59,708 nucleotides of DNA from Candidatus Krumholzibacteriota bacterium (GTDB taxonomy: Bacteria; Krumholzibacteriota; Krumholzibacteriia; Krumholzibacteriales; Krumholzibacteriaceae). Shown piece by piece: positions 1 through 59,708 of the stretch. The stretch's first letter is position 1. Every line of letters begins with the position of its first letter. Where the stretch lies: contig JAFGCX010000014.1 of the NCBI GenBank assembly GCA_016932415.1, forward strand, positions 1 to 59,708, read 5' to 3'. The notes below the pieces were generated by a model. That model saw only the letters and a program-made list of their open reading frames with translations. It ran no database searches and was not told the origin of the DNA. A program made the position numbers and the translations under genes.

Positions 1-376
1 CGACGCTATTTTTCTTCAGCGGGCATACATACAGGACATCCACTCGGGTCTGGCCGATCGAATTGTTTATGTCCTTCGCCGTCAGGTCGATAGTAGTATA
101 ATTGATGTTCTGATATTTTTTACTTTTTTCGGAGAACTCATATATGTTTTTGACCAGTTCATTCATAACAAGTTCTGATTCATGGAATTCACTTTCGTAA
201 ACGATGCCGATTACCTTTTCCGGGGCATTCTTGTCATACAGGTTCCGGTCGTACTCGAATATTTTCAGAATCAGAGCGTATTGAATCTTGACGGGAACTA
301 TTATCTCCTGGGCCAGACAGACTCCGTTGGCCAGGTGAAGGAGAAATACCAGTATGAAGATTATCCTCGATTTGAT
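1..376 (-). CDS. YfiR-family (DUF4154) secreted protein, 3' part outside window
   Basis: The reverse strand reads open from about 376 to the window edge (125 codons, C-terminus missing). It begins with a signal peptide (KSRIIFILVFLL...CLAQ) and continues with the YfiR/HmsC-like pattern: a helix containing KIQYALILKIFEYDRNL, then a strand with VIGIVYE. Members are periplasmic and often act with diguanylate cyclases or sensor kinases; YfiR itself restrains YfiN. No ATG, GTG or TTG lies in frame near the signal peptide. The best start is ATC at 376-374, six bases after a strong GGGGAGA ribosome site, which would make the N-terminus M-K-S-R. Family call is from pattern resemblance; partner genes are outside the window. 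Confidence 0.72.
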   Translation of the reverse strand, partial: MKSRIIFILVFLLHLANGVCLAQEIIVPVKIQYALILKIFEYDRNLYDKNAPEKVIGIVYESEFHESELVMNELVKNIYEFSEKSKKYQNINYTTIDLTAKDINNSIGQTRVDVLYVCPLKKNSV

Positions 377-382
377 GGCTGT

Positions 383-389
383 TCTCCCC
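383..389 (-). promoter_or_regulatory. Strong Shine-Dalgarno site that fixes an ATC start
   Basis: On the minus strand GGGGAGA is followed by six bases and then ATC-AAA-TCG, the first codons of a classic signal peptide. This is the only well-placed ribosome site for the YfiR-like gene and is the reason ATC is proposed as initiator. Confidence 0.5.
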
Positions 390-409
390 GGATGCTGATC
401 AACTTGAAT

Positions 410-415
410 ATTATA
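410..415 (-). promoter_or_regulatory. Candidate -10 box for the YfiR-like gene
   Basis: A perfect TATAAT on the minus strand lies about 35 bases before the proposed ATC start. No -35 box is visible 16-18 bases upstream; that region is a GC-rich GGGCC/GGCCC dyad (433-447). Weak support. Confidence 0.3.
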
Positions 416-783
416 GTCCGATGAATAAACGTGGGCCCGGATGGCCCGGCCGTTTTTTTCTACCCGAACTGTGTATCTCGCTTAATTTACAACCCGGGTG
501 CTTCCCGGTTGAACCGAAGCGCAACGTGTTCCTGTTGAATGTATCGGGTTCCTGAAATATTACTTAGCCTTAGTTATATTAATGGATTTATCAGAATGCG
601 GCAGGCTGGTAGGGTCGAGGACTGGCGCGGTACTCCTTAGGACTGTCCTATCTATTTTTTCCCGTTTCCTCTGGGAGTGCCTCACAAGTGACCTACCTGT
701 GCCCCCGCATGCTCCCTGGACATAATAAGGCTGCCAGCTCCTACTACCTAAAGCCCTAACTGTTTGATTTGTTTGAAGAAAAG
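416..783. other. Non-coding stretch between the YfiR-like gene and tRNA-Val
   Basis: No convincing gene is seen on either strand. A GGGCC-N5-GGCCC dyad (433-447) is followed after five bases by seven T on the plus strand. This looks terminator-like but no plus-strand gene precedes it. The remainder has no recognisable RNA family, repeat or coding bias. Confidence 0.6.
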
Positions 784-860
784 TGGTGGGCGATACGGGA
801 CTCGAACCTGTGACCCCCTGCGTGTAAAGCAGGTGCTCTAACCAACTGAGCTAATCGCCC
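784..860 (-). tRNA. tRNA-Val (anticodon TAC)
   Basis: Reading the minus strand, the acceptor GGGCGAT pairs with ATCGCCC. The D-arm is TTAGCTCAGTTGGTTAGAGC, the anticodon stem CCTGC/GCAGG encloses TTTACAC (anticodon TAC), and the T-arm carries GGTTCGAGTCC. The discriminator is A and the CCA end is encoded. Length is 77 nt with CCA. It lies 12 bases after the stop of the small membrane protein gene on the same strand, so it may be transcribed from the upstream operon. Confidence 0.97.
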
Positions 861-872
861 ACAAAGATTTGC

Positions 873-1103
873 CTATATCAGCGCGACCGGGATCAGGATG
901 CAGTATCCCAGGACGAGAAGGACCGGAGCCAGCGAGATCGAGTTGTTGCCAAGAAAGATATAACCCAGCACTATCGATATCAGGCCTGCGATCATTATCC
1001 ACTTTCTGTGTTTTCGTATGACTTCCATTTCCAGAGCCTTCCTGCCCGCGTACGGGGCGCCAGTGGTCTTCCCGATAGAGATATAATATGCGTAAATCGT
1101 CAC
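873..1103 (-). CDS. Small two-TM membrane protein (DUF3098-like)
   Basis: 76 residues. After a short N-terminal part and a basic patch (VIRKHRKW), two hydrophobic helices follow: IMIAGLISIVLGYIFL and LAPVLLVLGYCILIPVAL. The gene starts with GTG whose last two bases form part of the larE stop (GTGA overlap), so it is translationally coupled to larE. Spacing and the SLAP-VLVLGY pattern resemble the small DUF3098 proteins of Bacteroidota-type genomes; that is a resemblance only. Function unknown. The overlap and two clear TM helices argue that it is real. Confidence 0.7.
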   Translation of the reverse strand: MTIYAYYISIGKTTGAPYAGRKALEMEVIRKHRKWIMIAGLISIVLGYIFLGNNSISLAPVLLVLGYCILIPVALI

Positions 1104-1906
1104 ATGTCAAGGGATTCGTTAAGACTACCTGTCCGATACCCCTCGATATCGACTGTAATATATCGAAAACCCAGCGACCTGAGATGTTCCACGATTTTTT
1201 CGCGCGCTCCAGGCTCAGCGAGAAGAGATGTCTTTTCCCGATCGACCTCGATCCTCGCCAGATCACCGTGGCTTCGGACTCTCGCCGCCTCGAATCCCAA
1301 TGAAACCAGAAACCTCTCCGCTCTCAGTATCCGCGAGAGCTTCTCCGGCGTTATCTTCTCGCCGAAAGGGATCCTCGTCGCCAGGCATGCCATCGCCGGC
1401 TTATTCCACGTGGCAAGCCCCATCTCCCTCGACAGGGCCCTTATATCAGCCTTGGTCAGCCCCGCCTCGCGCAGGGGGCTCAGGACGCCAAGTTCTTTCA
1501 AAGCTTTCATCCCCGGCCGGTAATCCCCCTCGTCGTCGATGTTGCTCGCGTCGCAGACGACCCCGAAGCCCCTCTCCTCCGCAGTCTCGATGATCTTCGA
1601 AAAAAGGTGTTTCTTGCAATGGTAGCACCTGTCTGGGGGATTCTCGACAAACCTGTCTATATCGGACATCCCGACATCGATGACCTGGTGATCGACGCCA
1701 AGGCTGGCGGCGATCTCTATCGCTTCGCCTGTCTCCCTCTCATCTATGAACGCCGCCGTGGCGGTGACGGCGAGGAGCCCATCTCCAAGGACCTCGCGCA
1801 AGACTGCAAGAAGAAAAGCCGAGTCGACCCCTCCAGAAAAAGCGAGGGCCATCGGCCCCCTTTCCCTGATCATTCTTTTTAATCTCTCCAGCTTCTCTTC
1901 ATCCAT
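1100..1906 (-). CDS. larE: LarE-type ATP-dependent sulfur transferase
   Basis: LarE adenylates and sulfurates the pyridinium bis-acid precursor when the nickel-pincer cofactor of lactate racemase and related enzymes is made. 268 residues. The PP-loop SGGVDS is at 24-29, and the family motifs DYRPGMKA (about 128-135) and ACLATRIPFGEKI (about 173) follow. The ATG at 1906 is chosen because GGAGGA lies about 11 bases upstream; an in-frame extension would run back into mltG. Three cysteines, C94 and C97 (CYHC) and C174 (CLATR), match the type of LarE that holds an iron-sulfur cluster rather than the one-cysteine sacrificial type. larB and larC are not in this window. It lies eight bases after mltG. 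Confidence 0.88.
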   Translation of the reverse strand: MDEEKLERLKRMIRERGPMALAFSGGVDSAFLLAVLREVLGDGLLAVTATAAFIDERETGEAIEIAASLGVDHQVIDVGMSDIDRFVENPPDRCYHCKKHLFSKIIETAEERGFGVVCDASNIDDEGDYRPGMKALKELGVLSPLREAGLTKADIRALSREMGLATWNKPAMACLATRIPFGEKITPEKLSRILRAERFLVSLGFEAARVRSHGDLARIEVDREKTSLLAEPGAREKIVEHLRSLGFRYITVDIEGYRTGSLNESLDM

Positions 1907-1913
1907 AAACGGT

Positions 1914-3050
1914 TCATTCCTCCGCGTCGCCGTCGCGGTCGGGAGACTCGGGCCCGGCATCGAGACCGTCTCCGCTCCCCTCATGCCACGACCCATCCCC
2001 TTCGCTTTCAAGCGCTTCGAGATAGGTCTTCTGTTTCATCTCGTCCGGCATGGGGCCGTACTTGATAATATGCTTCGCCTTCAGATGCTGCATATGCGTC
2101 TTGCTGAATTTGTGCCTTCCAGATCCATCGGCGACGAAGTAGAAATCTTCGCATCCCTTGAGCGGATCGGCCGCCGCTTCAAGAGCGGCCCTTCCGGGAC
2201 TGCAGATGGCTCCCGGTGGCAGCCCGCGCACGCGGTAGGTGTTGTATGGGGAGTCAGCCCGGAGATCATTGTAATAAAGCCGCCTTTTTACTCCGCCGAG
2301 GGCGTAGGCGACCGTTGGATCGGCTTCGAGCTTCCACTTCGCTTCGATCCTGTTATGGTAGACTGCCGATATGTGCCTCATCTCCGAATCGAAGACTGCT
2401 TCGGCCTGTATTATCGAAGCGAGGGTGACGACCTGGTGCATATCCATCCCGATACTGTCTGCAAGAGGGGCGATCTGCGCGTCGTAGATCTCCCTGAACC
2501 TGTTCACCATCCTTTTCAGCACATCCTTCTCATCGACCGGCCAGTCAAAAAGATATGTGTCGGGAAAAAGGTACCCCTCGAGGTCGGGAGCCTTTATCGC
2601 GATACTGGCAAGAAAGGCCGAATCGGCCGCCGCCGTCATGAAAAGGGTCGAATCGATCTCGACTTCCCTCTGGAGGACCGAGGCTATCTCCCTGAGCATC
2701 ATCCCTTCGGGGATCACGACGCGGGCGTAATCGACCTGCCCTGAAACAAGCTTGCCCAGTACAGATGAGACACTTTCCCCGTGGCGGAAAAGGTATCTTC
2801 CCGCCTTGATATTTTTTTCCCTGCGTGTAAGATATGCCGCCCAGCGGAATACGCCGGGCCTGTGAACGATCCCCTTTTCCGCGAGCAGAGCCTGCACTTC
2901 CTTGAATGTAGCTCCGGGATGGACCTTTATCGAGACTCTGCGCGAGGAGAAATTGCCGGCATCTTCATAGTATAAATCGGCGAGCTGGACGGAGATCATC
3001 ACAAGGAGAGTCAATGTCAGTGATATCAGGACCGAGACTCTAACACTCAT
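1914..3050 (-). CDS. mltG: Endolytic murein transglycosylase MltG
   Basis: MltG cleaves nascent glycan strands in the inner-membrane periplasmic face and is thought to end peptidoglycan chains. 378 residues. One N-terminal membrane anchor (about 5-24) is followed by a LysM-like small domain (VHPGATFKEVQALLAEKGI) and the YceG/MltG domain. The catalytic region reads LASIIQAEAV, whose Glu aligns with the active-site Glu of the usual ASIVEKE motif, and ADPTVAYALGG follows as in the family. The C-terminus adds an acidic, low-complexity tail of about 35 residues. ATG at 3050 has GGAG eight bases upstream. It follows ruvX, a common pairing. Confidence 0.93.
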   Translation of the reverse strand: MSVRVSVLISLTLTLLVMISVQLADLYYEDAGNFSSRRVSIKVHPGATFKEVQALLAEKGIVHRPGVFRWAAYLTRREKNIKAGRYLFRHGESVSSVLGKLVSGQVDYARVVIPEGMMLREIASVLQREVEIDSTLFMTAAADSAFLASIAIKAPDLEGYLFPDTYLFDWPVDEKDVLKRMVNRFREIYDAQIAPLADSIGMDMHQVVTLASIIQAEAVFDSEMRHISAVYHNRIEAKWKLEADPTVAYALGGVKRRLYYNDLRADSPYNTYRVRGLPPGAICSPGRAALEAAADPLKGCEDFYFVADGSGRHKFSKTHMQHLKAKHIIKYGPMPDEMKQKTYLEALESEGDGSWHEGSGDGLDAGPESPDRDGDAEE

Positions 3051-3100
3051 GACATAATCTCCGCAGGGTGGAGGTTTCGCTCTCGATCGGCCGGGAGACC

Positions 3101-3532
3101 TTATCCGAACGATTCATCAAGATAGTTCTGAAGCAGGATGACAGCCGACAACTTATCTATATCGCCAGCCTTCTTGATCTTTCCCTCCCGCTTCATGACC
3201 CTTTCGACTTCGAGGCTCGACATCCTCTCGTCTCTCAGCTCAACTGCTACGCCGCATCGATTACCGATCTCTACGGCAAGCTGCCTTGAGCGCGCCGTCC
3301 CTTCCGTCTCTCCCCCGCTCATCGAAAGCGGCAATCCGATTACTACCGTTGAAATCTCATACCGCCCGACAAGATCCTCTATTTGATCGATGAGATCATT
3401 GCCGCCCGAGCTCTCGAACGTCTCAAGCCCCTGGGCTGTGATCCCCAGCTGGTCGCTAACGGCGAATCCGGTTCTTTTTGAACCGGGGTCTATACAAAGT
3501 ATACGCGATTTCACCTCTCCCGCGGAAGTCAT
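3101..3532 (-). CDS. ruvX: Putative pre-16S rRNA nuclease / Holliday junction resolvase-like RuvX (YqgF)
   Basis: RNase H-like fold protein involved in 16S rRNA 5'-end maturation, and also called a Holliday junction resolvase. 143 residues, the usual length. Visible motifs are the N-terminal strand ILCIDPGSKRTGFAVSD with the first acidic residue, VVIGLPLSMSG, VELRDERMSS with a conserved acidic cluster, and the C-terminal DKLSAVILLQNYLD. ATG at 3532 has AGGGGA about ten bases before it. It lies between the RsbU-like phosphatase and mltG, all co-oriented. Confidence 0.92.
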   Translation of the reverse strand: MTSAGEVKSRILCIDPGSKRTGFAVSDQLGITAQGLETFESSGGNDLIDQIEDLVGRYEISTVVIGLPLSMSGGETEGTARSRQLAVEIGNRCGVAVELRDERMSSLEVERVMKREGKIKKAGDIDKLSAVILLQNYLDESFG

Positions 3533-3606
3533 TTGCGCTTTTTCCCCTGTTAAATCATTCCCGCCGATATCGCCAATGGCAGCCTAATACACTGTAATGC
3601 TTTATT

Positions 3607-5877
3607 CTACAGCCTGTTGCGTTTTACCACCACGATCGTCATATCGTCGTTCGCTCCCATCGGATATGAGAACCTGTTCACCTCTTCCACGATCGAATCC
3701 TTGATCCTGTCAGCGGAATGGTCCCTCACCGTGGCAAGGAACGGATGCAGCCTTTCCTCGCCATAGAGTTCTCCCTGCTGGTTTTCCGCTTCCGTCACTC
3801 CATCGGTCGTCACGATTATCGAATCCCCCGGCTCGAGCCTTGTCTTCCTGCACTCATACTCAAAACCCGGACTTACTCCGAGGATCAGCCCGCTGTAATC
3901 GAGTTCCTCGACCTTACCGTTTTTCCTCAGGATAACGGGGAAAAAGTGTCCGGCGTTGGAATATTTGATCTCATTCCTGTCGATATCGATGCACCCGTAG
4001 AACATCGTTGCGAACTTGTCCGGAGCAGTTATATCGCACATCACATCGTTCAGCCTGCCGATCACCGCGACAGGGTCGTTCATCCTGTCCATCATCGAGC
4101 GGAGCGACGCCTGAAGAGAGGCCATCAGGAGCGATGCCGGTACGCCTTTTCCCGACACGTCGGCCACTACGAACGCCAAGTGCGAATCGTCATGGATGAA
4201 ATCGTAATAATCGCCTCCGACCTGCTTGCTTGCTATGCTCAGACCGGCCAGTTCGTACCGGTCGATCACCGGCAGACTCGTCGGAAGCAGGTTCATCTGG
4301 ATCGATTTGGCGATATTGAGCTCTTCTTCCATAACCTTCTTCTCGACGACCTCCTTGAGAAGCTCTATCCGCGAAAGAGACGCCGATATCTGCAGGGCAA
4401 GCATCGATAAAAGAGCCTGTTCTTCCATCGTATATTTGTCCGATTCCTCTTTTTCGCCGAGGAGAAGAACGGCCATGCAGGCCCCTTCGTGCAGCACCGG
4501 GACTATAAGCTTGTACCCGGCAAACCGCCTCACTATCCCCGGCATCGTCTTGACAGCTTCATTGATCGCCTTTTTGCCAGGGCGAAGGAAAGTCCTTCCC
4601 CTGAGGTTAAGAAATCCCATCGCCTCCATGAAATCGAGCCTCGTCATCGGTTCGGCGACCTTTATCATCAGCTTGACTACCTCGATAGCATAGGGATCGT
4701 CGTTTTTCAGGGCGAATATCTCATCGCAGAATACCGTCTCCACCCTCTTTGTGGTAAATACTGACCCGAGCGCGTCATTTATCTTCTTTTTAAGATCTTC
4801 CACTTCAATCACTGAAAGCAGCTCATCGCTAAGCTCCCGGATCCTGACCCTGGTGCTTTTTTCCTCCCTCGCGAGCAGGCGGTCTATCCACTCCTCCATC
4901 CTGCTGAAGACCGGCTGGAAGATGATGATGAAGATGATGATCAGGACCGTTTCGAGAAATTCGAACCTTGCTCCCGAGAACCGGTAGAAGAACTCCGTTA
5001 CCTGTTTGATCGTAAGAAGATAGATAGTAGCGAAGATGGCCACTACAGCTCCATAGAATATCCCTTTTCTGGCGATAAGGCGGATATCAAGGAACTGGTG
5101 CCTCACAATCGCAAGGGCGATCGATCCTCCTCCGAGGATCAGGGCGGCATTTATAAAGGCAGTGACGACATTATCGTCCAGTTCAAGGTTGAGGAAAAAT
5201 GGCACCGTCTTGCCGAGCGAATAGATCACTATACAGAGACCGAGACCGGTGACGACGACTCTCATCTGCCTGTGGACCCTCGGGGGGAGCTCGAGCTTCA
5301 TCGATTTTCTCAGCAGGGCAATGGAGAAGGCGGCGTACGAAATGTTGACGAGCGAAAAGAAGGTGTTGTGAGCCTTGAACAGAAGAGCAGTCAGGATGTT
5401 GAGAACGCTCGCAGAAGAGACGAAAAACGCCTGAACAGGGGCGAACTTGATCTCCCTGTTCGCCAGGAAATTGAATGTGTTCTCCGGGTTGACCCTGTCG
5501 AGAAGGAAGAGGACGAGTATCAGGTGGAAAAAATGCGGCACGAAGAGAAGGAAGACATACCTTCTGATATATTTCCATATCCTGTGCCTGACAGGATAGA
5601 CAAGAGCGAATAGCACCAGGGATGGAAAAAAGAATTCCCACCCGTAGTCGAAGTTCCCCATCACGTTCTTGAAGAGAAGGGTCCCCTGCTGGAGATTATT
5701 TTCCAGGATGACGCCTATAGCGCCGAGAATCGGTCCTATGCCGGCGAAGAAAAGTACGAGAGCCGTCGCCCAACCGACGATGTCGCGCGAGGAATAGCGA
5801 AGAATCATCACTCCGAGAAAGAAGATGATCGCGCCGCTCACAAAATAAAAAGAAGCCAGAAACGATGAGGTGGCCAT
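3607..5877 (-). CDS. Membrane RsbU/SpoIIE-type serine phosphatase (multi-TM, GAF, PP2C)
   Basis: 756 residues. Residues 1 to about 330 hold eight or so membrane helices. A linker and a GAF-like domain (about 350-510) precede a coiled stretch (KEVVEKKVMEEELNIAKSIQMNLLP) and a PP2C_SIG domain. Its metal-binding motifs are all present: VGGDYYDF, VVADVSGKGVPASLLMA, YSNAGHFFPVI, TTDGVTEAEN and NDDMTIVVVKR. Such enzymes dephosphorylate an STAS anti-anti-sigma factor, freeing it to capture an RsbW-type kinase. Both partners are encoded just upstream (6486-6824, 6000-6440), so the three form a partner-switching module with a membrane signal input. ATG at 5877 follows GGAGAGG by four bases. Substrate and signal are inferred. 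Confidence 0.93.
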   Translation of the reverse strand: MATSSFLASFYFVSGAIIFFLGVMILRYSSRDIVGWATALVLFFAGIGPILGAIGVILENNLQQGTLLFKNVMGNFDYGWEFFFPSLVLFALVYPVRHRIWKYIRRYVFLLFVPHFFHLILVLFLLDRVNPENTFNFLANREIKFAPVQAFFVSSASVLNILTALLFKAHNTFFSLVNISYAAFSIALLRKSMKLELPPRVHRQMRVVVTGLGLCIVIYSLGKTVPFFLNLELDDNVVTAFINAALILGGGSIALAIVRHQFLDIRLIARKGIFYGAVVAIFATIYLLTIKQVTEFFYRFSGARFEFLETVLIIIFIIIFQPVFSRMEEWIDRLLAREEKSTRVRIRELSDELLSVIEVEDLKKKINDALGSVFTTKRVETVFCDEIFALKNDDPYAIEVVKLMIKVAEPMTRLDFMEAMGFLNLRGRTFLRPGKKAINEAVKTMPGIVRRFAGYKLIVPVLHEGACMAVLLLGEKEESDKYTMEEQALLSMLALQISASLSRIELLKEVVEKKVMEEELNIAKSIQMNLLPTSLPVIDRYELAGLSIASKQVGGDYYDFIHDDSHLAFVVADVSGKGVPASLLMASLQASLRSMMDRMNDPVAVIGRLNDVMCDITAPDKFATMFYGCIDIDRNEIKYSNAGHFFPVILRKNGKVEELDYSGLILGVSPGFEYECRKTRLEPGDSIIVTTDGVTEAENQQGELYGEERLHPFLATVRDHSADRIKDSIVEEVNRFSYPMGANDDMTIVVVKRNRL

Positions 5878-5999
5878 CGGACCTCTCCATATCGAACATC
5901 GGGAATCAGCCAGTCCTGACTCTACCGTCCCATACTCAATTACGAACAGAATGGATTAGAGTTGCTTTCAGGTCAATGAAAGAAAGATTCTCTGAAAGA

Positions 6000-6440
6000 T
6001 CATTCCCTGGCGCCGCCGGATCCATTGATCATCTTCCTGAGCGTCACTTTCATGCCTTTTTCGGGGAGTTTTTCGAATTTCAGTGAATCCATCATCTCCT
6101 GCATTATATAGATGCCCCTGCCTCTCTGGTGTTCGATATCCGAAGGATCGGGGATATGCTGAAGATATCCCTCAAAATCAAATCCTTTTCCCGAATCATA
6201 CACCTCCACTTCGAGATATTCGCTATGGCGGGTGAATACGACGCGAACGGTCAGGTCTGGATCACTGTTGTTCCCATGTTCCAGAGCATTGGTGCAGGCC
6301 TCTATGACAGAGATAGATATATCGTTCAGTTCGTTTTTTGAGAAAAGGCTGGACTCACATGTCAATTCACAGCAAATCAGGTCGACCATATTCAACCATT
6401 CGTAACTGCTTGGAAACTCCAATACAATACGAGATGTCAT
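6000..6440 (-). CDS. RsbW-like anti-sigma factor / serine kinase (HATPase)
   Basis: 146 residues of the GHKL ATP-binding fold. The N box reads SVIEACTNALEHGN, the G1 region YDSGKGFDFE, and the G2 region HQRGRGIYIMQEMMD. RsbW-type proteins bind either a sigma factor or a STAS protein and phosphorylate the latter. Neighbours are the STAS protein upstream and the PP2C phosphatase downstream. No RsbB-type sigma factor is visible beside them, so the final target may be a sigma factor elsewhere or another protein. A GGAGG sequence is present but about 14 bases from the ATG, farther than usual. Confidence 0.9.
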   Translation of the reverse strand: MTSRIVLEFPSSYEWLNMVDLICCELTCESSLFSKNELNDISISVIEACTNALEHGNNSDPDLTVRVVFTRHSEYLEVEVYDSGKGFDFEGYLQHIPDPSDIEHQRGRGIYIMQEMMDSLKFEKLPEKGMKVTLRKMINGSGGARE

Positions 6441-6485
6441 GGCGATCAGAGATCCCTCCTCCCGTTCCCCGGTCCGCCGCCGGAC

Positions 6486-6824
6486 TCAGGAAAAACTTGT
6501 TATAGCTTCATCTTCATCATCATAGCATTCGAAGATAAGATTAAGTTTGGTCACGTACAATATACTCTGTATCTTGTTGGAGACGTTCAAAAGTTTCATG
6601 TCTCCATTATTTCTTCTCAATGTCGTATACCCGGTTATCAGTATCCCGACCCCCGTACTGTTCACCCATTTCACGCCGGACAGGTCGATGAGGACCTTTC
6701 TTTTCCCCTCTTCAATGATGCCGTGTATAAGGTCCCTGAAAATATCGGCATCGGCTCCGCCCATAAGTTTTCCGGTCACTTCGATGATCGTGACAGGCCC
6801 TGATTCCCTGACTCTTGCTTTCAA
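6486..6824 (-). CDS. STAS-domain anti-sigma factor antagonist (RsbV-like)
   Basis: 112 residues from a TTG start. The STAS motif VLIDLSGVKWVNSTGVGIL places the phospho-acceptor serine at residue 56, in the usual position of the D-S-x-G-x-G motif (here N-S-T-G-V-G). The TTG at 6824 is preferred because GGGGG lies six bases upstream and because it overlaps the rluD stop as TTGA, a coupled arrangement; a TTG five codons earlier is possible. It should be phosphorylated by the adjacent RsbW-like kinase and reactivated by the membrane phosphatase. Confidence 0.92.
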   Translation of the reverse strand: MKARVRESGPVTIIEVTGKLMGGADADIFRDLIHGIIEEGKRKVLIDLSGVKWVNSTGVGILITGYTTLRRNNGDMKLLNVSNKIQSILYVTKLNLIFECYDDEDEAITSFS

Positions 6825-7798
6825 TCTTTTCCCCCGCAAAAAGCGAGTACAGAGCGAAAATCGTCAGGAAGCGGCGCTTTGAAACTCACTGTTTCTTTCA
6901 GCCCGGGATGAAAAAACGACAACTCTCCCGCGTGAAGCGCCTGCCTGTCGATCATTGACAGCGCTTTATGCCCCATTTCCATATCGGGTTTTGAAAGAGA
7001 TCCTCTCCTGACTTTCCTCCCCCCGTAAACAGCATCTCCCAGGACCGGATGTCCAATGTGGCTTAGATGGACCCTGATCTGGTGTGTCCTGCCGGTCCCC
7101 AGCTTCACTTTAATATACTGAAACGGCCCAAATGTGTCTAGAAGATAGTAATATGTACGAGCCTCCCGTCCACCCGAAAGCTTGACGGCCATCTTTTTCC
7201 TGTCCGCGCTGGATCTTCCGATCGGAAGATCTATCTTACCCTCATTTTCGGGCATCTCGCCCCATACTAAAGCGAAATATATCCGTTTCACCTTCCGCTC
7301 CATAAGCTGCCTGCTTAGCGAGATATGTACCGGATCGTTCTTGGCGACTACAAGCAGTCCGCTGGTCAGAGCGTCGAGCCGGTGGACTATACCAGGACGC
7401 AGCACTCCGCCCACCCCGGAAAGATCGCCGCAATGCGCCAGGAGAGCATTTACCAATGTGCCGGTACGGTTTCCAGGCGCCGGGTGAACGACCATTCCCG
7501 CCTTCTTGTTTATTACCAGAAGATCTTTGTCCTCGTAGATTATGTCGAGAGGAATATCCTCCGCGATCGCCCGTGGAAGCTCGGGAGGTTCGAAATGAAG
7601 TTCTATCCGTTCGTTTTCCTTTATTTTCCGGGAGACTTTGTCGGTGGGATCTCCATCGATGAAGACTTCCCCGCCGCGCACCGCCTTCTGGATCCTCGAC
7701 CTGGACAGTTCAGGGATCCTTGTCGCGAGGAAAGCGTCCAGGCGGTCCCCGCCTGATTCTTCATCGACTATAAAAGCGTATACTTTCTGATCATTCAT
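6821..7798 (-). CDS. rluD: Large-subunit-type rRNA pseudouridine synthase, RluD family
   Basis: 325 residues. An N-terminal S4 RNA-binding domain (about 12-70: GDRLDAFLATRIPELSRSRIQKAVRGGEVFIDG) precedes the RluA/D catalytic domain. That domain has the motif GIVHRLDALTSGLLVVAK, where the Asp after HRL is the catalytic residue, and later TGRTHQIRVHLSHIGHPVLGDAVYG. The usual HRLDKdTSG is HRLDALTSG here. ATG at 7798 overlaps the lspA stop by eight bases; a longer start at 7855 would run into lspA. lspA-rluD is a widespread gene pair. RluD in model bacteria modifies the helix 69 loop of 23S rRNA; the exact site here is inferred. Confidence 0.92.
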   Translation of the reverse strand: MNDQKVYAFIVDEESGGDRLDAFLATRIPELSRSRIQKAVRGGEVFIDGDPTDKVSRKIKENERIELHFEPPELPRAIAEDIPLDIIYEDKDLLVINKKAGMVVHPAPGNRTGTLVNALLAHCGDLSGVGGVLRPGIVHRLDALTSGLLVVAKNDPVHISLSRQLMERKVKRIYFALVWGEMPENEGKIDLPIGRSSADRKKMAVKLSGGREARTYYYLLDTFGPFQYIKVKLGTGRTHQIRVHLSHIGHPVLGDAVYGGRKVRRGSLSKPDMEMGHKALSMIDRQALHAGELSFFHPGLKETVSFKAPLPDDFRSVLAFCGGKD

Positions 7799-8306
7799 CG
7801 GATGACCGGCTGTTTTTGAGAGCAGCCGCGGGATCCTTCCCCCGGGGAGATTCAAAAAGATCGTCAGTGGCTTTTATGAATCCGACGATCAGGAATACCG
7901 CTCCGATCGATACGGCCGTGTCGGCAACATTATAGGTGGGCCAGCGATATGCCCCTATTCCCATGTCTATGAAATCTATCACTTCACCGGTAGCGATGCG
8001 GTCGATCAGGTTTCCGAAGGCTCCGCCCAGGATAAGACCTATGCATATCCTCTTGAAGACGGGGGCGTATCTCATTCGATAGGCAAAATATATCAGGGCG
8101 CCGATCGATATGATTGTCACGCTCAGCAGGATGATCCGGGACCCGCCTAGAATCCCCATGACCGCGCCGTTATTCTTGCTCAGCGTGATCCTGAGGAAAC
8201 CGTCGATAAGATCGGTTCCGCCCGAATACCTGTAGATTTCCCAGATTATCCTTTTTGAGGCCTGATCAAGAATTACAACGAGGGCTGCGATAGTGAAATA
8301 CAACAC
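7791..8306 (-). CDS. lspA: Lipoprotein signal peptidase (signal peptidase II)
   Basis: Aspartic membrane protease that removes signal peptides of diacylglyceryl-modified prolipoproteins. 171 residues with four TM helices. Catalytic aspartates sit in GNLIDRI (about 118) and YNVADTAVSIG (about 139); the family motifs DQASK and NNGAVMGIL are also visible. The NNGAVMG form replaces the usual NxGAAFG. GTG at 8306 with AGGGGA ten bases upstream is the start. It sits between the TraR/DksA protein and rluD. The window contains several lipobox proteins that would be its substrates. Confidence 0.94.
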   Translation of the reverse strand: MLYFTIAALVVILDQASKRIIWEIYRYSGGTDLIDGFLRITLSKNNGAVMGILGGSRIILLSVTIISIGALIYFAYRMRYAPVFKRICIGLILGGAFGNLIDRIATGEVIDFIDMGIGAYRWPTYNVADTAVSIGAVFLIVGFIKATDDLFESPRGKDPAAALKNSRSSDE

Positions 8307-8309
8307 CTG

Positions 8310-8717
8310 TCAACGTCCCCTCATATCCTTTTCCGCTTTGCTCTTGCATTTGATGCACAGTCTGGCGCCGGGGACGGCATCGAGGCGCTTGAAAGATATC
8401 AGATCTTCGCATTCCTCGCATTTCCCGTAGATACCACGCTCCATACGCTTGAGCGCGTCGTCGAGGGAACGCAGGTAATGCCCTTCCTGGCTCGCATAGT
8501 AGAAGTTCTTTTCCTTCTCCATAAAATCGGTTCCGAGATCGGCAAGATGATTGGAGTAGGATCTTTTGGATCCATCCTGGCCGCTTGTCGCGTCGTTTAT
8601 AGTCTCCTCTATCCTGCCAAGCTCCATGATTATTCTCTCTCTCTCGGCAAGGACCTTCTCCCTGTAAACCTCGATCTCTTTTTTTGTCAGCTTTGTCTTC
8701 TTGCGTTTTGCTGGCAT
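8310..8717 (-). CDS. TraR/DksA C4-type zinc finger protein
   Basis: 135 residues. A basic start (MPAKRKKTKL) leads to a long helical coiled-coil (about 15-90), and then a C4 zinc finger, CEEC...CIKC, near the C-terminus. DksA-like proteins enter the RNA polymerase secondary channel and modify transcription with ppGpp; small TraR/YocK-type members have unclear roles. ATG at 8717 is chosen because AGGAGA lies six bases upstream; ten extra N-terminal residues are possible but lack a ribosome site. It is located between ileS and lspA, an order found in many genomes, so it is probably constitutive housekeeping. Confidence 0.9.
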   Translation of the reverse strand: MPAKRKKTKLTKKEIEVYREKVLAERERIIMELGRIEETINDATSGQDGSKRSYSNHLADLGTDFMEKEKNFYYASQEGHYLRSLDDALKRMERGIYGKCEECEDLISFKRLDAVPGARLCIKCKSKAEKDMRGR

Positions 8718-8743
8718 CTGATCTCTCCTACTCTTCTCAAGCG

Positions 8744-11700
8744 TCAAACCAGTTTAACCCAGAGTTCGATTTTATGTTTTTCCAGATCGATTTCAGCCCT
8801 GGAATCCCACTCCTGCTTTCCCCTCGATATCCTCTCCGCCAGGGTCTCGCTGCTGATGTGATCCCCGTAAAGGTCAAAGACCTCGGCGATCTCATCAGGA
8901 GCGTCGTACGAAAGTTCGATACGGTCACTCACGTCAAATCCCGAATCCTTCCGCAGGTTCTGGATCCGGTTGACAAGGTCCCTCGCAATGCCTTCCTTAA
9001 TTAGTTCCGGTGTCATCTTAATATCAAGTATTATTGTGAGTCCTCCCTCAGATTCCGCGGAAAACCCTTCCTCGGTATCCTGATGGACCTGGACCTCGTC
9101 GAGCGATATGACCTCCTTCTTTTCGTCTATCTCAACACTGACCTTTTCCTTTTCAACCAGTTCGCTGATGCTCTCCCTGCTAAGGTTCCCGATTACATTC
9201 GCCGCCGCCTTCATATTCTTGCCGAACCTTTTCCCCAGTATTGAATAATCGGGTTTGACGCTGGACCTGATGAAATCGTCAGTACTCGCGACCGATTCCA
9301 CCGCCTTGACGTTCAATTCGTCAAGCAGGAGGCTGACCAGCCCTTCATCGTCGAGCCATCCAAGAGCGCCCTTCGAAGAACTGTGAAGCAGGATCCTCGA
9401 AAGGGGCGTACGCACCTTGATGCCGGCCTTGTTTCTTACCGCCCTGCCGATGGTCACCGCTTTGCGCACTTCGTCCATATCCTTCTCAAGCTTTTCATCT
9501 ATCATCGCCTCGTCAAACTTCGGGAAATGAGAAAGGTGAATACTCCCGCCTTTCTCTTCCGATCCGTCGATGCCATGGAGCCTGTGATATACTGCTTCGC
9601 TGAGGAACGGGATGAAGGGCGCCGCCAGGGAAACGGTCCCTTCGAGGACTTTAAAGAAGATCTCGTAGGCTGCAAGCTTGTCGCCGCTCATCTCGTTTTT
9701 CCAGAAACGCCTTCTGCAGCGCCTGAGGTACCAGTTGCTCAGCTCATCGATGACGAATGTCTGTATCGTCCTGGCCGCCCTCGTCATCTCGTACCCTTCA
9801 AGCGAGGCTGTGACTTCCCGCACGACGGTGTTGTACCTGGAGAGAAGCCACCGGTCGATCATATTATCACTGGTGATATCTCCGGTCGGCCTGAATCCGT
9901 CGATATCGGCGTACATCGCGAAGAAATTGTAAAGATTCCTCAGCGTACCGAGGAACTTGTTCGCCCCGTCTCGCATCGCATCGAGATCGAACCTCTTGGG
10001 AAGGTAGGGAGCGCCGCTCGTCATCAGGTACCAGCGGAGTGAATCGGCTCCGTCACTGCCAAGAATGTCGCTGGCGAACACGGCGTTACCCTTGCTCTTG
10101 CTCATCTTCTGCCCGTTTTTATCGAGGATCATCCCATGAGGAAGGCATCTCTGATACGGGCTCTCTTTCGTGAGAAACGCTCCTATGGCGAGTAGGGAAT
10201 AGAACCAGCCCCTCGACTGGTCGACACCCTCGCTGATAAACGCCGCGGGATACTGATTCTTTAAAGAATCCATATTTTCCATCGGATAGTGATACTGGGC
10301 GAAAGGCATCGCTCCCGAGTCGAACCAGCAATCGATCACCTCGGGCACGCGCGTCATCTTCCCACCGCAATCAGGACAACCGACATCGAGATCATCTATG
10401 AACGGTTTGTGCAGATCGTAATCATCGGGGAACTGCTCGCTTATCGAGCGCAGTTCGGAAAGATCCCCGATACAGAACTTCTCCTGGCACGAATCGCACG
10501 TCCAGATATTGAGAGGCGTACCCCAGTACCTTTCCCTGCTCAGGGCCCAGTCGACATTCCCCTCGAGCCATTTGGCGAACCTGTTCTCGCCGACTTCGGG
10601 GGGATACCAGCTGATCTTCCTGTTCGCTTCGATCAGAAGATCCTTGTACGCGGTAGTCTTTATATACCATGATCTGCGGGCGTAATATATAAGCGGCGAA
10701 TCGCACCGCCAGCAGAACGGATAGGAGTGCGTTATCTCTTCGGCCTTGTACAGGATATTTCTCTTTATCAGATCCTCGATGATCTCGGCATCGCAATCCT
10801 TTATGAACCTTCCCGCCCATCTGTCGATCTTATCGGTAAACTTGCCCTCGGAATCTACCGGTTGAACGAAGGGAAGTCCCTCCTCCAGTCCGATCTTGTA
10901 ATCGTCCTCCCCGAAGGCGGGAGCTGTATGGACGATCCCCGTGCCATCGGTCAGAGTGACGAAATCGGCTCCGATCACCCTGAAAGCTCCCTCTTCATCC
11001 CCGAACCAGGGGAAACAGGGCTCGTACCTCTTTCCGACCAGCTTATCTCCCTTCATCCTTTCCAGGATGGAGTATTCGCCGTCGAGGACGCTGAGGAGAG
11101 CTTCGGCGAAGATAAGGACCTCACCGTTGAATTCCACCTTCACGTAATCATGCTCCGGCCCGACGGCCAGGGCTACGTTGGATATAAGGGTCCAGGGCGT
11201 CGTAGTCCATACGAGGAAAAACGCGTCTTCATCCTCGAGTTTGAGCTTTATGAAGATTGAAGGGTCTGATACGTCCTTGTACCCCTGGGAGACTTCGTGG
11301 CTTGAAAGCGATGTCCCGCAACGGGGGCAATAGGGGACGATCTTGTGACCCTCAAAGAGCATATCCTGGTCCCAGAACTGCTTGAGGATCCACCAGACCG
11401 ATTCGATATATTCATTATCGCATGTGATGTAAGGGTCATCGAGATCGAGCCAATATCCCAGCTTGCGAGTAAACGTATGCCATTCATCAAGATATGTAAA
11501 AACGCTTTCGCGGCATTCCCGGTTGAATTCAGCGACTCCATATTTTTCAATCTGGTCTTTTCCATCGAGCCCGAGCTTGTGTTCGACCTCTATCTCCACC
11601 GGCAGGCCATGAGTATCCCAGCCGGCTTTTCTTATCACGCTGTGGCCGAGCATGGTCTGGAACCTGCAGACGATGTCTTTGATCGTCCGCGCCATCGCGT

Positions 11701-11896
11701 GATGGACTCCCGGCCTTCCGTTCGCCGTCGGCGGACCTTCGTAGAAGACAAAAGGTTTGTCGTCAGACCTTTCTTCGATACTTCTCCGGAAGATCTCATG
11801 CTCGTCCCAATACCTGAGGATCTCCTCTTCCATAAGGATCGCGTCACGCTGCGAAGGTAACTGCTTGTAACTGATATGCTTTTTCTTATCTGACAT
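8744..11896 (-). CDS. ileS: Isoleucyl-tRNA synthetase, type 2 (eukaryote-like)
   Basis: 1050 residues. The HIGH-class motif appears as PTANGRPGVHH, and KMSKS as GQKMSKSKGN. The editing (CP1) domain carries the TTTPWTLISNVALAVG and GTGIVHTAPAFGEDD motifs. CxxC pairs typical of this class are visible (CPRC, CWRC, CDSC, CPDC), and the C-terminal region is of the DUF5915/anticodon ABEc type. Type 2 IleRS enzymes are usually less sensitive to mupirocin than type 1; resistance here is inference. ATG at 11896 is used because the upstream in-frame codons have no ribosome site. It is first in the long operon and has a promoter at 12011-12039. Confidence 0.96.
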   Translation of the reverse strand: MSDKKKHISYKQLPSQRDAILMEEEILRYWDEHEIFRRSIEERSDDKPFVFYEGPPTANGRPGVHHAMARTIKDIVCRFQTMLGHSVIRKAGWDTHGLPVEIEVEHKLGLDGKDQIEKYGVAEFNRECRESVFTYLDEWHTFTRKLGYWLDLDDPYITCDNEYIESVWWILKQFWDQDMLFEGHKIVPYCPRCGTSLSSHEVSQGYKDVSDPSIFIKLKLEDEDAFFLVWTTTPWTLISNVALAVGPEHDYVKVEFNGEVLIFAEALLSVLDGEYSILERMKGDKLVGKRYEPCFPWFGDEEGAFRVIGADFVTLTDGTGIVHTAPAFGEDDYKIGLEEGLPFVQPVDSEGKFTDKIDRWAGRFIKDCDAEIIEDLIKRNILYKAEEITHSYPFCWRCDSPLIYYARRSWYIKTTAYKDLLIEANRKISWYPPEVGENRFAKWLEGNVDWALSRERYWGTPLNIWTCDSCQEKFCIGDLSELRSISEQFPDDYDLHKPFIDDLDVGCPDCGGKMTRVPEVIDCWFDSGAMPFAQYHYPMENMDSLKNQYPAAFISEGVDQSRGWFYSLLAIGAFLTKESPYQRCLPHGMILDKNGQKMSKSKGNAVFASDILGSDGADSLRWYLMTSGAPYLPKRFDLDAMRDGANKFLGTLRNLYNFFAMYADIDGFRPTGDITSDNMIDRWLLSRYNTVVREVTASLEGYEMTRAARTIQTFVIDELSNWYLRRCRRRFWKNEMSGDKLAAYEIFFKVLEGTVSLAAPFIPFLSEAVYHRLHGIDGSEEKGGSIHLSHFPKFDEAMIDEKLEKDMDEVRKAVTIGRAVRNKAGIKVRTPLSRILLHSSSKGALGWLDDEGLVSLLLDELNVKAVESVASTDDFIRSSVKPDYSILGKRFGKNMKAAANVIGNLSRESISELVEKEKVSVEIDEKKEVISLDEVQVHQDTEEGFSAESEGGLTIILDIKMTPELIKEGIARDLVNRIQNLRKDSGFDVSDRIELSYDAPDEIAEVFDLYGDHISSETLAERISRGKQEWDSRAEIDLEKHKIELWVKLV

Positions 11897-12010
11897 CTTG
11901 ATTGCGACTCCAATTACTGTAATACCGACCGGCTGTATTCCTGGTACAGGCCCCGGTCTTCCTCCCGGCAAGACACCTCATGCCCGAATCGATGGAAGAG
12001 AGGTCAATAT

Positions 12011-12039
12011 CTTATAATCTATTACTTCATACATGTCAA
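12011..12039 (-). promoter_or_regulatory. Sigma-70-type promoter of the ileS operon
   Basis: On the minus strand TTGACA (12039-12034) and TATAAG (12016-12011) are separated by exactly 17 bases. The start codon is about 108 bases after the predicted start point. No T-box elements are seen in this short leader. Confidence 0.75.
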
Positions 12040-12066
12040 GTATCACTGCGGCGATAAAAAGCATCT

Positions 12067-12891
12067 TTATATTTCGCGCAGAAACCGCTCGACCAGCCTG
12101 CAGAGAAGTTTTTCTCCCTTTTTCGCTACCGAGATTATCTCCCTTATGTCAGCAGGCTTCAGGCAATCGGGAAGCGCTTCATCGGTGACTATCGATATCC
12201 CCAGCACCTTCATCCCCGAATGGATCGCCACGATATCCTCAGGGACCACGGACATCCCCACCACATCGGCACCTATCCTTCGCAGGAACCTGTATTCCGC
12301 GGCGGTCTCGAGATTCGGCCCCGAGACTGCGGCGAGGACTCCTTTTTTAAGCGGGATCTTCAGATCAAGGGCGACTTTTTCAAGAAGCGCGATATACTTT
12401 CTGTTGTACGGTTCGCTCATATCGGGAAACCGGACTCCGAGCCTTTCATCGTTCGGGCCTATCAGCGGATTATCGCCCATGAGATTTATATGGTCGGTCA
12501 GGGCGACTATCGAACCGGCCGGAAAGAGAGGATTCATAGCTCCCACCGCCGACGTGAGGATAAGTGATCTTGCCCCCAGTGCTTTCATCACGCGGATCGG
12601 GAAGGTCACATCCTTCATCGAATACCCCTCGTAATAATGGATCCTTCCCTCCATCGCGACGACGGTCCTGCCGGCCAGCCTCCCGATGATGAGGTTTCCC
12701 GCGTGCAATCCCTTCACAGTCGAAACCGGGAAATTCGGGATATTCTCGTAAGGAATTGCCACGGCGGCTGTTATCATCTTCGCCAGCCCCCCCAGGCCAC
12801 TTCCCAACACGATCCCTGTCTTCGGCCTGAGGCTGGTCTGTTTCCTTATATATTTCGCGCTCTCGTTGATCCGCGAGTATAGATCCGACAC
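12067..12891 (-). CDS. Purine nucleoside phosphorylase, trimeric class
   Basis: Cleaves purine nucleosides with phosphate to base and ribose-1-phosphate in purine salvage. 274 residues. Family motifs: GIVLGSGLGGLA (phosphate loop), EGRIHYYEGYS, LTSAVGAMNP, VSGPNLETAAEYRFLRRIGADVVGMSVVPE. At the base-recognition position, where 6-oxopurine enzymes have Asn in 'TN', this protein has Asp237 (SIVTDEALPD). The related MTA phosphorylases also have Asp there to bind an amino group, so adenosine-type substrates are possible. GTG at 12891 follows AAAGGAG by five bases. A promoter lies at 12936-12964. Confident of family, unsure of substrate. Confidence 0.92.
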   Translation of the reverse strand: MSDLYSRINESAKYIRKQTSLRPKTGIVLGSGLGGLAKMITAAVAIPYENIPNFPVSTVKGLHAGNLIIGRLAGRTVVAMEGRIHYYEGYSMKDVTFPIRVMKALGARSLILTSAVGAMNPLFPAGSIVALTDHINLMGDNPLIGPNDERLGVRFPDMSEPYNRKYIALLEKVALDLKIPLKKGVLAAVSGPNLETAAEYRFLRRIGADVVGMSVVPEDIVAIHSGMKVLGISIVTDEALPDCLKPADIREIISVAKKGEKLLCRLVERFLREI

Positions 12892-12935
12892 GATTGCTCC
12901 TTTCGACCGTTATTTGCAGCTTCGGGGACAAACCC

Positions 12936-12964
12936 GTTATACTCTCAATCCTGCCGGCAGGCAA
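12936..12964 (-). promoter_or_regulatory. Promoter of the purine nucleoside phosphorylase gene
   Basis: Minus-strand TTGCCT and TATAAC are 17 bases apart, about 45 bases before the GTG start, and lie downstream of the divIVA terminator. This suggests an independent transcript. Confidence 0.55.
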
Positions 12965-13065
12965 GAGGTAATCGATCGGTATCGTCCGGCCCCGCGAGGG
13001 CCGCCCCTTTCCGGAAACGGGCAGCTATCGAATAGGAACTTGCCCCGGGAGTGATTGGTTGATAT

Positions 13066-13114
13066 AAAAAAAGCAGGGAGGGGCTGGAACCGATACCGGT
13101 ATCCAACCCCTCCC
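13066..13114 (-). terminator. Intrinsic terminator after divIVA
   Basis: On the minus strand GGGAGGGG pairs with CCCCTCCC, with additional pairing inside the loop (a second dyad around ACCGGT), and the hairpin is followed by TGC and seven T. It lies 34 bases after the divIVA stop and ends the M24 peptidase-yggS-divIVA transcript. Confidence 0.88.
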
Positions 13115-13147
13115 GCGCATTGTATCTTGTAAGCCTTTACCCTGGCT

Positions 13148-14689
13148 TTATTCCTGATCGTTGCTGATGTTCGACAGATTTTTTCTTAATTCCTCCATCG
13201 ACCATGTGCTGACTGTATCTTCTCCCGCCGGTTCCTCGTCTTTCTTCTGAGCCTTTTGCTGCGTCTCCTGAGCAGCTTGTGGCGCGGGAGGTTTGGGAGC
13301 GGCAGAAATATGCTCTGACCTTATTATCACTTCCGGTTCCACGCCTGCCCGGGGGGCGGTGGGTCCTCCCGCCTCGGTCAGCCCTGAGAGGGCATTTTCG
13401 ACCTCGGCCTCATTACCGCTTCTTTGAGGGGCGGCACTCGCCGCTGACCGCGGTTTTTCATCGACCGGGACTTCGTAATTGCTCCAGTCCTCTTTCCCGC
13501 TTTCGACCTCGTACGACTTCCAGTTATCCTGCTGGACAGCTTCCCCAGGCCGGGTCTGTGAGGCCTGGGGCTCTGGCGAGTCTTCCGTCATTACCGGGGC
13601 GTTTACCGTTTCGTTCCCGGCAGTCTGGACCTGCTCTTCCACCCGCGCATGACTGGCCGGTTGCTGCGTCTGACCGGCCGGCTGCGACGGGGCCTGCTGA
13701 TGCTGGTCCTGCTGCCGCGTCCCGGAAGGATGCTGCTCTGCCGACTGTCCCTCTTCGGAATATTCCCTGATATGGGCTTCCGGATAGAGACTGTCCTCTA
13801 TAGTGTGAGCCACTTCGCTGCGGACTCTGCTTATTTCGTAATCGCTCATTATTTCAGGATCATCTTCTTTCGCTACCGGCACATGGTCGGCGTCGATGCT
13901 GTGGAATTCGACTTTCGTCGCTTCCTTATTGGCATCAGCTATAGCGCCGGATGATCCCATCTCCATACCTGGATCGCTCTGCCGGGCTCTTTCAACTTCC
14001 TGTTCGTGAGCCGGTCCGGCGGCAGAGGAACCGGTCTCCGCCTGCTGGTCAGGTTTCGGGACTACCGGTCTCGGCATATCTTCTCTTTTTTTCTCCTCAC
14101 CCCAGGTCACCTTGTCTTTCGGTTCATGAGCGAAATCCTCGGTTATCCTGTCGCGGTTCATCCTTGCTCCGGCAGCGGGTGATTTCGTGTCCTCTTCCAC
14201 CATCTTGCCTATCGCGTCGATCTCTTTATCGACCGTGGCAAAATCATCCTCGAACCCGTCTATCACTCTCTGGTGGCTGTTTAGAAGAGTCCTTAATCTC
14301 GTTACATAATTATCCTTGTGCTTCTTCAACTCGAGGATCTCTCTTCTGAGCTGCTGCGTGTGAGCCCTGATCGATTCTGACGATTTGTCCGCTTCCACTT
14401 CAGCTTCCCGCAGAATAAGCCCTGCCTCTCTGCGAGCGTTCTCTTTCGCCTCAGCCGTGATCCTTTCGGCGGTAAGAAGGGTGTTTCGAAGGTTCTTTTC
14501 GATCTCCTTGAATTCCCTGAGCCGTTCCTCGAGTTCAACGATCCTCTCACGGAGTTTTTTATTGTCGGAAAGAACTGCTTCGTATTCATCGGCGACCGTT
14601 GTCAGAAACGCGTAGACTTCATCGGAATCAAGACCTCTCATCGTCTTCCGGAATTCCTGCTTTCTGATATCAAGCGGTGTGATTCTCAT
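13148..14689 (-). CDS. DivIVA-domain protein with long disordered tail
   Basis: 513 residues. The N-terminus (MRITPLDIRKQEFRKTMRGLDSDEVYAFLTTVADEYE) is the DivIVA lipid-binding/crossed-loop domain. Coiled-coil heptads run to about residue 165, including EADKSSESIRAHTQQLRREI. The remaining 350 residues are low-complexity, rich in Glu, Gln, Pro and Ser, with paired imperfect repeats (WKSYEVESGKEDWSNYEV). A last short helix (WSMEELRKNLSNI) may be a protein-binding motif. DivIVA proteins mark curved or polar membrane and organise growth or division. ATG at 14689 has CAGGAGG upstream. It follows yggS, as in Gram-positive dcw regions. The tail is unusually long. Confidence 0.85.
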   Translation of the reverse strand: MRITPLDIRKQEFRKTMRGLDSDEVYAFLTTVADEYEAVLSDNKKLRERIVELEERLREFKEIEKNLRNTLLTAERITAEAKENARREAGLILREAEVEADKSSESIRAHTQQLRREILELKKHKDNYVTRLRTLLNSHQRVIDGFEDDFATVDKEIDAIGKMVEEDTKSPAAGARMNRDRITEDFAHEPKDKVTWGEEKKREDMPRPVVPKPDQQAETGSSAAGPAHEQEVERARQSDPGMEMGSSGAIADANKEATKVEFHSIDADHVPVAKEDDPEIMSDYEISRVRSEVAHTIEDSLYPEAHIREYSEEGQSAEQHPSGTRQQDQHQQAPSQPAGQTQQPASHARVEEQVQTAGNETVNAPVMTEDSPEPQASQTRPGEAVQQDNWKSYEVESGKEDWSNYEVPVDEKPRSAASAAPQRSGNEAEVENALSGLTEAGGPTAPRAGVEPEVIIRSEHISAAPKPPAPQAAQETQQKAQKKDEEPAGEDTVSTWSMEELRKNLSNISNDQE

Positions 14690-14838
14690 CTTACTGCCTC
14701 CTGAGTTGACAAATTTATTTTCAAATCCAAAAAAAGCAATTATCGGTCCAATGCCATATTTTAAAATAAAAGTTATATCTTATTGTTACTTATACGTTTA
14801 AACCGCATGGCATGTTCCACGCCCCTCATTTTCCCTTA

Positions 14839-14882
14839 ACAGAAAACCGGCCACCGGATAGATTTTCCGGTCGATTTTCTGT
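14839..14882. repeat. Inverted repeat between yggS and divIVA
   Basis: ACAGAAAA and TTTTCTGT form the outer arms and CCGG/CCGG an inner pair. It lies 16 bases after the yggS stop. There is no T-tract, so it may be an RNA-processing or attenuation hairpin rather than a terminator. Confidence 0.45.
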
Positions 14883-14897
14883 CAACACGCCTACCCC

Positions 14898-15590
14898 CTA
14901 CTCTCCTCCTCTCGGCCCGAAGATCACCCTTCCGAGGCGCACGATCGTGGATCCCTCGGCTATCGCCACTTCAAAATCATCTGTCATCCCCATCGAAAGT
15001 TGAGTCATCTCGATATTATCTATCCCGGCCGATCGGACCTTTTCACCAAGTTCCCGGAGGGAACGGAACGATCGGGCGACGAGGGTGATATCATCGACCC
15101 ACGGGCCGACCGTCATCAACCCCTTCAGCCTGATATTCTCCAGTTCCGATATCCTCGAACAGAGTTCGACGGTATCTTCCGGCCTGCTCCCGAATTTCGA
15201 TTCTTCCCCGCTCGTATTGACTTCGACCAGTATATTCGTCCTTTTACCCTGGCCCCCGCCAGCCTGGTCTATCTTTTCAGCGAGTTTAAATGAATCGATC
15301 GAATGGATCAGTTCGAAACGTCCGATCACCCTGCTTACCTTGTTCGTCTGAAGATGCCCGACAAGATGCCACCTGCACGGAAGGGGGATATCATCCACCT
15401 TGCCGAGGAACTCCTGGACCCTGTTCTCGCCGACATCGGTTATCCCCGCTTCCAGGGCTTCCATTACGACTGAAGCCGGACGCGTCTTGGTCACGGCCAC
15501 AATCGTTATAGATCCTGGATCGCGCCCCGCCTTGACGGCCGCTTCGGCCACCCTCTCCCTGATCCGCCTGTAGTTGTCCAGAACAGACAT
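14898..15590 (-). CDS. YggS/PROSC-family PLP homeostasis protein
   Basis: 230 residues, close to family length. It carries pyridoxal phosphate on the lysine in IVAVTKTRP and has the alanine-racemase-like barrel motifs: GENRVQE, WHLVGHLQTNKV, HSIDSFKLAEKI, LVEVNTSGEESKFG and LSMGMTDDFEVAIAEGSTIVRLG. These proteins have no known catalytic turnover and control free PLP and amino-acid balance. The ATG at 15590 (MSVLDNYRRIRE) fits the family N-terminus; a start ten codons earlier is possible. It lies between the M24 peptidase and divIVA. Confidence 0.94.
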   Translation of the reverse strand: MSVLDNYRRIRERVAEAAVKAGRDPGSITIVAVTKTRPASVVMEALEAGITDVGENRVQEFLGKVDDIPLPCRWHLVGHLQTNKVSRVIGRFELIHSIDSFKLAEKIDQAGGGQGKRTNILVEVNTSGEESKFGSRPEDTVELCSRISELENIRLKGLMTVGPWVDDITLVARSFRSLRELGEKVRSAGIDNIEMTQLSMGMTDDFEVAIAEGSTIVRLGRVIFGPRGGE

Positions 15591-15656
15591 CGCTACCGCC
15601 TGGCCGGGCAGCTTCTCCATTTCCTGCGGAAAGCGCCCTGTCTTTACTGACTCGCC

Positions 15657-16841
15657 CTATACTCCGATCAGTACGAGATCTTCCTGCTCATCCCCGGCTA
15701 CCACTACCTCGCTGTCAAGGGTGATAAAGAGATCTATCTCGCTTCTTGCCGCCATTTCTCCATCGAGATAGATGCCCGGTTCTATCGAAAAACAGATCCC
15801 CGGTACGAGCTGTCGCTCGTCTTTTGTCTCGAGATTGTCTATGTGTACGCCGTTTCCGTGTACCTCTTCACCGATCGAATGACCCGTCCGGTGAATGAAA
15901 TACTCCCCGTATCCCGCCTTTTTGACCACATTTCTGCAGGCGTCGTCGACTTCCCATCCATAACAGGGCCTCTTGCCGGCAAAACACTTTCTCACGAAAT
16001 CGACAGCCGCCTTTCGGGCATCCCTTACCGTGTTGAATATCTCGACATATTTCGCCGGAGGGTCATCACCGATATATCCGCACCACGTGATGTCATAATA
16101 GATAGATCCGGGCGCTTTCAGTTTTCCCCACAGGTCTATCAGGACTGTATCTCCCTTTTTGAATTGATATGTCCCTTCCTCTTTCGGCTCAAAGTGGGGG
16201 TTGGCAGGGTGATCATTGGCTCCGACGATAGGGATATCATGCCCGGGATCGATCCCTTCTTCTTCGAACCGCGACAGGATATAGGTGGCTACGTCGTACT
16301 CGGTGATCTTTCGTCCCTCCTTGACAGCCGCACCGATCCTGGCGAAAGCTTCATCCTTGATCCCCTGAATTATATCGCACGCCTTCAGATGGCTCTGGTA
16401 TCCGTTTTCGTCGATTATCGCCTCGAAAAGCTGCACGAGATCTGACGAAGAGACGACCTCATGTCCGAAACTTCTTACCAGCTCGACCGTCCCGGCATCG
16501 ACTATAGACGTGTAGGGAATATTGTTTAGGGGTGAATACTGCATGGCGATCGATTTCGGCGCGCCGAGGATCTCTCTGAGTTTCTCGTGAAGTTCTTTCC
16601 ACGGGTGATAGAGCACCTTCTCACCGGGGAGAGAATCGAGTTTGGATATCTCCACGCGGTGTACCAGCCTGACAGGATCACCCTCCGCCGGAATGTAGTA
16701 AAACCATCTTCTCGACGTCATCTTGTCGAAATCGAGTCCGAGTATCCTGTAGGCAAGATGATCGCGATTGTGAAAATCATAGAACAACCAGCCATCGACG
16801 CCCTTGTCCTTAAGCGCCGCTTGAATAGATTCAAGATCCAT
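15657..16841 (-). CDS. M24-family metallopeptidase (Xaa-Pro aminopeptidase-like)
   Basis: 394 residues. The N-terminal creatinase-like domain (1 to about 155) is followed by a pita-bread catalytic domain. The five metal ligands can be assigned: Asp in TVLIDLWG, Asp in IYYDITW, His in HRTGHSIGEEVHG, Glu in FSIEPGIYL and Glu in ARSEIDL. The motif PHFEP is also present. Such enzymes release N-terminal residues ahead of proline, acting in the cytosol. ATG at 16841 has GGAGGA about eight bases upstream. Probably first gene of the transcript that continues through yggS to divIVA. Confidence 0.9.
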   Translation of the reverse strand: MDLESIQAALKDKGVDGWLFYDFHNRDHLAYRILGLDFDKMTSRRWFYYIPAEGDPVRLVHRVEISKLDSLPGEKVLYHPWKELHEKLREILGAPKSIAMQYSPLNNIPYTSIVDAGTVELVRSFGHEVVSSSDLVQLFEAIIDENGYQSHLKACDIIQGIKDEAFARIGAAVKEGRKITEYDVATYILSRFEEEGIDPGHDIPIVGANDHPANPHFEPKEEGTYQFKKGDTVLIDLWGKLKAPGSIYYDITWCGYIGDDPPAKYVEIFNTVRDARKAAVDFVRKCFAGKRPCYGWEVDDACRNVVKKAGYGEYFIHRTGHSIGEEVHGNGVHIDNLETKDERQLVPGICFSIEPGIYLDGEMAARSEIDLFITLDSEVVVAGDEQEDLVLIGV

Positions 16842-16895
16842 TGTAGTGTCCTCCAGATCGGGTAAATGGCATATATTATTCCCTCTGCCGGAGTA

Positions 16896-16925
16896 ACGCT
16901 ATCACGGTATCGACAGACCTGTCAA
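16896..16925 (-). promoter_or_regulatory. Possible promoter of the M24 peptidase-yggS-divIVA transcript
   Basis: A perfect TTGACA on the minus strand is followed after 18 bases by TAGCGT, a poor -10 match, about 55 bases before the start codon. GACAGGTCTGTC, a small dyad, overlaps the -35. Confidence 0.35.
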
Positions 16926-17074
16926 GAAAGCGCTTGCCACTGTGACTTTGAATCGGCACTTTGTCCTTTCCGCGAACGTCGCGAGCCTGGCGATGAACAA
17001 ACAAATTGAAATGAAGGAAAAATCGGATATATTCAGAGAACGAACGCCGGCTCTTATCGAACTGAAAGAGATAT

Positions 17075-17986
17075 ATGGACGATCACTCTGTCAGCGACAT
17101 ACTCGATCTTCTCGCCTGCCCTGATGACGGGGGCCGCATGGTCATCAGTCAGCAGCATCTCAGGTGTACTCATTGCGGAAAAATCTTCGAGATCCGCGGC
17201 GGGATACCCCTCCTCTATCCCGACGACCTCGACCGGAGGCATCTCGAGCAGGAGGAAAAGCTCGGCGAGCAGATGCAGCACCGGACTCCCCCCCGGCGGG
17301 AGGAATCGTACCAGAGGGAGTGGGAGAAATCGAAAGAAGAGTTCTGGTCGTTCGTCAGGGAAAAGACATCATCAGGAGGGATGACGATCCTCAACGCCGG
17401 ATGCGGTATCGACACCCATTTTCTGCGGCTCGGCGAAGATAACAAGATCATCGCGTTCGATCTGATGCATGGCCTTCTCAGAACCCTTCGCGCGGCCCAT
17501 GGTTCACCGAACAACATAGCCGGCGATATCCACGCTCTCCCCTTCCGACATGGATCGGTCGACGCCCTCTGCTGTATAGACCTGATCCACCACGAATCGG
17601 GAGACCTTCGCCGGATACTCCGGTCGTTCCACGATACTCTCAAGCTGGGAGGGATGCTTTTCCTTGAGGATGTCAACGCGTGGGGGGTATTTCAGTTCTG
17701 GAAATCGATCCTCCTTCCGCGGCCTGCTCACGCCGCTCTGAGATCAGCATATCACAGGCTGAAGGGTTCGACTATCCAGCCGGCTGAGTACGAGTTTCCC
17801 ACTTCCGTGTGGAGGGTCGGAAAGCTCCTCGAGGAGACAGGATTCACCTCTGTCGAGGCGATCCCGCTTCGATCATATCCGCTCAGGACCCGTTTTCCAG
17901 CCTGGATCTACCGGTCGATATCGAAAAACGAACGGATAAGCCGGTATCACAATTTTCATTATTTTTTCTTCGCGGTAAAACGGTGA
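17075..17986 (+). CDS. SAM-dependent methyltransferase with Trm112-like N-terminus
   Basis: 303 residues. Residues 1-60 resemble a Trm112 zinc-ribbon module (DLLACPDD...CTHCGKIFEIRGGIPLL). A class I methyltransferase domain follows with NAGCGIDTHFLRLG (SAM-binding loop), IAFDLMHGLL, AGDIHALPF and ALCCIDLIHH, then a C-terminal region with an FFF-rich end. The substrate cannot be read from sequence; this architecture is frequent in methyltransferases for lipids, quinones or glycans. Transcribed divergently from the M24 peptidase and convergent with the exporter. ATG at 17075 has a moderate ribosome site (AAAGAG). Confidence 0.85.
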   Translation: MDDHSVSDILDLLACPDDGGRMVISQQHLRCTHCGKIFEIRGGIPLLYPDDLDRRHLEQEEKLGEQMQHRTPPRREESYQREWEKSKEEFWSFVREKTSSGGMTILNAGCGIDTHFLRLGEDNKIIAFDLMHGLLRTLRAAHGSPNNIAGDIHALPFRHGSVDALCCIDLIHHESGDLRRILRSFHDTLKLGGMLFLEDVNAWGVFQFWKSILLPRPAHAALRSAYHRLKGSTIQPAEYEFPTSVWRVGKLLEETGFTSVEAIPLRSYPLRTRFPAWIYRSISKNERISRYHNFHYFFFAVKR

Positions 17987-18011
17987 CCTCCCGGCGCGAC
18001 CGGCCTGTCAC
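17983..18011. repeat. Inverted repeat across two convergent stop codons
   Basis: GTGAC-N3-CCGG-N5-CCGG-N3-GTCAC. It covers the stops of both the methyltransferase and the exporter gene. It might act as a bidirectional terminator, although no T-tract is present. Confidence 0.35.
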
Positions 18012-19210
18012 GACATAAACAGGATCGCCAGTGCGCCGGCTATGAATCCGACGACCACGTTTATCGCCTTTATCATGATGAACGCTTTTCGCGAGTGGGC
18101 CAGAAGCGGCAGCATCCCGTGGCCGTCCTGGACGATCGAGTTGGCCAGAAGCACGCTGAAAGGTATCAGCCCCTGGGCGAAGAGGGTGACGAAGATCAGA
18201 TGGGGGCCGGATTGCGGTATCAGCCCTATCAGGCAGGCGGCGGACAGGATCACCCATTTCCCGCCTCCCGTCAGCGCTTCCACATCGAGGTGGAAGTATT
18301 CGGTGACGATATGTAGAAATACGAGGGCTCCCAGCGTCCATAAGAATATCTGCGCGAGGTGGTCCCTCGCTATATGCTCCCACAGGTGTTCCTCGAGGAA
18401 ATGATCGGGAACGGTCGCCACGACAAATAGAGCTATCGCGGTCGAAAAAAGCATCGTCACCCTTACCCATCCCCACCTGGCCCCGCCATCACCTTTATGA
18501 TGGCCGGGGTCGCCGGCCGTTTCCCCCGGCGCGTCGACAGGTTCGCCTGGATGAGAGATCTTGTCGGCGTGGTCATGAGAAATGACTGCTCCTGTATGCT
18601 CTTCCACGGCGGATGTTCCAGGAAGATGCCCGTGGCCGTGTCCGCCGACCTGCCCGGAGATGATGCCGGCAACCAGCGCGACGAGAGATATGGCGAGAAC
18701 GCCTCTGGCGATCGTACAGTGCCTCCACTGGTCGATGAATCTCCCCCTCAGGTTGAAATCATCTTCGTGCTCATCATGGATTACGAGGCCGTCGCAGCAG
18801 AATATCTCCGATTTAGTGATCCTGCGGGTGATAAAATCGGTTATCGCGCCAGCGGCGATCCCGACGACAAAGAGTGTACCGAAAAGAATCAGGGCCTGCC
18901 TCGGAATCATCGCGAGCATGACGAAAGCCTCGTCTCCACTCGTCGCTATCATCGCCGTCACTATCGCTCCAAAACCTATCACCCGGTGAGAAAACATCGC
19001 GACTACGGCGAAAGAGCCGAGACAACCCGGAACGGCTCCGAGAAAAGCGGCGATCAGATACTGGCCGAAACGGTTTCGTGCCAGTCTGCCCTGCCACATT
19101 CCCCGGGTCAGGACATTGATATACTCGATAACAAGCATCATCACGAATACAAAACCTGTTATCATGACCGTGTGCCTGATGACATCTATCATAATGGCGC
19201 AGGATAGCAT
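18008..19210 (-). CDS. Putative 10-TM heavy-metal exporter (ArsP_2 / PF11449 type)
   Basis: 400 residues with about ten hydrophobic helices. The signature region FLGAVPGCLGSFAVVAMFSH...IATSGDEAFVMLAMIP and the late VILSAACLIGLIPQSGPHLIFV...HGMLPLLAHSRKAF match the family often annotated as a putative manganese or arsenic permease. A cytoplasmic or periplasmic loop at about 190-250 is rich in histidine (GGHGHGHL, SHDHADKISH, GHHKGD) and an earlier loop has CCDG and HDEHEDD. These could bind metal. The true ion is not known. ATG at 19210 is used; Met7 is an equal alternative, and neither has a clear ribosome site. Confidence 0.8.
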   Translation of the reverse strand: MLSCAIMIDVIRHTVMITGFVFVMMLVIEYINVLTRGMWQGRLARNRFGQYLIAAFLGAVPGCLGSFAVVAMFSHRVIGFGAIVTAMIATSGDEAFVMLAMIPRQALILFGTLFVVGIAAGAITDFITRRITKSEIFCCDGLVIHDEHEDDFNLRGRFIDQWRHCTIARGVLAISLVALVAGIISGQVGGHGHGHLPGTSAVEEHTGAVISHDHADKISHPGEPVDAPGETAGDPGHHKGDGGARWGWVRVTMLFSTAIALFVVATVPDHFLEEHLWEHIARDHLAQIFLWTLGALVFLHIVTEYFHLDVEALTGGGKWVILSAACLIGLIPQSGPHLIFVTLFAQGLIPFSVLLANSIVQDGHGMLPLLAHSRKAFIMIKAINVVVGFIAGALAILFMS

Positions 19211-19237
19211 GGCGGGCCATAAATGGCAACTATCAGG

Positions 19238-19266
19238 TTGAATCGGACTGTCGTTTCAGTTACGAT
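19238..19266 (+). promoter_or_regulatory. Promoter of the DUF4136 lipoprotein gene
   Basis: TTGAAT and TACGAT are separated by 17 bases, about 35 bases ahead of the start codon and between two divergent genes. Confidence 0.45.
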
Positions 19267-19301
19267 ACAGGCAGAACCAATCGCTAAAGGAGGAAGCGGC
19301 G

Positions 19302-19826
19302 ATGAGATCTCTTCTGATCATTGGATGTATATGCCTTCTGACGATGACTACCGGATGTTCGACGATAAAGGTGGAGACCGATTTCGATCCCGACGCTGAT
19401 TTCGCGGCGCTCAGGACGTATCAGTGGATCGAGCATGTAAAAAAGACGGACAGCCAGATGATGAAAGACCCGCTGATCAGAAAACACGTCATAACGGCGG
19501 TCGAAAACGAGATGGATGCCCTCGGATATTTCAAGGCTGTCAACGAAAAACCCGATTTTCTGATCGCTTTCTACACCGGCGCGAAAAACAGGGTCGATGT
19601 GACTCACTACCATTACAGGTATGGAAGGTGGGGGCGGTTCCACGGACGCGATATCAGTGTCCGCAAATACCGCGAGGGAACATTGATACTCGATATCATA
19701 GATGCCCGCACGAAACAGCTTGTCTGGAGAGGATGGGCCAAAAGTGTGCTCCATGGAAGAGAGGACGCCGCTGAGGACATAAAAGCATCGGTAAAAAAGA
19801 TGCTCGGCAGATATCCACCGAAATAA
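19302..19826 (+). CDS. DUF4136-family lipoprotein
   Basis: 174 residues. A signal peptide with lipobox (LTMTTGC, Cys about 19) is followed by the DUF4136 pattern: TDFDPDADFAALRTYQW near the start, VITAVENEMDALGYFKAVNEKPDFLIAFYTG in the middle and GTLILDIIDARTKQLVWRGWAKS toward the end. Members are exported to the envelope; function unknown. ATG at 19302 has AAAGGAGG eight bases upstream. It is a single gene flanked by a divergent exporter and convergent dinB. Confidence 0.92.
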   Translation: MRSLLIIGCICLLTMTTGCSTIKVETDFDPDADFAALRTYQWIEHVKKTDSQMMKDPLIRKHVITAVENEMDALGYFKAVNEKPDFLIAFYTGAKNRVDVTHYHYRYGRWGRFHGRDISVRKYREGTLILDIIDARTKQLVWRGWAKSVLHGREDAAEDIKASVKKMLGRYPPK

Positions 19827-19876
19827 ACGATATCAGGGGGTTTCCCCGGACAGATCGCTCCCGCCCGCCCGGATGA

Positions 19877-21094
19877 TCAGGACTCCTTGCGCAGCCTCCC
19901 CCGCCTGATGGCGCCATGGCCGAATCTGTGCGCGATATCGTCTACCGCCTGGTCCACCCTGTCCCACCTTTCCTCTTCGGCAGGTCTTTCGTCGAAAAGA
20001 TCGTACTGGCCGGCCTTTTCCTCCGGTTCGAGATTGGAGACTCCGACCCCTATCAATCTTTTTCTTCTGTTTCCGATCGACGCTGCGAGAAGTTTTCCCG
20101 CTTCGGCATAGATCTTCCTGCCCTGGTGCGTCGGGTTATCGAGCGTTATGCTGCGCGTTATCATCGAGTGATCGAAATCCTTGAGTTTCAGCGTTATCGT
20201 CCTGCCGGCAAGATTCTGGTTTCTCAACCTTCCGGCGACTTTTTCCGAGAGGGAAAGCAGATACCTTTCGAGGATTGCCTTGTCGGCGGTATCTTCGGCA
20301 AAAGTCAATTCGTTGCTTATCGATTTGGGCCTTGAATACGGTATCACGGGAGGATTGTGATCTCCCAGGGCGATCTCGAGGAGCCTCGATCCCTGTTTTC
20401 CGAAAAGTTCCGAAACACGCGCTGGTGGCAGTTTCCTTATGTCGCCAAGATATCTTATCCCCTTCTTTCTCAGCTGTTCTGCGCTTTTTTCCCCGACACC
20501 CGGCACCTTCCCGATCGGCAGGCCGCATAGGAATCCGTCGACCATTCCAGGAGGGATCACCGCCATACCGTCAGGCTTGTCGATATCCGATGCTATCTTC
20601 GCGACGAGTTTGCCCGTCGAAAGCCCCGCCGAACAGGTCAGTCCTGTCTCCTCTTTTATCTCCCGCCTTATAGCGACGACTATATCCTCATACCTTCCAA
20701 AGAGCCTCATCGTCCCGGACAGGTCGATGAACGCTTCGTCGATCGATACCTGTTCCACCAGCGGGGAGTAACGGCCGAGAAGCCTGATTATCTTTCGGGA
20801 TATTTCAACGTAGCGGTTCATCCTGCCTGGCTGGATGACGAGGTCGGGGCAGAGTCTTTTTGCCTGAAATATCGGCATCGCTGAATGGATGCCGTACTCT
20901 CTCGCTTTGTAACTCGCCGCGGCCACGACGCCCCGGTCGCTGCTACCGCCGACTATGACAGATCTATCGGCAAGTCCGGGGAAATCGAGGATCTCGATCG
21001 ACGCGAAAAAAGCGTCCATATCTATATGAGCGATAGCGGGATCTTCCGGTCTCCATTCGCCTTTCCCGGCGGGATATGCTACAGGCCTGTACAA
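19877..21094 (-). CDS. dinB: DNA polymerase IV (Y-family)
   Basis: 405 residues. Translesion polymerase. The palm motifs are AHIDMDAFFASIE (metal-binding Asp) and VEQVSIDEAFIDLSG (SIDE motif). The YKAREYGIHSAMP finger motif and the helix-hairpin-helix (LPIGKVPGVGEKSAEQLRKKGI) are also present, and the little-finger domain extends to a C-terminal basic tail. A short beta-clamp-type peptide (QYDLFD) lies near the C-terminus. The start is TTG at 21094, the only initiator ahead of the HIDMD strand, with GAGAGG about ten bases upstream. The protein begins about 20 residues before the catalytic strand, which is typical. It is the last gene of a long co-oriented series and may have its own promoter. 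Confidence 0.94.
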   Translation of the reverse strand: MYRPVAYPAGKGEWRPEDPAIAHIDMDAFFASIEILDFPGLADRSVIVGGSSDRGVVAAASYKAREYGIHSAMPIFQAKRLCPDLVIQPGRMNRYVEISRKIIRLLGRYSPLVEQVSIDEAFIDLSGTMRLFGRYEDIVVAIRREIKEETGLTCSAGLSTGKLVAKIASDIDKPDGMAVIPPGMVDGFLCGLPIGKVPGVGEKSAEQLRKKGIRYLGDIRKLPPARVSELFGKQGSRLLEIALGDHNPPVIPYSRPKSISNELTFAEDTADKAILERYLLSLSEKVAGRLRNQNLAGRTITLKLKDFDHSMITRSITLDNPTHQGRKIYAEAGKLLAASIGNRRKRLIGVGVSNLEPEEKAGQYDLFDERPAEEERWDRVDQAVDDIAHRFGHGAIRRGRLRKES

Positions 21095-21183
21095 CGGCGG
21101 CGTCCTCTCCCTCTATCCGCGTATCTCTCAACCGATCCATAAAGTCGTTTCTGCCTTATTTCTATAATCATCCGGACGGATTT

Positions 21184-22176
21184 TCAATACTTTACTATTA
21201 TCGAGACTATCCCTTCGTCCGGCGCGTCTTCGAGCACCCTGCTGTCGCTGCTTATCCTCGCTGGATCGCCGGCGACAAGATCTCCCAGGACTGCGCTGAG
21301 ATGATCGGCCAGATCCCTCGCCTCGGCTATTGTCCGCGCCTTCGTCTCGATTATTACCCGGTGCCCGGGCCGCTCGATCTGGTTGAGCCAGGAAGCCGCT
21401 TCTAGCAGCAGCTCGGGTACGCCCCCGGCAGTCCGCGCGGAATTGGCAGCAGTGTTCCGGATCTCGCTTCCTGAGATCACGAGGACGTTTCTTTTATCGT
21501 TGACGAGGTAGAACGGCGGCAGCCGGAAGCTATCCCCTATGTAGCTCCTCGGATTACCTGCCCTATCCCAGGTCTCAACGACGAATGAATAGGTCAGCCC
21601 GGGGACTGCCTCGATCCCTTCTTCCGTACTACCGTCCCAGCATATCTCCTCAGGAGGCCTTCCCTTTCCAGAATAGGTCTTAATGACACGGCCCCTTGAA
21701 TCGGCGATCGTCAGATTCCACTTTTCGACCTTGCCGATCCCGGGCCTGAACGAAGCGACTTTCCCTGTCGCGAAAAGATGCGACCACGGTCTGCCCGTGT
21801 ACCTGTCTCTTTCCAGCGCCGAGAGGAAAATCATACTCGACGCGATATCGACCGACTCCCAGCTTTCTTTCCAACCCAGCCCCGGCGCTCTTCTCGCTGC
21901 CAGGTCCAGATCTAGCGCTGGACGGTCGAAATCGAGGTTGATCCTGTCCTCACCCTCTATCGTAAGATTTCGAAGGACACTCCCGTCGACCCCACCGGTA
22001 AGGGAGATCCCGGAACCACCGATACCCGGGGATACAGTACTGTCCGGAACAACAGCGGCGACAGATGCCGGTGGAGCAATCGCCACCGCTTTACCACTGG
22101 ACATCGCGGCCACTGATATCGTAAGCAGTGCTACTATCACAACTGGTCGAAAAAGATGTGAATCATGTCGTTTCAT
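21184..22176 (-). CDS. Secreted protein with FlgD-Ig-like domain and OmpA-like C-terminus
   Basis: 330 residues. A signal peptide (PVVIVALLTISVAAMSSGKAVA) is followed by a central domain: KWNLTIADSRGRVIKTYSGKG, EICWDGSTEEG and YSFVVETWDRAGN, the FlgD-Ig/bacterial sorting-like fold. The last 90 residues (LLLEAASWLNQIE...HRVIIETKARTIAEARDLADHLSAVLG) resemble a degenerate OmpA/Pal peptidoglycan-binding module. It follows the TonB-like gene, the place pal occupies in Tol-Pal operons, so a Pal-like anchor is an inference. No close family was recognised. ATG at 22176 has GGAG nine bases upstream. Confidence 0.62.
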   Translation of the reverse strand: MKRHDSHLFRPVVIVALLTISVAAMSSGKAVAIAPPASVAAVVPDSTVSPGIGGSGISLTGGVDGSVLRNLTIEGEDRINLDFDRPALDLDLAARRAPGLGWKESWESVDIASSMIFLSALERDRYTGRPWSHLFATGKVASFRPGIGKVEKWNLTIADSRGRVIKTYSGKGRPPEEICWDGSTEEGIEAVPGLTYSFVVETWDRAGNPRSYIGDSFRLPPFYLVNDKRNVLVISGSEIRNTAANSARTAGGVPELLLEAASWLNQIERPGHRVIIETKARTIAEARDLADHLSAVLGDLVAGDPARISSDSRVLEDAPDEGIVSIIVKY

Positions 22177-22210
22177 TATCCTTTACTCCTTACTTGACTC
22201 TCTGCTTCCA

Positions 22211-23098
22211 TTAATCGCCGCTCGATCCTCCGAGCCTGTAATCAAAGACTATTTTCCCCCACTGTTCACTGACCGCGCCCCGGGGCAGAGATTCAAACCT
22301 CCACCCGGACAGAGCGTTCTTCGCTCCTGAATCGAATTCCTCGAAACCTGACGACCTGTCGATCAGTATATTTTCCTTGATCCTTCCGTCAGGCAGCACG
22401 ACAAAATGAAGCATCACCGAAGATTCTATACCGCTCTTCTTCGCCCACTCGGGGTACGCGGGCAAATCGTACTGAAGCAGATCCCTGTCGGCAACGGGGC
22501 CGCTGAGCTTGATCCCCCCCACGGAAACTGATTTCGGGTCCTCGTCATTTGTTTTATAACCTGCTTTTTTTACCGGCTCGACGACCGGCATCGCATGGAT
22601 CTCTTTTCTGCCGGGAGCGTGTTCGAGATCGACAGGCTCGCTTCTCCCCGTTTCCAGCGGTAACTGCTGCCTGCCCGCCTGCCTGGCAAGGCTCGATGAG
22701 GCCGCCTTCGGGCGCTTGATATGAACAGGCGTGGCAATAGACGCCGCCAGGGCCTTTCTGCCTATCCTGCTCTCGAGGCTGGTAAAATGTCTGTTCAGTC
22801 TCTCCCCCGTCTCGGCGGCGCCGGGGACCTCGACCGGACTGTCCTTTTTCTTGGGATTTTTCCTTGTGGCGACCCGGGCAGGGGTCGTATTGACTATAGC
22901 TATTCCCTGGTCGGCCGGGACTTTCTCGATCCATGATATCTCTATGACCTTTTCCGGTTCGGGCAGTTCAGGCCGGTACCAGTCGTAAGACTGGCATACC
23001 ACTCCGGCCACGATATGAAGAAGAGCGCTCGCCAGGATGAACCGATTCGTCCTCGACCGTATCGAAGCGATCTCGAATTTTAGAGCGTAGGTGTCCAT
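22211..23098 (-). CDS. TonB/TolA-like energy transducer
   Basis: 295 residues. One N-terminal membrane helix (FILASALLHIVAGVVC, about 21-36) is followed by a long basic/polar linker that should span the periplasm. A TonB_C domain at the end reads LPAYPEWAKKSGIESSVMLHFVVLPDGRIKENIL then SGFEEFDSGAKNALSGWRFESLP. It transmits proton-motive energy from ExbB/ExbD to an outer-membrane partner. The start overlaps the end of the second exbD by 19 bases. No TonB-dependent receptor is in the window, so a Tol-like envelope role is as likely as nutrient uptake. Confidence 0.88.
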   Translation of the reverse strand: MDTYALKFEIASIRSRTNRFILASALLHIVAGVVCQSYDWYRPELPEPEKVIEISWIEKVPADQGIAIVNTTPARVATRKNPKKKDSPVEVPGAAETGERLNRHFTSLESRIGRKALAASIATPVHIKRPKAASSSLARQAGRQQLPLETGRSEPVDLEHAPGRKEIHAMPVVEPVKKAGYKTNDEDPKSVSVGGIKLSGPVADRDLLQYDLPAYPEWAKKSGIESSVMLHFVVLPDGRIKENILIDRSSGFEEFDSGAKNALSGWRFESLPRGAVSEQWGKIVFDYRLGGSSGD

Positions 23099-23520
23099 TC
23101 GACTCCCCTCTCTCCCTGTGATGTGGCGATCGCGAGCCTCCTCGCTCCGGCGTTACGTGCTTCTTTCAGGATCTCCCTGACCATCCTGTACGGAACATCC
23201 TCATCCGCCCTGATTACGACCAGGGTAGATTCCCGGCCGGGCATGGAAAGCAGTTCTTTCAATTCGGCGGCAAGCCCTTCCCTTGATACTATATTCTTTT
23301 CCAGCGAAAGCTCGCCGGTCAGCCCGAGGGTGATGCTCAATCTCGACTCATCCTCCACTCCCCTCGTCTGTGTCTTAGGCAGGTTGACTCCTATATCAGA
23401 TATTGAAAGGACCGGAGCCGTTATCAGAAGTATTATCACCAGCACCAGGGCCACATCTATGATCGGAGTGACATTTACTCCCATGATCCCCGGTGTTGCT
23501 TTCATTAATCTTCCCTTCAT
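23080..23520 (-). CDS. ExbD/TolR-family protein (second copy)
   Basis: 146 residues. The conserved segment is MGVNVTPIIDVALVLVIILLITAPV, a TM helix with the proton-carrying Asp near its start, followed by a periplasmic ExbD domain (VVIRADEDVPYRMVREILKEARNAGARRLAIAT). It pairs with ExbB/TolQ as the stator of a proton-driven motor. ATG at 23520 has GGGAG upstream and lies one base after the other exbD. The two copies differ in sequence, so they probably form a mixed dimer. Confidence 0.92.
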   Translation of the reverse strand: MKGRLMKATPGIMGVNVTPIIDVALVLVIILLITAPVLSISDIGVNLPKTQTRGVEDESRLSITLGLTGELSLEKNIVSREGLAAELKELLSMPGRESTLVVIRADEDVPYRMVREILKEARNAGARRLAIATSQGERGVEWTPTL

Positions 23521-23521
23521 C

Positions 23522-23929
23522 TTATCTCCCTGTCACAGCGATATCGGTGATCCCGCAGACCTTTACCTGATCGACGACATCTACGAACGCCCCGTGCGAC
23601 ACTGAACCGTCGCATGAGATGACCGCCTGTCTGCCGCCATCACTCCCAGCCAGCGGGAGCAGCGCTGCCGCGAGGCTCTCTCTGTTGACCATACGGTCAT
23701 CTACCCTGACGCTGTCCTCCGATACGATCGAAAGAGTCAGTACCGTCTTTTCCCCGACAGGCTGATCTTTCTGCTGTTCCGATCCCCGGATAAATATGCT
23801 CGATTCAAAAGCGAGCGGTGTGAGCAGCATCAACATGACAACAAGCACGAGCGACACGTCTATCAGCGGCGTCATGTTCGCGCTGTGTATGCCATATCCA
23901 TTTTTGCCGTCTTCATCTAACAGAAGCAT
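23522..23929 (-). CDS. ExbD/TolR-family protein (first copy)
   Basis: 135 residues. The TM segment ANMTPLIDVSLVLVVMLMLLTP carries the conserved Asp. The periplasmic domain ends with ISCDGSVSHGAFVDVVDQVKVCGITDIAVT. It follows exbB by one base and is followed by another exbD by one base. Tandem ExbD genes after one ExbB are common in FCB-type genomes. ATG has GGGAG upstream. Confidence 0.92.
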   Translation of the reverse strand: MLLLDEDGKNGYGIHSANMTPLIDVSLVLVVMLMLLTPLAFESSIFIRGSEQQKDQPVGEKTVLTLSIVSEDSVRVDDRMVNRESLAAALLPLAGSDGGRQAVISCDGSVSHGAFVDVVDQVKVCGITDIAVTGR

Positions 23930-23930
23930 C

Positions 23931-24554
23931 TTAACTCCCTGTCTCCATTATCAGCGCTCTGAGGCTGCGGGCGTTGTTCTCGGCAACGGTCAGGATCACA
24001 TTGGCCCGCCGCGAGAAGTGGTTGTAAAGCATGATCGCCGGTACCGCTATGACTATTCCTCCCGCCGTCGTAAGAAGAGCTTCGGCCACGCCGGCGGCGA
24101 CCACCGACGGCGCCGCGGACCCGGCGGCTGCCATATTGGAAAACGCTCTCATTATTCCCCATATCGTTCCCAGTAGACCGATCAGGGGTGCTACGGCCGC
24201 CATCGTTCCGAGGACTCCGAGGTTTTTCTCGAAAAGCATCTTCTGCTCGCTGAGGCTTATCTGGAGCCTTTCCTCGACAGGTTCGCTGTTGATATCCTTC
24301 CCTTCAAAGATCTGAAGGGCGACCGCTCCCATCGGATGGGGAGACGATTCGCATGCTCTGTACGCTTCCTTCAGGTCCCTGTTCTTAATCTTTTTTATCG
24401 ATAATGCCATCGTTTCCTCGGGTCTTCCCCTGCGCTTGAAAAAGTAGTACAGCCTCTCGACAGCCACGCCAAAAGTTATGACGCTGCATACGAGCAGGAC
24501 GAGGAAGATCGGACTGTCGGCGAGAGCATCCATCCAGTTGAACTCCGAAAACAT
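23931..24554 (-). CDS. MotA/TolQ/ExbB proton channel family protein
   Basis: 207 residues with three TM helices (about 13-35, 108-130, 155-178). The family core reads LGVLGTMAAVAPLIGLLGTIWGIMRAF, then GVAEALLTTAGGIVIAVPAIMLYNHF. It supplies the proton-conducting subunit for the ExbD and TonB-like products encoded immediately downstream. ATG at 24554 has AAGGAGATGAAAG before it. About 100 bases separate it from the upstream TPR gene. Confidence 0.94.
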   Translation of the reverse strand: MFSEFNWMDALADSPIFLVLLVCSVITFGVAVERLYYFFKRRGRPEETMALSIKKIKNRDLKEAYRACESSPHPMGAVALQIFEGKDINSEPVEERLQISLSEQKMLFEKNLGVLGTMAAVAPLIGLLGTIWGIMRAFSNMAAAGSAAPSVVAAGVAEALLTTAGGIVIAVPAIMLYNHFSRRANVILTVAENNARSLRALIMETGS

Positions 24555-24658
24555 CTTTCATCTCCTTTTTGAATCGTTCGTTTCTTTTCCGATCGCGCGT
24601 CGGTGATATCAGCCGCGGCGCGGCGTCCGGACCAGCCGACCCGGTCTGCTGCGGCCTT

Positions 24659-27600
24659 TTACTTAAGGGCTTCTTCTATCTGAGCGACCCTTTCCCTCGC
24701 CGCCCCGATAAGATCGGGATCGTCGGTGTGCCGGATGATATCCCTGTACGCGATCAACGCGTTTTTAAAGTTCATCTTTTTCTCGTGAAGCGCGGCTGAA
24801 CGGATCACGGCGGAGATCCTGAACGGATCAGTCTTGTCCTCCGAATCAACAGCTTTGATGTACGCCGCGAGAGCCTTTTCGGGATCTCCCATCCTCTCAC
24901 GGCAATATCCGATATGGTAATTCAGCTCGATCTGAAGCGATGGAACCTCTTCCGCCGCCGGCAGTATCCTGGCGAATTCCCTGGCAGCCTTCTCGAACAT
25001 CTTCTGCTCTTCATATATCTCGCCGAGAAGTTTGGAAACTTCCATCTCCCGCGTCCGGTCAGGCCCGTTATCGCCCGCTACAGCCACGCCATTAGTCCTG
25101 TACCGGTCAAGCATTGCGATCGCGGCGTCGTAATCACCGAGGATCCGGTAGCACATCCCGAGGTTGTAGATCGATGCCAGCTTCGTCTCTTCATCGGCAT
25201 CCATTTCAAGGACAGCGTTGAAATCTTCCGCCGCGACGGTGTATTCCCCTTCATTGAACCGGATCATCCCCAGCCTGAAGGTAGCGGCTGGTTCAAACTC
25301 GCTCTTCTCGAAATAAGCAAGGAACTCTTCCCACGCCAACCTTGCCAGCGATATCGAATCAGCCCGGCTGTACGAATCAGCCATGAAGAACCACGCCCGG
25401 TCGGCGGCTGAATAGGTCGGGAATCTTTGGATCGCTTTGCGGAATTCCCCGCCCGCCGAGATATAATCTCCACGGTCATAAGCCCTCATCCCGATCTCGA
25501 ACTGCGCGTCGGGAGCCAGTGGCGAATCGCTGAAATCATCGACCAGTTCCGCCAGCCTCGCGTCGCTGCTGTCCTCAAGACCGATGCGATACAGAGCCTG
25601 GGTGATTCCGGATCTCGCTTCCACCGAGGCGGGAGTATCCGGGTAGAGGCTGGCGACCTGCTTGAACTGCTCCAGCGCTTCCTCGTCCCTGCCTTCGTTA
25701 TAATCGCAACTGGCCAGCTTCACCATAGCGCCGGCTGTTCTGTCCCGATCGGAAGTATTGTCGATCAGCCCCCTGAAGCATCTTCTTGCCTCTTCGTAAT
25801 GTCCCGTGTGGAAATACAGGTCTCCCGCTCTTTTCCATGCCTCGAGGGCGGTGGGGGAACCTGGACTGGCGGCGACGACCCCTTCCCAGCACGCGGCCGC
25901 GTTCCCCGGCCTGCCGAGCCTCAGGTAACAGAGCCCTGACTGGTAAAGAGCAAAGATATGATCGTCATGCTCGGGAAATCTCCTGTAGAAATCATTGTAT
26001 CGGAGCACCGCCTCTTCATATTCTTTCCTGTTGAAAAATGAATGGGCTATCGTCAGGGAAGCAGCGCTGATATTCTCCTGATCATCCTGCGCCGAATAAC
26101 GCGCGAGCATCCTCTCTTCCGTCTCTATTGCCAGATCTTCCCTTCCCTGCTTCGCGTAAGTCCAGGCGAGCAGCTTGTTCGCCTTTACGCCGGCAGGGTG
26201 GTCCGGAAATTCCTCGAACAGTTTTTCCAGTGTCGCCTGCGCCTGGGTAAAGCGCGATTCGGCGGCTAGAGCATCGGCGTCAAGAAGAAGGGCGTACGCT
26301 CTCCACCGGGATCTGCTCGATGGCATCTTATGGAGCACCAGATGGGGTGCGCCAGCTAGAAGTCCCATGTCTCCGGTCTGGTGGTATGAGTACTCCAGGA
26401 GGCAGAGGGCAGCTTCGGCTAATTCCTGGTGCTCCAAAGACCTGAACCGGTATGTGGACCCATCCGGCTCTCCCCAGTATCTGTCCAGCACAAGCTGAAA
26501 ATATGGCGCCGCCGCGGACGGCAGGCCCTGTTCGAGCAGTCCCACTCCGGCAAGATATACGGCGGCTGGAGCTTCCGGTGAATATGGATACCCCGAAGCG
26601 ACCGCCTGATATGTACTGTTGGCTTCGACATTCCGTCCGAGAGCGTCAAGACAACGGGCTATCCTGTACAATGAAGCCCCGGCCAGCCTATGATCGAAGA
26701 ACTTTTCAAGAAGCCTGTTGAACTCCGTGATCGAATCCTCGTACCTTCCCTGGTGCCATCTCATCTCTCCCATCGCGAATCGTGCCCTGGCCGCTTCATC
26801 AGAATTCCCCTCGGCGATTTCGCGCATGACCCCATACCCCGCGCCTTCGTCGCCGGAGAGAAAGAGGCTCAGCGCTTCAAGATATCGGAGGCGGACGGAG
26901 AGGTCGCCGCGGGTAAGGCCGGCGCCAGTCTGGTTGAGACGGGCGGCAGCCTTTCGATAATCGTCTTTGCTGGAAAATATCCTCGCCTTGGCGAAAAGGG
27001 CGAAACCCTGAAGATTCGAATCGGGATACCGGTCGGCCAGATGCTGGTAGGCTCCAGCCGCTTTGAAAAGATCCCCTTTCCTCTCGAATGCCAGGCCCTT
27101 TAGTATAAGAGCAGGAGCACTCTCTCCCGCCCTCTCCAGTGAAAGGATACAGGCATCGTCATCTTCGCCGAGGTATTCGATGGTAGCGACAGCAAGATTC
27201 AGCCCTCGATCGTTTTTCATCCATGGAATATCGCTCCCCAGGATAAAGGCTTTCCCCGCGGCTTCATCAATACGGCCGGCCCGGATATCATTCCAGATCC
27301 CAGCCAGACGGGCATACGGCGAAAGAGGGCTGGAAGGAAAAGCCCTGCTCCACTCTTTCCATTCTTTTTCCGCCTCATCGCCAAGCCCAGCCGCTTCGAG
27401 ATTCCTTATCCTGGCGAAAAAAGCATCATCGGCGAAATCGTCTCCCTTTGATCTCTTCAGCGCCTCGCCGAACCGGTCGGCTGCCGTTTCGTATTCCCCC
27501 GCCATCGCCCTTGCCTGCCCCTCGAGGAAAAAGACTTCGGCGAGTATATCGGCGGGAAGTCCCGCTCTCTTGATCATCTCAAGCGAACTTACGATCTCCC

Positions 27601-27811
27601 GGGAAACAAACAACTTCGTCTGGAATGAACCGGATCTTGCCCCTTCCAGTTCTCTGCCCAGCTGCGACAGGGTCAGCGGTCCCAGAATATCCGTACGCTG
27701 CTTTCCTGCCCCGGGAACAGCCGCTGACAGCATCGAGGATATCATCAGTATTACGACCGCGATCGTCAAAGTCGTTACGGCTATCGCTCTGTCCTGGTTA
27801 TTTTGTGGCAT
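24659..27811 (-). CDS. Large periplasmic TPR protein (YbgF/CpoB-like)
   Basis: 1050 residues. A signal or anchor helix at about 12-32 (VTTLTIAVVILMISSML) is followed by at least fifteen TPR-like repeats. Many are of the outer-membrane-lipoprotein type with GxYxxAxxxFxxxLxxxPxxxxAxxA periodicity, for example EYETAADRFGEALKR, DYISAGGEFRKAIQRFPTYSAADRAWFFMADSY and EYTVAAEDFNAVLEM. YbgF/CpoB proteins coordinate Tol-Pal with peptidoglycan synthesis; this one is about four times longer. It sits just before ExbB/ExbD/TonB and could serve as a scaffold for that motor. ATG at 27811 has GGAAAG close upstream. Confidence 0.85.
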   Translation of the reverse strand: MPQNNQDRAIAVTTLTIAVVILMISSMLSAAVPGAGKQRTDILGPLTLSQLGRELEGARSGSFQTKLFVSREIVSSLEMIKRAGLPADILAEVFFLEGQARAMAGEYETAADRFGEALKRSKGDDFADDAFFARIRNLEAAGLGDEAEKEWKEWSRAFPSSPLSPYARLAGIWNDIRAGRIDEAAGKAFILGSDIPWMKNDRGLNLAVATIEYLGEDDDACILSLERAGESAPALILKGLAFERKGDLFKAAGAYQHLADRYPDSNLQGFALFAKARIFSSKDDYRKAAARLNQTGAGLTRGDLSVRLRYLEALSLFLSGDEGAGYGVMREIAEGNSDEAARARFAMGEMRWHQGRYEDSITEFNRLLEKFFDHRLAGASLYRIARCLDALGRNVEANSTYQAVASGYPYSPEAPAAVYLAGVGLLEQGLPSAAAPYFQLVLDRYWGEPDGSTYRFRSLEHQELAEAALCLLEYSYHQTGDMGLLAGAPHLVLHKMPSSRSRWRAYALLLDADALAAESRFTQAQATLEKLFEEFPDHPAGVKANKLLAWTYAKQGREDLAIETEERMLARYSAQDDQENISAASLTIAHSFFNRKEYEEAVLRYNDFYRRFPEHDDHIFALYQSGLCYLRLGRPGNAAACWEGVVAASPGSPTALEAWKRAGDLYFHTGHYEEARRCFRGLIDNTSDRDRTAGAMVKLASCDYNEGRDEEALEQFKQVASLYPDTPASVEARSGITQALYRIGLEDSSDARLAELVDDFSDSPLAPDAQFEIGMRAYDRGDYISAGGEFRKAIQRFPTYSAADRAWFFMADSYSRADSISLARLAWEEFLAYFEKSEFEPAATFRLGMIRFNEGEYTVAAEDFNAVLEMDADEETKLASIYNLGMCYRILGDYDAAIAMLDRYRTNGVAVAGDNGPDRTREMEVSKLLGEIYEEQKMFEKAAREFARILPAAEEVPSLQIELNYHIGYCRERMGDPEKALAAYIKAVDSEDKTDPFRISAVIRSAALHEKKMNFKNALIAYRDIIRHTDDPDLIGAARERVAQIEEALK

Positions 27812-27823
27812 CTCACTTTCCTT

Positions 27824-29101
27824 TTACTTTTTTCCCACTACTACCGGTACGTTAAGATCAGGAATACTCGTGTCTATCTCGACAATCCCGGTCCTACCTG
27901 TCACTTCCGTTCCGTCAGTGTCTGTAACTTTAAGAAGATATCTATAGGCTCCGTCAGGCAGGGGATCTCCCGTGTTGCTCTTGCCATCCCACATCAGGTG
28001 CGATGGAATCGATCCCTTTCCTCCGAAAGTGCGGACGATCGCCTCGTTCCTGTCAGAGATCGTAAGGACCCATCCGGCCACTTCATTCCTCGTTCTGGAA
28101 CTGAGGTCGAACTTGGTGACTGAACGGCTGCCAAGGGGTGAAAACACTTCCGGGACCGCTTTTGACCTGGCGTAGAATCCTCCAAACCTGTATCCGATGC
28201 TGAACCTGTGCGTGACGCCAAGTTCATGATTCTCCATCCCGTAATCGACCTTCAGGTCGTGCGGCATCCTGAAACTGAATCCTCCCGCGGGTGAAAAAGC
28301 GTTAAGGCCGAACCTCATCGCCATCTTCTCCGTCAGCCAGTATTCCACTCCCGTCTGAAAACGCGTCTCTTCAGCCCCGAGACGTACGATTTCGGCCGTG
28401 ACAAGGGCCCTTCCCGAATATGTCTGAACGGCTAAGCCTCCCCTGAATCCGACCGGGTAACTCTCGTCCGTGTCTCTGAGCGTGATCGAGGGACCTCCAA
28501 TATTTAAAAGGGAAGCGCCCGCCGTGACTTTCGGCGACACCCTGCACAAAAGACCCAGGTCCAGGCCGAACCCGGTGTCCCTGTAATCCTCTATTGACTG
28601 CCGGATGATCTTGATATTCGATCCGACCGAGAGGAAGGAAAAAAGATCGTGGGAAGCGGAGAGGATAAAAGCGATATCGCTCTCTCCGAATGTCCCGATA
28701 GATTCGTTGAATTCGTTCGTCCTTTCGAACGAACCCGAACTGAGCGTCAGGACGCTCAGGCCCAGTGTCGGAAATTTTCTTCCGGGAATGACGAAGCTGA
28801 AACTGTTTATTGATGTCCCCTCGAAAAGGACCGCAGTTTCAAGGAAGACTTCGTTCATCTGCAGCCGGGTCATCCCCGCGGGATTCCAGACCATGCCGAT
28901 AGGCTCGTCGGCTATCGCCGTAAAGGCGCCACCGAAGCCGAGGCTTCTCGCGGTACGGTAACTGGCAAGCCAGTCGCCGGTCATTCCCCCGTTCTGGTCA
29001 TCTGCCCAGCCGGCTTTGAGTCCGGCGGGGTCCAGTAAGACGGCCAGGGCCGCCAGGACGGGGACAAGCGATCTGATTGTTTTTTTCTTACGGTACAACA
29101 T
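27824..29101 (-). CDS. PorV/PorQ-like outer-membrane barrel with FlgD-Ig tail
   Basis: 425 residues. After a signal peptide (SLVPVLAALAVLLDPAGLKAGWA) comes the PorV/UPF0164 opening RTARSLGFGGAFTAIADEPIGMVWNPAGM. Alternating beta-strands follow to about residue 320 (for example DLGLLCRVSPKVTAGASLLNIG), then a FlgD-Ig-like domain: VAGWVLTISDRNEAIVRTFGGKG, HLMWDGKSNTGDPLPDGAYRYLLKVTDTDG. PorV proteins shuttle secreted cargo at the outer membrane in type IX secretion; other relatives are simple barrels. The ATG at 29101 with GGGAGG seven bases upstream is preferred over a start 47 codons earlier, which lies inside the upstream gene. Confidence 0.85.
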   Translation of the reverse strand: MLYRKKKTIRSLVPVLAALAVLLDPAGLKAGWADDQNGGMTGDWLASYRTARSLGFGGAFTAIADEPIGMVWNPAGMTRLQMNEVFLETAVLFEGTSINSFSFVIPGRKFPTLGLSVLTLSSGSFERTNEFNESIGTFGESDIAFILSASHDLFSFLSVGSNIKIIRQSIEDYRDTGFGLDLGLLCRVSPKVTAGASLLNIGGPSITLRDTDESYPVGFRGGLAVQTYSGRALVTAEIVRLGAEETRFQTGVEYWLTEKMAMRFGLNAFSPAGGFSFRMPHDLKVDYGMENHELGVTHRFSIGYRFGGFYARSKAVPEVFSPLGSRSVTKFDLSSRTRNEVAGWVLTISDRNEAIVRTFGGKGSIPSHLMWDGKSNTGDPLPDGAYRYLLKVTDTDGTEVTGRTGIVEIDTSIPDLNVPVVVGKK

Positions 29102-29118
29102 CGGATCCTCCCGATCTT

Positions 29119-32100
29119 TCATCTTATGACTCCAACTCTTCTGCGCATTGAATGAATAGTCTCTCCCGAACGGACAGCCTCTATGACAAGAAGGTATCCT
29201 CCGCTTGCCACCATCGCGCCGTTTCCGTTTTTCCCGTCCCATTCGATCTCGTTCAAGCCGGCAAGGCCGCCGGCGTCCCCCTGGGCGATGCTCTTTCTGA
29301 AGACAAGCTTGCCGCTGAGAGTGAAAAGTTTCATCGTGACTGAAGCGTCGTCGGAAAGGTTATAGGCGATCGTCGTATTGCCTTCGTCGGGATGGAACGG
29401 GTTCGGATAGTTCGTTACCGATCCTCCCGGCGACGAAGGATCGACCAGCGCAGTTTCTATCTGCAAAGAGGCGGCAAGTTCGTTCGACTTGACCCTTACC
29501 ATCCCTATCTCGGCTTCGTACGGGCTGAAAAATTCTGCTCTTGCTATTCCTGCTCCATCTGTGAATTCGTCGATCGGCATGATCGATCCCGCGCCTCCGG
29601 CAAGTTCGAATTCGACCGGTTGATCCGGAATACCGTTTCCGAACTCGTCAAGCACGCTGGCTCTTACGATCATGCTTTTTCTGCCGCCGATCCACGGCAG
29701 ATCGCTTTCAACAGCCATCCTGTCCGGCGGAGCAGGCGCGACGGCTACGACCCCGGTCATCCCTGGAGCGCTCCCCTCGTCATCGCGGATGACTAGGATG
29801 ATCGGTTCCGCTTTTGTGTATGTCTGGCGGATAGACCTGATACCCTGCAACAGCTGGAAACTGGGACTGAGAAGCACGCCTCCTCCCGGATTGCCGTTTT
29901 CCGCGTTGAGCACTTCAACCCTGGCGAAGGAGTTGACCTCCTGCATTACCGCCCCTGCGTCGTTTGTCACTTTGACTGAAAGGGTGAATGATTCTCCGGC
30001 GACCACCTGGTCGCGATCGATCTCGACCTCGTAATGGAATCCGCTGTTGATCATCCTGACCTGCGAGACAGCCTCCTCCATCGAGGGATCAGATATGTTC
30101 GAAGCAGTGATAAGCTGATACCCGCCAGTGGACAGATTGACCGAGACCTCCAGAACGCCATCGACAAGGAATCCCCCGCTGATGATCTCACCGAGCTGAT
30201 CGGTCGAGACAAATTCTATGTCATCATTGGCCTCTCCGACCGGATTCCACCACTGGTCGGTGGCCAGTATCTTCACGGTAAATGTGTGGTTTATCGTCTG
30301 ATCGGTCGGCGTTCCCGCTTTTCCTCTTTCGGACCCTGGAACAAGCTCTTCGCCTGGAGCGATCATAATGATCTTTGAGAATGGTCCTGGAAGGATGGTG
30401 AAATCATCCGATTTGAATACCGTCGTCTCCTCAATATCGATATCATTGGCAAATATATTGTGCTCTCCGGCTGCATAGAATGTCGCGCTGAGAAGAGCAG
30501 TACCATTGGAAAGCTGCGTTTCGGGAGCGATTTCGGCATAGGCATCGCTCGATATGACTCTTACTCGATCGTTTACATCGGGAACGCGGTTTGACCATCT
30601 GTCTATCGCGACGATCATTATATCAAAACTCCCCCCGGCATCCTGCCAATCGGGCATTCCGTAGAGACCGGGATCCATTCCCCCCTGGGGAGTCTGCCCC
30701 GGCATGACGACCTGGAGAGCCACATACTCACCGGGAAAGACCTCTATCGTACTACTCGTCCCGATATTTGGCGGAATCGAATAATCTATGCAGGAAAAGA
30801 GGATATCCTCGCCGGCGCCGAAGAAGGTGACTTCTCCGCGCCAGGCGCCGCTTGTGAACTTGATCGTCTCCGGAGAGATGCTGCCCGGCCCTGTATTGGC
30901 GGCGAGCATCGCGTAACCGTTGTAATCTGTAAGGGGATTTCCTTCATTATCTATGACATTGACCCCCGCCATGACCGGAATGCCGGCTGTGACCGGCCCG
31001 GTAACCGGCTCGATGACGAAAGTCGGCTCGTTTGAGATGACCGGTACAACCTCTGTCGTCATCCCGATGATATCGCAATCAGTCAGGTCGCTGACCGTAA
31101 GAGTCCGGTTTCCCGCAGTCATGAAGGTCATATTGAATTCTATGGCTCCGCCGGCGAAAGATCCAGTGAACGGGACCGGGACGCCCGGATCGGTGGAGGT
31201 GACCATGATCTCGTCCGAACTCTCCACCTGGTTCCAGAACTCGTCGGTCGCGTACCCGTAGACCCTGAACCCATACCCGGCTGTCTGCGTGGCCGGAGAT
31301 CCGCTCAGGCCGGCCAGCGTCGATGGAGCCTGTGCCTGCCCCGGCACGAGAAGCTGTACTCTTGCCATTTCACCTGGGTGTACGCTGAAACAACCGCTTG
31401 TCCCATTGATAGTCCGGTCCACGATCGCGACAGCCGATATCTTTACGCTGCCGCCCGCGCATTCGGAACTGTTTTCATCAGCCAGAAAGAGAGTGACCGC
31501 TCCCGACCAGAAGCCTCCCTGAAGCTCGATCGTGTCGGGGCTCATCCGTCCATTGCCGATACTCGTCAATTCTGAAAGTTCTATGACTGAGGAAAAACCT
31601 GTGTCGGTATTGCCTCCCGCGTCAACGGCGCGAATCTCGAGATCGAACGGCGCGCCTGCGTACTGGTCCGCGTATATCTGCGAGATCTCAAGCGCTGCAG
31701 CGTCGCCAGTTCCGCTGGCTGCTTCGACGGGAGAGGATGTCGCGGAAAAATGTTCACGGTCGGTAAGATCCTCTGCCGTAAAGGTGAAGATCCCGGATGA
31801 ATTGAGAGTGACAAGCGCCCTCAGTTCTCCGGAGATCAGCGGCCTGGAGGGAGGAAGTACGGCGTTCGGATCGGTCGAAGTGATCCTTATAACGTGATTG
31901 ACACCGGCGACGGTGTTCCATTCACCATCACACGCCCTGACGATCACCTCGAAAGGTACGCCGGTTATCTGTAAGACCGGCGTGCCAGTCTTGCCCTGGT
32001 CGGTTCCCGGCGCGGGCGACTCGCCCGGCAACAGGATCTGAAGCTGCGGATAGGGGCACGAACCCGCTCCAGTATTGAATATCATTATCAGCGCCGCGCA

Positions 32101-32151
32101 GATTACGACGGTCTTCAGCAATCGATCTGCTTCTCTTCTTGCCTTGCTCAC
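29119..32151 (-). CDS. Secreted protein with four tandem Ig-like repeats and a YPNPF/FlgD-Ig C-terminus
   Basis: 1010 residues from GTG at 32151. A signal segment (LLKTVVICAALIMIFNTGAGSC) is followed by four repeats of a two-part module. Each begins LxxPGExxxPGTxxGKxGTPxxQT, continues FxVxVxAxDxxWNxV and then VxSTDP. Between them are interval domains containing INVxDxxGNPxTDYN. A Big-1/invasin-like domain (GGRKSMIVRASVLDEFGNGIPDQPVEFEL) precedes the last 90 residues, which carry NYPNPFHPDEGNTTIAYNLSDDASV and WDGKNGNGAMVASGGYL, the sorting-type FlgD-Ig domain. Likely surface-displayed or adhesive. The start is uncertain: a TTG at 32235 is also in frame, but GGGAG is 11 bases before the GTG. 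Confidence 0.8.
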   Translation of the reverse strand: MSKARREADRLLKTVVICAALIMIFNTGAGSCPYPQLQILLPGESPAPGTDQGKTGTPVLQITGVPFEVIVRACDGEWNTVAGVNHVIRITSTDPNAVLPPSRPLISGELRALVTLNSSGIFTFTAEDLTDREHFSATSSPVEAASGTGDAAALEISQIYADQYAGAPFDLEIRAVDAGGNTDTGFSSVIELSELTSIGNGRMSPDTIELQGGFWSGAVTLFLADENSSECAGGSVKISAVAIVDRTINGTSGCFSVHPGEMARVQLLVPGQAQAPSTLAGLSGSPATQTAGYGFRVYGYATDEFWNQVESSDEIMVTSTDPGVPVPFTGSFAGGAIEFNMTFMTAGNRTLTVSDLTDCDIIGMTTEVVPVISNEPTFVIEPVTGPVTAGIPVMAGVNVIDNEGNPLTDYNGYAMLAANTGPGSISPETIKFTSGAWRGEVTFFGAGEDILFSCIDYSIPPNIGTSSTIEVFPGEYVALQVVMPGQTPQGGMDPGLYGMPDWQDAGGSFDIMIVAIDRWSNRVPDVNDRVRVISSDAYAEIAPETQLSNGTALLSATFYAAGEHNIFANDIDIEETTVFKSDDFTILPGPFSKIIMIAPGEELVPGSERGKAGTPTDQTINHTFTVKILATDQWWNPVGEANDDIEFVSTDQLGEIISGGFLVDGVLEVSVNLSTGGYQLITASNISDPSMEEAVSQVRMINSGFHYEVEIDRDQVVAGESFTLSVKVTNDAGAVMQEVNSFARVEVLNAENGNPGGGVLLSPSFQLLQGIRSIRQTYTKAEPIILVIRDDEGSAPGMTGVVAVAPAPPDRMAVESDLPWIGGRKSMIVRASVLDEFGNGIPDQPVEFELAGGAGSIMPIDEFTDGAGIARAEFFSPYEAEIGMVRVKSNELAASLQIETALVDPSSPGGSVTNYPNPFHPDEGNTTIAYNLSDDASVTMKLFTLSGKLVFRKSIAQGDAGGLAGLNEIEWDGKNGNGAMVASGGYLLVIEAVRSGETIHSMRRRVGVIR

Positions 32152-32480
32152 GATCTTCACGCTCCCGTTTAAATCAAATCCGTTTTTTACACTTTTTATC
32201 GTTTGTTCAATCGATCTGCCTCTTCGATGAGACAATCCTACAGACCCCCGAACGGCAAGAGATATGCCACGGACCGATCGTGAAGCCGAAGCGGGGAATA
32301 GCCCTGTCTAACCTCCGGAAGAACAGGCTTTTGATTGAAACAGGACTGGAAATGGAAGAATTAAGGAGATAATGAGACTGCGCGGGGGAAAGGAATCGAT
32401 TTCCTTCTACTGGGAAAAATTTTCACCGGTATCAGCCGGACAGAGGCGTCCGAGCGGTTGGAAAGGCATGTTGAAGAAGC

Positions 32481-33224
32481 CTAATCTCCTTCCGCGGGTC
32501 TCTTTTCCCCGTCGCCACCCGATATCCTGAACCATTGATCGCCAGAGATCGATAACGTGACGCCTTTGTGACCTTTGACGCTCCAGATATATGTTTCCCC
32601 TTTTTTAAATACACCGGTTGTCGAATCGGGAAGGGTCAGGACCATGCCTTTTATATTCTCACGGCTGAATATCCCGGCGAGATCGGCGTCGAATATCTCC
32701 AGAGAAAAGAAATCAAATTCTTCATCAGTCTTCCATCTGAAGATCCCGGGCGCTTCACCCAGATCCCCCGCAGGCTCGATCAACCTGATCTTGATTTTTT
32801 CCGCTCCGTCGCCGCGGACCGGATCGTTCGTCGGTCCATTCTCGACATCCCCCGGACCCCGGCCGACGATCGACGCTATGATGATCAAAACTACCGCCGC
32901 TGCCGACGCCAGCCACCTTAGTTGAAATAACCCGCCGGTCTTTTTGCCCGGGCGACTCGTTACGGTGGATGAGCGTTTGATGATATCTTCAGAAAAGAAT
33001 CTCTCCAGTCCGGATCTCGCTTCTTTCCAGCCCGATGCTCTCTCCAGCTCCGTATCGCCGTCGATAGACTCAAACCGATCGATCATCATCAACTCGTGCC
33101 TGCAGAGAGGACAGGACCTGATATGACCCTCCATCTTTGACGCTTCTGCCTTGCCGAGATCTCCCGATCTGTACAGGGCAAGCATCTCAATGTCAGGATG
33201 GCCATCGCCGTTTCTCTTTATCAA
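32481..33224 (-). CDS. Zinc-finger transmembrane anti-sigma factor
   Basis: 247 residues. The anti-sigma zinc finger is visible as HPDIEMLALYRSGDLGKAEASKMEGHIRSCPLCRHEL (His-x3-Cys-x2-Cys). One membrane helix lies at about 106-122 (WLASAAAVVLIIIASIV), and an exported domain of about 120 residues follows with a beta-sandwich pattern: RLIEPAGDLGEAPGIFRWKTDEEFDFFSLEIFD...YIWSVKG. It should hold the ECF sigma factor encoded five bases upstream in the transcript. The start is TTG at 33224, about nine bases after AAGGGG. The Ig-like periplasmic half may be the signal receiver. Confidence 0.88.
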   Translation of the reverse strand: MIKRNGDGHPDIEMLALYRSGDLGKAEASKMEGHIRSCPLCRHELMMIDRFESIDGDTELERASGWKEARSGLERFFSEDIIKRSSTVTSRPGKKTGGLFQLRWLASAAAVVLIIIASIVGRGPGDVENGPTNDPVRGDGAEKIKIRLIEPAGDLGEAPGIFRWKTDEEFDFFSLEIFDADLAGIFSRENIKGMVLTLPDSTTGVFKKGETYIWSVKGHKGVTLSISGDQWFRISGGDGEKRPAEGD

Positions 33225-33229
33225 ATCTT

Positions 33230-33802
33230 CTACCCCTTGCTTATGAGCTTCCTGAATTTGCGCCTTGCGTTCTGGATAAGAGTCCTCGCTCCCGTCAGGT
33301 TCTCGCGCCGCATGATCGACGATATCTCTCTTATCCTCATCCCTTCATAATAATGCAGGATAAATGCCTCCATCTCGTCGTCGGAGATCACGCCCTCGGC
33401 TTTTTCGACAAACCATTCGATATCGTCCGATATCTCCAATCTCTTTCCAGGTTCGTCGCCACCCTGGACGAAATCGGTCAGTTCATCCAGTACAAGCATC
33501 CTGTTGTACCATTTTCTCCTGTTGCTCGCTATCTCCCCGAGGCAGTAATTCCTCGTTATCCTGTATATCCAAGTGGAAAGACTCGACCTGAAAGAGAAAG
33601 AATCTATCTTCGCGAAGACCCTCATGAGGATCTCCTGCGCGCAGTCCAGAGCCTCCTCGGCGTCATGGGTATACGAGAAACACCACATGTATATCTTTTT
33701 GTTATACCTGCCGAAAAGTTCCTCGCAAGCTTTTTCCGGACGATCCGCGGCTATCAGCCTTGCCAGATCCTCATCGGTGATATTCTCAAGTCGTGCTCTC
33801 AA
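33230..33802 (-). CDS. ECF-type RNA polymerase sigma factor
   Basis: 190 residues. Region 2 reads LFGRYNKKIYMWCFSYTHDAEEALDCAQEILMRVFAKIDSF then SSLSTWIYRITRNYCLGEI. Region 4 is EAFILHYYEGMRIREISSIMRRENLTGARTLIQNARRKFRKLI. It recruits RNA polymerase to genes under control of the adjacent anti-sigma factor. The gene begins at TTG (33802), about nine bases after GGAGAG, and is 50 bases downstream of the CHAT gene. The recognition helix carries an extra basic segment compared with common ECFs. Target promoters were not identified in this window. Confidence 0.93.
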   Translation of the reverse strand: MRARLENITDEDLARLIAADRPEKACEELFGRYNKKIYMWCFSYTHDAEEALDCAQEILMRVFAKIDSFSFRSSLSTWIYRITRNYCLGEIASNRRKWYNRMLVLDELTDFVQGGDEPGKRLEISDDIEWFVEKAEGVISDDEMEAFILHYYEGMRIREISSIMRRENLTGARTLIQNARRKFRKLISKG

Positions 33803-33852
33803 TCGTTAGACTCTCCGGCAGATAAAATGACATAAAAATCATAATATATTTT

Positions 33853-36800
33853 CTACTTCGAAAAACTGTTTTCCGCCACACCGTCGCCGGTAAGGATAAA
33901 GGAAGCCCACAGGCCCGGATTCCCTTCCACTTCATCCCAACCCCTCGCTTCAGGCCCGAGCTGTCTGAGCGCCTCCGAGGGGGAACTCCCTCCGGTCACT
34001 CTTTCATAAAAGGAGACCATGAATTTTTCCGCAAAACTGTCGGGGACGTCGGTCAGCGAAGCCAGGACGCACCGGCTGCCGGCATGAATAAACGCCTGGG
34101 CAAGCCCGAGTATTCCCTCGCCGTAAGAGATCTCACCGCCTGCCGAGCTGCACGCCGACAGGGATACAAAGGTTCCTACGAGATCAAGGGAAGCTATCTC
34201 CCTCCACTGCAGCAGCCCGTCCTCATGTACCGAGGCGAGGCTGTCCGGGCCTGGAGAATCGGGTTCGAGTACGATGAACGATCTTCGCGGATTATCATCG
34301 TCGACATGGCTGTGCGCGGCGCAATGAAGAAATGAGATCATGCCGATCGGCGCATTCTTGAATCTCCTCTCGCTCGCATCCTTTCCAGTGATCACGAGAG
34401 ACTTATTGAAAAATGAGGCGACCCTCACCGCCTCTCGTTCAGCATTTGGAAGGTTCTGGACCGGAATGTCGGTGAACGGGTATACCCTCTTCGAATCAAA
34501 CTGCTCACTCTGTCCCCGGTATCCGAAAGAGATCATTTCGTGGAGTCGCTCCACGTCACCGGCCATCTCACCGGGGCGATTCCTCAGGTAAAAAAGAGTC
34601 CTGAGAGAAGGCGTGTAGAATATCTGGTGACTGTCCCCGAGGTACCCACTCGCACTTCTCAGCATAGAAAACGACACCCGTCCCAGAAGGCCATCGGGAA
34701 TAATGACAAGCCTGTCCCCTGCCCTGATATCACCCTCGGCTGGCCTGAGGAGAAGATCGTATATCTGCCTTTGCGCTCTTTCGACAAGATGAGCGGGGAT
34801 ATTTCCTTCTCCGCCGGCGCTCCGCCGGTCACCACCGGTTTTGAAAAGACTTAGAAAATATCCCGCTTTTTTTTCAATCTCAGACCTTCCAGGCAGGGTA
34901 TAGTATTTCACCATGCCACCGGAGATAGAAACAAGATATGATCTTTCGATCCCCAGAAAATATGAAAGCAGCAGTTCGCCTGGATAAAGAGCCGAGAGGA
35001 GTTCTTCGGGCTCTTCAAACTCCGGACAGACCTCCGATATCCGCCAATCGCTGCCACCCGCTTTTCTCAACTGAAGCTTCCTGAAATCCTCTTCTATGCG
35101 TTCGATCCCCGAATTCATCTTTTTTCTCTCATCATCCTTCAATCCGCCTTCCTGGAGTCTTTTCTGCAGAAAGGACAGTCTTGATACCAGTTCGAGTTCT
35201 TCCTCGTCGGCGCCCTTGCCGTCATCAAACGAATTCTCCGTCCTCGCCTTTCTCAGGCGAGCGGCAAGGACCCACGCCCTTGATCGTTCCATGTATCCGA
35301 ATGCTTCTAATGTTCCATTCCCGTCATCTTCACTATCGAGAAGCAGGGCGACGATCCTTTCATACGGCGTGATCGCCGATCTCAGCATATGCCTCTGGAA
35401 CTGTCCGGAACCTGTCATGAACCTCAGGGACTCGACTGTCCTGACAGCTTCTTCGAAGCATTCTCTCGCCATGGCGAAATCCTTTTTCTCGCGGTACCTG
35501 TCACCCAGTTCGCTCAGGCACTTCCATCTCAACTCCTCGAGTCCTTTCACTCTTGCCATCGACACGGACTGGTCGAGATAAAAGATCGATGAATCTCTGT
35601 CGGCACAGGCCATGCCTTCAAGGTACAGCGCCCTGATCCCGTAGAGACTGTCCCTGTTTTCGGCGGATATCAGCTTTCTGTTTTCCTGGATATATTTTTT
35701 CGCCTCGAAAATGTCTCCGGCGGCGATGTAGTGGGAAGCGAGATTGTTGTTCGCCCATATGAGATCACCCGCTTCATCTGTCTTTATGGCAGTTTCGAGG
35801 TATTCCAGGTAATACTTTTCAGCCAGATCGAATCTTCCCGAGACCATGTAGATCGATCCCATCCCGCTGGCCACTCTTTTAAGAAGATCGATATTATTGC
35901 CGCTTGCGGCGATCTCTTTCGCTTTTTCATAATGTTCGATCGAGGCCTGGTAATTGCCAAGGTAGTAGTAAGCCGAACCGATACTGAAGTGTGCTTCCCC
36001 CTCGCCGCTCAGATCGCCGATTTCCCTGTAGATCTTCATCGCCTCGAATTCGTTGGTCAGCGCTTCCCTGTATCTTCCACCGAGGTCGCAGACCATTCCT
36101 GTCGAATTGAGACACCACGCCGCCCCTTTAAGGTCTCCAAGCTTCACCTTTAATTCGTACGCCCGCCGATAGTATTCTTCCGCCCCGGCGAGATCACCGA
36201 ACCTGTGTTTCGCGAGAGCCATCCCAGCGAGCGCCCAGTTCAACCCGTACAGGCTTTTCATCTTTTCATATTCACTGACAGCGTGTTCGTAATGCCGTAT
36301 TGCTTCGCTGTACTCCCCGTCGAGGACCTGGATATAGGCCAGTCTCAACCTCGCGCCAAGTTCACCCCAGGTGTTGCCGCTGCCCAGGTGATTGTCGAGA
36401 GAACGCCTGAAATATTCCCTTGCCTTTCCCTTGTTTCCCTGCGTCTCGGCGATCGCTCCGAGGCCGTAGTCAATGAACCCGAGAAGCCACATCGAGCCGA
36501 TCGATTCCGCTTTCTCTTCAGCCTCTTTTAGGTATCCCGAAGATCTTGCGTTGTCTCCAAGCTTCCCCATGACCTGGCCCATGTTGTTCAGGATTATCGC
36601 CTGGTTCTCGATCGCGCCAAGTCTTTCGTACTCCTTCAGCGCGTCAAGGTAATATCCTGATGCCTCCTGGAATTTCTGCCGTTTTTCGTTTAACCGTCCC
36701 CGGCCTGAGAGGCAATATGCCTTGATCTGCCTGTATTGATGGTTTTCCCGGTTCTCAAGGACGAAAGAAAAAAGGCTGTCCGCGGTGGATAGATCGTCGG

Positions 36801-37401
36801 AGATATTTGCGATCTCCGCTTCGAGAGAGAGTATCTCCAGATCGATCCTTTTCTGATATGGCAATCTGGACAGGCAATCGCGGGCTTTCTTTACCAATAA
36901 TTCGGCGCCGGAAGAATTCCTTGCGCCTATCTGCGATTTTATTCCTTCAATAAAACATATCAGCGCTGAAAGGCCGTCGCCAGCGGCAAGATATCCGGAG
37001 CCAGCATCCGATAATCCTTCTGCAGCCCCCTCGAAATCGCGCGAGCGCTTCAGCAGGACACTTCTGATAAAGGATCTGAAATGAAGTACTTCACCAGGAT
37101 CGACATTGTCTGCTGAAACAGCTTTCAGGAGGCGGTCAGAATCGAGTATTCCGAAGCGCGATCTCGCCTTTATCAGAGCATCGGACGCAATGATCGATCC
37201 AGGATCGTCTCTGAGTAATTTCAGGCAATATTCGACAGTCTCGGAGTTCTTTCCCGTATCAAGACGCCTGGCAAGCGATTCGAACTCCTTCAATCTTTCC
37301 GCCTGATCCTTCCCCCCCGGGCTATTTGCCGGAAGCTGCGCGGCAGAGACCGACGCGTTAAGAAGGAGCAGTGACAGAAAGACCGGTATCATACGCTTCA
37401 T
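33853..37401 (-). CDS. Secreted TPR-CHAT protein (caspase-like peptidase domain)
   Basis: 1182 residues. The signal peptide is MKRMIPVFLSLLLLNASVSA. Residues 40 to about 760 form a long TPR array. The best repeats (about 230-560) are NB-ARC/LGN-like, for example GEYSEAIRHYEHAVSEYEKM and GRYREALTNEFEAMKIYREIGDLSGEGEAHFSIGSAYY. A coiled linker precedes the CHAT domain (about 840-1175). His1030 in HCAAHSH and Cys1084 in LSACSSAGG form the catalytic pair, followed by GEGILGLAQAFIHAGSRCVLASLTDV. The active site is intact, so it is probably a protease. Being exported, it could process an envelope substrate. It leads the series that continues into the ECF sigma and anti-sigma genes. Confidence 0.93.
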   Translation of the reverse strand: MKRMIPVFLSLLLLNASVSAAQLPANSPGGKDQAERLKEFESLARRLDTGKNSETVEYCLKLLRDDPGSIIASDALIKARSRFGILDSDRLLKAVSADNVDPGEVLHFRSFIRSVLLKRSRDFEGAAEGLSDAGSGYLAAGDGLSALICFIEGIKSQIGARNSSGAELLVKKARDCLSRLPYQKRIDLEILSLEAEIANISDDLSTADSLFSFVLENRENHQYRQIKAYCLSGRGRLNEKRQKFQEASGYYLDALKEYERLGAIENQAIILNNMGQVMGKLGDNARSSGYLKEAEEKAESIGSMWLLGFIDYGLGAIAETQGNKGKAREYFRRSLDNHLGSGNTWGELGARLRLAYIQVLDGEYSEAIRHYEHAVSEYEKMKSLYGLNWALAGMALAKHRFGDLAGAEEYYRRAYELKVKLGDLKGAAWCLNSTGMVCDLGGRYREALTNEFEAMKIYREIGDLSGEGEAHFSIGSAYYYLGNYQASIEHYEKAKEIAASGNNIDLLKRVASGMGSIYMVSGRFDLAEKYYLEYLETAIKTDEAGDLIWANNNLASHYIAAGDIFEAKKYIQENRKLISAENRDSLYGIRALYLEGMACADRDSSIFYLDQSVSMARVKGLEELRWKCLSELGDRYREKKDFAMARECFEEAVRTVESLRFMTGSGQFQRHMLRSAITPYERIVALLLDSEDDGNGTLEAFGYMERSRAWVLAARLRKARTENSFDDGKGADEEELELVSRLSFLQKRLQEGGLKDDERKKMNSGIERIEEDFRKLQLRKAGGSDWRISEVCPEFEEPEELLSALYPGELLLSYFLGIERSYLVSISGGMVKYYTLPGRSEIEKKAGYFLSLFKTGGDRRSAGGEGNIPAHLVERAQRQIYDLLLRPAEGDIRAGDRLVIIPDGLLGRVSFSMLRSASGYLGDSHQIFYTPSLRTLFYLRNRPGEMAGDVERLHEMISFGYRGQSEQFDSKRVYPFTDIPVQNLPNAEREAVRVASFFNKSLVITGKDASERRFKNAPIGMISFLHCAAHSHVDDDNPRRSFIVLEPDSPGPDSLASVHEDGLLQWREIASLDLVGTFVSLSACSSAGGEISYGEGILGLAQAFIHAGSRCVLASLTDVPDSFAEKFMVSFYERVTGGSSPSEALRQLGPEARGWDEVEGNPGLWASFILTGDGVAENSFSK

Positions 37402-37455
37402 GAGTTCAATGATATCATCAACACTCTATACTGTCCGCTGATTTTTTCACCTGGA

Positions 37456-38148
37456 TTACAACTGGATACCGAAGATATGCGTAAGCGTGTAATAGATTCC
37501 GACTAGTATGAATATCGCGCCAGTTCCTCTCCGGGCCCATTTCTCCATAAGAACGATCCTTTCGTAAGCCTGCCCGACCCGTTTGGCGCCGAGCGCGATG
37601 AGGATGGCGAAGAGCATGACGGGCAGCCCGGTGGCAATACCATATATGACAGGCAGGACTACTCCTGACCTCAGCCTTAGCGCCACGGGGATGAGGCTTC
37701 CAAAAAAAAGGGCCGCCGAGACGGGGCAGAATGAAAGGGCGAATATCACTCCAAGGAGGAACGATCCCCACATCCCGAGAGATTCGATCTTTTTCTGAAA
37801 TCTCTCCCCCGCTCCACGCCCCGCCATATTGATCTCGATCAACTCGATCAGGACCATCCCGGTAAGTATCAGGAGAGGGCCGAGAAAGATGTTCATGTAC
37901 TTCTGCAGGTTGTGCGAGATATACGGCGCTGAAAGCAGGCTCGTCACAAGGAATACTCCGACAACGAGATAGGCAAAGGTACGCCCCGCCGTATAGAGAG
38001 CTCCCGACGCCAGGACCCTTGAGGGTGATCCGACATTGCGGCTTGTGAAGGAAATAGCCGCTATATTGGTCGCCAGGGGACATGGGCTGATCGATGTCAG
38101 GATCCCGAGCCAGAATGCTGAAGCTATCCCTAAAAACAGTTCTGTCAC
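37456..38148 (-). CDS. arsG: ArsG-type CcdA-like permease
   Basis: 230 residues, six TM helices, DsbD/CcdA fold. The N-terminal motif WLGILTSISPCPLATNIAAISF and the second FALSFCPVSAALFFGSLIP place the paired cysteines in the membrane as in CcdA-like electron carriers; this subtype is annotated as an arsenical efflux permease of the ArsG family. GTG at 38148 overlaps the arsF stop as GTGA. Last gene of the first arsenic locus. Whether it moves electrons or arsenicals is not settled by sequence. Confidence 0.82.
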   Translation of the reverse strand: MTELFLGIASAFWLGILTSISPCPLATNIAAISFTSRNVGSPSRVLASGALYTAGRTFAYLVVGVFLVTSLLSAPYISHNLQKYMNIFLGPLLILTGMVLIELIEINMAGRGAGERFQKKIESLGMWGSFLLGVIFALSFCPVSAALFFGSLIPVALRLRSGVVLPVIYGIATGLPVMLFAILIALGAKRVGQAYERIVLMEKWARRGTGAIFILVGIYYTLTHIFGIQL

Positions 38149-38678
38149 TTCTCCACCGCCTCTAGAAACTCTTCAGTCTCTTCCTGAATGTAATCGATGA
38201 AGCTTTCCTTCTCTTCGTATACGAGTTCCCAGACGCTGTTAAGATTTTTCCATTCCTGTCTTTTACCCTCTCCAATCCGTTCGAGCACGACTGAACGGGT
38301 GGAAAGCTCGAACTCTTCTACATAATGCTCATTCTCGGGATCTTCCACATCGACTACCCGCCAAACGAGTGTCCCTTTTTTCAGCTCGTCTGCGAATCCC
38401 GTCTCGATCGCTTCTTTTGCGTATGCTTCTATCGTAAGGCAGGTCTTGCATCGCGTCTTACCATGAAAGTAATATGCCACGACTGTGGCCGGTGCCGGGG
38501 CGAGGCCGGATGAACCTTCATCCAACGTTTCATTCCGCCCGGCCGATCCCTGATCTTCCCTGCCAGACAAAGTCTCTCCGCCTTTTGAAGTGACCCCCGT
38601 CTCTCTCGCTACCAGATAAACGACACTCACTGCGACAAACAGAAGAAGCACCGCGGTGACTATCCTTTTTGATCTCAT
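38145..38678 (-). CDS. arsF: ArsF-like exported redox protein
   Basis: 177 residues. A signal anchor (IVTAVLLLFVAVSVVYLVA) is followed by a low-complexity linker and a thioredoxin-like domain with the CxxC-type motif YYFHGKTRCKTCLTIEAYAKEAIETGFADEL. Family members are annotated as ArsF, found beside ArsG. It probably receives electrons from ArsG across the membrane; that is inference. ATG at 38676-38678 is preceded by GGAGG. About 100 bases separate it from the small thioredoxin gene. Confidence 0.8.
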   Translation of the reverse strand: MRSKRIVTAVLLLFVAVSVVYLVARETGVTSKGGETLSGREDQGSAGRNETLDEGSSGLAPAPATVVAYYFHGKTRCKTCLTIEAYAKEAIETGFADELKKGTLVWRVVDVEDPENEHYVEEFELSTRSVVLERIGEGKRQEWKNLNSVWELVYEEKESFIDYIQEETEEFLEAVEK

Positions 38679-38780
38679 CTGACCTTACCTCCGGTGATTT
38701 CCAAAATGTCTTCTCCATGATCTCCGGGAGACTACATGAAGTCCTGTCCCGCCCGAATCACCTGATCCCGTGATTTTCCT

Positions 38781-39023
38781 CTATCCACGATCGAGAAGAT
38801 CGGCGATCTCATCGACAGGCAGGACTTTTCCCAACGATTTTACTTCGCCGTCAATGACCAGCGCCGGAGTCATCATCACGCCATAACTGATTATCTCGTT
38901 GATATCGGTTATCTTGATCAGCTCATATTCTATTCCAAGCTCCCGCGCGGCGCTCTCGGCGTGTTCAGCTAGTTTTTTGCATTTCGGACATCCAGTGCCC
39001 AGTATTTCTATCTTCTTCATCAT
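38781..39023 (-). CDS. Small thioredoxin-like protein (redox-active disulfide protein 2 type)
   Basis: 80 residues: KIEILGTGCPKCKKLAEHAESAARELGIEYELIKI, with active site CPKC at about 12-15, then YGVMMTPALVIDGEVKSLGKVLP with the cis-Pro in TPAL. This compact type travels with ArsP/COG0701 permeases in metal-resistance operons. Its start ATG overlaps the permease stop (ATGA) and AGGAGGT abuts it. Confidence 0.92.
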   Translation of the reverse strand: MMKKIEILGTGCPKCKKLAEHAESAARELGIEYELIKITDINEIISYGVMMTPALVIDGEVKSLGKVLPVDEIADLLDRG

Positions 39024-40384
39024 ACCTCCTGGCCAAAAACGGCTCCATAGATCATGCCGGTTATAGTCGCCATCACGATAACGAGCGATACGAATACAAT
39101 GGTTTTTTTCGTCCCCATCACGCTGCGGATCACCAGCATGTTAGGCAGGCTCAGAGCGGGTCCGGCAAGAAGGAGCGCCAGCGCCGGCCCCTTGCCCATG
39201 CCGCTGCCGATCAACCCCTGCAGGATCGGTACTTCGGTAAGAGTCGCGAAATACATGAACGCCCCGGCAAGCGAAGCAAAGAAGTTCGAGAAGAGCGAAT
39301 TGCCGCCTACCGCTCCTGAGACCCATGATGCCGGAATCAGGCCCTCATGTCCCGGGCGCCCGAGAAGCAGTCCGGCAATCAGGACTCCACCGAGAAGAAG
39401 AGGCATTATCTGACGGGCGAACCCCCATGTCTGCCCTGACCATTCGTTTCCCTCTCCGCTGTCTGAAGCAGCAGCCCAGGAAAGCCCCGCTACGGCAACA
39501 GCGAAAGCGATCATCGGCTGATCCTTGAAGATCATGGCCAGGATCGCCGTAGCCGCGGCGGCCAGAGCGACCTTGACCAGTGACAACCTTATCCAGACAA
39601 CAAGCATCAGCGCGAGCGCCAGACCGAAGATCGAGGTGATGACCCATTTTGCCGAATAAACGGCGCTCCAGAATCCTTCATCGACCGCTGGCCGGCCCCA
39701 GTTTGCAAAGACAAGTACTCCGACCATCGCGGCGAAAAACAGGGCGTTCTGCCACAATGGCCTGGTGACTTCAGGTTCGCCGCTACCAGCCCGCGCTTCG
39801 GCTTTCATCTTTTCCTCATCTCTGAATATAAAATGCATCGACAGACCGATGACTATCGAAAAAACGACAGCTCCGACAGCCCTGGCAATACCGAGTTCCA
39901 GTCCGAGGACCCGCGCCGTCAGTACTATTGCCAGGACATTAATCGCCGGGCCCGAGTACAAAAAAGCGCATGCAGGCCCGAGACCCGCCCCCATGCGGTA
40001 GATGCCGGCAAAGAGAGGAAGGACGGTGCAGGAACAGACAGCGAGTATTGTTCCAGAGACTGAAGCTACTCCATAAGCGAGAACCTTGTTCGCTCTGTAC
40101 CCGAGATATTTCATCACAGATGCCTGGCTGATAAATACCGCTATCGCGCCGGCGATAAAAAAAGCGGGGACAAGGCACAGGATGACATGCTCGCGCGCGT
40201 ACCATCTGATGAGTTGAAGGGATTCCCAGAAAGCGGTATTCAACCTTGCCCAGCCGCGTATCGCCTCGACCGGCAGGTAAAAACAGGCGGCAAAGACTGC
40301 CAGGCCGATCACCATCGTCTTCCATTCTTTTTTCCAGTCCATAAAAACAGTCCATCCATTTCCGCTGTCAGCCCTGACAATCAT
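39020..40384 (-). CDS. COG0701/ArsP-type permease
   Basis: 454 residues with about ten TM helices in two halves. The first-half signature is GYRANKVLAYGVASVSGTILAVCSCTVLPLFAGIYRMGAGLGPACAFLYSGPAINVLAI, in which CSC is characteristic; the second half has SLAGAFMYFATLTEVPILQGLIGSGMGKGPALALLLAGPALSLPNMLVI. ArsP members export trivalent organoarsenicals; others of this COG move different metals. It is directly downstream of arsR. ATG at 40384 is used, but Met16 (MDWKKEWKTM) is equally likely. Confidence 0.86.
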   Translation of the reverse strand: MIVRADSGNGWTVFMDWKKEWKTMVIGLAVFAACFYLPVEAIRGWARLNTAFWESLQLIRWYAREHVILCLVPAFFIAGAIAVFISQASVMKYLGYRANKVLAYGVASVSGTILAVCSCTVLPLFAGIYRMGAGLGPACAFLYSGPAINVLAIVLTARVLGLELGIARAVGAVVFSIVIGLSMHFIFRDEEKMKAEARAGSGEPEVTRPLWQNALFFAAMVGVLVFANWGRPAVDEGFWSAVYSAKWVITSIFGLALALMLVVWIRLSLVKVALAAAATAILAMIFKDQPMIAFAVAVAGLSWAAASDSGEGNEWSGQTWGFARQIMPLLLGGVLIAGLLLGRPGHEGLIPASWVSGAVGGNSLFSNFFASLAGAFMYFATLTEVPILQGLIGSGMGKGPALALLLAGPALSLPNMLVIRSVMGTKKTIVFVSLVIVMATITGMIYGAVFGQEV

Positions 40385-40402
40385 CGGTCAGATATCAACA
40401 GT

Positions 40403-40723
40403 TCATTCGACAAGCGACGCCTGTTCGGCTGCATTGCTCTTGAGTACCGATTCGACGCATGAGAAAAAGTTCAAAACGCAGGGGACCCGCAGCGAATAGA
40501 ATACCTGCGCGCCCCGTTTTTCATCAGCGACTATACCGACATCCTTGAGGATTGAAAGGTGCTTCGATATTGTGGAGACATCGTCGCCGATCAGTTTCGT
40601 CAGATCGTTCACGCACCGCTCACCATTTGAAAGCTCATCGACCATGAAGAGCCGGCTCGGATGCGACATCGCCTTTATGATCTTAGCCCTTGCGTCATAC
40701 CTTGCTTTCAATTTGCCGTTCAT
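40403..40723 (-). CDS. arsR: ArsR/SmtB-family repressor (first arsenic locus)
   Basis: 106 residues. The winged helix is KAMSHPSRLFMVDELSNGERCVNDLTKLIGDDVSTISKHLSILKDVGIVADEKRGAQVFYSLRVPCVLNFFSCVESVLK. Related ArsR proteins have CVC in the sensing helix; here it is CVN, leaving one Cys there and two in the C-terminal helix (VPCVLNFFSC). The ATG at 40723 has AAAGG eight bases upstream; a start ten codons earlier is less likely. The promoter and dyad operator are at 40760-40794. Confidence 0.92.
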   Translation of the reverse strand: MNGKLKARYDARAKIIKAMSHPSRLFMVDELSNGERCVNDLTKLIGDDVSTISKHLSILKDVGIVADEKRGAQVFYSLRVPCVLNFFSCVESVLKSNAAEQASLVE

Positions 40724-40759
40724 ATCACATCCTTTACTCTTATCCAGATTCATATCGTG

Positions 40760-40775
40760 TTGGTTATTTTACCAA
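40760..40775. promoter_or_regulatory. Candidate ArsR operator
   Basis: Perfect dyad TTGGT-N6-ACCAA lying across the -10 box of the arsR promoter, which is a typical position for a repressor that autoregulates. Confidence 0.6.
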
Positions 40776-40794
40776 ATCGCCAATTAACAGTCAA
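40766..40794 (-). promoter_or_regulatory. Promoter of the first arsenic operon
   Basis: Minus-strand TTGACT and TAAAAT are separated by exactly 17 bases, about 45 bases before the arsR start codon. Confidence 0.72.
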
Positions 40795-40837
40795 ATAAAA
40801 ACAGGCTCTCACCCCCAGATTCTTTTAAAACATTCCG

Positions 40838-42766
40838 TTAAAAGTCTATTTCCGGCCGGGAGGTATCGCCGGGAGCAGGGTCAACATGCAATCTCAGCCA
40901 TAGTTCGAGGGTCACCGGAGCCATTATATCCGCCCATGGCAGGGCGGACTTATCATTTTTAAACCTTTCATAAAGAGGCCAGAGCCTGTCGTAGTCGAAT
41001 ATCCCCCGCTCTTCCACCGCCTCTCTTGAAATGATCTTTTCTAAAACGGGCCAGAGTTCTCCTCTCATCCATCCTTCAAAGGGAGGCTTGAAGTCCTGCT
41101 TTCCAAGCTGAGCGCACTCCTCCGAGACGAAACTTCTGCAGTTTTCCCTGACGAGAAATTTGTTCCGCCCTCCCCTGTATTTCAGATCATAGGAGACGCC
41201 GAGAGCGAATTCCGCGACGTCCTGGTCAAGAAACGGGAACCTCATCAGCACCCGGTTAAAAGCTCCGGCGCTTTCGAATTTGGGCACGGCGTTGACGGTC
41301 AGCCCCTTGTTCATCAGGACCATGTTGTTCAGATCGTGAGGGTCCGATACGGGACAATCCCTGTATATATCCCTGTAGCCGTCAGCTCCGACCTTCCACC
41401 CTCTTTTATCGATCCCCCCGGAGAAGAGCGACTTGATCCCGTCGGGAAACAGGCCGGTCCCGTACCACCGGTAGTATCCCCTTTTGAACATAAAATAGTA
41501 ATACAATATGCTGATCGCTTTCCTGTACTTTCCCCCCTTCCATCGAGAACCGCTCCCCCTCAGGCCGCGGCAGAAAAGATCATAGATTCCTTCCCTCGAC
41601 TTCTCGGGGAGCGCTTTGAACGGAGAAAAGGCCTTTTCGAGGATATTTATATATTTGAGATACCAGAGAGGTTCAAGGGTCGGCTCCACCCCGAGTCCGG
41701 TGAAGGCGACTTTGACTCCGATCTTATGGGCTTCCTTTGTCCCGAAGAAAGCCTGGACGATCGAGACTCCTGGAGTCCCGTACGTCCAGACGAGGTCGGC
41801 GAGGTTCTCCCTGATCGATGCGGCCGACATCCTGATCTCCCTGTGCTCCGTGTCGAATCTTTTCGCCAGCCTTCTCGAATAATCGAGATCGCGTCCGCTC
41901 ATCCCGTCGGTTATCGACAGTGTAGTGATCTTTCTGTCGGTGACATGCTTGATCATTCCGAGCAAGAGATTCGAATCGGTCCCACCGCTGTACAGAAGCC
42001 CGGGGCTCGAATAATCCCGGGGCAGCCTTTTTGTTATCGCCTCGAGCATCAGATCACGATACCTGGCGGTAGCGTATATCGGATCCTCGATCTTCCCGGC
42101 GCCATACGGAGGGTGCCAGTACCGGCCCGTCTCAACTACTCCCGATCTCCATTCGAGCCATCCGCCGTGCGGCAGCGATTTTACGTATTTCAGTGGAGTA
42201 TCAGGATAGATGAAGGCTTTTTCGTACATGTAATGCGAGACCGCTTCATAGTCGATCTCCCTCGATACGCCGGGGTTCCTAAGTATCCCCCGGACGGCCG
42301 AGGCGAGAGTGATGGTACCGTCGGAAGCGATGTGGTAATAAACAGGCTTTTCACCGAAAAAATCCCGCGCCGCGAAAAGGACGCGTTCTTTGCCGTCCCA
42401 GATCACAAAGCTGAACGCGCCTCTGAACCTCGGCAGGCAGGCCCTTCCCCATCTTCCGTATGCTTCGGCAATGACCGTCTCATCGATATTTTCACAGCCG
42501 AGTTCGCCGGCCAGGGTGGAAGCGTTGTAGAGTTCTCCATCGAGCAGGACCGTCAGGCCACTATTTTCATCGATGAAAATACCACGCTCGGCGAGATCCG
42601 GGGCCCTGTCGTAGAGGCAAAGGTTGCGTCCCAGCCAGGCTCTGCCGATCTGCAGGATCTCTGCCCCGTCATTTCCGCGGTCAGCCATCACGGCGCACAT
42701 TCTGCCGGTTATCTCTCCGGCATCTTCCATTCCGTTAATTCCGGCAATCGCCGCGATAGAACTCAT
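40838..42766 (-). CDS. Asparagine-synthetase-like ATP-dependent amidase/cyclase with degenerate glutaminase domain
   Basis: 642 residues. The N-terminal class II amidotransferase-like domain starts MSSIAAIAG, where active AsnB has Met-Cys-Gly-Ile, so the catalytic cysteine is Ser. HRGPDD is DRGNDG and the NGE motif is DGE (LLDGELYN). The synthetase domain has an intact PP-loop, LLYSGGTDSNLLLG, and late motifs RFPFLDQDVAEFALG and RGGRNKFLVREN. It should adenylate a carboxylate but is unlikely to use glutamine as donor. Ammonia or an internal or external amine is possible, as in beta-lactam or lasso-peptide synthetases. The ATG at 42766 follows AGGAG; ten bases from the upstream kinase gene. 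Confidence 0.82.
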   Translation of the reverse strand: MSSIAAIAGINGMEDAGEITGRMCAVMADRGNDGAEILQIGRAWLGRNLCLYDRAPDLAERGIFIDENSGLTVLLDGELYNASTLAGELGCENIDETVIAEAYGRWGRACLPRFRGAFSFVIWDGKERVLFAARDFFGEKPVYYHIASDGTITLASAVRGILRNPGVSREIDYEAVSHYMYEKAFIYPDTPLKYVKSLPHGGWLEWRSGVVETGRYWHPPYGAGKIEDPIYATARYRDLMLEAITKRLPRDYSSPGLLYSGGTDSNLLLGMIKHVTDRKITTLSITDGMSGRDLDYSRRLAKRFDTEHREIRMSAASIRENLADLVWTYGTPGVSIVQAFFGTKEAHKIGVKVAFTGLGVEPTLEPLWYLKYINILEKAFSPFKALPEKSREGIYDLFCRGLRGSGSRWKGGKYRKAISILYYYFMFKRGYYRWYGTGLFPDGIKSLFSGGIDKRGWKVGADGYRDIYRDCPVSDPHDLNNMVLMNKGLTVNAVPKFESAGAFNRVLMRFPFLDQDVAEFALGVSYDLKYRGGRNKFLVRENCRSFVSEECAQLGKQDFKPPFEGWMRGELWPVLEKIISREAVEERGIFDYDRLWPLYERFKNDKSALPWADIMAPVTLELWLRLHVDPAPGDTSRPEIDF

Positions 42767-42776
42767 GCTCTCCTTT

Positions 42777-45700
42777 CTATCGCTCCTCGAGGACATCCCT
42801 GATCTTGGTGGCAAGCGCGTCTATCGTAAACGGTTTCTGAATAAACGACATTCCTTCTTCCAGTACTCCTCGATTGGCTATGACATCGTACGAATACCCC
42901 GACATGAAAAGCACCTTCAGTCCAGGATATTCTTCTGAGGCCCTGATATATAATTCCCGGCCATTGATTCCCGACATCACGACGTCTGTCAGCAATAGAT
43001 CGACCGGTCCCTTTTGATTCTTCAGGATCTCGAACGCCTCTTCTCCGTTTTCAGCCACGAGTACGAAGTATCCCTTCCGCTTCAGAATAGTCTCGGTGAG
43101 ATTGCGCACATTTTCGTTATCCTCTACCAGAAGGATCTTTTCTGTACCTTCAAGATTTTCAGGCTTCTTTTTAAAGATTTTCCCCTTGTCGAGGGGATCA
43201 TCCGACACTGGAAGATAGACCTCAAAAGTCGTACCCTTGCCTGGTTCGCTTTCGACAAGTACATTGCCGCCGTGTTGCTTGATAATGCCATAAGCTGTCG
43301 AAAGACCGAGTCCCGTCCCCGCTTCACCCTTCGTCGAAAAGAACGGTTCGAAAATATGCCCCCGGATATCCCTGTCCATTCCTATTCCCGTGTCGCTTAC
43401 AGACAGCATCACGTAAATCCCCGGATCGATCCCCTCATTCCTCCGGGCTTGCCGCGTATCTGTTTCGACTTGCCGCGTGCTTAAAGCGAGTTTTCCTCCA
43501 TCCGGCATCGCATCCTGGGCGTTTGATACGAGATTGAGGATAACCTGCTCTATCTGGCCTGTATCCGCCCTGATCATCCCGATATCGGGAGATGGGCTTA
43601 TCACGATCTCGATATCCTCGCGTATCGTTCTCCTTATAAGCTTTTCGATGCCGTCGAGAATATCGTTCAGATCGATCAGCTTGTATTCGAGCGTCTGCTT
43701 GCGGCTGAAAGCGAGCAGTTGATGGACAAGGTCGCGCGCTCTGTACCCGGCCCTGATGATCTCACTGACCGATTCCTTGCGGGGATCTTCCTGATCAATA
43801 TCATCGAGCAGCATCTCGCTGTAACCTAGTATCGGAGAAAGAAGGTTGTTCAGATCGTGCGCTACTCCACCTGCCAGCCTCCCGATCGATTCGACTTTCT
43901 GACCCTGATTGTACTGCTCCTCGAGCCTGAGATTCTCTGTGATATCTCTCTTTACGCCGACATAATTTACGATGGCGCCTGACGTATCCCGAACCGGCGA
44001 GATCGTGGCCTCTTCAGTGTAGAAAGTGCCATCTTTCTTTTTGTTCACAAGCCAGCCGGCCCATATCGATCCGCTCGTCAGAGTCTTCCACATCTCGCGG
44101 TAAAACTGCTCACCGTGCTCCCCGCTCTTGAGTATCCTCGGGTTCTTTCCGATTGCATCACTTATACTGTATCCCGTAATTCTCTCGAAAGCGGGGTTGG
44201 CGTATTCTATCGCCCCGGCTGTGTCCGTTATTACGATCGTCTCTGCCGCTTGCTCTATCGCGTGGCTGAGTCTTTTCAGATCGTGCTCGGCACGAAAACG
44301 CTCGATCGCCTCACCGAGTGTGTTGGCTATTGTATCAAGAAGTTCCCGCTCTTCCCTCAGAAATGGGCCTTCGTAGCTTTCCGGTCTTTCCTCCCTGTAG
44401 CACACCGTTATCGATCCGCGAAGATTGCCATGGACGATTATATCGGAGGCCTGCTTCCATTTCGAGTCGGTGAAACCTTCGGAAAGATATTCTTTTTCTC
44501 CAAAGATCAATCTCGCGCATGTCACCATCGGATATTGCCATCCCATCGGAATCAGCGCGACGACATCTTCGAATATCTGATCGAGACTCTCCCTGTTCCG
44601 GATCGCTTCGGCGACGCCATAGATGCACCTCTGTTCCTTGACCCGTTCATTCATCTCATGGATCAGCCGTTCCTGTTCGATCTGGACCTGCTTGAAATCG
44701 GTGATATCCTGAAAAGTCCCCCTGATCTTTACTACGTTACCATCCTTTTCGACCGCTTCGCCGAAGACTCTGCACCATTTAAGAACCCCGCTTCTTGTCT
44801 TGAAAGCAGCCTCATAATGGATTGGTTTCTTCGTCTTGATCAGCCTGTCGATCTTTTCCCTGACCATCTCCCTGTATTCGGGAAGGTACCAGCCGATATG
44901 TTCATTCAGCCCGGGCAACTTTTCATCTTCATCCAGTTCGACTATATCGTAAGTCCCTTTTGTCCACGCCGCCTTCCCCCCGCTTTCAAGATCCATTTCC
45001 CAGCCCCCGATCCTGGCGATATCGCCCATATCGTTCAGGAGCCTTCTACTCTCTTCAATCGCTTTCGCGGCAGTTCTGCGCTCAGTGATATCCTCCCCGA
45101 CAGCCTGGTAAGCCATGGCTATGCCCCTGTCGTCAAAGAGCGCCCTGTTCGTCCATCGCTGCCAGCATACTTCTCCGTCCGGATTTATCACCTTGTGTTC
45201 ATGCGACTGGGTAGGCCGCTCTGGAGTCAGAGATCTGATATTGCCGATCACTGTCTTTCTGTCTTCTTCAGGAATCAGATCGAGAAATGATGACCCGACC
45301 AGTTCCTCCGGCGCCTTCCCGAAATAATCGCAGTATGCCTTATTGACATACCTGATCGTCCCGTCTGGAAGAAACCGGCATATCATCACCGGAATATCCT
45401 CGATCAGCCCCCGGTACCGCTCCTCGCTAAGCTGCAGCTTCATCATACCCGAGGTTTTGCTCTTTTCATATCTCCAGAAGAAAAGACCGGCCAAAGAGAA
45501 TAACCCCAGAAGGAAAACTATAAGCACGTTCTGAATAAAATGGAACTTTTTAAGGTCATCGGCGATCTTTCCTCCGAAACGGGCTTCCACCCGGTTGGCG
45601 CGATCGAGAAAATCCCTGAATACCATGTCGAATCGCTGATCGATCTCCGATCCGATCTGCGAACTGTCTATTGCGGCCCACCTCTGTTCGGCTATCGCCC

Positions 45701-46097
45701 GGAACTGGCTTAACTTCGCGCGAACTTCTTCTATCTCGATGCGTGTTTCGATATCGCTGAGTGGGAAAATCCTTTTTCCTGAGATCGAATCGCCGTCGAG
45801 CATCGCTTTGGCATACGAGGCGGCAAGATCGATATGCGCAAAGACATCGTCTATTTCCTCGTTTCTGTCACCGCTGATCATTTCCTCAAACCAGAGATGC
45901 CCGATCACTGATTCATATTTGATCTCTTTGACAGCCTCGGCAAGAGGGATATATTCCCTGGAAATCCGGGTCGTAGTCACCTGGATATAGACTATCGCCA
46001 GGATGGCGACCAGTCCAAGCCCAAGTACGAGTATAATCGGCATACGTCCGGATCGGATCTGCTTGCGGGAATTATTAACTCTGCGCGACATATTCAT
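42777..46097 (-). CDS. Hybrid sensor histidine kinase (TM sensor, PAS, GAF, PAS, HisKA, HATPase, receiver)
   Basis: 1106 residues. Two TM helices (about 20-40 and 190-210) flank a periplasmic helical sensor of about 150 residues. Next come PAS at about 225-340, PAS/PAC at about 350-470, a GAF-like region at about 480-620 and PAS at about 625-740. The HisKA motif GGVAHDLNNLLSPILG gives phospho-His747. HATPase motifs are NLVSNAQDAM, DTGIGMD and GEAGTGLGLSTAYGI, and the receiver domain has Asp1038 in LLLTDVVMSG. No separate response regulator is beside it. Overlap is absent but only ten bases separate it from the AsnB-like gene. Start ATG 46097; a promoter lies upstream. Confidence 0.94.
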   Translation of the reverse strand: MNMSRRVNNSRKQIRSGRMPIILVLGLGLVAILAIVYIQVTTTRISREYIPLAEAVKEIKYESVIGHLWFEEMISGDRNEEIDDVFAHIDLAASYAKAMLDGDSISGKRIFPLSDIETRIEIEEVRAKLSQFRAIAEQRWAAIDSSQIGSEIDQRFDMVFRDFLDRANRVEARFGGKIADDLKKFHFIQNVLIVFLLGLFSLAGLFFWRYEKSKTSGMMKLQLSEERYRGLIEDIPVMICRFLPDGTIRYVNKAYCDYFGKAPEELVGSSFLDLIPEEDRKTVIGNIRSLTPERPTQSHEHKVINPDGEVCWQRWTNRALFDDRGIAMAYQAVGEDITERRTAAKAIEESRRLLNDMGDIARIGGWEMDLESGGKAAWTKGTYDIVELDEDEKLPGLNEHIGWYLPEYREMVREKIDRLIKTKKPIHYEAAFKTRSGVLKWCRVFGEAVEKDGNVVKIRGTFQDITDFKQVQIEQERLIHEMNERVKEQRCIYGVAEAIRNRESLDQIFEDVVALIPMGWQYPMVTCARLIFGEKEYLSEGFTDSKWKQASDIIVHGNLRGSITVCYREERPESYEGPFLREERELLDTIANTLGEAIERFRAEHDLKRLSHAIEQAAETIVITDTAGAIEYANPAFERITGYSISDAIGKNPRILKSGEHGEQFYREMWKTLTSGSIWAGWLVNKKKDGTFYTEEATISPVRDTSGAIVNYVGVKRDITENLRLEEQYNQGQKVESIGRLAGGVAHDLNNLLSPILGYSEMLLDDIDQEDPRKESVSEIIRAGYRARDLVHQLLAFSRKQTLEYKLIDLNDILDGIEKLIRRTIREDIEIVISPSPDIGMIRADTGQIEQVILNLVSNAQDAMPDGGKLALSTRQVETDTRQARRNEGIDPGIYVMLSVSDTGIGMDRDIRGHIFEPFFSTKGEAGTGLGLSTAYGIIKQHGGNVLVESEPGKGTTFEVYLPVSDDPLDKGKIFKKKPENLEGTEKILLVEDNENVRNLTETILKRKGYFVLVAENGEEAFEILKNQKGPVDLLLTDVVMSGINGRELYIRASEEYPGLKVLFMSGYSYDVIANRGVLEEGMSFIQKPFTIDALATKIRDVLEER

Positions 46098-46163
46098 CCG
46101 TTCCGGTTTGCACTCTCTGCAAAAAACATTTATCGAGACGCGAAATAACGCCCCTTATAGCTT

Positions 46164-46192
46164 TTTATCGGTCGCTCTGCATGATAACTCAA
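46164..46192 (-). promoter_or_regulatory. Promoter of the hybrid kinase gene
   Basis: Minus-strand TTGAGT and GATAAA with 17 bases between, about 65 bases upstream of the kinase ATG. Confidence 0.45.
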
Positions 46193-46214
46193 GAGTTTCC
46201 TTCACCGTCTCGCC

Positions 46215-49200
46215 TCACGAGCCTTCGAGCGTCCTTTTTTTTGCCAGGACTTTTTCGAGGTTGATCCGCGCGTTCGAATATTCAGGCCTCAGCCGTATAG
46301 CCTCCTGAAAATGAGAGATCGCCTCATCTATCCTTCCCCTGCCGTAAAGCGCTATTCCAAGATCGTTGTGGGTGACGGCATTCCCGGGATCTATCCGCAG
46401 GGCCTCATAGTAGTGGCCGATAGCTTCGTCGAGCCTGCCCCTGTCTACGAGGGCTTCACCAAGGCTGACATGCGCCTGAACAAAATCGGGGTCCAGCCGC
46501 AGCACTTCGAGGTACTGGGTTATCGCCTCGTCTGTTCTTCCCTGCTTCTTCAGAGCGTTGCCGAGATTGTTACGCGCTATAAGGTGACCTGGATCGAGAG
46601 TGACAGCGGCGTTGTACTGGTCTATCGCCTCGGTCTCCCTCCCCCGCTCAAGCAGGATGTTGCCGAGATTGTTACGCGCGACCACCGAATACGGATCTAT
46701 CCTTAATCCTTTATTGTAATATTTGATCGCGTCGACTGTCCTGCCGTTCATATGGTAGAGACTGGCGCGGTAAAAATAGGGATCGGGCCTGTCAGAGAGA
46801 AGCTCCGGCCTGCTTTCGAGCAGGTCTATCTGGATCGAGAGGCATCGCTGTTTCAATTCCTCATCATCAAAGATCGAATAATCGATCTCGTTTTTCACGC
46901 AATAATCTTCCATCAGCCTGAAGAATCTCTCTTTTTGAGATGGGGTCAGAACGGAGGTGTCGACCACATCCCTCTGAGGCATGAATAGAGAGAGGAGATA
47001 GGCTGCGAAATCAATCCTCGAATCGGCATCCGTCTCGACCAGCCGGACTATATCTTTTGTGCCGGCGCCGAGACTGTTTTCTTTGTTGCGTTCGATTATC
47101 GCCGGAACAACAAGATCATCGTAGTACATAAGCCGGGGCGCGGCGAATTCAAGCAGCGGCTTTGTCTCGGTATTTATATCACCTTTGCCAAAGAGCCACT
47201 CGAGGTTTTCTGAGACGATCAACCGGTAGAGCAGCCTCGGATCGCTGAGGACGACATTTTCCGACGTACCGATAAATGGGAGTTTCTGATCGGCATGCCG
47301 GGGATCGAGCCTTTCCTCGCCCTTGAACCCGACGAGCAGGTAATCACCGGCATATTCGCCCGGCCCGGTCGAGACAAGGATACTGTTTGGAAATACGCCG
47401 GCAAAGGTCCGGCCGATCAGGGCGAAAGTCTCCCAGTCCATCTGGTACGAGTGGATGAACTGCACAAGTATCCCGTCATCATTCAGTTTCTCGCGGGCGA
47501 GGGAAAAGAATTCGCTTGTGAAAAGAGCGGCAAGCCCTGCCATCCACGGATTGGACGGCTCGGAGATGATCACGTCATATCCCTGGTTCGTGAGCTGTAG
47601 ATGAGCGCGCGCGTCCTGGATGATCAGGTGCGTCCTCGGATCCGAAAGGACATCTCTGTTCCAGCGGTCAAAAAAGCTGCTTGCCGATACGACCTGGTTG
47701 CTTATCTCAAGAATATCAAGCCTGTCGACCGGATAACAGAGTACTTCTCCCGCCGTGATGCCGCTGGCGAGCCCGAGTACCATCACCGACTTCGGATCTT
47801 TATGGAAAAGCATCGGGAAATGCGTAAGGAGCGTCTGCGTCTTCATGTCGACATAAGTCGAGGCATCCGCTTTTCCGCTGTTCGTCATGCTGTAGTTGAT
47901 CTCGCCAAGGGAGTTCTTTCTCTTTACGACCGTCGTAAATCCGCCGATTCCGTCTCCGTAATAGACTATCTCTCCTTCTTCCGTTTTCGACAGGATCTCT
48001 GGTCCCTGCAGGAGCGCCCCCAGCCATCCGGTATTGATTATATCCGCCTTGATCGCCTCAAACCTGTGGTATTTACCGATCGACAGCTGCCTGTGATTCC
48101 ACGCGGGATAGTTGAAAGAAAGGACGATCCCCGCCAGCGCCGGCACGGCGAGAAAAGCGAACCGCGCGTAGTTTTTTCTCATTCTGATCATAAGGACGCC
48201 GGCAATGACCAGAGCGGTGGCAAGCTGCAGAGCGACTGTTATTCCAAGCCCCGATTCCTTGCCGACAAGCGGGATGAGAACGAAACCCGCGCAGAACGAA
48301 CCGGCGAGCGCTCCGACCGAGTTGATCATGTACGCGAAACCTATCGATTTTCCGACCTTCGAGACCGACTCGGTATATATCTTTCCGACCAGAGGGAAGG
48401 TGGCGCCGAAACAGAGTGTCGGTATGATCATGAATATGAAAAGAACCACTGCTTTCATAAAGCTCAGCATCCCGAACTGGTCCTTGAAGGTAAAGATCAG
48501 CTTTGCAAAAAGCATCTGGCTGTTTCCGAGCAGCTGGCTGACTGCCAGGACAAGCAGGGCGGCGATCACCTGGGTGAACAGCAGAAGCCAGATGACTTTT
48601 TTCACCCTGTCGGCAAAATGACCGAAGATCATGCTGCCCAGCGCGAGGCCGGTGATAAAAGTCACCAGTACGATCGTGAAAGAATAAGTCGTCGGGCCTA
48701 CGATCAGGCCGAGCAGCCTCGTCCATATCACCTCGCACGCCATCGCGCAAAAACCTGAGACAGCGAAGATCAACAGGGCGCTCCCAGTTTCAAGGGAATC
48801 TCCGGGCTGGATATCGACTCTTTCCTCTTTCGTTCCCTCTACCTGCTCAGCCTCCCCTGGATCCTGATCTTCCCGCCCTCCGTTTCCAACAGAGATCTTC
48901 GCTTTATAACTGATCGACAGGCATGTCGCTCCGATCAGGAAGTTGATGAGAACGGCAAAGATGAGCGTGCCGGTCACGCCCCAGAGGTCTATCAGCCAGA
49001 ATCCGGTCGCCAGCGAACCCGCGGCCGCTCCGATCGTGTTCAAACCGTACAGCCGCCCGGCGTGAGTGCCGAGATGTGAGAGCCTGGCGACATAGAACCT
49101 GCAGAGGATCGGCAAAGTCGCTCCCATGCAGAGGACGGGAATGAAAAGAATCACGGAACAACCGATGAAGGTGAGGATATTGTATATCGTAAAGTGGCCG

Positions 49201-49526
49201 TAGAGATTGTTATAAAGAGCTGCCTGGAGCGGCTCGAAGAGAGCGAGCAGCAGAGGGATCAGAAAAGCGTAGATACCAATCACCAGCTCAAGCATCCCGT
49301 ATATCTTCACCAGGGCCAGAGTGTCCCTGATCCGGTCGATGAACCTGCCGGCAAGATAGCTCCCCAGGCCGAGGCCGCCCATGAAGATGGTAAGTATGAT
49401 GCTTACGGCGAATGGCGCGCCGCCGATGACCCTCTCGATCATCCTGATCCAGAGCACTTCATAGATGATCCCGGCGACTCCTGAAAGGAAAAAACAGGAG
49501 AGGATAAGGTAAAATATCCTGTTCAT
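46215..49526 (-). CDS. Fused MFS transporter / spermidine-synthase-like / TPR protein
   Basis: 1103 residues. Residues 1 to about 460 carry 12 or so TM helices in the fused-MFS arrangement (GGLGLGSYLAGRFIDRIRD and its second-half counterpart GLALGSMIFGHFADRVKK). A spermidine-synthase-like Rossmann domain is at about 490-720, with SVMVLGLASGITAGEVLCY and DVIISEPSNPWMAG. The last 170 residues are five canonical TPRs, for example VVARNNLGNILLERGRETEAIDQYNAAVTLDPGH. Fusions of this sort are widespread, but their substrate is not known. The loss of the usual GGGDG and acid motifs makes true aminopropyl transfer doubtful. ATG at 49526 is selected because upstream in-frame codons lack a ribosome site. 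Confidence 0.9.
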   Translation of the reverse strand: MNRIFYLILSCFFLSGVAGIIYEVLWIRMIERVIGGAPFAVSIILTIFMGGLGLGSYLAGRFIDRIRDTLALVKIYGMLELVIGIYAFLIPLLLALFEPLQAALYNNLYGHFTIYNILTFIGCSVILFIPVLCMGATLPILCRFYVARLSHLGTHAGRLYGLNTIGAAAGSLATGFWLIDLWGVTGTLIFAVLINFLIGATCLSISYKAKISVGNGGREDQDPGEAEQVEGTKEERVDIQPGDSLETGSALLIFAVSGFCAMACEVIWTRLLGLIVGPTTYSFTIVLVTFITGLALGSMIFGHFADRVKKVIWLLLFTQVIAALLVLAVSQLLGNSQMLFAKLIFTFKDQFGMLSFMKAVVLFIFMIIPTLCFGATFPLVGKIYTESVSKVGKSIGFAYMINSVGALAGSFCAGFVLIPLVGKESGLGITVALQLATALVIAGVLMIRMRKNYARFAFLAVPALAGIVLSFNYPAWNHRQLSIGKYHRFEAIKADIINTGWLGALLQGPEILSKTEEGEIVYYGDGIGGFTTVVKRKNSLGEINYSMTNSGKADASTYVDMKTQTLLTHFPMLFHKDPKSVMVLGLASGITAGEVLCYPVDRLDILEISNQVVSASSFFDRWNRDVLSDPRTHLIIQDARAHLQLTNQGYDVIISEPSNPWMAGLAALFTSEFFSLAREKLNDDGILVQFIHSYQMDWETFALIGRTFAGVFPNSILVSTGPGEYAGDYLLVGFKGEERLDPRHADQKLPFIGTSENVVLSDPRLLYRLIVSENLEWLFGKGDINTETKPLLEFAAPRLMYYDDLVVPAIIERNKENSLGAGTKDIVRLVETDADSRIDFAAYLLSLFMPQRDVVDTSVLTPSQKERFFRLMEDYCVKNEIDYSIFDDEELKQRCLSIQIDLLESRPELLSDRPDPYFYRASLYHMNGRTVDAIKYYNKGLRIDPYSVVARNNLGNILLERGRETEAIDQYNAAVTLDPGHLIARNNLGNALKKQGRTDEAITQYLEVLRLDPDFVQAHVSLGEALVDRGRLDEAIGHYYEALRIDPGNAVTHNDLGIALYGRGRIDEAISHFQEAIRLRPEYSNARINLEKVLAKKRTLEGS

Positions 49527-49673
49527 CGTGCCTTCGTTGTAATTAAGTGAAGATTTCCTTTTATCCGAAGATTTTCGCATTTTAAATATCCTGGTTGAAG
49601 TCGAGCAGTCACCTGGAAGCAGGTGCCGAAATACTGTGTCCGGCGGGCCCACCCGCGACGCATAAGTTTATGT

Positions 49674-49703
49674 ATCATACCCTATAAGCTTGCGGGGCGT
49701 CAA
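49674..49703 (-). promoter_or_regulatory. Promoter of the MFS/spermidine-synthase fusion
   Basis: Minus-strand TTGACG and TATGAT with 18 bases between, about 150 bases upstream of the start codon. Confidence 0.55.
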
Positions 49704-50085
49704 ATTCTTTCGGGACGGGCAGTGGTGACCGGCGGGCTATGAAGAGTTGAAAAATATCTTGATTGTTAATAAATACCGCTGCTACTATTTGGTCCTTCGT
49801 GGACTAGGGGAAGATGATATGGACTTTTGCGGCTTTATATTTTCTATCTAGACAGCACCCGACCAGTCTGAAATAAGGCTGGTTTTTCAGAGAATGCCTG
49901 ATTCTATCCCCATGCCTGCGATGCTGATATCGGCCTTACGGGATTTTCCGTAACGGACAGGGGGGGTGAAAAAATGTAGATCTCTCAAATCTCAAAGCGA
50001 AAACTCGCTGCATCAAGTTGTTTTTATTCAAAGGATTGGTACGCAGGATAATATTTTCTCATCATGGAAGAAGGAGAAATTTCAT
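49704..50085. other. Non-coding stretch with two hairpins
   Basis: No gene is supported here. Two structures stand out on the plus strand. One is ACCAG-N12-CTGGT followed by T5 (49862-49887), terminator-like. The other is a perfect 6-bp hairpin TTACGG-GATTTT-CCGTAA (49936-49953) followed by a run of seven G. It could hold a short untranslated RNA or a structured leader of the plus-strand gene at 50086. Confidence 0.5.
49862..49887 (+). terminator. Terminator-like hairpin with T-tract
   Basis: ACCAG and CTGGT enclose a 12-base loop and are followed by TTTTT. No plus-strand coding gene precedes it, so it may end a small RNA or be coincidental. Confidence 0.35.
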
Positions 50086-52458
50086 ATGCGGAATAAGTCT
50101 AGTTTGATGATCCCTGTTATCACAATTATCATCCTGACCGGTTGGATAGTTCCCGCGGCCGCGGATTGGGGATCATGGACCTCCGGAGGGGAAGGCGTTT
50201 GTACTGAAGATGGATCTCAATTCAACGCCAGTATCGCTGAAGTCGGAAACGGGTGTTCGATCATCGCGTGGATTGATACCCGTGGAAGCAGTTATTCCAT
50301 CTACGCTCAAAAAATCGACGCTGATGGAGACCCGCTCTGGCAGGAGGATGGGGTCATAATTGCAGATAATACCTATATATTCGGATCATTCATTTCCCAC
50401 CAGGTCGTGCCTGATGGAAATGGCGGAGCGATTATAGTCTTCAACTGTTATAGCGGTATTGCCTTTTTATATGCTCAAAAGGTCGGAGCGGACGGGACGC
50501 TTCCCTGGGGCCCCGAGGGAGCAGTCATCATGTCCGGCAGCATGCTGTTCGGTTGTGAATCGCTCGACGCGATGCCGGATGGAGCAGGTGGCGCGATTAT
50601 CGCCTATGGGTGGCATGAAAGAGTGTATAACGGTTCTACAGGATGGTATGATGATTATTATCGCGTTTCCGTTCAGAGACTCGATTCCAGCGGCAATCTG
50701 ATCTGGTATCCGGATCCTGCAGGCATCTGTCTCGGAAGCAATTTTGAGGCGCCAGTATGCTACCCTCAAATCGTTTCCGATGAAAACGGCGGGTGCATAG
50801 CCGCCTGGATAGATGAAGACCATGACGTTAGAGCGGCCAGAGTCAACGCCGGAGGCTCTGTGCTGTGGAACAATCAGGTCAATATAGGAAACTACAACAT
50901 TGTCGATGTCGATGACAATTCACCCCAACTGGTGGCGGACGGCTCGGGTGGCGCTATAATCAGCTGGGACCATAGCGTGACTTACGCTTATGACGATCAT
51001 TGGTACAAGATCTATGCCCAGCACGTCAATTCGAGTGGAACAGCTCAATGGGTGGCGGACAAATGGATATCGACAGTCTATCCCGCTGACGCGGATCATC
51101 GCGTAGTCTCGGATGGCGACGGTGGCGCAATCTATGTTTTCGGCAGTAAAGACCCTGGTCCCTCACCGGAAACATATAAATGGCTCTGGGCACAACGAAT
51201 CGACGGAGACGGCAACCAGCCATGGTCGGATACCGGCGTGATGATAGTTGATCCCATAATGGTCGGCAAGGAGTTCTCGGCTGCGACAGACGGCAACGGC
51301 GGCGTCATCACTACCTGGTGCGATGCTCGCCTCACAGGCAACTACAACATCTATGCCCAGCGGGTGGATGCAGATGGAGTAAAGAAATGGTCGGCGTCGG
51401 GGTTGCCTGTCTGTACGGTATCAAATCGGCAGGGGCATCCCGCCATGATTTACCATGGTAATGACGGAACGATCATCGCCTGGACAGACCTGCGCGACGA
51501 CAGCGGCGACATCTATGCCCAGCAAGTGGATAATTGCTACCTCGAGATAACTAATGTAGAAGTGAATACCACCTTCGATTCACCGTCCTATACCTGGGAC
51601 GCCGAGATCACATTTGAGACTAACCTCCCGGCGACTTCGGTCGTCGCCTATGATCCAGATATGGACTGCTACCCCGCCTGCAGTTACAGCCAGCAGCAAG
51701 CCGGTGTGGAGGAGACTGAGTACACGGTCGTGCTGACTGGCCTCGCGGCGGCAAACGAGTACTGCTACAAGATAACGGTTGAATCAGAAGACGACCCCAT
51801 GGACTGCCCGGTCGATGTGACAGGGAGCTTCGCTCTCAATAACAACTACAGCAACATTTACAGCAATGGAGCTTCATTCAACGCGGAGACTTGCAAGATC
51901 CACGTTTACTGGTATACCAAGTTTCCGTCGAAGCAGAACAAGGTGTACTACCGCAGGGACGGCGCCATCCCCTGGCAGCAGGTCGCCGCTTATCAGGACG
52001 ACTGTGATGAAGATCGGTTCTATCTGGCCAAATTCCCCGTTTCAGCGAGCACCGACTATGAGTACAAGATCTCTACGGTGATCGATAACGTGACGTATCA
52101 GACCGGGGTATTCGAGATTCGTAGCGGCCGTTGTTCGGGAACGCTGCCTGACCCACTTCGTGTCTCCAGCGTGGAGGAACAAAAACCGTACTTGCGAGCG
52201 TGGCCGAATCCGTTCAACCCATCGACGTTAATCTCGTTCAATCTCCCCGAGGCGGCGGAAATCGAGATAAACATCTACTCGGTCAATGGCCGGCACGTGA
52301 AAACGCTGGTCTCCGGTCACTACGCCAGGAAAGTGCACCAGGTGACATGGAATGGCACAAACGATTATGGAGAGAGCGTGTCGTCCGGGATTTATTTCGC
52401 GCGAATGATTATCGCCGGTAAGGATCTTTTTAACACAAAACTTCTGCTGTTGAAATAG
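50086..52458 (+). CDS. Secreted repeat protein with sorting-type FlgD-Ig C-terminus
   Basis: 790 residues. Signal peptide LMIPVITIIILTGWIVPAAA. Residues 30-500 comprise about seven propeller-like repeats of 50-65 residues with the pattern GGxIIxWxDxRxxxxxxIYAQxVDxxGxxxWxxxG. A fibronectin-III-like segment (about 500-610) and a second one (about 610-700) follow. The final 85 residues are WPNPFNPSTLISFNLPEAAEIEINIYSVNGRHVKTL...VTWNGTNDYGESVSSGIYFARM, the classical Por-secretion/FlgD-Ig sorting domain. The ATG at 50086 is selected because AAGGAG lies eight bases upstream. Likely a surface or released protein; the ligand is unknown. Confidence 0.88.
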   Translation: MRNKSSLMIPVITIIILTGWIVPAAADWGSWTSGGEGVCTEDGSQFNASIAEVGNGCSIIAWIDTRGSSYSIYAQKIDADGDPLWQEDGVIIADNTYIFGSFISHQVVPDGNGGAIIVFNCYSGIAFLYAQKVGADGTLPWGPEGAVIMSGSMLFGCESLDAMPDGAGGAIIAYGWHERVYNGSTGWYDDYYRVSVQRLDSSGNLIWYPDPAGICLGSNFEAPVCYPQIVSDENGGCIAAWIDEDHDVRAARVNAGGSVLWNNQVNIGNYNIVDVDDNSPQLVADGSGGAIISWDHSVTYAYDDHWYKIYAQHVNSSGTAQWVADKWISTVYPADADHRVVSDGDGGAIYVFGSKDPGPSPETYKWLWAQRIDGDGNQPWSDTGVMIVDPIMVGKEFSAATDGNGGVITTWCDARLTGNYNIYAQRVDADGVKKWSASGLPVCTVSNRQGHPAMIYHGNDGTIIAWTDLRDDSGDIYAQQVDNCYLEITNVEVNTTFDSPSYTWDAEITFETNLPATSVVAYDPDMDCYPACSYSQQQAGVEETEYTVVLTGLAAANEYCYKITVESEDDPMDCPVDVTGSFALNNNYSNIYSNGASFNAETCKIHVYWYTKFPSKQNKVYYRRDGAIPWQQVAAYQDDCDEDRFYLAKFPVSASTDYEYKISTVIDNVTYQTGVFEIRSGRCSGTLPDPLRVSSVEEQKPYLRAWPNPFNPSTLISFNLPEAAEIEINIYSVNGRHVKTLVSGHYARKVHQVTWNGTNDYGESVSSGIYFARMIIAGKDLFNTKLLLLK

Positions 52459-52484
52459 ATCCGATTCCGATACGACATTGTACA

Positions 52485-52528
52485 ATAGCCCGGTTACCCC
52501 TTACGATATTAAGCGGTGACCGGGCTAT
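52485..52528 (+). terminator. Long near-perfect hairpin after the repeat-protein gene
   Basis: ATAGCCCGGTTACC and GGTGACCGGGCTAT make a 14-bp stem with one G-T wobble and a 16-base loop, 26 bases after the stop codon. There is no T-tract, so factor-dependent termination or RNA stabilisation is possible. Confidence 0.5.
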
Positions 52529-52701
52529 CAAGTCAGCCTCTCTTCACCGTCTCCTGGACGGGCACTTACCGCTTCCGTTTGTCCTCCTGATGCAGCTGTC
52601 TGCGGGCGCCTGAAAGCAGTCTGTCGAGAATATCTGCTCCGGCGCGGATGTCACGCATATATTTATGCTGTAAAATGAAACCTACTTTGCGAAAGGCAGT
52701 T

Positions 52702-53688
52702 ATGAAGATAAAATCTTTCTTTTTTCTGGCCGCGGCAGCCATCCTCATCCCGGCATGTTCCGCGCAAAACAGCACACCGGTCCCGAAAGGTCCCTACCTG
52801 GGTCAAACGGCTCCTGGCGAGACCCCGGAACTCTTCGCGCCTGGCATCGTCTGCACCGGCATGGATGACCGTGATATCGCCATCTCCCCCGACGGCAGGG
52901 AGATATTCTTCGGCGTTCTGGAGAAACCGCGTTACGTGCTTGTCTGGATGAAGGAAGTCGACGGCAGATGGCAGTCTCACAGAATCGCCCCCTTTTCGGG
53001 CAAGTATGATGATTATGAACCTCAATTCTCTCCGGACGGCAATCGTCTTTATTTCTGCTCCGAGCGGCCGCTCAGGGCAGGCGATGAATCAAAGGATTCC
53101 GACATCTGGTATGTCGAGCGGGTCGGAGATGGCTGGGGAGAAGCGCGCAATCTCGGCGAGCCGGTCAATACCGGGCAAAACGAATTCTACCCTTCCATCA
53201 CAAAAAACGGGACGATCTATTTTACCTCTTATGACATGAAGATATGCAGATCGAGGTTTAAAGAAGGCAGATACTCTGAGCCTGAAGTCCTGTCCGATTC
53301 GATCAACACGCGAGCCGAATACAACGCCTTTATCGATCCCGATGAGCGGTTTCTAATCTACAGCTCGCACAGCTGGGGACACGCGGCGGGAAGGGGCGAT
53401 CTTTTCGTCGCCTTCCGTAAACCGGACGATTCCTGGACCGAGCCCGTCCATCTCGGCGAAAAGATCAATTCTGACGCGGCTGAAATGAGCCCGACCGTAT
53501 CTCCGGACGGCAGATACCTGTTCTTTTCAAGCATGAGAACAGAAACAGTATCTGATCCGGCGCCGGTGACTGACTACAGGCAATTGCTGGATAATATGCA
53601 GTCCCCGATGAACAAGAAGATGGATATCTATTGGGTGAAATTGCCGGCGTGCATTGCGAGAGGAGTGGAAATCTCATGCAAACAATAA
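52702..53688 (+). CDS. PD40/TolB-like beta-propeller lipoprotein
   Basis: 328 residues. The signal peptide ends in a lipobox-like LIPAC (Cys about 18). At least five WD40-like PD40 repeats follow: DIAISPDGREIFFGVLE, YEPQFSPDGNRLYFCSER, FYPSITKNGTIYFTS, YNAFIDPDERFLIYSSHS and MSPTVSPDGRYLFFSS. Such propellers bind proteins or glycans in the periplasm; the enzyme activity is not evident. The ATG at 52702 with AAAGG five bases upstream is chosen over earlier in-frame starts. Its end overlaps the next gene by 13 bases, so the two are coupled. Confidence 0.87.
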   Translation: MKIKSFFFLAAAAILIPACSAQNSTPVPKGPYLGQTAPGETPELFAPGIVCTGMDDRDIAISPDGREIFFGVLEKPRYVLVWMKEVDGRWQSHRIAPFSGKYDDYEPQFSPDGNRLYFCSERPLRAGDESKDSDIWYVERVGDGWGEARNLGEPVNTGQNEFYPSITKNGTIYFTSYDMKICRSRFKEGRYSEPEVLSDSINTRAEYNAFIDPDERFLIYSSHSWGHAAGRGDLFVAFRKPDDSWTEPVHLGEKINSDAAEMSPTVSPDGRYLFFSSMRTETVSDPAPVTDYRQLLDNMQSPMNKKMDIYWVKLPACIARGVEISCKQ

Positions 53689-54650
53689 AATGGTTGGGAT
53701 CAGCCGGTTTTGTCACTCTGATCCTTTTTACCCTGTGCGGTTGCGGGGATTCAAAATCTGTGACTTCCCCCGAAGAGAATATCGAACCTGAGTATTCCCT
53801 GGTCTTCGACCACGAGCAGGGGGACCTGTTTTACTACCCGCGTTTATCCAACGGCGGACGATACCTCGCCATCGAGCGCGAAGAAGTCATCTATCCGACG
53901 CATTATGCCTCGCATATCTGGGTGAGGGACATGAGGACAGGCGCCGCGAGACAACTGACTGAAAATCCTGCGGATGGCAACCACGATGATCGGAATCTTC
54001 GTTTTGCAGAAGGTGATACGACGATCTATTTCACCCGGATCCATTGGCGCTCTGATAATACTTATGAACTTTCGCTCTGCCGGGTACCAGTCGCCGGCAG
54101 CGAACAGGATGTCGAGGAGGTACCTGACGGGGGGATGATGATCTACCATTTCGATTTCCTTCCCGGGGAGGCAGGCTTACTGGTTGCCTTTTACGATCCG
54201 GATCTTAAGGTGTACAATATGGGATTCCTTGATTTGAACAGCGGTATCATAACTCCGATTAACGGCCTGAACGGCAAGAGGCATAATTGCTTCGCGCCGC
54301 TGCCTGATGGTTCCGGATTTATTACATCGATGGCAGCCCCGGACGTCGATCTGTCATACTATAAACTTATCCTGTTCACATTCGATGGACAGACCTCAGT
54401 GGAAATTGATTTTTTTGACACTGGCTACATCACCTGGGTCATCTCCACCGATCCGCGGGGTGAGCGCCTGCTCGTCCACCAGGGCGTTTGCCGCAGCAGC
54501 CTGACCGGTTACGTGCTTCTGTCCGATGGATCGATGACGCAGGTCCTGACCGAATATTCTCTCCCAAGGGACGCTGTCTGGGGTTCTGACGACCATATCT
54601 ACTTCACCGTCGATGGCAATGTGATGCGGTATGGCCCATGCTACCCATAA
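53676..54650 (+). CDS. Putative lipoprotein with propeller-like fold
   Basis: 324 residues. A signal peptide with lipobox (TLCGC) leads to beta-propeller-type sequence: YYPRLSNGGRYLAIER, IWVRDMRTGAARQLTENPADGNHDD, LRFAEGDTTIYFTR, FDFLPGEAGLLVAFYDPD, NCFAPLPDGSGFITSMA, VISTDPRGERLLVHQG. The repeats resemble those of the preceding gene but the protein is distinct. The start ATG has GAGGAG upstream. A function cannot be assigned; it may share a partner with its neighbour. Confidence 0.78.
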   Translation: MQTIKWLGSAGFVTLILFTLCGCGDSKSVTSPEENIEPEYSLVFDHEQGDLFYYPRLSNGGRYLAIEREEVIYPTHYASHIWVRDMRTGAARQLTENPADGNHDDRNLRFAEGDTTIYFTRIHWRSDNTYELSLCRVPVAGSEQDVEEVPDGGMMIYHFDFLPGEAGLLVAFYDPDLKVYNMGFLDLNSGIITPINGLNGKRHNCFAPLPDGSGFITSMAAPDVDLSYYKLILFTFDGQTSVEIDFFDTGYITWVISTDPRGERLLVHQGVCRSSLTGYVLLSDGSMTQVLTEYSLPRDAVWGSDDHIYFTVDGNVMRYGPCYP

Positions 54651-54696
54651 ACTCGAATCTGAATACACCGATTCCCGTGAAAAACAACAAAGGAAC

Positions 54697-54724
54697 TTGA
54701 CCGGGGTTCCTGATTTAATATATA
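54697..54724 (+). promoter_or_regulatory. Promoter of the second arsenic operon
   Basis: TTGACC then 16 bases to TATATA (or 18 to TATATT), about 45 bases before the arsR ATG. Confidence 0.6.
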
Positions 54725-54730
54725 TTATTT

Positions 54731-54746
54731 AGTTACTTGGCTAACT
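54731..54746. promoter_or_regulatory. Candidate ArsR operator (second locus)
   Basis: AGTTA-N6-TAACT dyad at the predicted transcription start. It has the same 5-6-5 geometry as the first locus operator but a different sequence, as expected for a distinct ArsR. Confidence 0.5.
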
Positions 54747-54768
54747 ATACAATTGCAATGAGGTCATA

Positions 54769-55182
54769 ATGGATAAACTGATTGCAGCATTCAAGGCGCT
54801 GTCCGACAGGAACCGGCTCCGGATCGTATCAGCTCTTTTGAAACACGACGAGCTGTGCGCCTGTCAGCTTACAGAGCTGATTCAAGTCGCAGGCGCGACG
54901 GCCTCCCGTCACATGGGAGTTCTGATTTCATCCGGTCTGGTCGACAGTAGGAAAGACGGACGATGGGTCTATTATCGGATTCGCAGGGAGCGGGATGATT
55001 TCGGTGTATTGATCGATTGGATCGAATCACGGCTCAGCAGCGATCCGGATATCGCGCTCGACGCGAAAACACTTGATAAAATCACATCGTGTGATCCCGA
55101 CGAACTTTGCAGAAAACAGCGCGGCGATGAATGTTGCCCGAAAATAAAAGCTTACACGGATCAGGGAGAAGATCGTAAGTAA
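54769..55182 (+). CDS. arsR: ArsR-family repressor (second arsenic locus)
   Basis: 137 residues. The winged-helix is ALSDRNRLRIVSALLKHDELCACQLTELIQVAGATASRHMGVLISSGLVDSRKDGRWVYYRI. The sensing helix carries the Cys-x-Cys pair in ELCACQL, as in classical arsenite sensors. A C-terminal tail has more cysteines (CDPDELCRKQRGDECCPK) that might add a further metal site. It should repress this operon in the absence of arsenite. GAGG lies just upstream of the ATG. Confidence 0.94.
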   Translation: MDKLIAAFKALSDRNRLRIVSALLKHDELCACQLTELIQVAGATASRHMGVLISSGLVDSRKDGRWVYYRIRRERDDFGVLIDWIESRLSSDPDIALDAKTLDKITSCDPDELCRKQRGDECCPKIKAYTDQGEDRK

Positions 55183-55193
55183 AAAGGAGTGGG

Positions 55194-55994
55194 ATGATGA
55201 CGGCGAACACAGATAAAGATCATATCCGGGAGCAGGTTCGAACCCGCTATTCGAAAATCGCAAAAGAAAACGGCTCCTGCTGCGGAGGCGGTTGCTGCGG
55301 ACCGGCTCCTTTGGGGAACCCTGGTTTCTCGACCCGCCTTGGCTATACAACCGCCGAGTTGTCAGCGGTTCCGGATGGAGCGAACATGGGTCTTGGCTGT
55401 GGTAATCCGCAGGCGATAGCCGAGATGAAACCGAAAGAGGTCGTTCTTGATCTCGGATGCGGTGGAGGGTTCGATTGTTTCCTTGCCGCTAAACAGGTTG
55501 GCGAAGAAGGGAAGGTCATCGGCGTAGACATGACACCTGAAATGATTGCGAAGGCGAGAGAAAATGCCCGAAAAAGCTACTACACGAATGTGGAGTTCCG
55601 CCTGGGCGAAATTGAGCACTTGCCTGTAGCTGACAACTCTATTGATGTAGTTATATCCAATTGCGTCATAAATCTGTCCCCGGCAAAAAAGCAGGTTTTT
55701 AGCGAGGCACACCGTGTATTGAAGCCAAATGGCCGGCTTGCCGTATCCGATGTGGTCGCAATATCCCCCATCCCGGATGAGGTTCGGCAGAATATGGACG
55801 CGCATTGCCGATGCGTAGGGGGAGCGGCTCTGGTAAATGAGATCGGACAGATGCTCAGCAATGCCGGTTTTTCCGAGATATCCATTGATATCAAGGAAGA
55901 GAGCAACCAGTTTATTCGGGACTGGTTCCCGGGAAGTGGAATGGAAAATCATGTTCGTTCAGCGGTAATTGCCGCCGTGAAACAAGGAGGGTAA
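55194..55994 (+). CDS. arsM: Arsenite S-adenosylmethionine methyltransferase
   Basis: 266 residues. It methylates As(III), using SAM and thiols. Signature N-terminal cysteines ([10 protein letters not shown]), the SAM loop [66 protein letters not shown], and a third Cys region HCRCVGGA all match ArsM, so arsenic-binding Cys residues are present. Start ATG at 55194 (next codon is also ATG) follows AAAAAGGAG. It sits 11 bases after arsR and just before the exporter. Confidence 0.95.
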
Positions 55995-55998
55995 CGCG

Positions 55999-57195
55999 GT
56001 GAATATTGAAACTTGTCCGGCGAATGATCGACATATGACCAGCATCTTCGAGAAATATCTGACTGTATGGGTCGGATTGTGCATCGTTGCCGGGATTCTT
56101 CTCGGCAAAATCGCCCCGGGACTGGCGCGGACACTGGACCAGATGGCTATTAATATCAAGGGAGCACCCATCGTCTCGATCCCGATCGCCGTCTGCCTTT
56201 TCTTCATGATGTATCCGATCATGGTCAAGATTGATTTCGCCCGCGTCGTCAAAGCAGGCAAGAGCGGAAAGCCCGTTTTTCTGACCCTGTTCATCAACTG
56301 GTGCGTCAAACCGTTCACCATGTACGCCATCGCCACGCTGTTTCTTGGTGTTCTCTTTAAAGGATTGATCGGTACCGAAGCGATGGATCTGGTCAAAATG
56401 CCGTTCGGGCTCGACCTGCCGGTCGGAGCGGTGCACGGCGCCGGAACAATTGTGTTGCAGGAAGGCGTGAAAATGCTGCAGATCCCCCTCTGGCGCAGCT
56501 ATTTTGCCGGATGCATCCTGCTGGGAATAGCTCCCTGCACAGCCATGGTTCTGGTCTGGGGATACCTGGCGCGTGGCAATGATGGTCTCACCCTCGTCAT
56601 GGTCGCTATCAACTCACTGACCATGCTGGTGCTGTATGGCGTTTTGGGTGGCTTCCTGCTCGGTATCGGCAGACTGCCTGTTCCATGGCAGGCGCTGCTG
56701 CTGTCCGTCACAATCTATGTGGCGTTGCCACTGGTTGCCGGATATTTCTCGCGCAAATGGGTTATCGGGCGCTGGGGTGAAGAATGGTTCAGGAAAAGAT
56801 TCCTGCACCTGCTCACGCCCGTGACGATCGTCGCGCTGCTGCTGACCCTGGTCCTGTTGTTCAGCTTCAAGGGCGAAACGATTCTGGCCAACCCGCTTAC
56901 CATCCTCTGGATCTCCATCCCGCTCTTCATCCAGACCATGCTGATCTTCGGACTGGGCTACGGCGCCGCTAAAATGCTGAAACTGAAATATGAAGACGCC
57001 GCGCCGGCGGCTATGATCGGAGCTTCCAACCACTTCGAAGTTGCGATCGCCACAGCTGTGATGCTGTTCGGACTATCCTCGGGAGCGGCGCTGGCGACAG
57101 TTGTCGGAGTACTGATAGAAGTGCCGGTGATGTTGATGCTTGTCGGGATCTGCAAGCGCACAGCCGGCTGGTTCGCGGAGTCACAAGCGACGTAG
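55999..57195 (+). CDS. acr3: ACR3-family arsenite efflux permease
   Basis: 398 residues with ten TM helices. The conserved segments are [42 protein letters not shown], and [27 protein letters not shown], in which the Cys in [10 protein letters not shown] is needed for transport in this family. [19 protein letters not shown] is in the second half. Start GTG at 55999 with AAGGAGG about eight bases upstream, four bases after the arsM stop. Together with arsR and arsM it gives sensing, methylation and efflux. As(III) is the expected substrate. Confidence 0.95.
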
Positions 57196-57464
57196 GGCCA
57201 TCTAAGCAAACCACAAGGCTCAAGGCCGGACCGCCATCACCGAAGCGATCAGGTAGCCCATATACGCCACATAGCGAGCGGGACCGCGCCCTCGACACGA
57301 CTCACTCGTCCTCGCCTGCCTCTGAACCCGTACCCGATGACGAAAAGGGAAAGGGTCAGCCCCCCATGATGGCCATGTCACGCGAGAGCGTTTCGGATTC
57401 GACAACGAAGGGATATATCATCCCTGCCAGACCGCCAGCACCTGAAGCAGTACTTCCATCGAAT
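57196..57464. other. Non-coding gap with possible gene remnant
   Basis: GC content is like the core, unlike the AT-rich island that follows. On the minus strand two short frames show protein-like stretches (SGAGGLAGMIYPFVVESETL at about 57375-57435 and ARYVAYMGYLIASVMAV near 57230-57285). They may be pieces of a decayed membrane protein gene. No family was recognised. Confidence 0.3.
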
Positions 57465-57965
57465 CTAGGGGTGGCAGTTTGAGACAGAAAGTGGAACAAG
57501 AATCGGGGGCGGGTCACTATCACTTCCAGCACAATCAAAATCATTTATATCATATAGGGCTAAATTTATTTTAGTATATGTTTGATTCATTATATCAATA
57601 TCAAAACATACTCCACCATATGATTGATCAGTATCATCATAACAATAATAATCCCATATTAAAGGAAATATATCATCGCTGTTTGTTGAGTCAGAATCCA
57701 CAACCTTCAATATAAATTCTGCCAAAGAAGTGCTGTCCCAAGCAGCAACATTATCTGTCACGTACAGATTAAATATCCCATTAAAAACAGGAAATGAAAT
57801 GCTTATATCAAATTCACCATCTTCTGTTCCATACAAATGAAAATGGCTTGCAACACTTTCCCATGATTGTACTGTATCAGGAGGAATACTAATGAGTTCG
57901 TATGAATACAAATTTAAAGGAATAACAAAGAACATAAAAATTGCTATAATAGAGCGCTTTTTCAT
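57465..57965 (-). CDS. Small secreted protein of unknown function (AT-rich island)
   Basis: 166 residues. A signal peptide (MKKRSIIAIFMFFVIPLNLYSYE) is followed by a beta-rich, acidic domain with SWESVASHFHLYGTEDGEFDISISFPVF and many Asp, Tyr and Cys residues (YYCYDDTDQSYGGVCFDIDIM, DFDCAGSDSD...SNCHP). Four cysteines suggest one or two disulfide bonds. No family was recognised. The ATG at 57965 has GGGGGAAGG immediately upstream. Base use is strikingly AT-rich against its surroundings. Confidence 0.72.
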   Translation of the reverse strand: MKKRSIIAIFMFFVIPLNLYSYELISIPPDTVQSWESVASHFHLYGTEDGEFDISISFPVFNGIFNLYVTDNVAAWDSTSLAEFILKVVDSDSTNSDDIFPLIWDYYCYDDTDQSYGGVCFDIDIMNQTYTKINLALYDINDFDCAGSDSDPPPILVPLSVSNCHP

Positions 57966-58025
57966 ATCCTTCCCCCTAGATTTAAAATAGCAATCTAATT
58001 TATTACTTTATTTATTACTAAATAC

Positions 58026-58514
58026 TCAATCTCCTTTGAATAGAATTTTTATTTTTCCCCAAGAATTATTTTCTGTTGGCACTTCATCATACAACTTCAA
58101 TGAACCATCTAGTTGATACGCATAATCCATAACTGGTATTGCGAAATCCGAAAACCTCACTTTAGCATAAGTAATATCACCAGTATCAGGGTGTATTAAT
58201 CTATAAACATATGTCCTACCATTAACCGCGAGTTGATATGAATAGTATAATTCATAATCGGACGGTGCATACATAAGTTCTTCAAATGAACTGTCAGGAA
58301 CAGCCGCAACCTGTGCATCACGATAAGCAGCTATAACCATATCAGGCCCTATAAAAGTAACAAATAATTGACCAGCTTCTGGAAATGGCAAAGATTGCAT
58401 AAGATAAAAATCCCAGTAACCATAAGTTAATTCAGCAGTTCCAGCAACAATTTCTGCATGTAGACATGCAGGATAACAAATTACTATGATTCCGATTAAA
58501 AATAATTTATACAT
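58026..58514 (-). CDS. Small secreted protein of unknown function (AT-rich island, next to IS)
   Basis: 162 residues. A signal peptide (MYKLFLIGIIVICYPACLHA) is followed by a Tyr- and Ala-rich beta domain: ELTYGYWDFYLMQSLPFPEAGQLFVTFIGPDMVIAAYRDA, YELYYSYQLAVNGRTYVYRLIHPDTG. No family was recognised. AGGGAAG precedes the ATG. Its ribosome site ends only four or so bases before the left end of the IS element, so its native promoter is likely displaced. Confidence 0.72.
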   Translation of the reverse strand: MYKLFLIGIIVICYPACLHAEIVAGTAELTYGYWDFYLMQSLPFPEAGQLFVTFIGPDMVIAAYRDAQVAAVPDSSFEELMYAPSDYELYYSYQLAVNGRTYVYRLIHPDTGDITYAKVRFSDFAIPVMDYAYQLDGSLKLYDEVPTENNSWGKIKILFKGD

Positions 58515-58528
58515 TAACTTCCCTCAGT

Positions 58529-59708
58529 TGGTGTAACATTCTTTCTGTAAATTCCCCAAGTTCCGGTAGCCGCGTTGGATTTAGAGCTTGAAAACGGCGG
58601 GTCACATCGGTTTTCTTGTTGAAGCGATTAACCTTTAACAAGGAGACGTGACATGACCCACCGAAGAGATAATAAAGCGTTTGATCAGGTTTTGGAAGTA
58701 TTAATCGAAAACGGACTGGATGGGATGGCATCTGCTCTGGAAGTAGTACTTAACGAGGCGATGAAGCTTGAGAGATCGTCTTTCCTGGGAGCGGGGCCTC
58801 ATGAGAGGACTTCCGAGCGGCGAGGTTACGGTAACGGGTTCAAGGACAAGACGGTAAGAAGCAGGATAGGTGAGTTGAGTCTGAAGATTCCACAGGTTAG
58901 GAACGTGAAAGACTCGGAAGGATTTTATCCAAAATCACTTGAGAAGGGGCTTCGGAGCGAGCGGGCGCTGAAGCTTGCCCTGGCCGAGATGTATGTTCAG
59001 GGAGTATCGACCAGGCGAGTGAAGGAAATCACAAAAGAGCTCTGTGGCCTGGAAGTGAGCAGCAGCGATGTATCGAGGGCAACCAAGCTGCTGGACGACG
59101 AGCTTCAGTCATGGCGATCCCGATCTATCGGAGAGGTGCCCTATCTGATACTGGATGCCAGGTATGAGAAGATAAGACATGGCGGGAGCGTGATCCCATG
59201 CGCTGTTCTGGCAGCGATCGGGGTGCGTTCAGACGGCAAGAGATCTGTTCTTGGAGTGAGCGTCTCTCTGAGCGAAGCGGAAGTTCACTGGCGAGATTTT
59301 ATCGAGTCTCTGCAGAAGCGGGGCATGCATGGCGTCAGGGCTGTGACAAGTGACGATCACAAGGGCATCAGAGCTGCGCTTCAGGCCCGGCTGACCGGAG
59401 TGCTGTGGAACCGGTGCCAGTGTCATCTTCAGCGAAATGCCCAGGCATATGTTCCGAAAAAGGCGATGCAGGGCAGTGTAGCAGCTGCCATAAGATCAAT
59501 CTTCAATGCTTCCGATCGGCAGGAGGCAGAAGAAAGGTTGGAGCGGATGCTGACGATCTACCGAAAGAAAGCACCTGCGTTGGCAAAATGGGCTGAAGAG
59601 AACGATCCCTGAAGGCCTCACCGTCTTCAAGCTGCCCGAGAGTCATCGGCGAAGGCTTAGAACCACTAACTGTGTAGAAAGGATCAATGAAGAGATAAAG
59701 AGAAGAAC
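58529..59708 (+). mobile_element. IS256-family insertion sequence, right end outside window
   Basis: The left end appears to begin at about 58529-58531 with GGTGTAACATTCTTTCTG, an arrangement like IS256-group terminal repeats, 120 bases ahead of the transposase start. The right inverted repeat and target duplication cannot be seen. Boundary is approximate. The element lies beside the AT-rich island. Confidence 0.7.
58653..59708 (+). pseudogene. IS256-family transposase, frameshifted and truncated by window edge
   Basis: The first frame gives 319 residues (58653-59612), with N-terminal helix-turn-helix elements and the catalytic aspartates in YLILDARYEKIRHGG and VTSDDHKGIR. It stops at TGA (59610). 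Removing one base at about 59604 restores the family sequence: AEEN-IPEGLTVFKLPESHRRRLRTTNCVERINEEIKRR. The third catalytic residue, Glu in CVERINEE, is thus in the second frame. A single-base insertion or assembly error explains it; programmed frameshifting would be atypical for IS256. ATG at 58653 follows AAGGAG. Confidence 0.88.

Follow-up and report, generated by a model that had tools for sequence, protein, structure and literature searches.

Known Systems Related to the Locus

The release of ECF sigma switches usually falls to proteases of the DegS, PrsW or Prc type. In the DegS/RseA/RseP/sigma-E and PrsW/RsiW/SigW systems, a site-1 protease cuts the membrane anti-sigma factor outside, and an M50 protease then cuts it inside. 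The closest described relative of the present locus is the DdvA/DdvS system of Myxococcus xanthus, in which an extracytoplasmic TPR-CHAT part and a CHCC/ZAS anti-sigma part are joined in a single chain, DdvA, which is paired with an ECF sigma factor. A 2024 paper on DdvA is said to have described an incomplete His-Cys site and to have proposed autoproteolysis followed by RseP action. The sigma partner of DdvA, DdvS, governs an antiphage island (PMC12288465). A further related system is Craspase, where the TPR-CHAT protein Csx29 cuts Csx30, an inhibitor of the ECF factor CASP-sigma, and the cut relieves the sigma factor (PMC10028731). The sites cut by Craspases and other known TPR-CHATs are not conserved; cleavage between L and D, M and K, and A and S has been documented (PMC11106740).

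The TPR-CHAT Gene and Its Protein

The window, i.e., the whole stretch of 59,708 nucleotides that was analysed, belongs to a Candidatus Krumholzibacteriota bacterium and carries a TPR-CHAT gene with the following features.

33853..37401, (-) strand: TPR-CHAT protease gene, product predicted to be exported, 1182 aa, ATG start (ORF, Pfam, AlphaFold2 model)
37339..37401, (-) strand: putative signal peptide, spanning roughly residues 1-21 (judged by its hydrophobic core and an AxA-like site)
35413..37305, (-) strand: TPR superhelix, residues 33-663 (Pfam TPR matches and AlphaFold2 model)
33883..34776, (-) strand: CHAT peptidase domain, residues 876-1173 (Pfam PF12770)
34312..34314, (-) strand: codon of catalytic His1030 (alignment column)
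34150..34152, (-) strand: codon of catalytic Cys1084 (alignment column, invariant)

The CHAT domain was matched with an E value of 2.4e-50 and 172 bits, against a cut-off of 24. In the CHAT alignment, H1030 and C1084 occupy the conserved catalytic His and Cys columns, which bears out the intact pair named in the preliminary description. By domain score and catalytic residues the protein falls in the CHAT peptidase family PF12770, and peptidase activity is predicted. The dyad is also intact in all sigma-linked CHATs that cover both residues, with one exception. In this protein, L059:4154-8284 of genome G027, Arg replaces the catalytic His, and it is possibly a pseudoenzyme or the result of a sequencing error.

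Six TPR_12 stretches were found by Pfam in the window protein. In the AlphaFold2 model, obtained with a 17-row alignment (mean pLDDT 83.5), TPR-type helix pairs extend from about residue 33 to 663 and are followed by a helical connector up to about residue 780 and then by the alpha/beta CHAT fold. The TPR array claimed earlier is thus present, and only its length, given as more than 700 residues, was slightly overstated. The N-terminus, MKRMIPVFLSLLLLNASVSAAQ, begins with charged residues, which are followed by a hydrophobic core and by small residues in the cleavage region. Judged by the sequence, it is built like a Sec signal peptide, in support of the export predicted in the preliminary description.

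The Sigma Factor and Anti-Sigma Factor Genes

An ECF sigma factor gene starts 50 bases 3' of the CHAT stop, as had been described before, and the anti-sigma gene starts 5 bases after it. Their features are given below.

33230..33802, (-) strand: ECF sigma factor gene, 190 aa, TTG start (Pfam Sigma70_r2, 1e-13; NCBIfam sigma70-ECF)
32481..33224, (-) strand: predicted single-pass anti-sigma gene, 247 aa (weak zf-HC2, zinc motif with TM, DdvA profile match)
33102..33125, (-) strand: zinc motif HIRSCPLC of the anti-sigma, residues 34-41 (H/C/C invariant in 14 relatives)
32862..32912, (-) strand: transmembrane helix of the anti-sigma, about residues 105-121 (hydropathy and model)
32811..32819, (-) strand: V-R-G, conserved in the juxtamembrane linker (disordered in the model), candidate cut site (conservation and model)
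32523..32789, (-) strand: residues 146-234 of the anti-sigma, an FnIII-like domain predicted to be extracytoplasmic (pLDDT ~96, fold matches)

The sigma factor scores 68.1 bits with TIGR02937, for which the cut-off is 42.9, and is thereby an ECF family member. For the 247-aa protein, the Pfam zf-HC2 match falls below the cut-off. The residues H34, C38 and C41 (Hx3Cx2C) followed by one transmembrane helix give it the ZAS-type single-pass architecture, and it is accordingly named here as a putative anti-sigma factor of this type with predicted sigma binding. Its ectodomain is about 125 residues long. Within it, residues 146-234 were confidently modelled as a beta-sandwich with fold matches to FnIII and similar domains, while the linker that connects this domain to the membrane helix is disordered in the model.

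Comparison with DdvA, Craspase and Separase

In the Foldseek search, the top matches for the window CHAT protein were the cryo-EM structures of DdvA, labelled "transmembrane anti-sigma factor" (8rw5, E 9.9e-16, and 8rot), and separase and the Craspase TPR-CHAT ranked after them. Profile searches against PDB sequences agree with this: the CHAT profile matched 8rot only (E 1.6e-7), and the anti-sigma profile hit the DdvA fragment 8rlz (E 1.3e-4), its match to the N-terminus of 8rot being weak (E 0.014). Since both profiles match 8rot, DdvA corresponds to one polypeptide made of the two genes found here.

The window module resembles DdvA/DdvS in having a TPR-CHAT, here only predicted to lie outside the cytoplasm, a ZAS-type anti-sigma and an ECF sigma factor. 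It differs in that the TPR-CHAT (33853-37401) and the anti-sigma (32481-33224) are separate genes, the anti-sigma has an FnIII ectodomain of its own, the dyad is complete whereas that of DdvA reportedly is not, and no CRISPR/CBASS island was seen near the module. The module is therefore a split, dyad-complete counterpart of DdvA. The preliminary description had called the linkage of an extracytoplasmic TPR-CHAT to an anti-sigma factor a new setting. This does not hold in full: DdvA is already such a protein, its structure has been solved, and it ranks first among the structural matches. Exported CHAT proteins, too, are common across many phyla. A natural fusion was also encountered in the survey. 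In L096:6485-9766 (G002), the C-terminus of a TPR-CHAT runs on into two TM helices, then a linker with ILRG and an FnIII domain, and this locus has neither a sigma gene nor a zinc domain.

Like the window, the Craspase locus groups a TPR-CHAT with an ECF sigma factor and an inhibitor of sigma. However, Craspase is cytoplasmic and is switched on by gRAMP/Cas7-11 together with target RNA, whereas the window CHAT carries a predicted signal peptide; moreover, Csx30, unlike the predicted inhibitor in the window, does not belong to the zinc TM anti-sigmas. PADLOC gave no Cas match among the scanned proteins, and the genes around the module encode ars-type transporters, secreted proteins and a kinase. 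Membership in Craspase (type III-E) was rejected on the absence of cas genes among the neighbours and on the signal peptide. Separase shares with the window protein a helical repeat array followed by a caspase-like domain and gave strong Foldseek matches, but it is a eukaryotic, intracellular enzyme that cuts cohesin. In comparison with DegS/RseA and PrsW/RsiW, the site-1 role in the window would fall to a CHAT cysteine peptidase of clan CD whose gene shares the operon. Our literature search for a split TPR-CHAT/anti-sigma operon in earlier work, which was incomplete in coverage, gave the Craspase paper as the sole relevant find.

Conservation of the Gene Linkage

The host genome contains six CHAT genes, all with an N-terminal hydrophobic segment. 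An ECF sigma gene and a zinc/TM anti-sigma gene adjoin three of the six, against about 0.3% expected per gene. The other three exported CHATs have no sigma neighbour, and CHATs must therefore have other jobs as well. In a survey of 80 Krumholzibacteriota genomes, the order CHAT-sigma-anti-sigma was kept in all 13 close orthologs with full context, and the anti-sigma was of the ZAS/TM type in the same gene order wherever the contig was long enough. Of 78 genomes, 16 have a close CHAT ortholog, 15 have the FnIII ectodomain (found with a profile built without the R-G linker, threshold E < 1e-30) and 14 have both (P 1.7e-12). In the two genomes that have the CHAT ortholog and no FnIII match, G047 and G067, there are contig edges at this place. 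With a broader FnIII ectodomain profile, at least 36 of the 62 matches in the phylum lie within 6 kb of a CHAT. The linkage of the CHAT gene to the sigma/anti-sigma pair is not due to chance, and the trio is conserved across Krumholzibacteriota. The preliminary description had seen the CHAT gene as leading a sigma-factor gene series, and conserved order, co-occurrence, the C-terminal anchor (see below) and the one natural CHAT-TM-FnIII fusion support a real link.

Other arrangements also occur in the phylum, namely sigma-anti-sigma-CHAT and divergent ones. The two further modules of the host genome, L008:2820-7603 and L007:5395-9658, each comprise CHAT, sigma and anti-sigma genes; one is divergent with a different ectodomain and one has the window order. 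In the divergent modules L075, L078, L080, L082 and L084, the anti-sigma ectodomain is TPR-like in look and not FnIII, and a V-R-[TAS] motif lies close to the membrane. Outside the phylum, most CHATs were found without a sigma neighbour. A same-strand sigma gene preceding CHAT was also seen in contigs labelled Gemmatimonadetes/Gemmatimonadota, Chloroflexi and Saprospiraceae and, more loosely, in those labelled Omnitrophota.

Membrane Anchor and Topology

A C-terminal TM helix with a net-basic tail was found in 34 of 41 same-strand sigma-linked CHATs, compared with one of 10 unlinked and one of 11 divergent CHATs, the loci of this count having been picked by CHAT or anti-sigma similarity and not as a random sample. 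As the tail is net-basic, the positive-inside rule places it in the cytoplasm with the TPR-CHAT part facing outward. The predicted signal peptide and the basic C-terminal tails of anchored relatives thus favour an extracytoplasmic TPR-CHAT. The window CHAT and L072 (G014) have no anchor, which is present in most of their clade (tree of 15 rows, support 100/99). Because the anchor is absent, both are probably soluble, and in lacking the anchor the window protein is atypical of its clade.

The Linker Motif as a Candidate Cut Site

The linker of the anti-sigma factor holds a motif of a hydrophobic residue, R and a small residue. It was first noticed in 14 sequences and held in more that were fetched later. 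When each linker was shuffled, the motif was expected in 12 cases, and it was observed in 38 of the 40 CHAT-linked ones; for the stricter form, [VILM]RG, the numbers are 31 CHAT-linked anti-sigmas observed and 2.6 expected on shuffling. The R-G motif is also present in all five FnIII anti-sigmas without an adjacent CHAT. On this ground its reading as a CHAT-specific site was rejected, and it is kept as a candidate cut site. Taken together with the non-conserved sites of Craspases, its presence in anti-sigmas without an adjacent CHAT suggests that another protease, or a structural role, may account for the motif.

Proposed Mechanism and Alternatives

The trio is conserved and resembles a two-protein DdvA; the protease therefore probably senses an outside cue and releases the switch. 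We propose a three-gene envelope-signalling module, in which the TPR-CHAT would sense a signal and cut the anti-sigma linker in trans to free the sigma factor, and we give this proposal about an even chance of being right. According to it, the TPR-CHAT would be exported and, in most relatives, also tethered to the inner membrane via the C-terminal helix, while the zinc domain of the anti-sigma would keep the ECF sigma factor at the inner membrane face with the FnIII domain exposed outside. A signal from outside the cytoplasm, for which the TPR array is the probable binding site, would switch on the CHAT peptidase, which would then cut the flexible linker between the TM helix and the FnIII domain (site-1 cleavage). 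RseP-type intramembrane proteolysis followed by cytoplasmic proteolysis would set the sigma factor free. One M50 site-2 protease gene is present in the host genome. We count this gene in favour of the proposal, along with the conserved linkage, the dyad, the predicted topology, the DdvA and L096 fusions, the disordered linker with its conserved motif and the Csx29 precedent. Points against it are the linker motif in FnIII anti-sigmas that have no CHAT beside them, the non-conserved sites of known TPR-CHATs, the three exported CHATs of the host genome that lie apart from sigma genes, and the negative outcome of a search for a common ECF-like motif upstream of the CHAT genes. That the site-1 protease is itself an extracytoplasmic, separase/Craspase-type TPR-CHAT cysteine peptidase in the operon of its anti-sigma target is put forward tentatively, at somewhat short of an even chance.

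The evidence from linkage and topology also fits a co-sensor that does not cut, for which the protection of RseA by RseB is a model. In this case the TPR-CHAT would bind the FnIII domain and steer the anti-sigma allosterically, and catalysis would be incidental or directed at another substrate. TPR arrays usually bind proteins or peptides, and the periplasmic part of DdvA, with its reportedly incomplete active site, would make sensing without cutting possible. A pure binder would not need the dyad, though, and this is nearly always kept in sigma-linked CHATs. We consider the co-sensor unlikely. An effector role, which we consider fairly unlikely, would turn the order of events around: the sigma factor would drive the CHAT gene, whose product would be an envelope protease for quality control, defence or self-killing, and another site-1 protease would control the anti-sigma. 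The CHAT gene is often first in the operon or divergent from sigma, as a regulon member would be; the same genome has exported CHATs without sigma neighbours, and the linker motif is shared by FnIII anti-sigmas without an adjacent CHAT. On the other hand, the near-obligate pairing of this CHAT with one ectodomain family points to direct contact, as do the DdvA and L096 fusions, and a simple GAAC-spacer pattern revealed no ECF-like promoter shared by the regions upstream of the CHAT genes, some of which look sigma-70-like by eye.

Processing of surface proteins, with CHAT as a sortase-like peptidase on FlgD-tailed secreted proteins, is very improbable. The genome encodes 72 FlgD_ig tails and several CHAT genes adjoin one, but with FlgD-tailed genes this abundant a CHAT gene can lie next to one by chance, the genome has five C25 gingipain-type peptidases for work of this kind, and the sigma/anti-sigma linkage would be left unexplained. 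The sortase candidate was rejected, as the 72 genes account for the adjacency.

If cleavage by CHAT is true, an exported CHAT tied to an anti-sigma factor would be a new class of site-1 protease, and separase-like enzymes would be linked to envelope signalling. The periplasmic TPR-CHAT of DdvA would then be related to a two-protein form, the split and catalytically complete module being the protease version and DdvA its fused form. Through the split form, the catalytic role of periplasmic CHATs would become directly testable: since its dyad is complete and the ectodomain that would be the substrate is small and soluble, cleavage could be assayed simply, with two proteins.

Genomic Neighbourhood

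The anti-sigma gene is followed by a gene for a secreted protein of 1038 aa (29119-32235), which has Ig-like domains and ends in a C-terminal tail of FlgD type. Two arsenic-type clusters lie on the contig, at 37456-40384 and 54769-57195. Just upstream of the CHAT gene are an ArsP/SaoE-like permease, ArsF and ArsG, the last ending 54 bases before CHAT, and the second cluster comprises an ArsR-like regulator, a methyltransferase and an SBF-type transporter.
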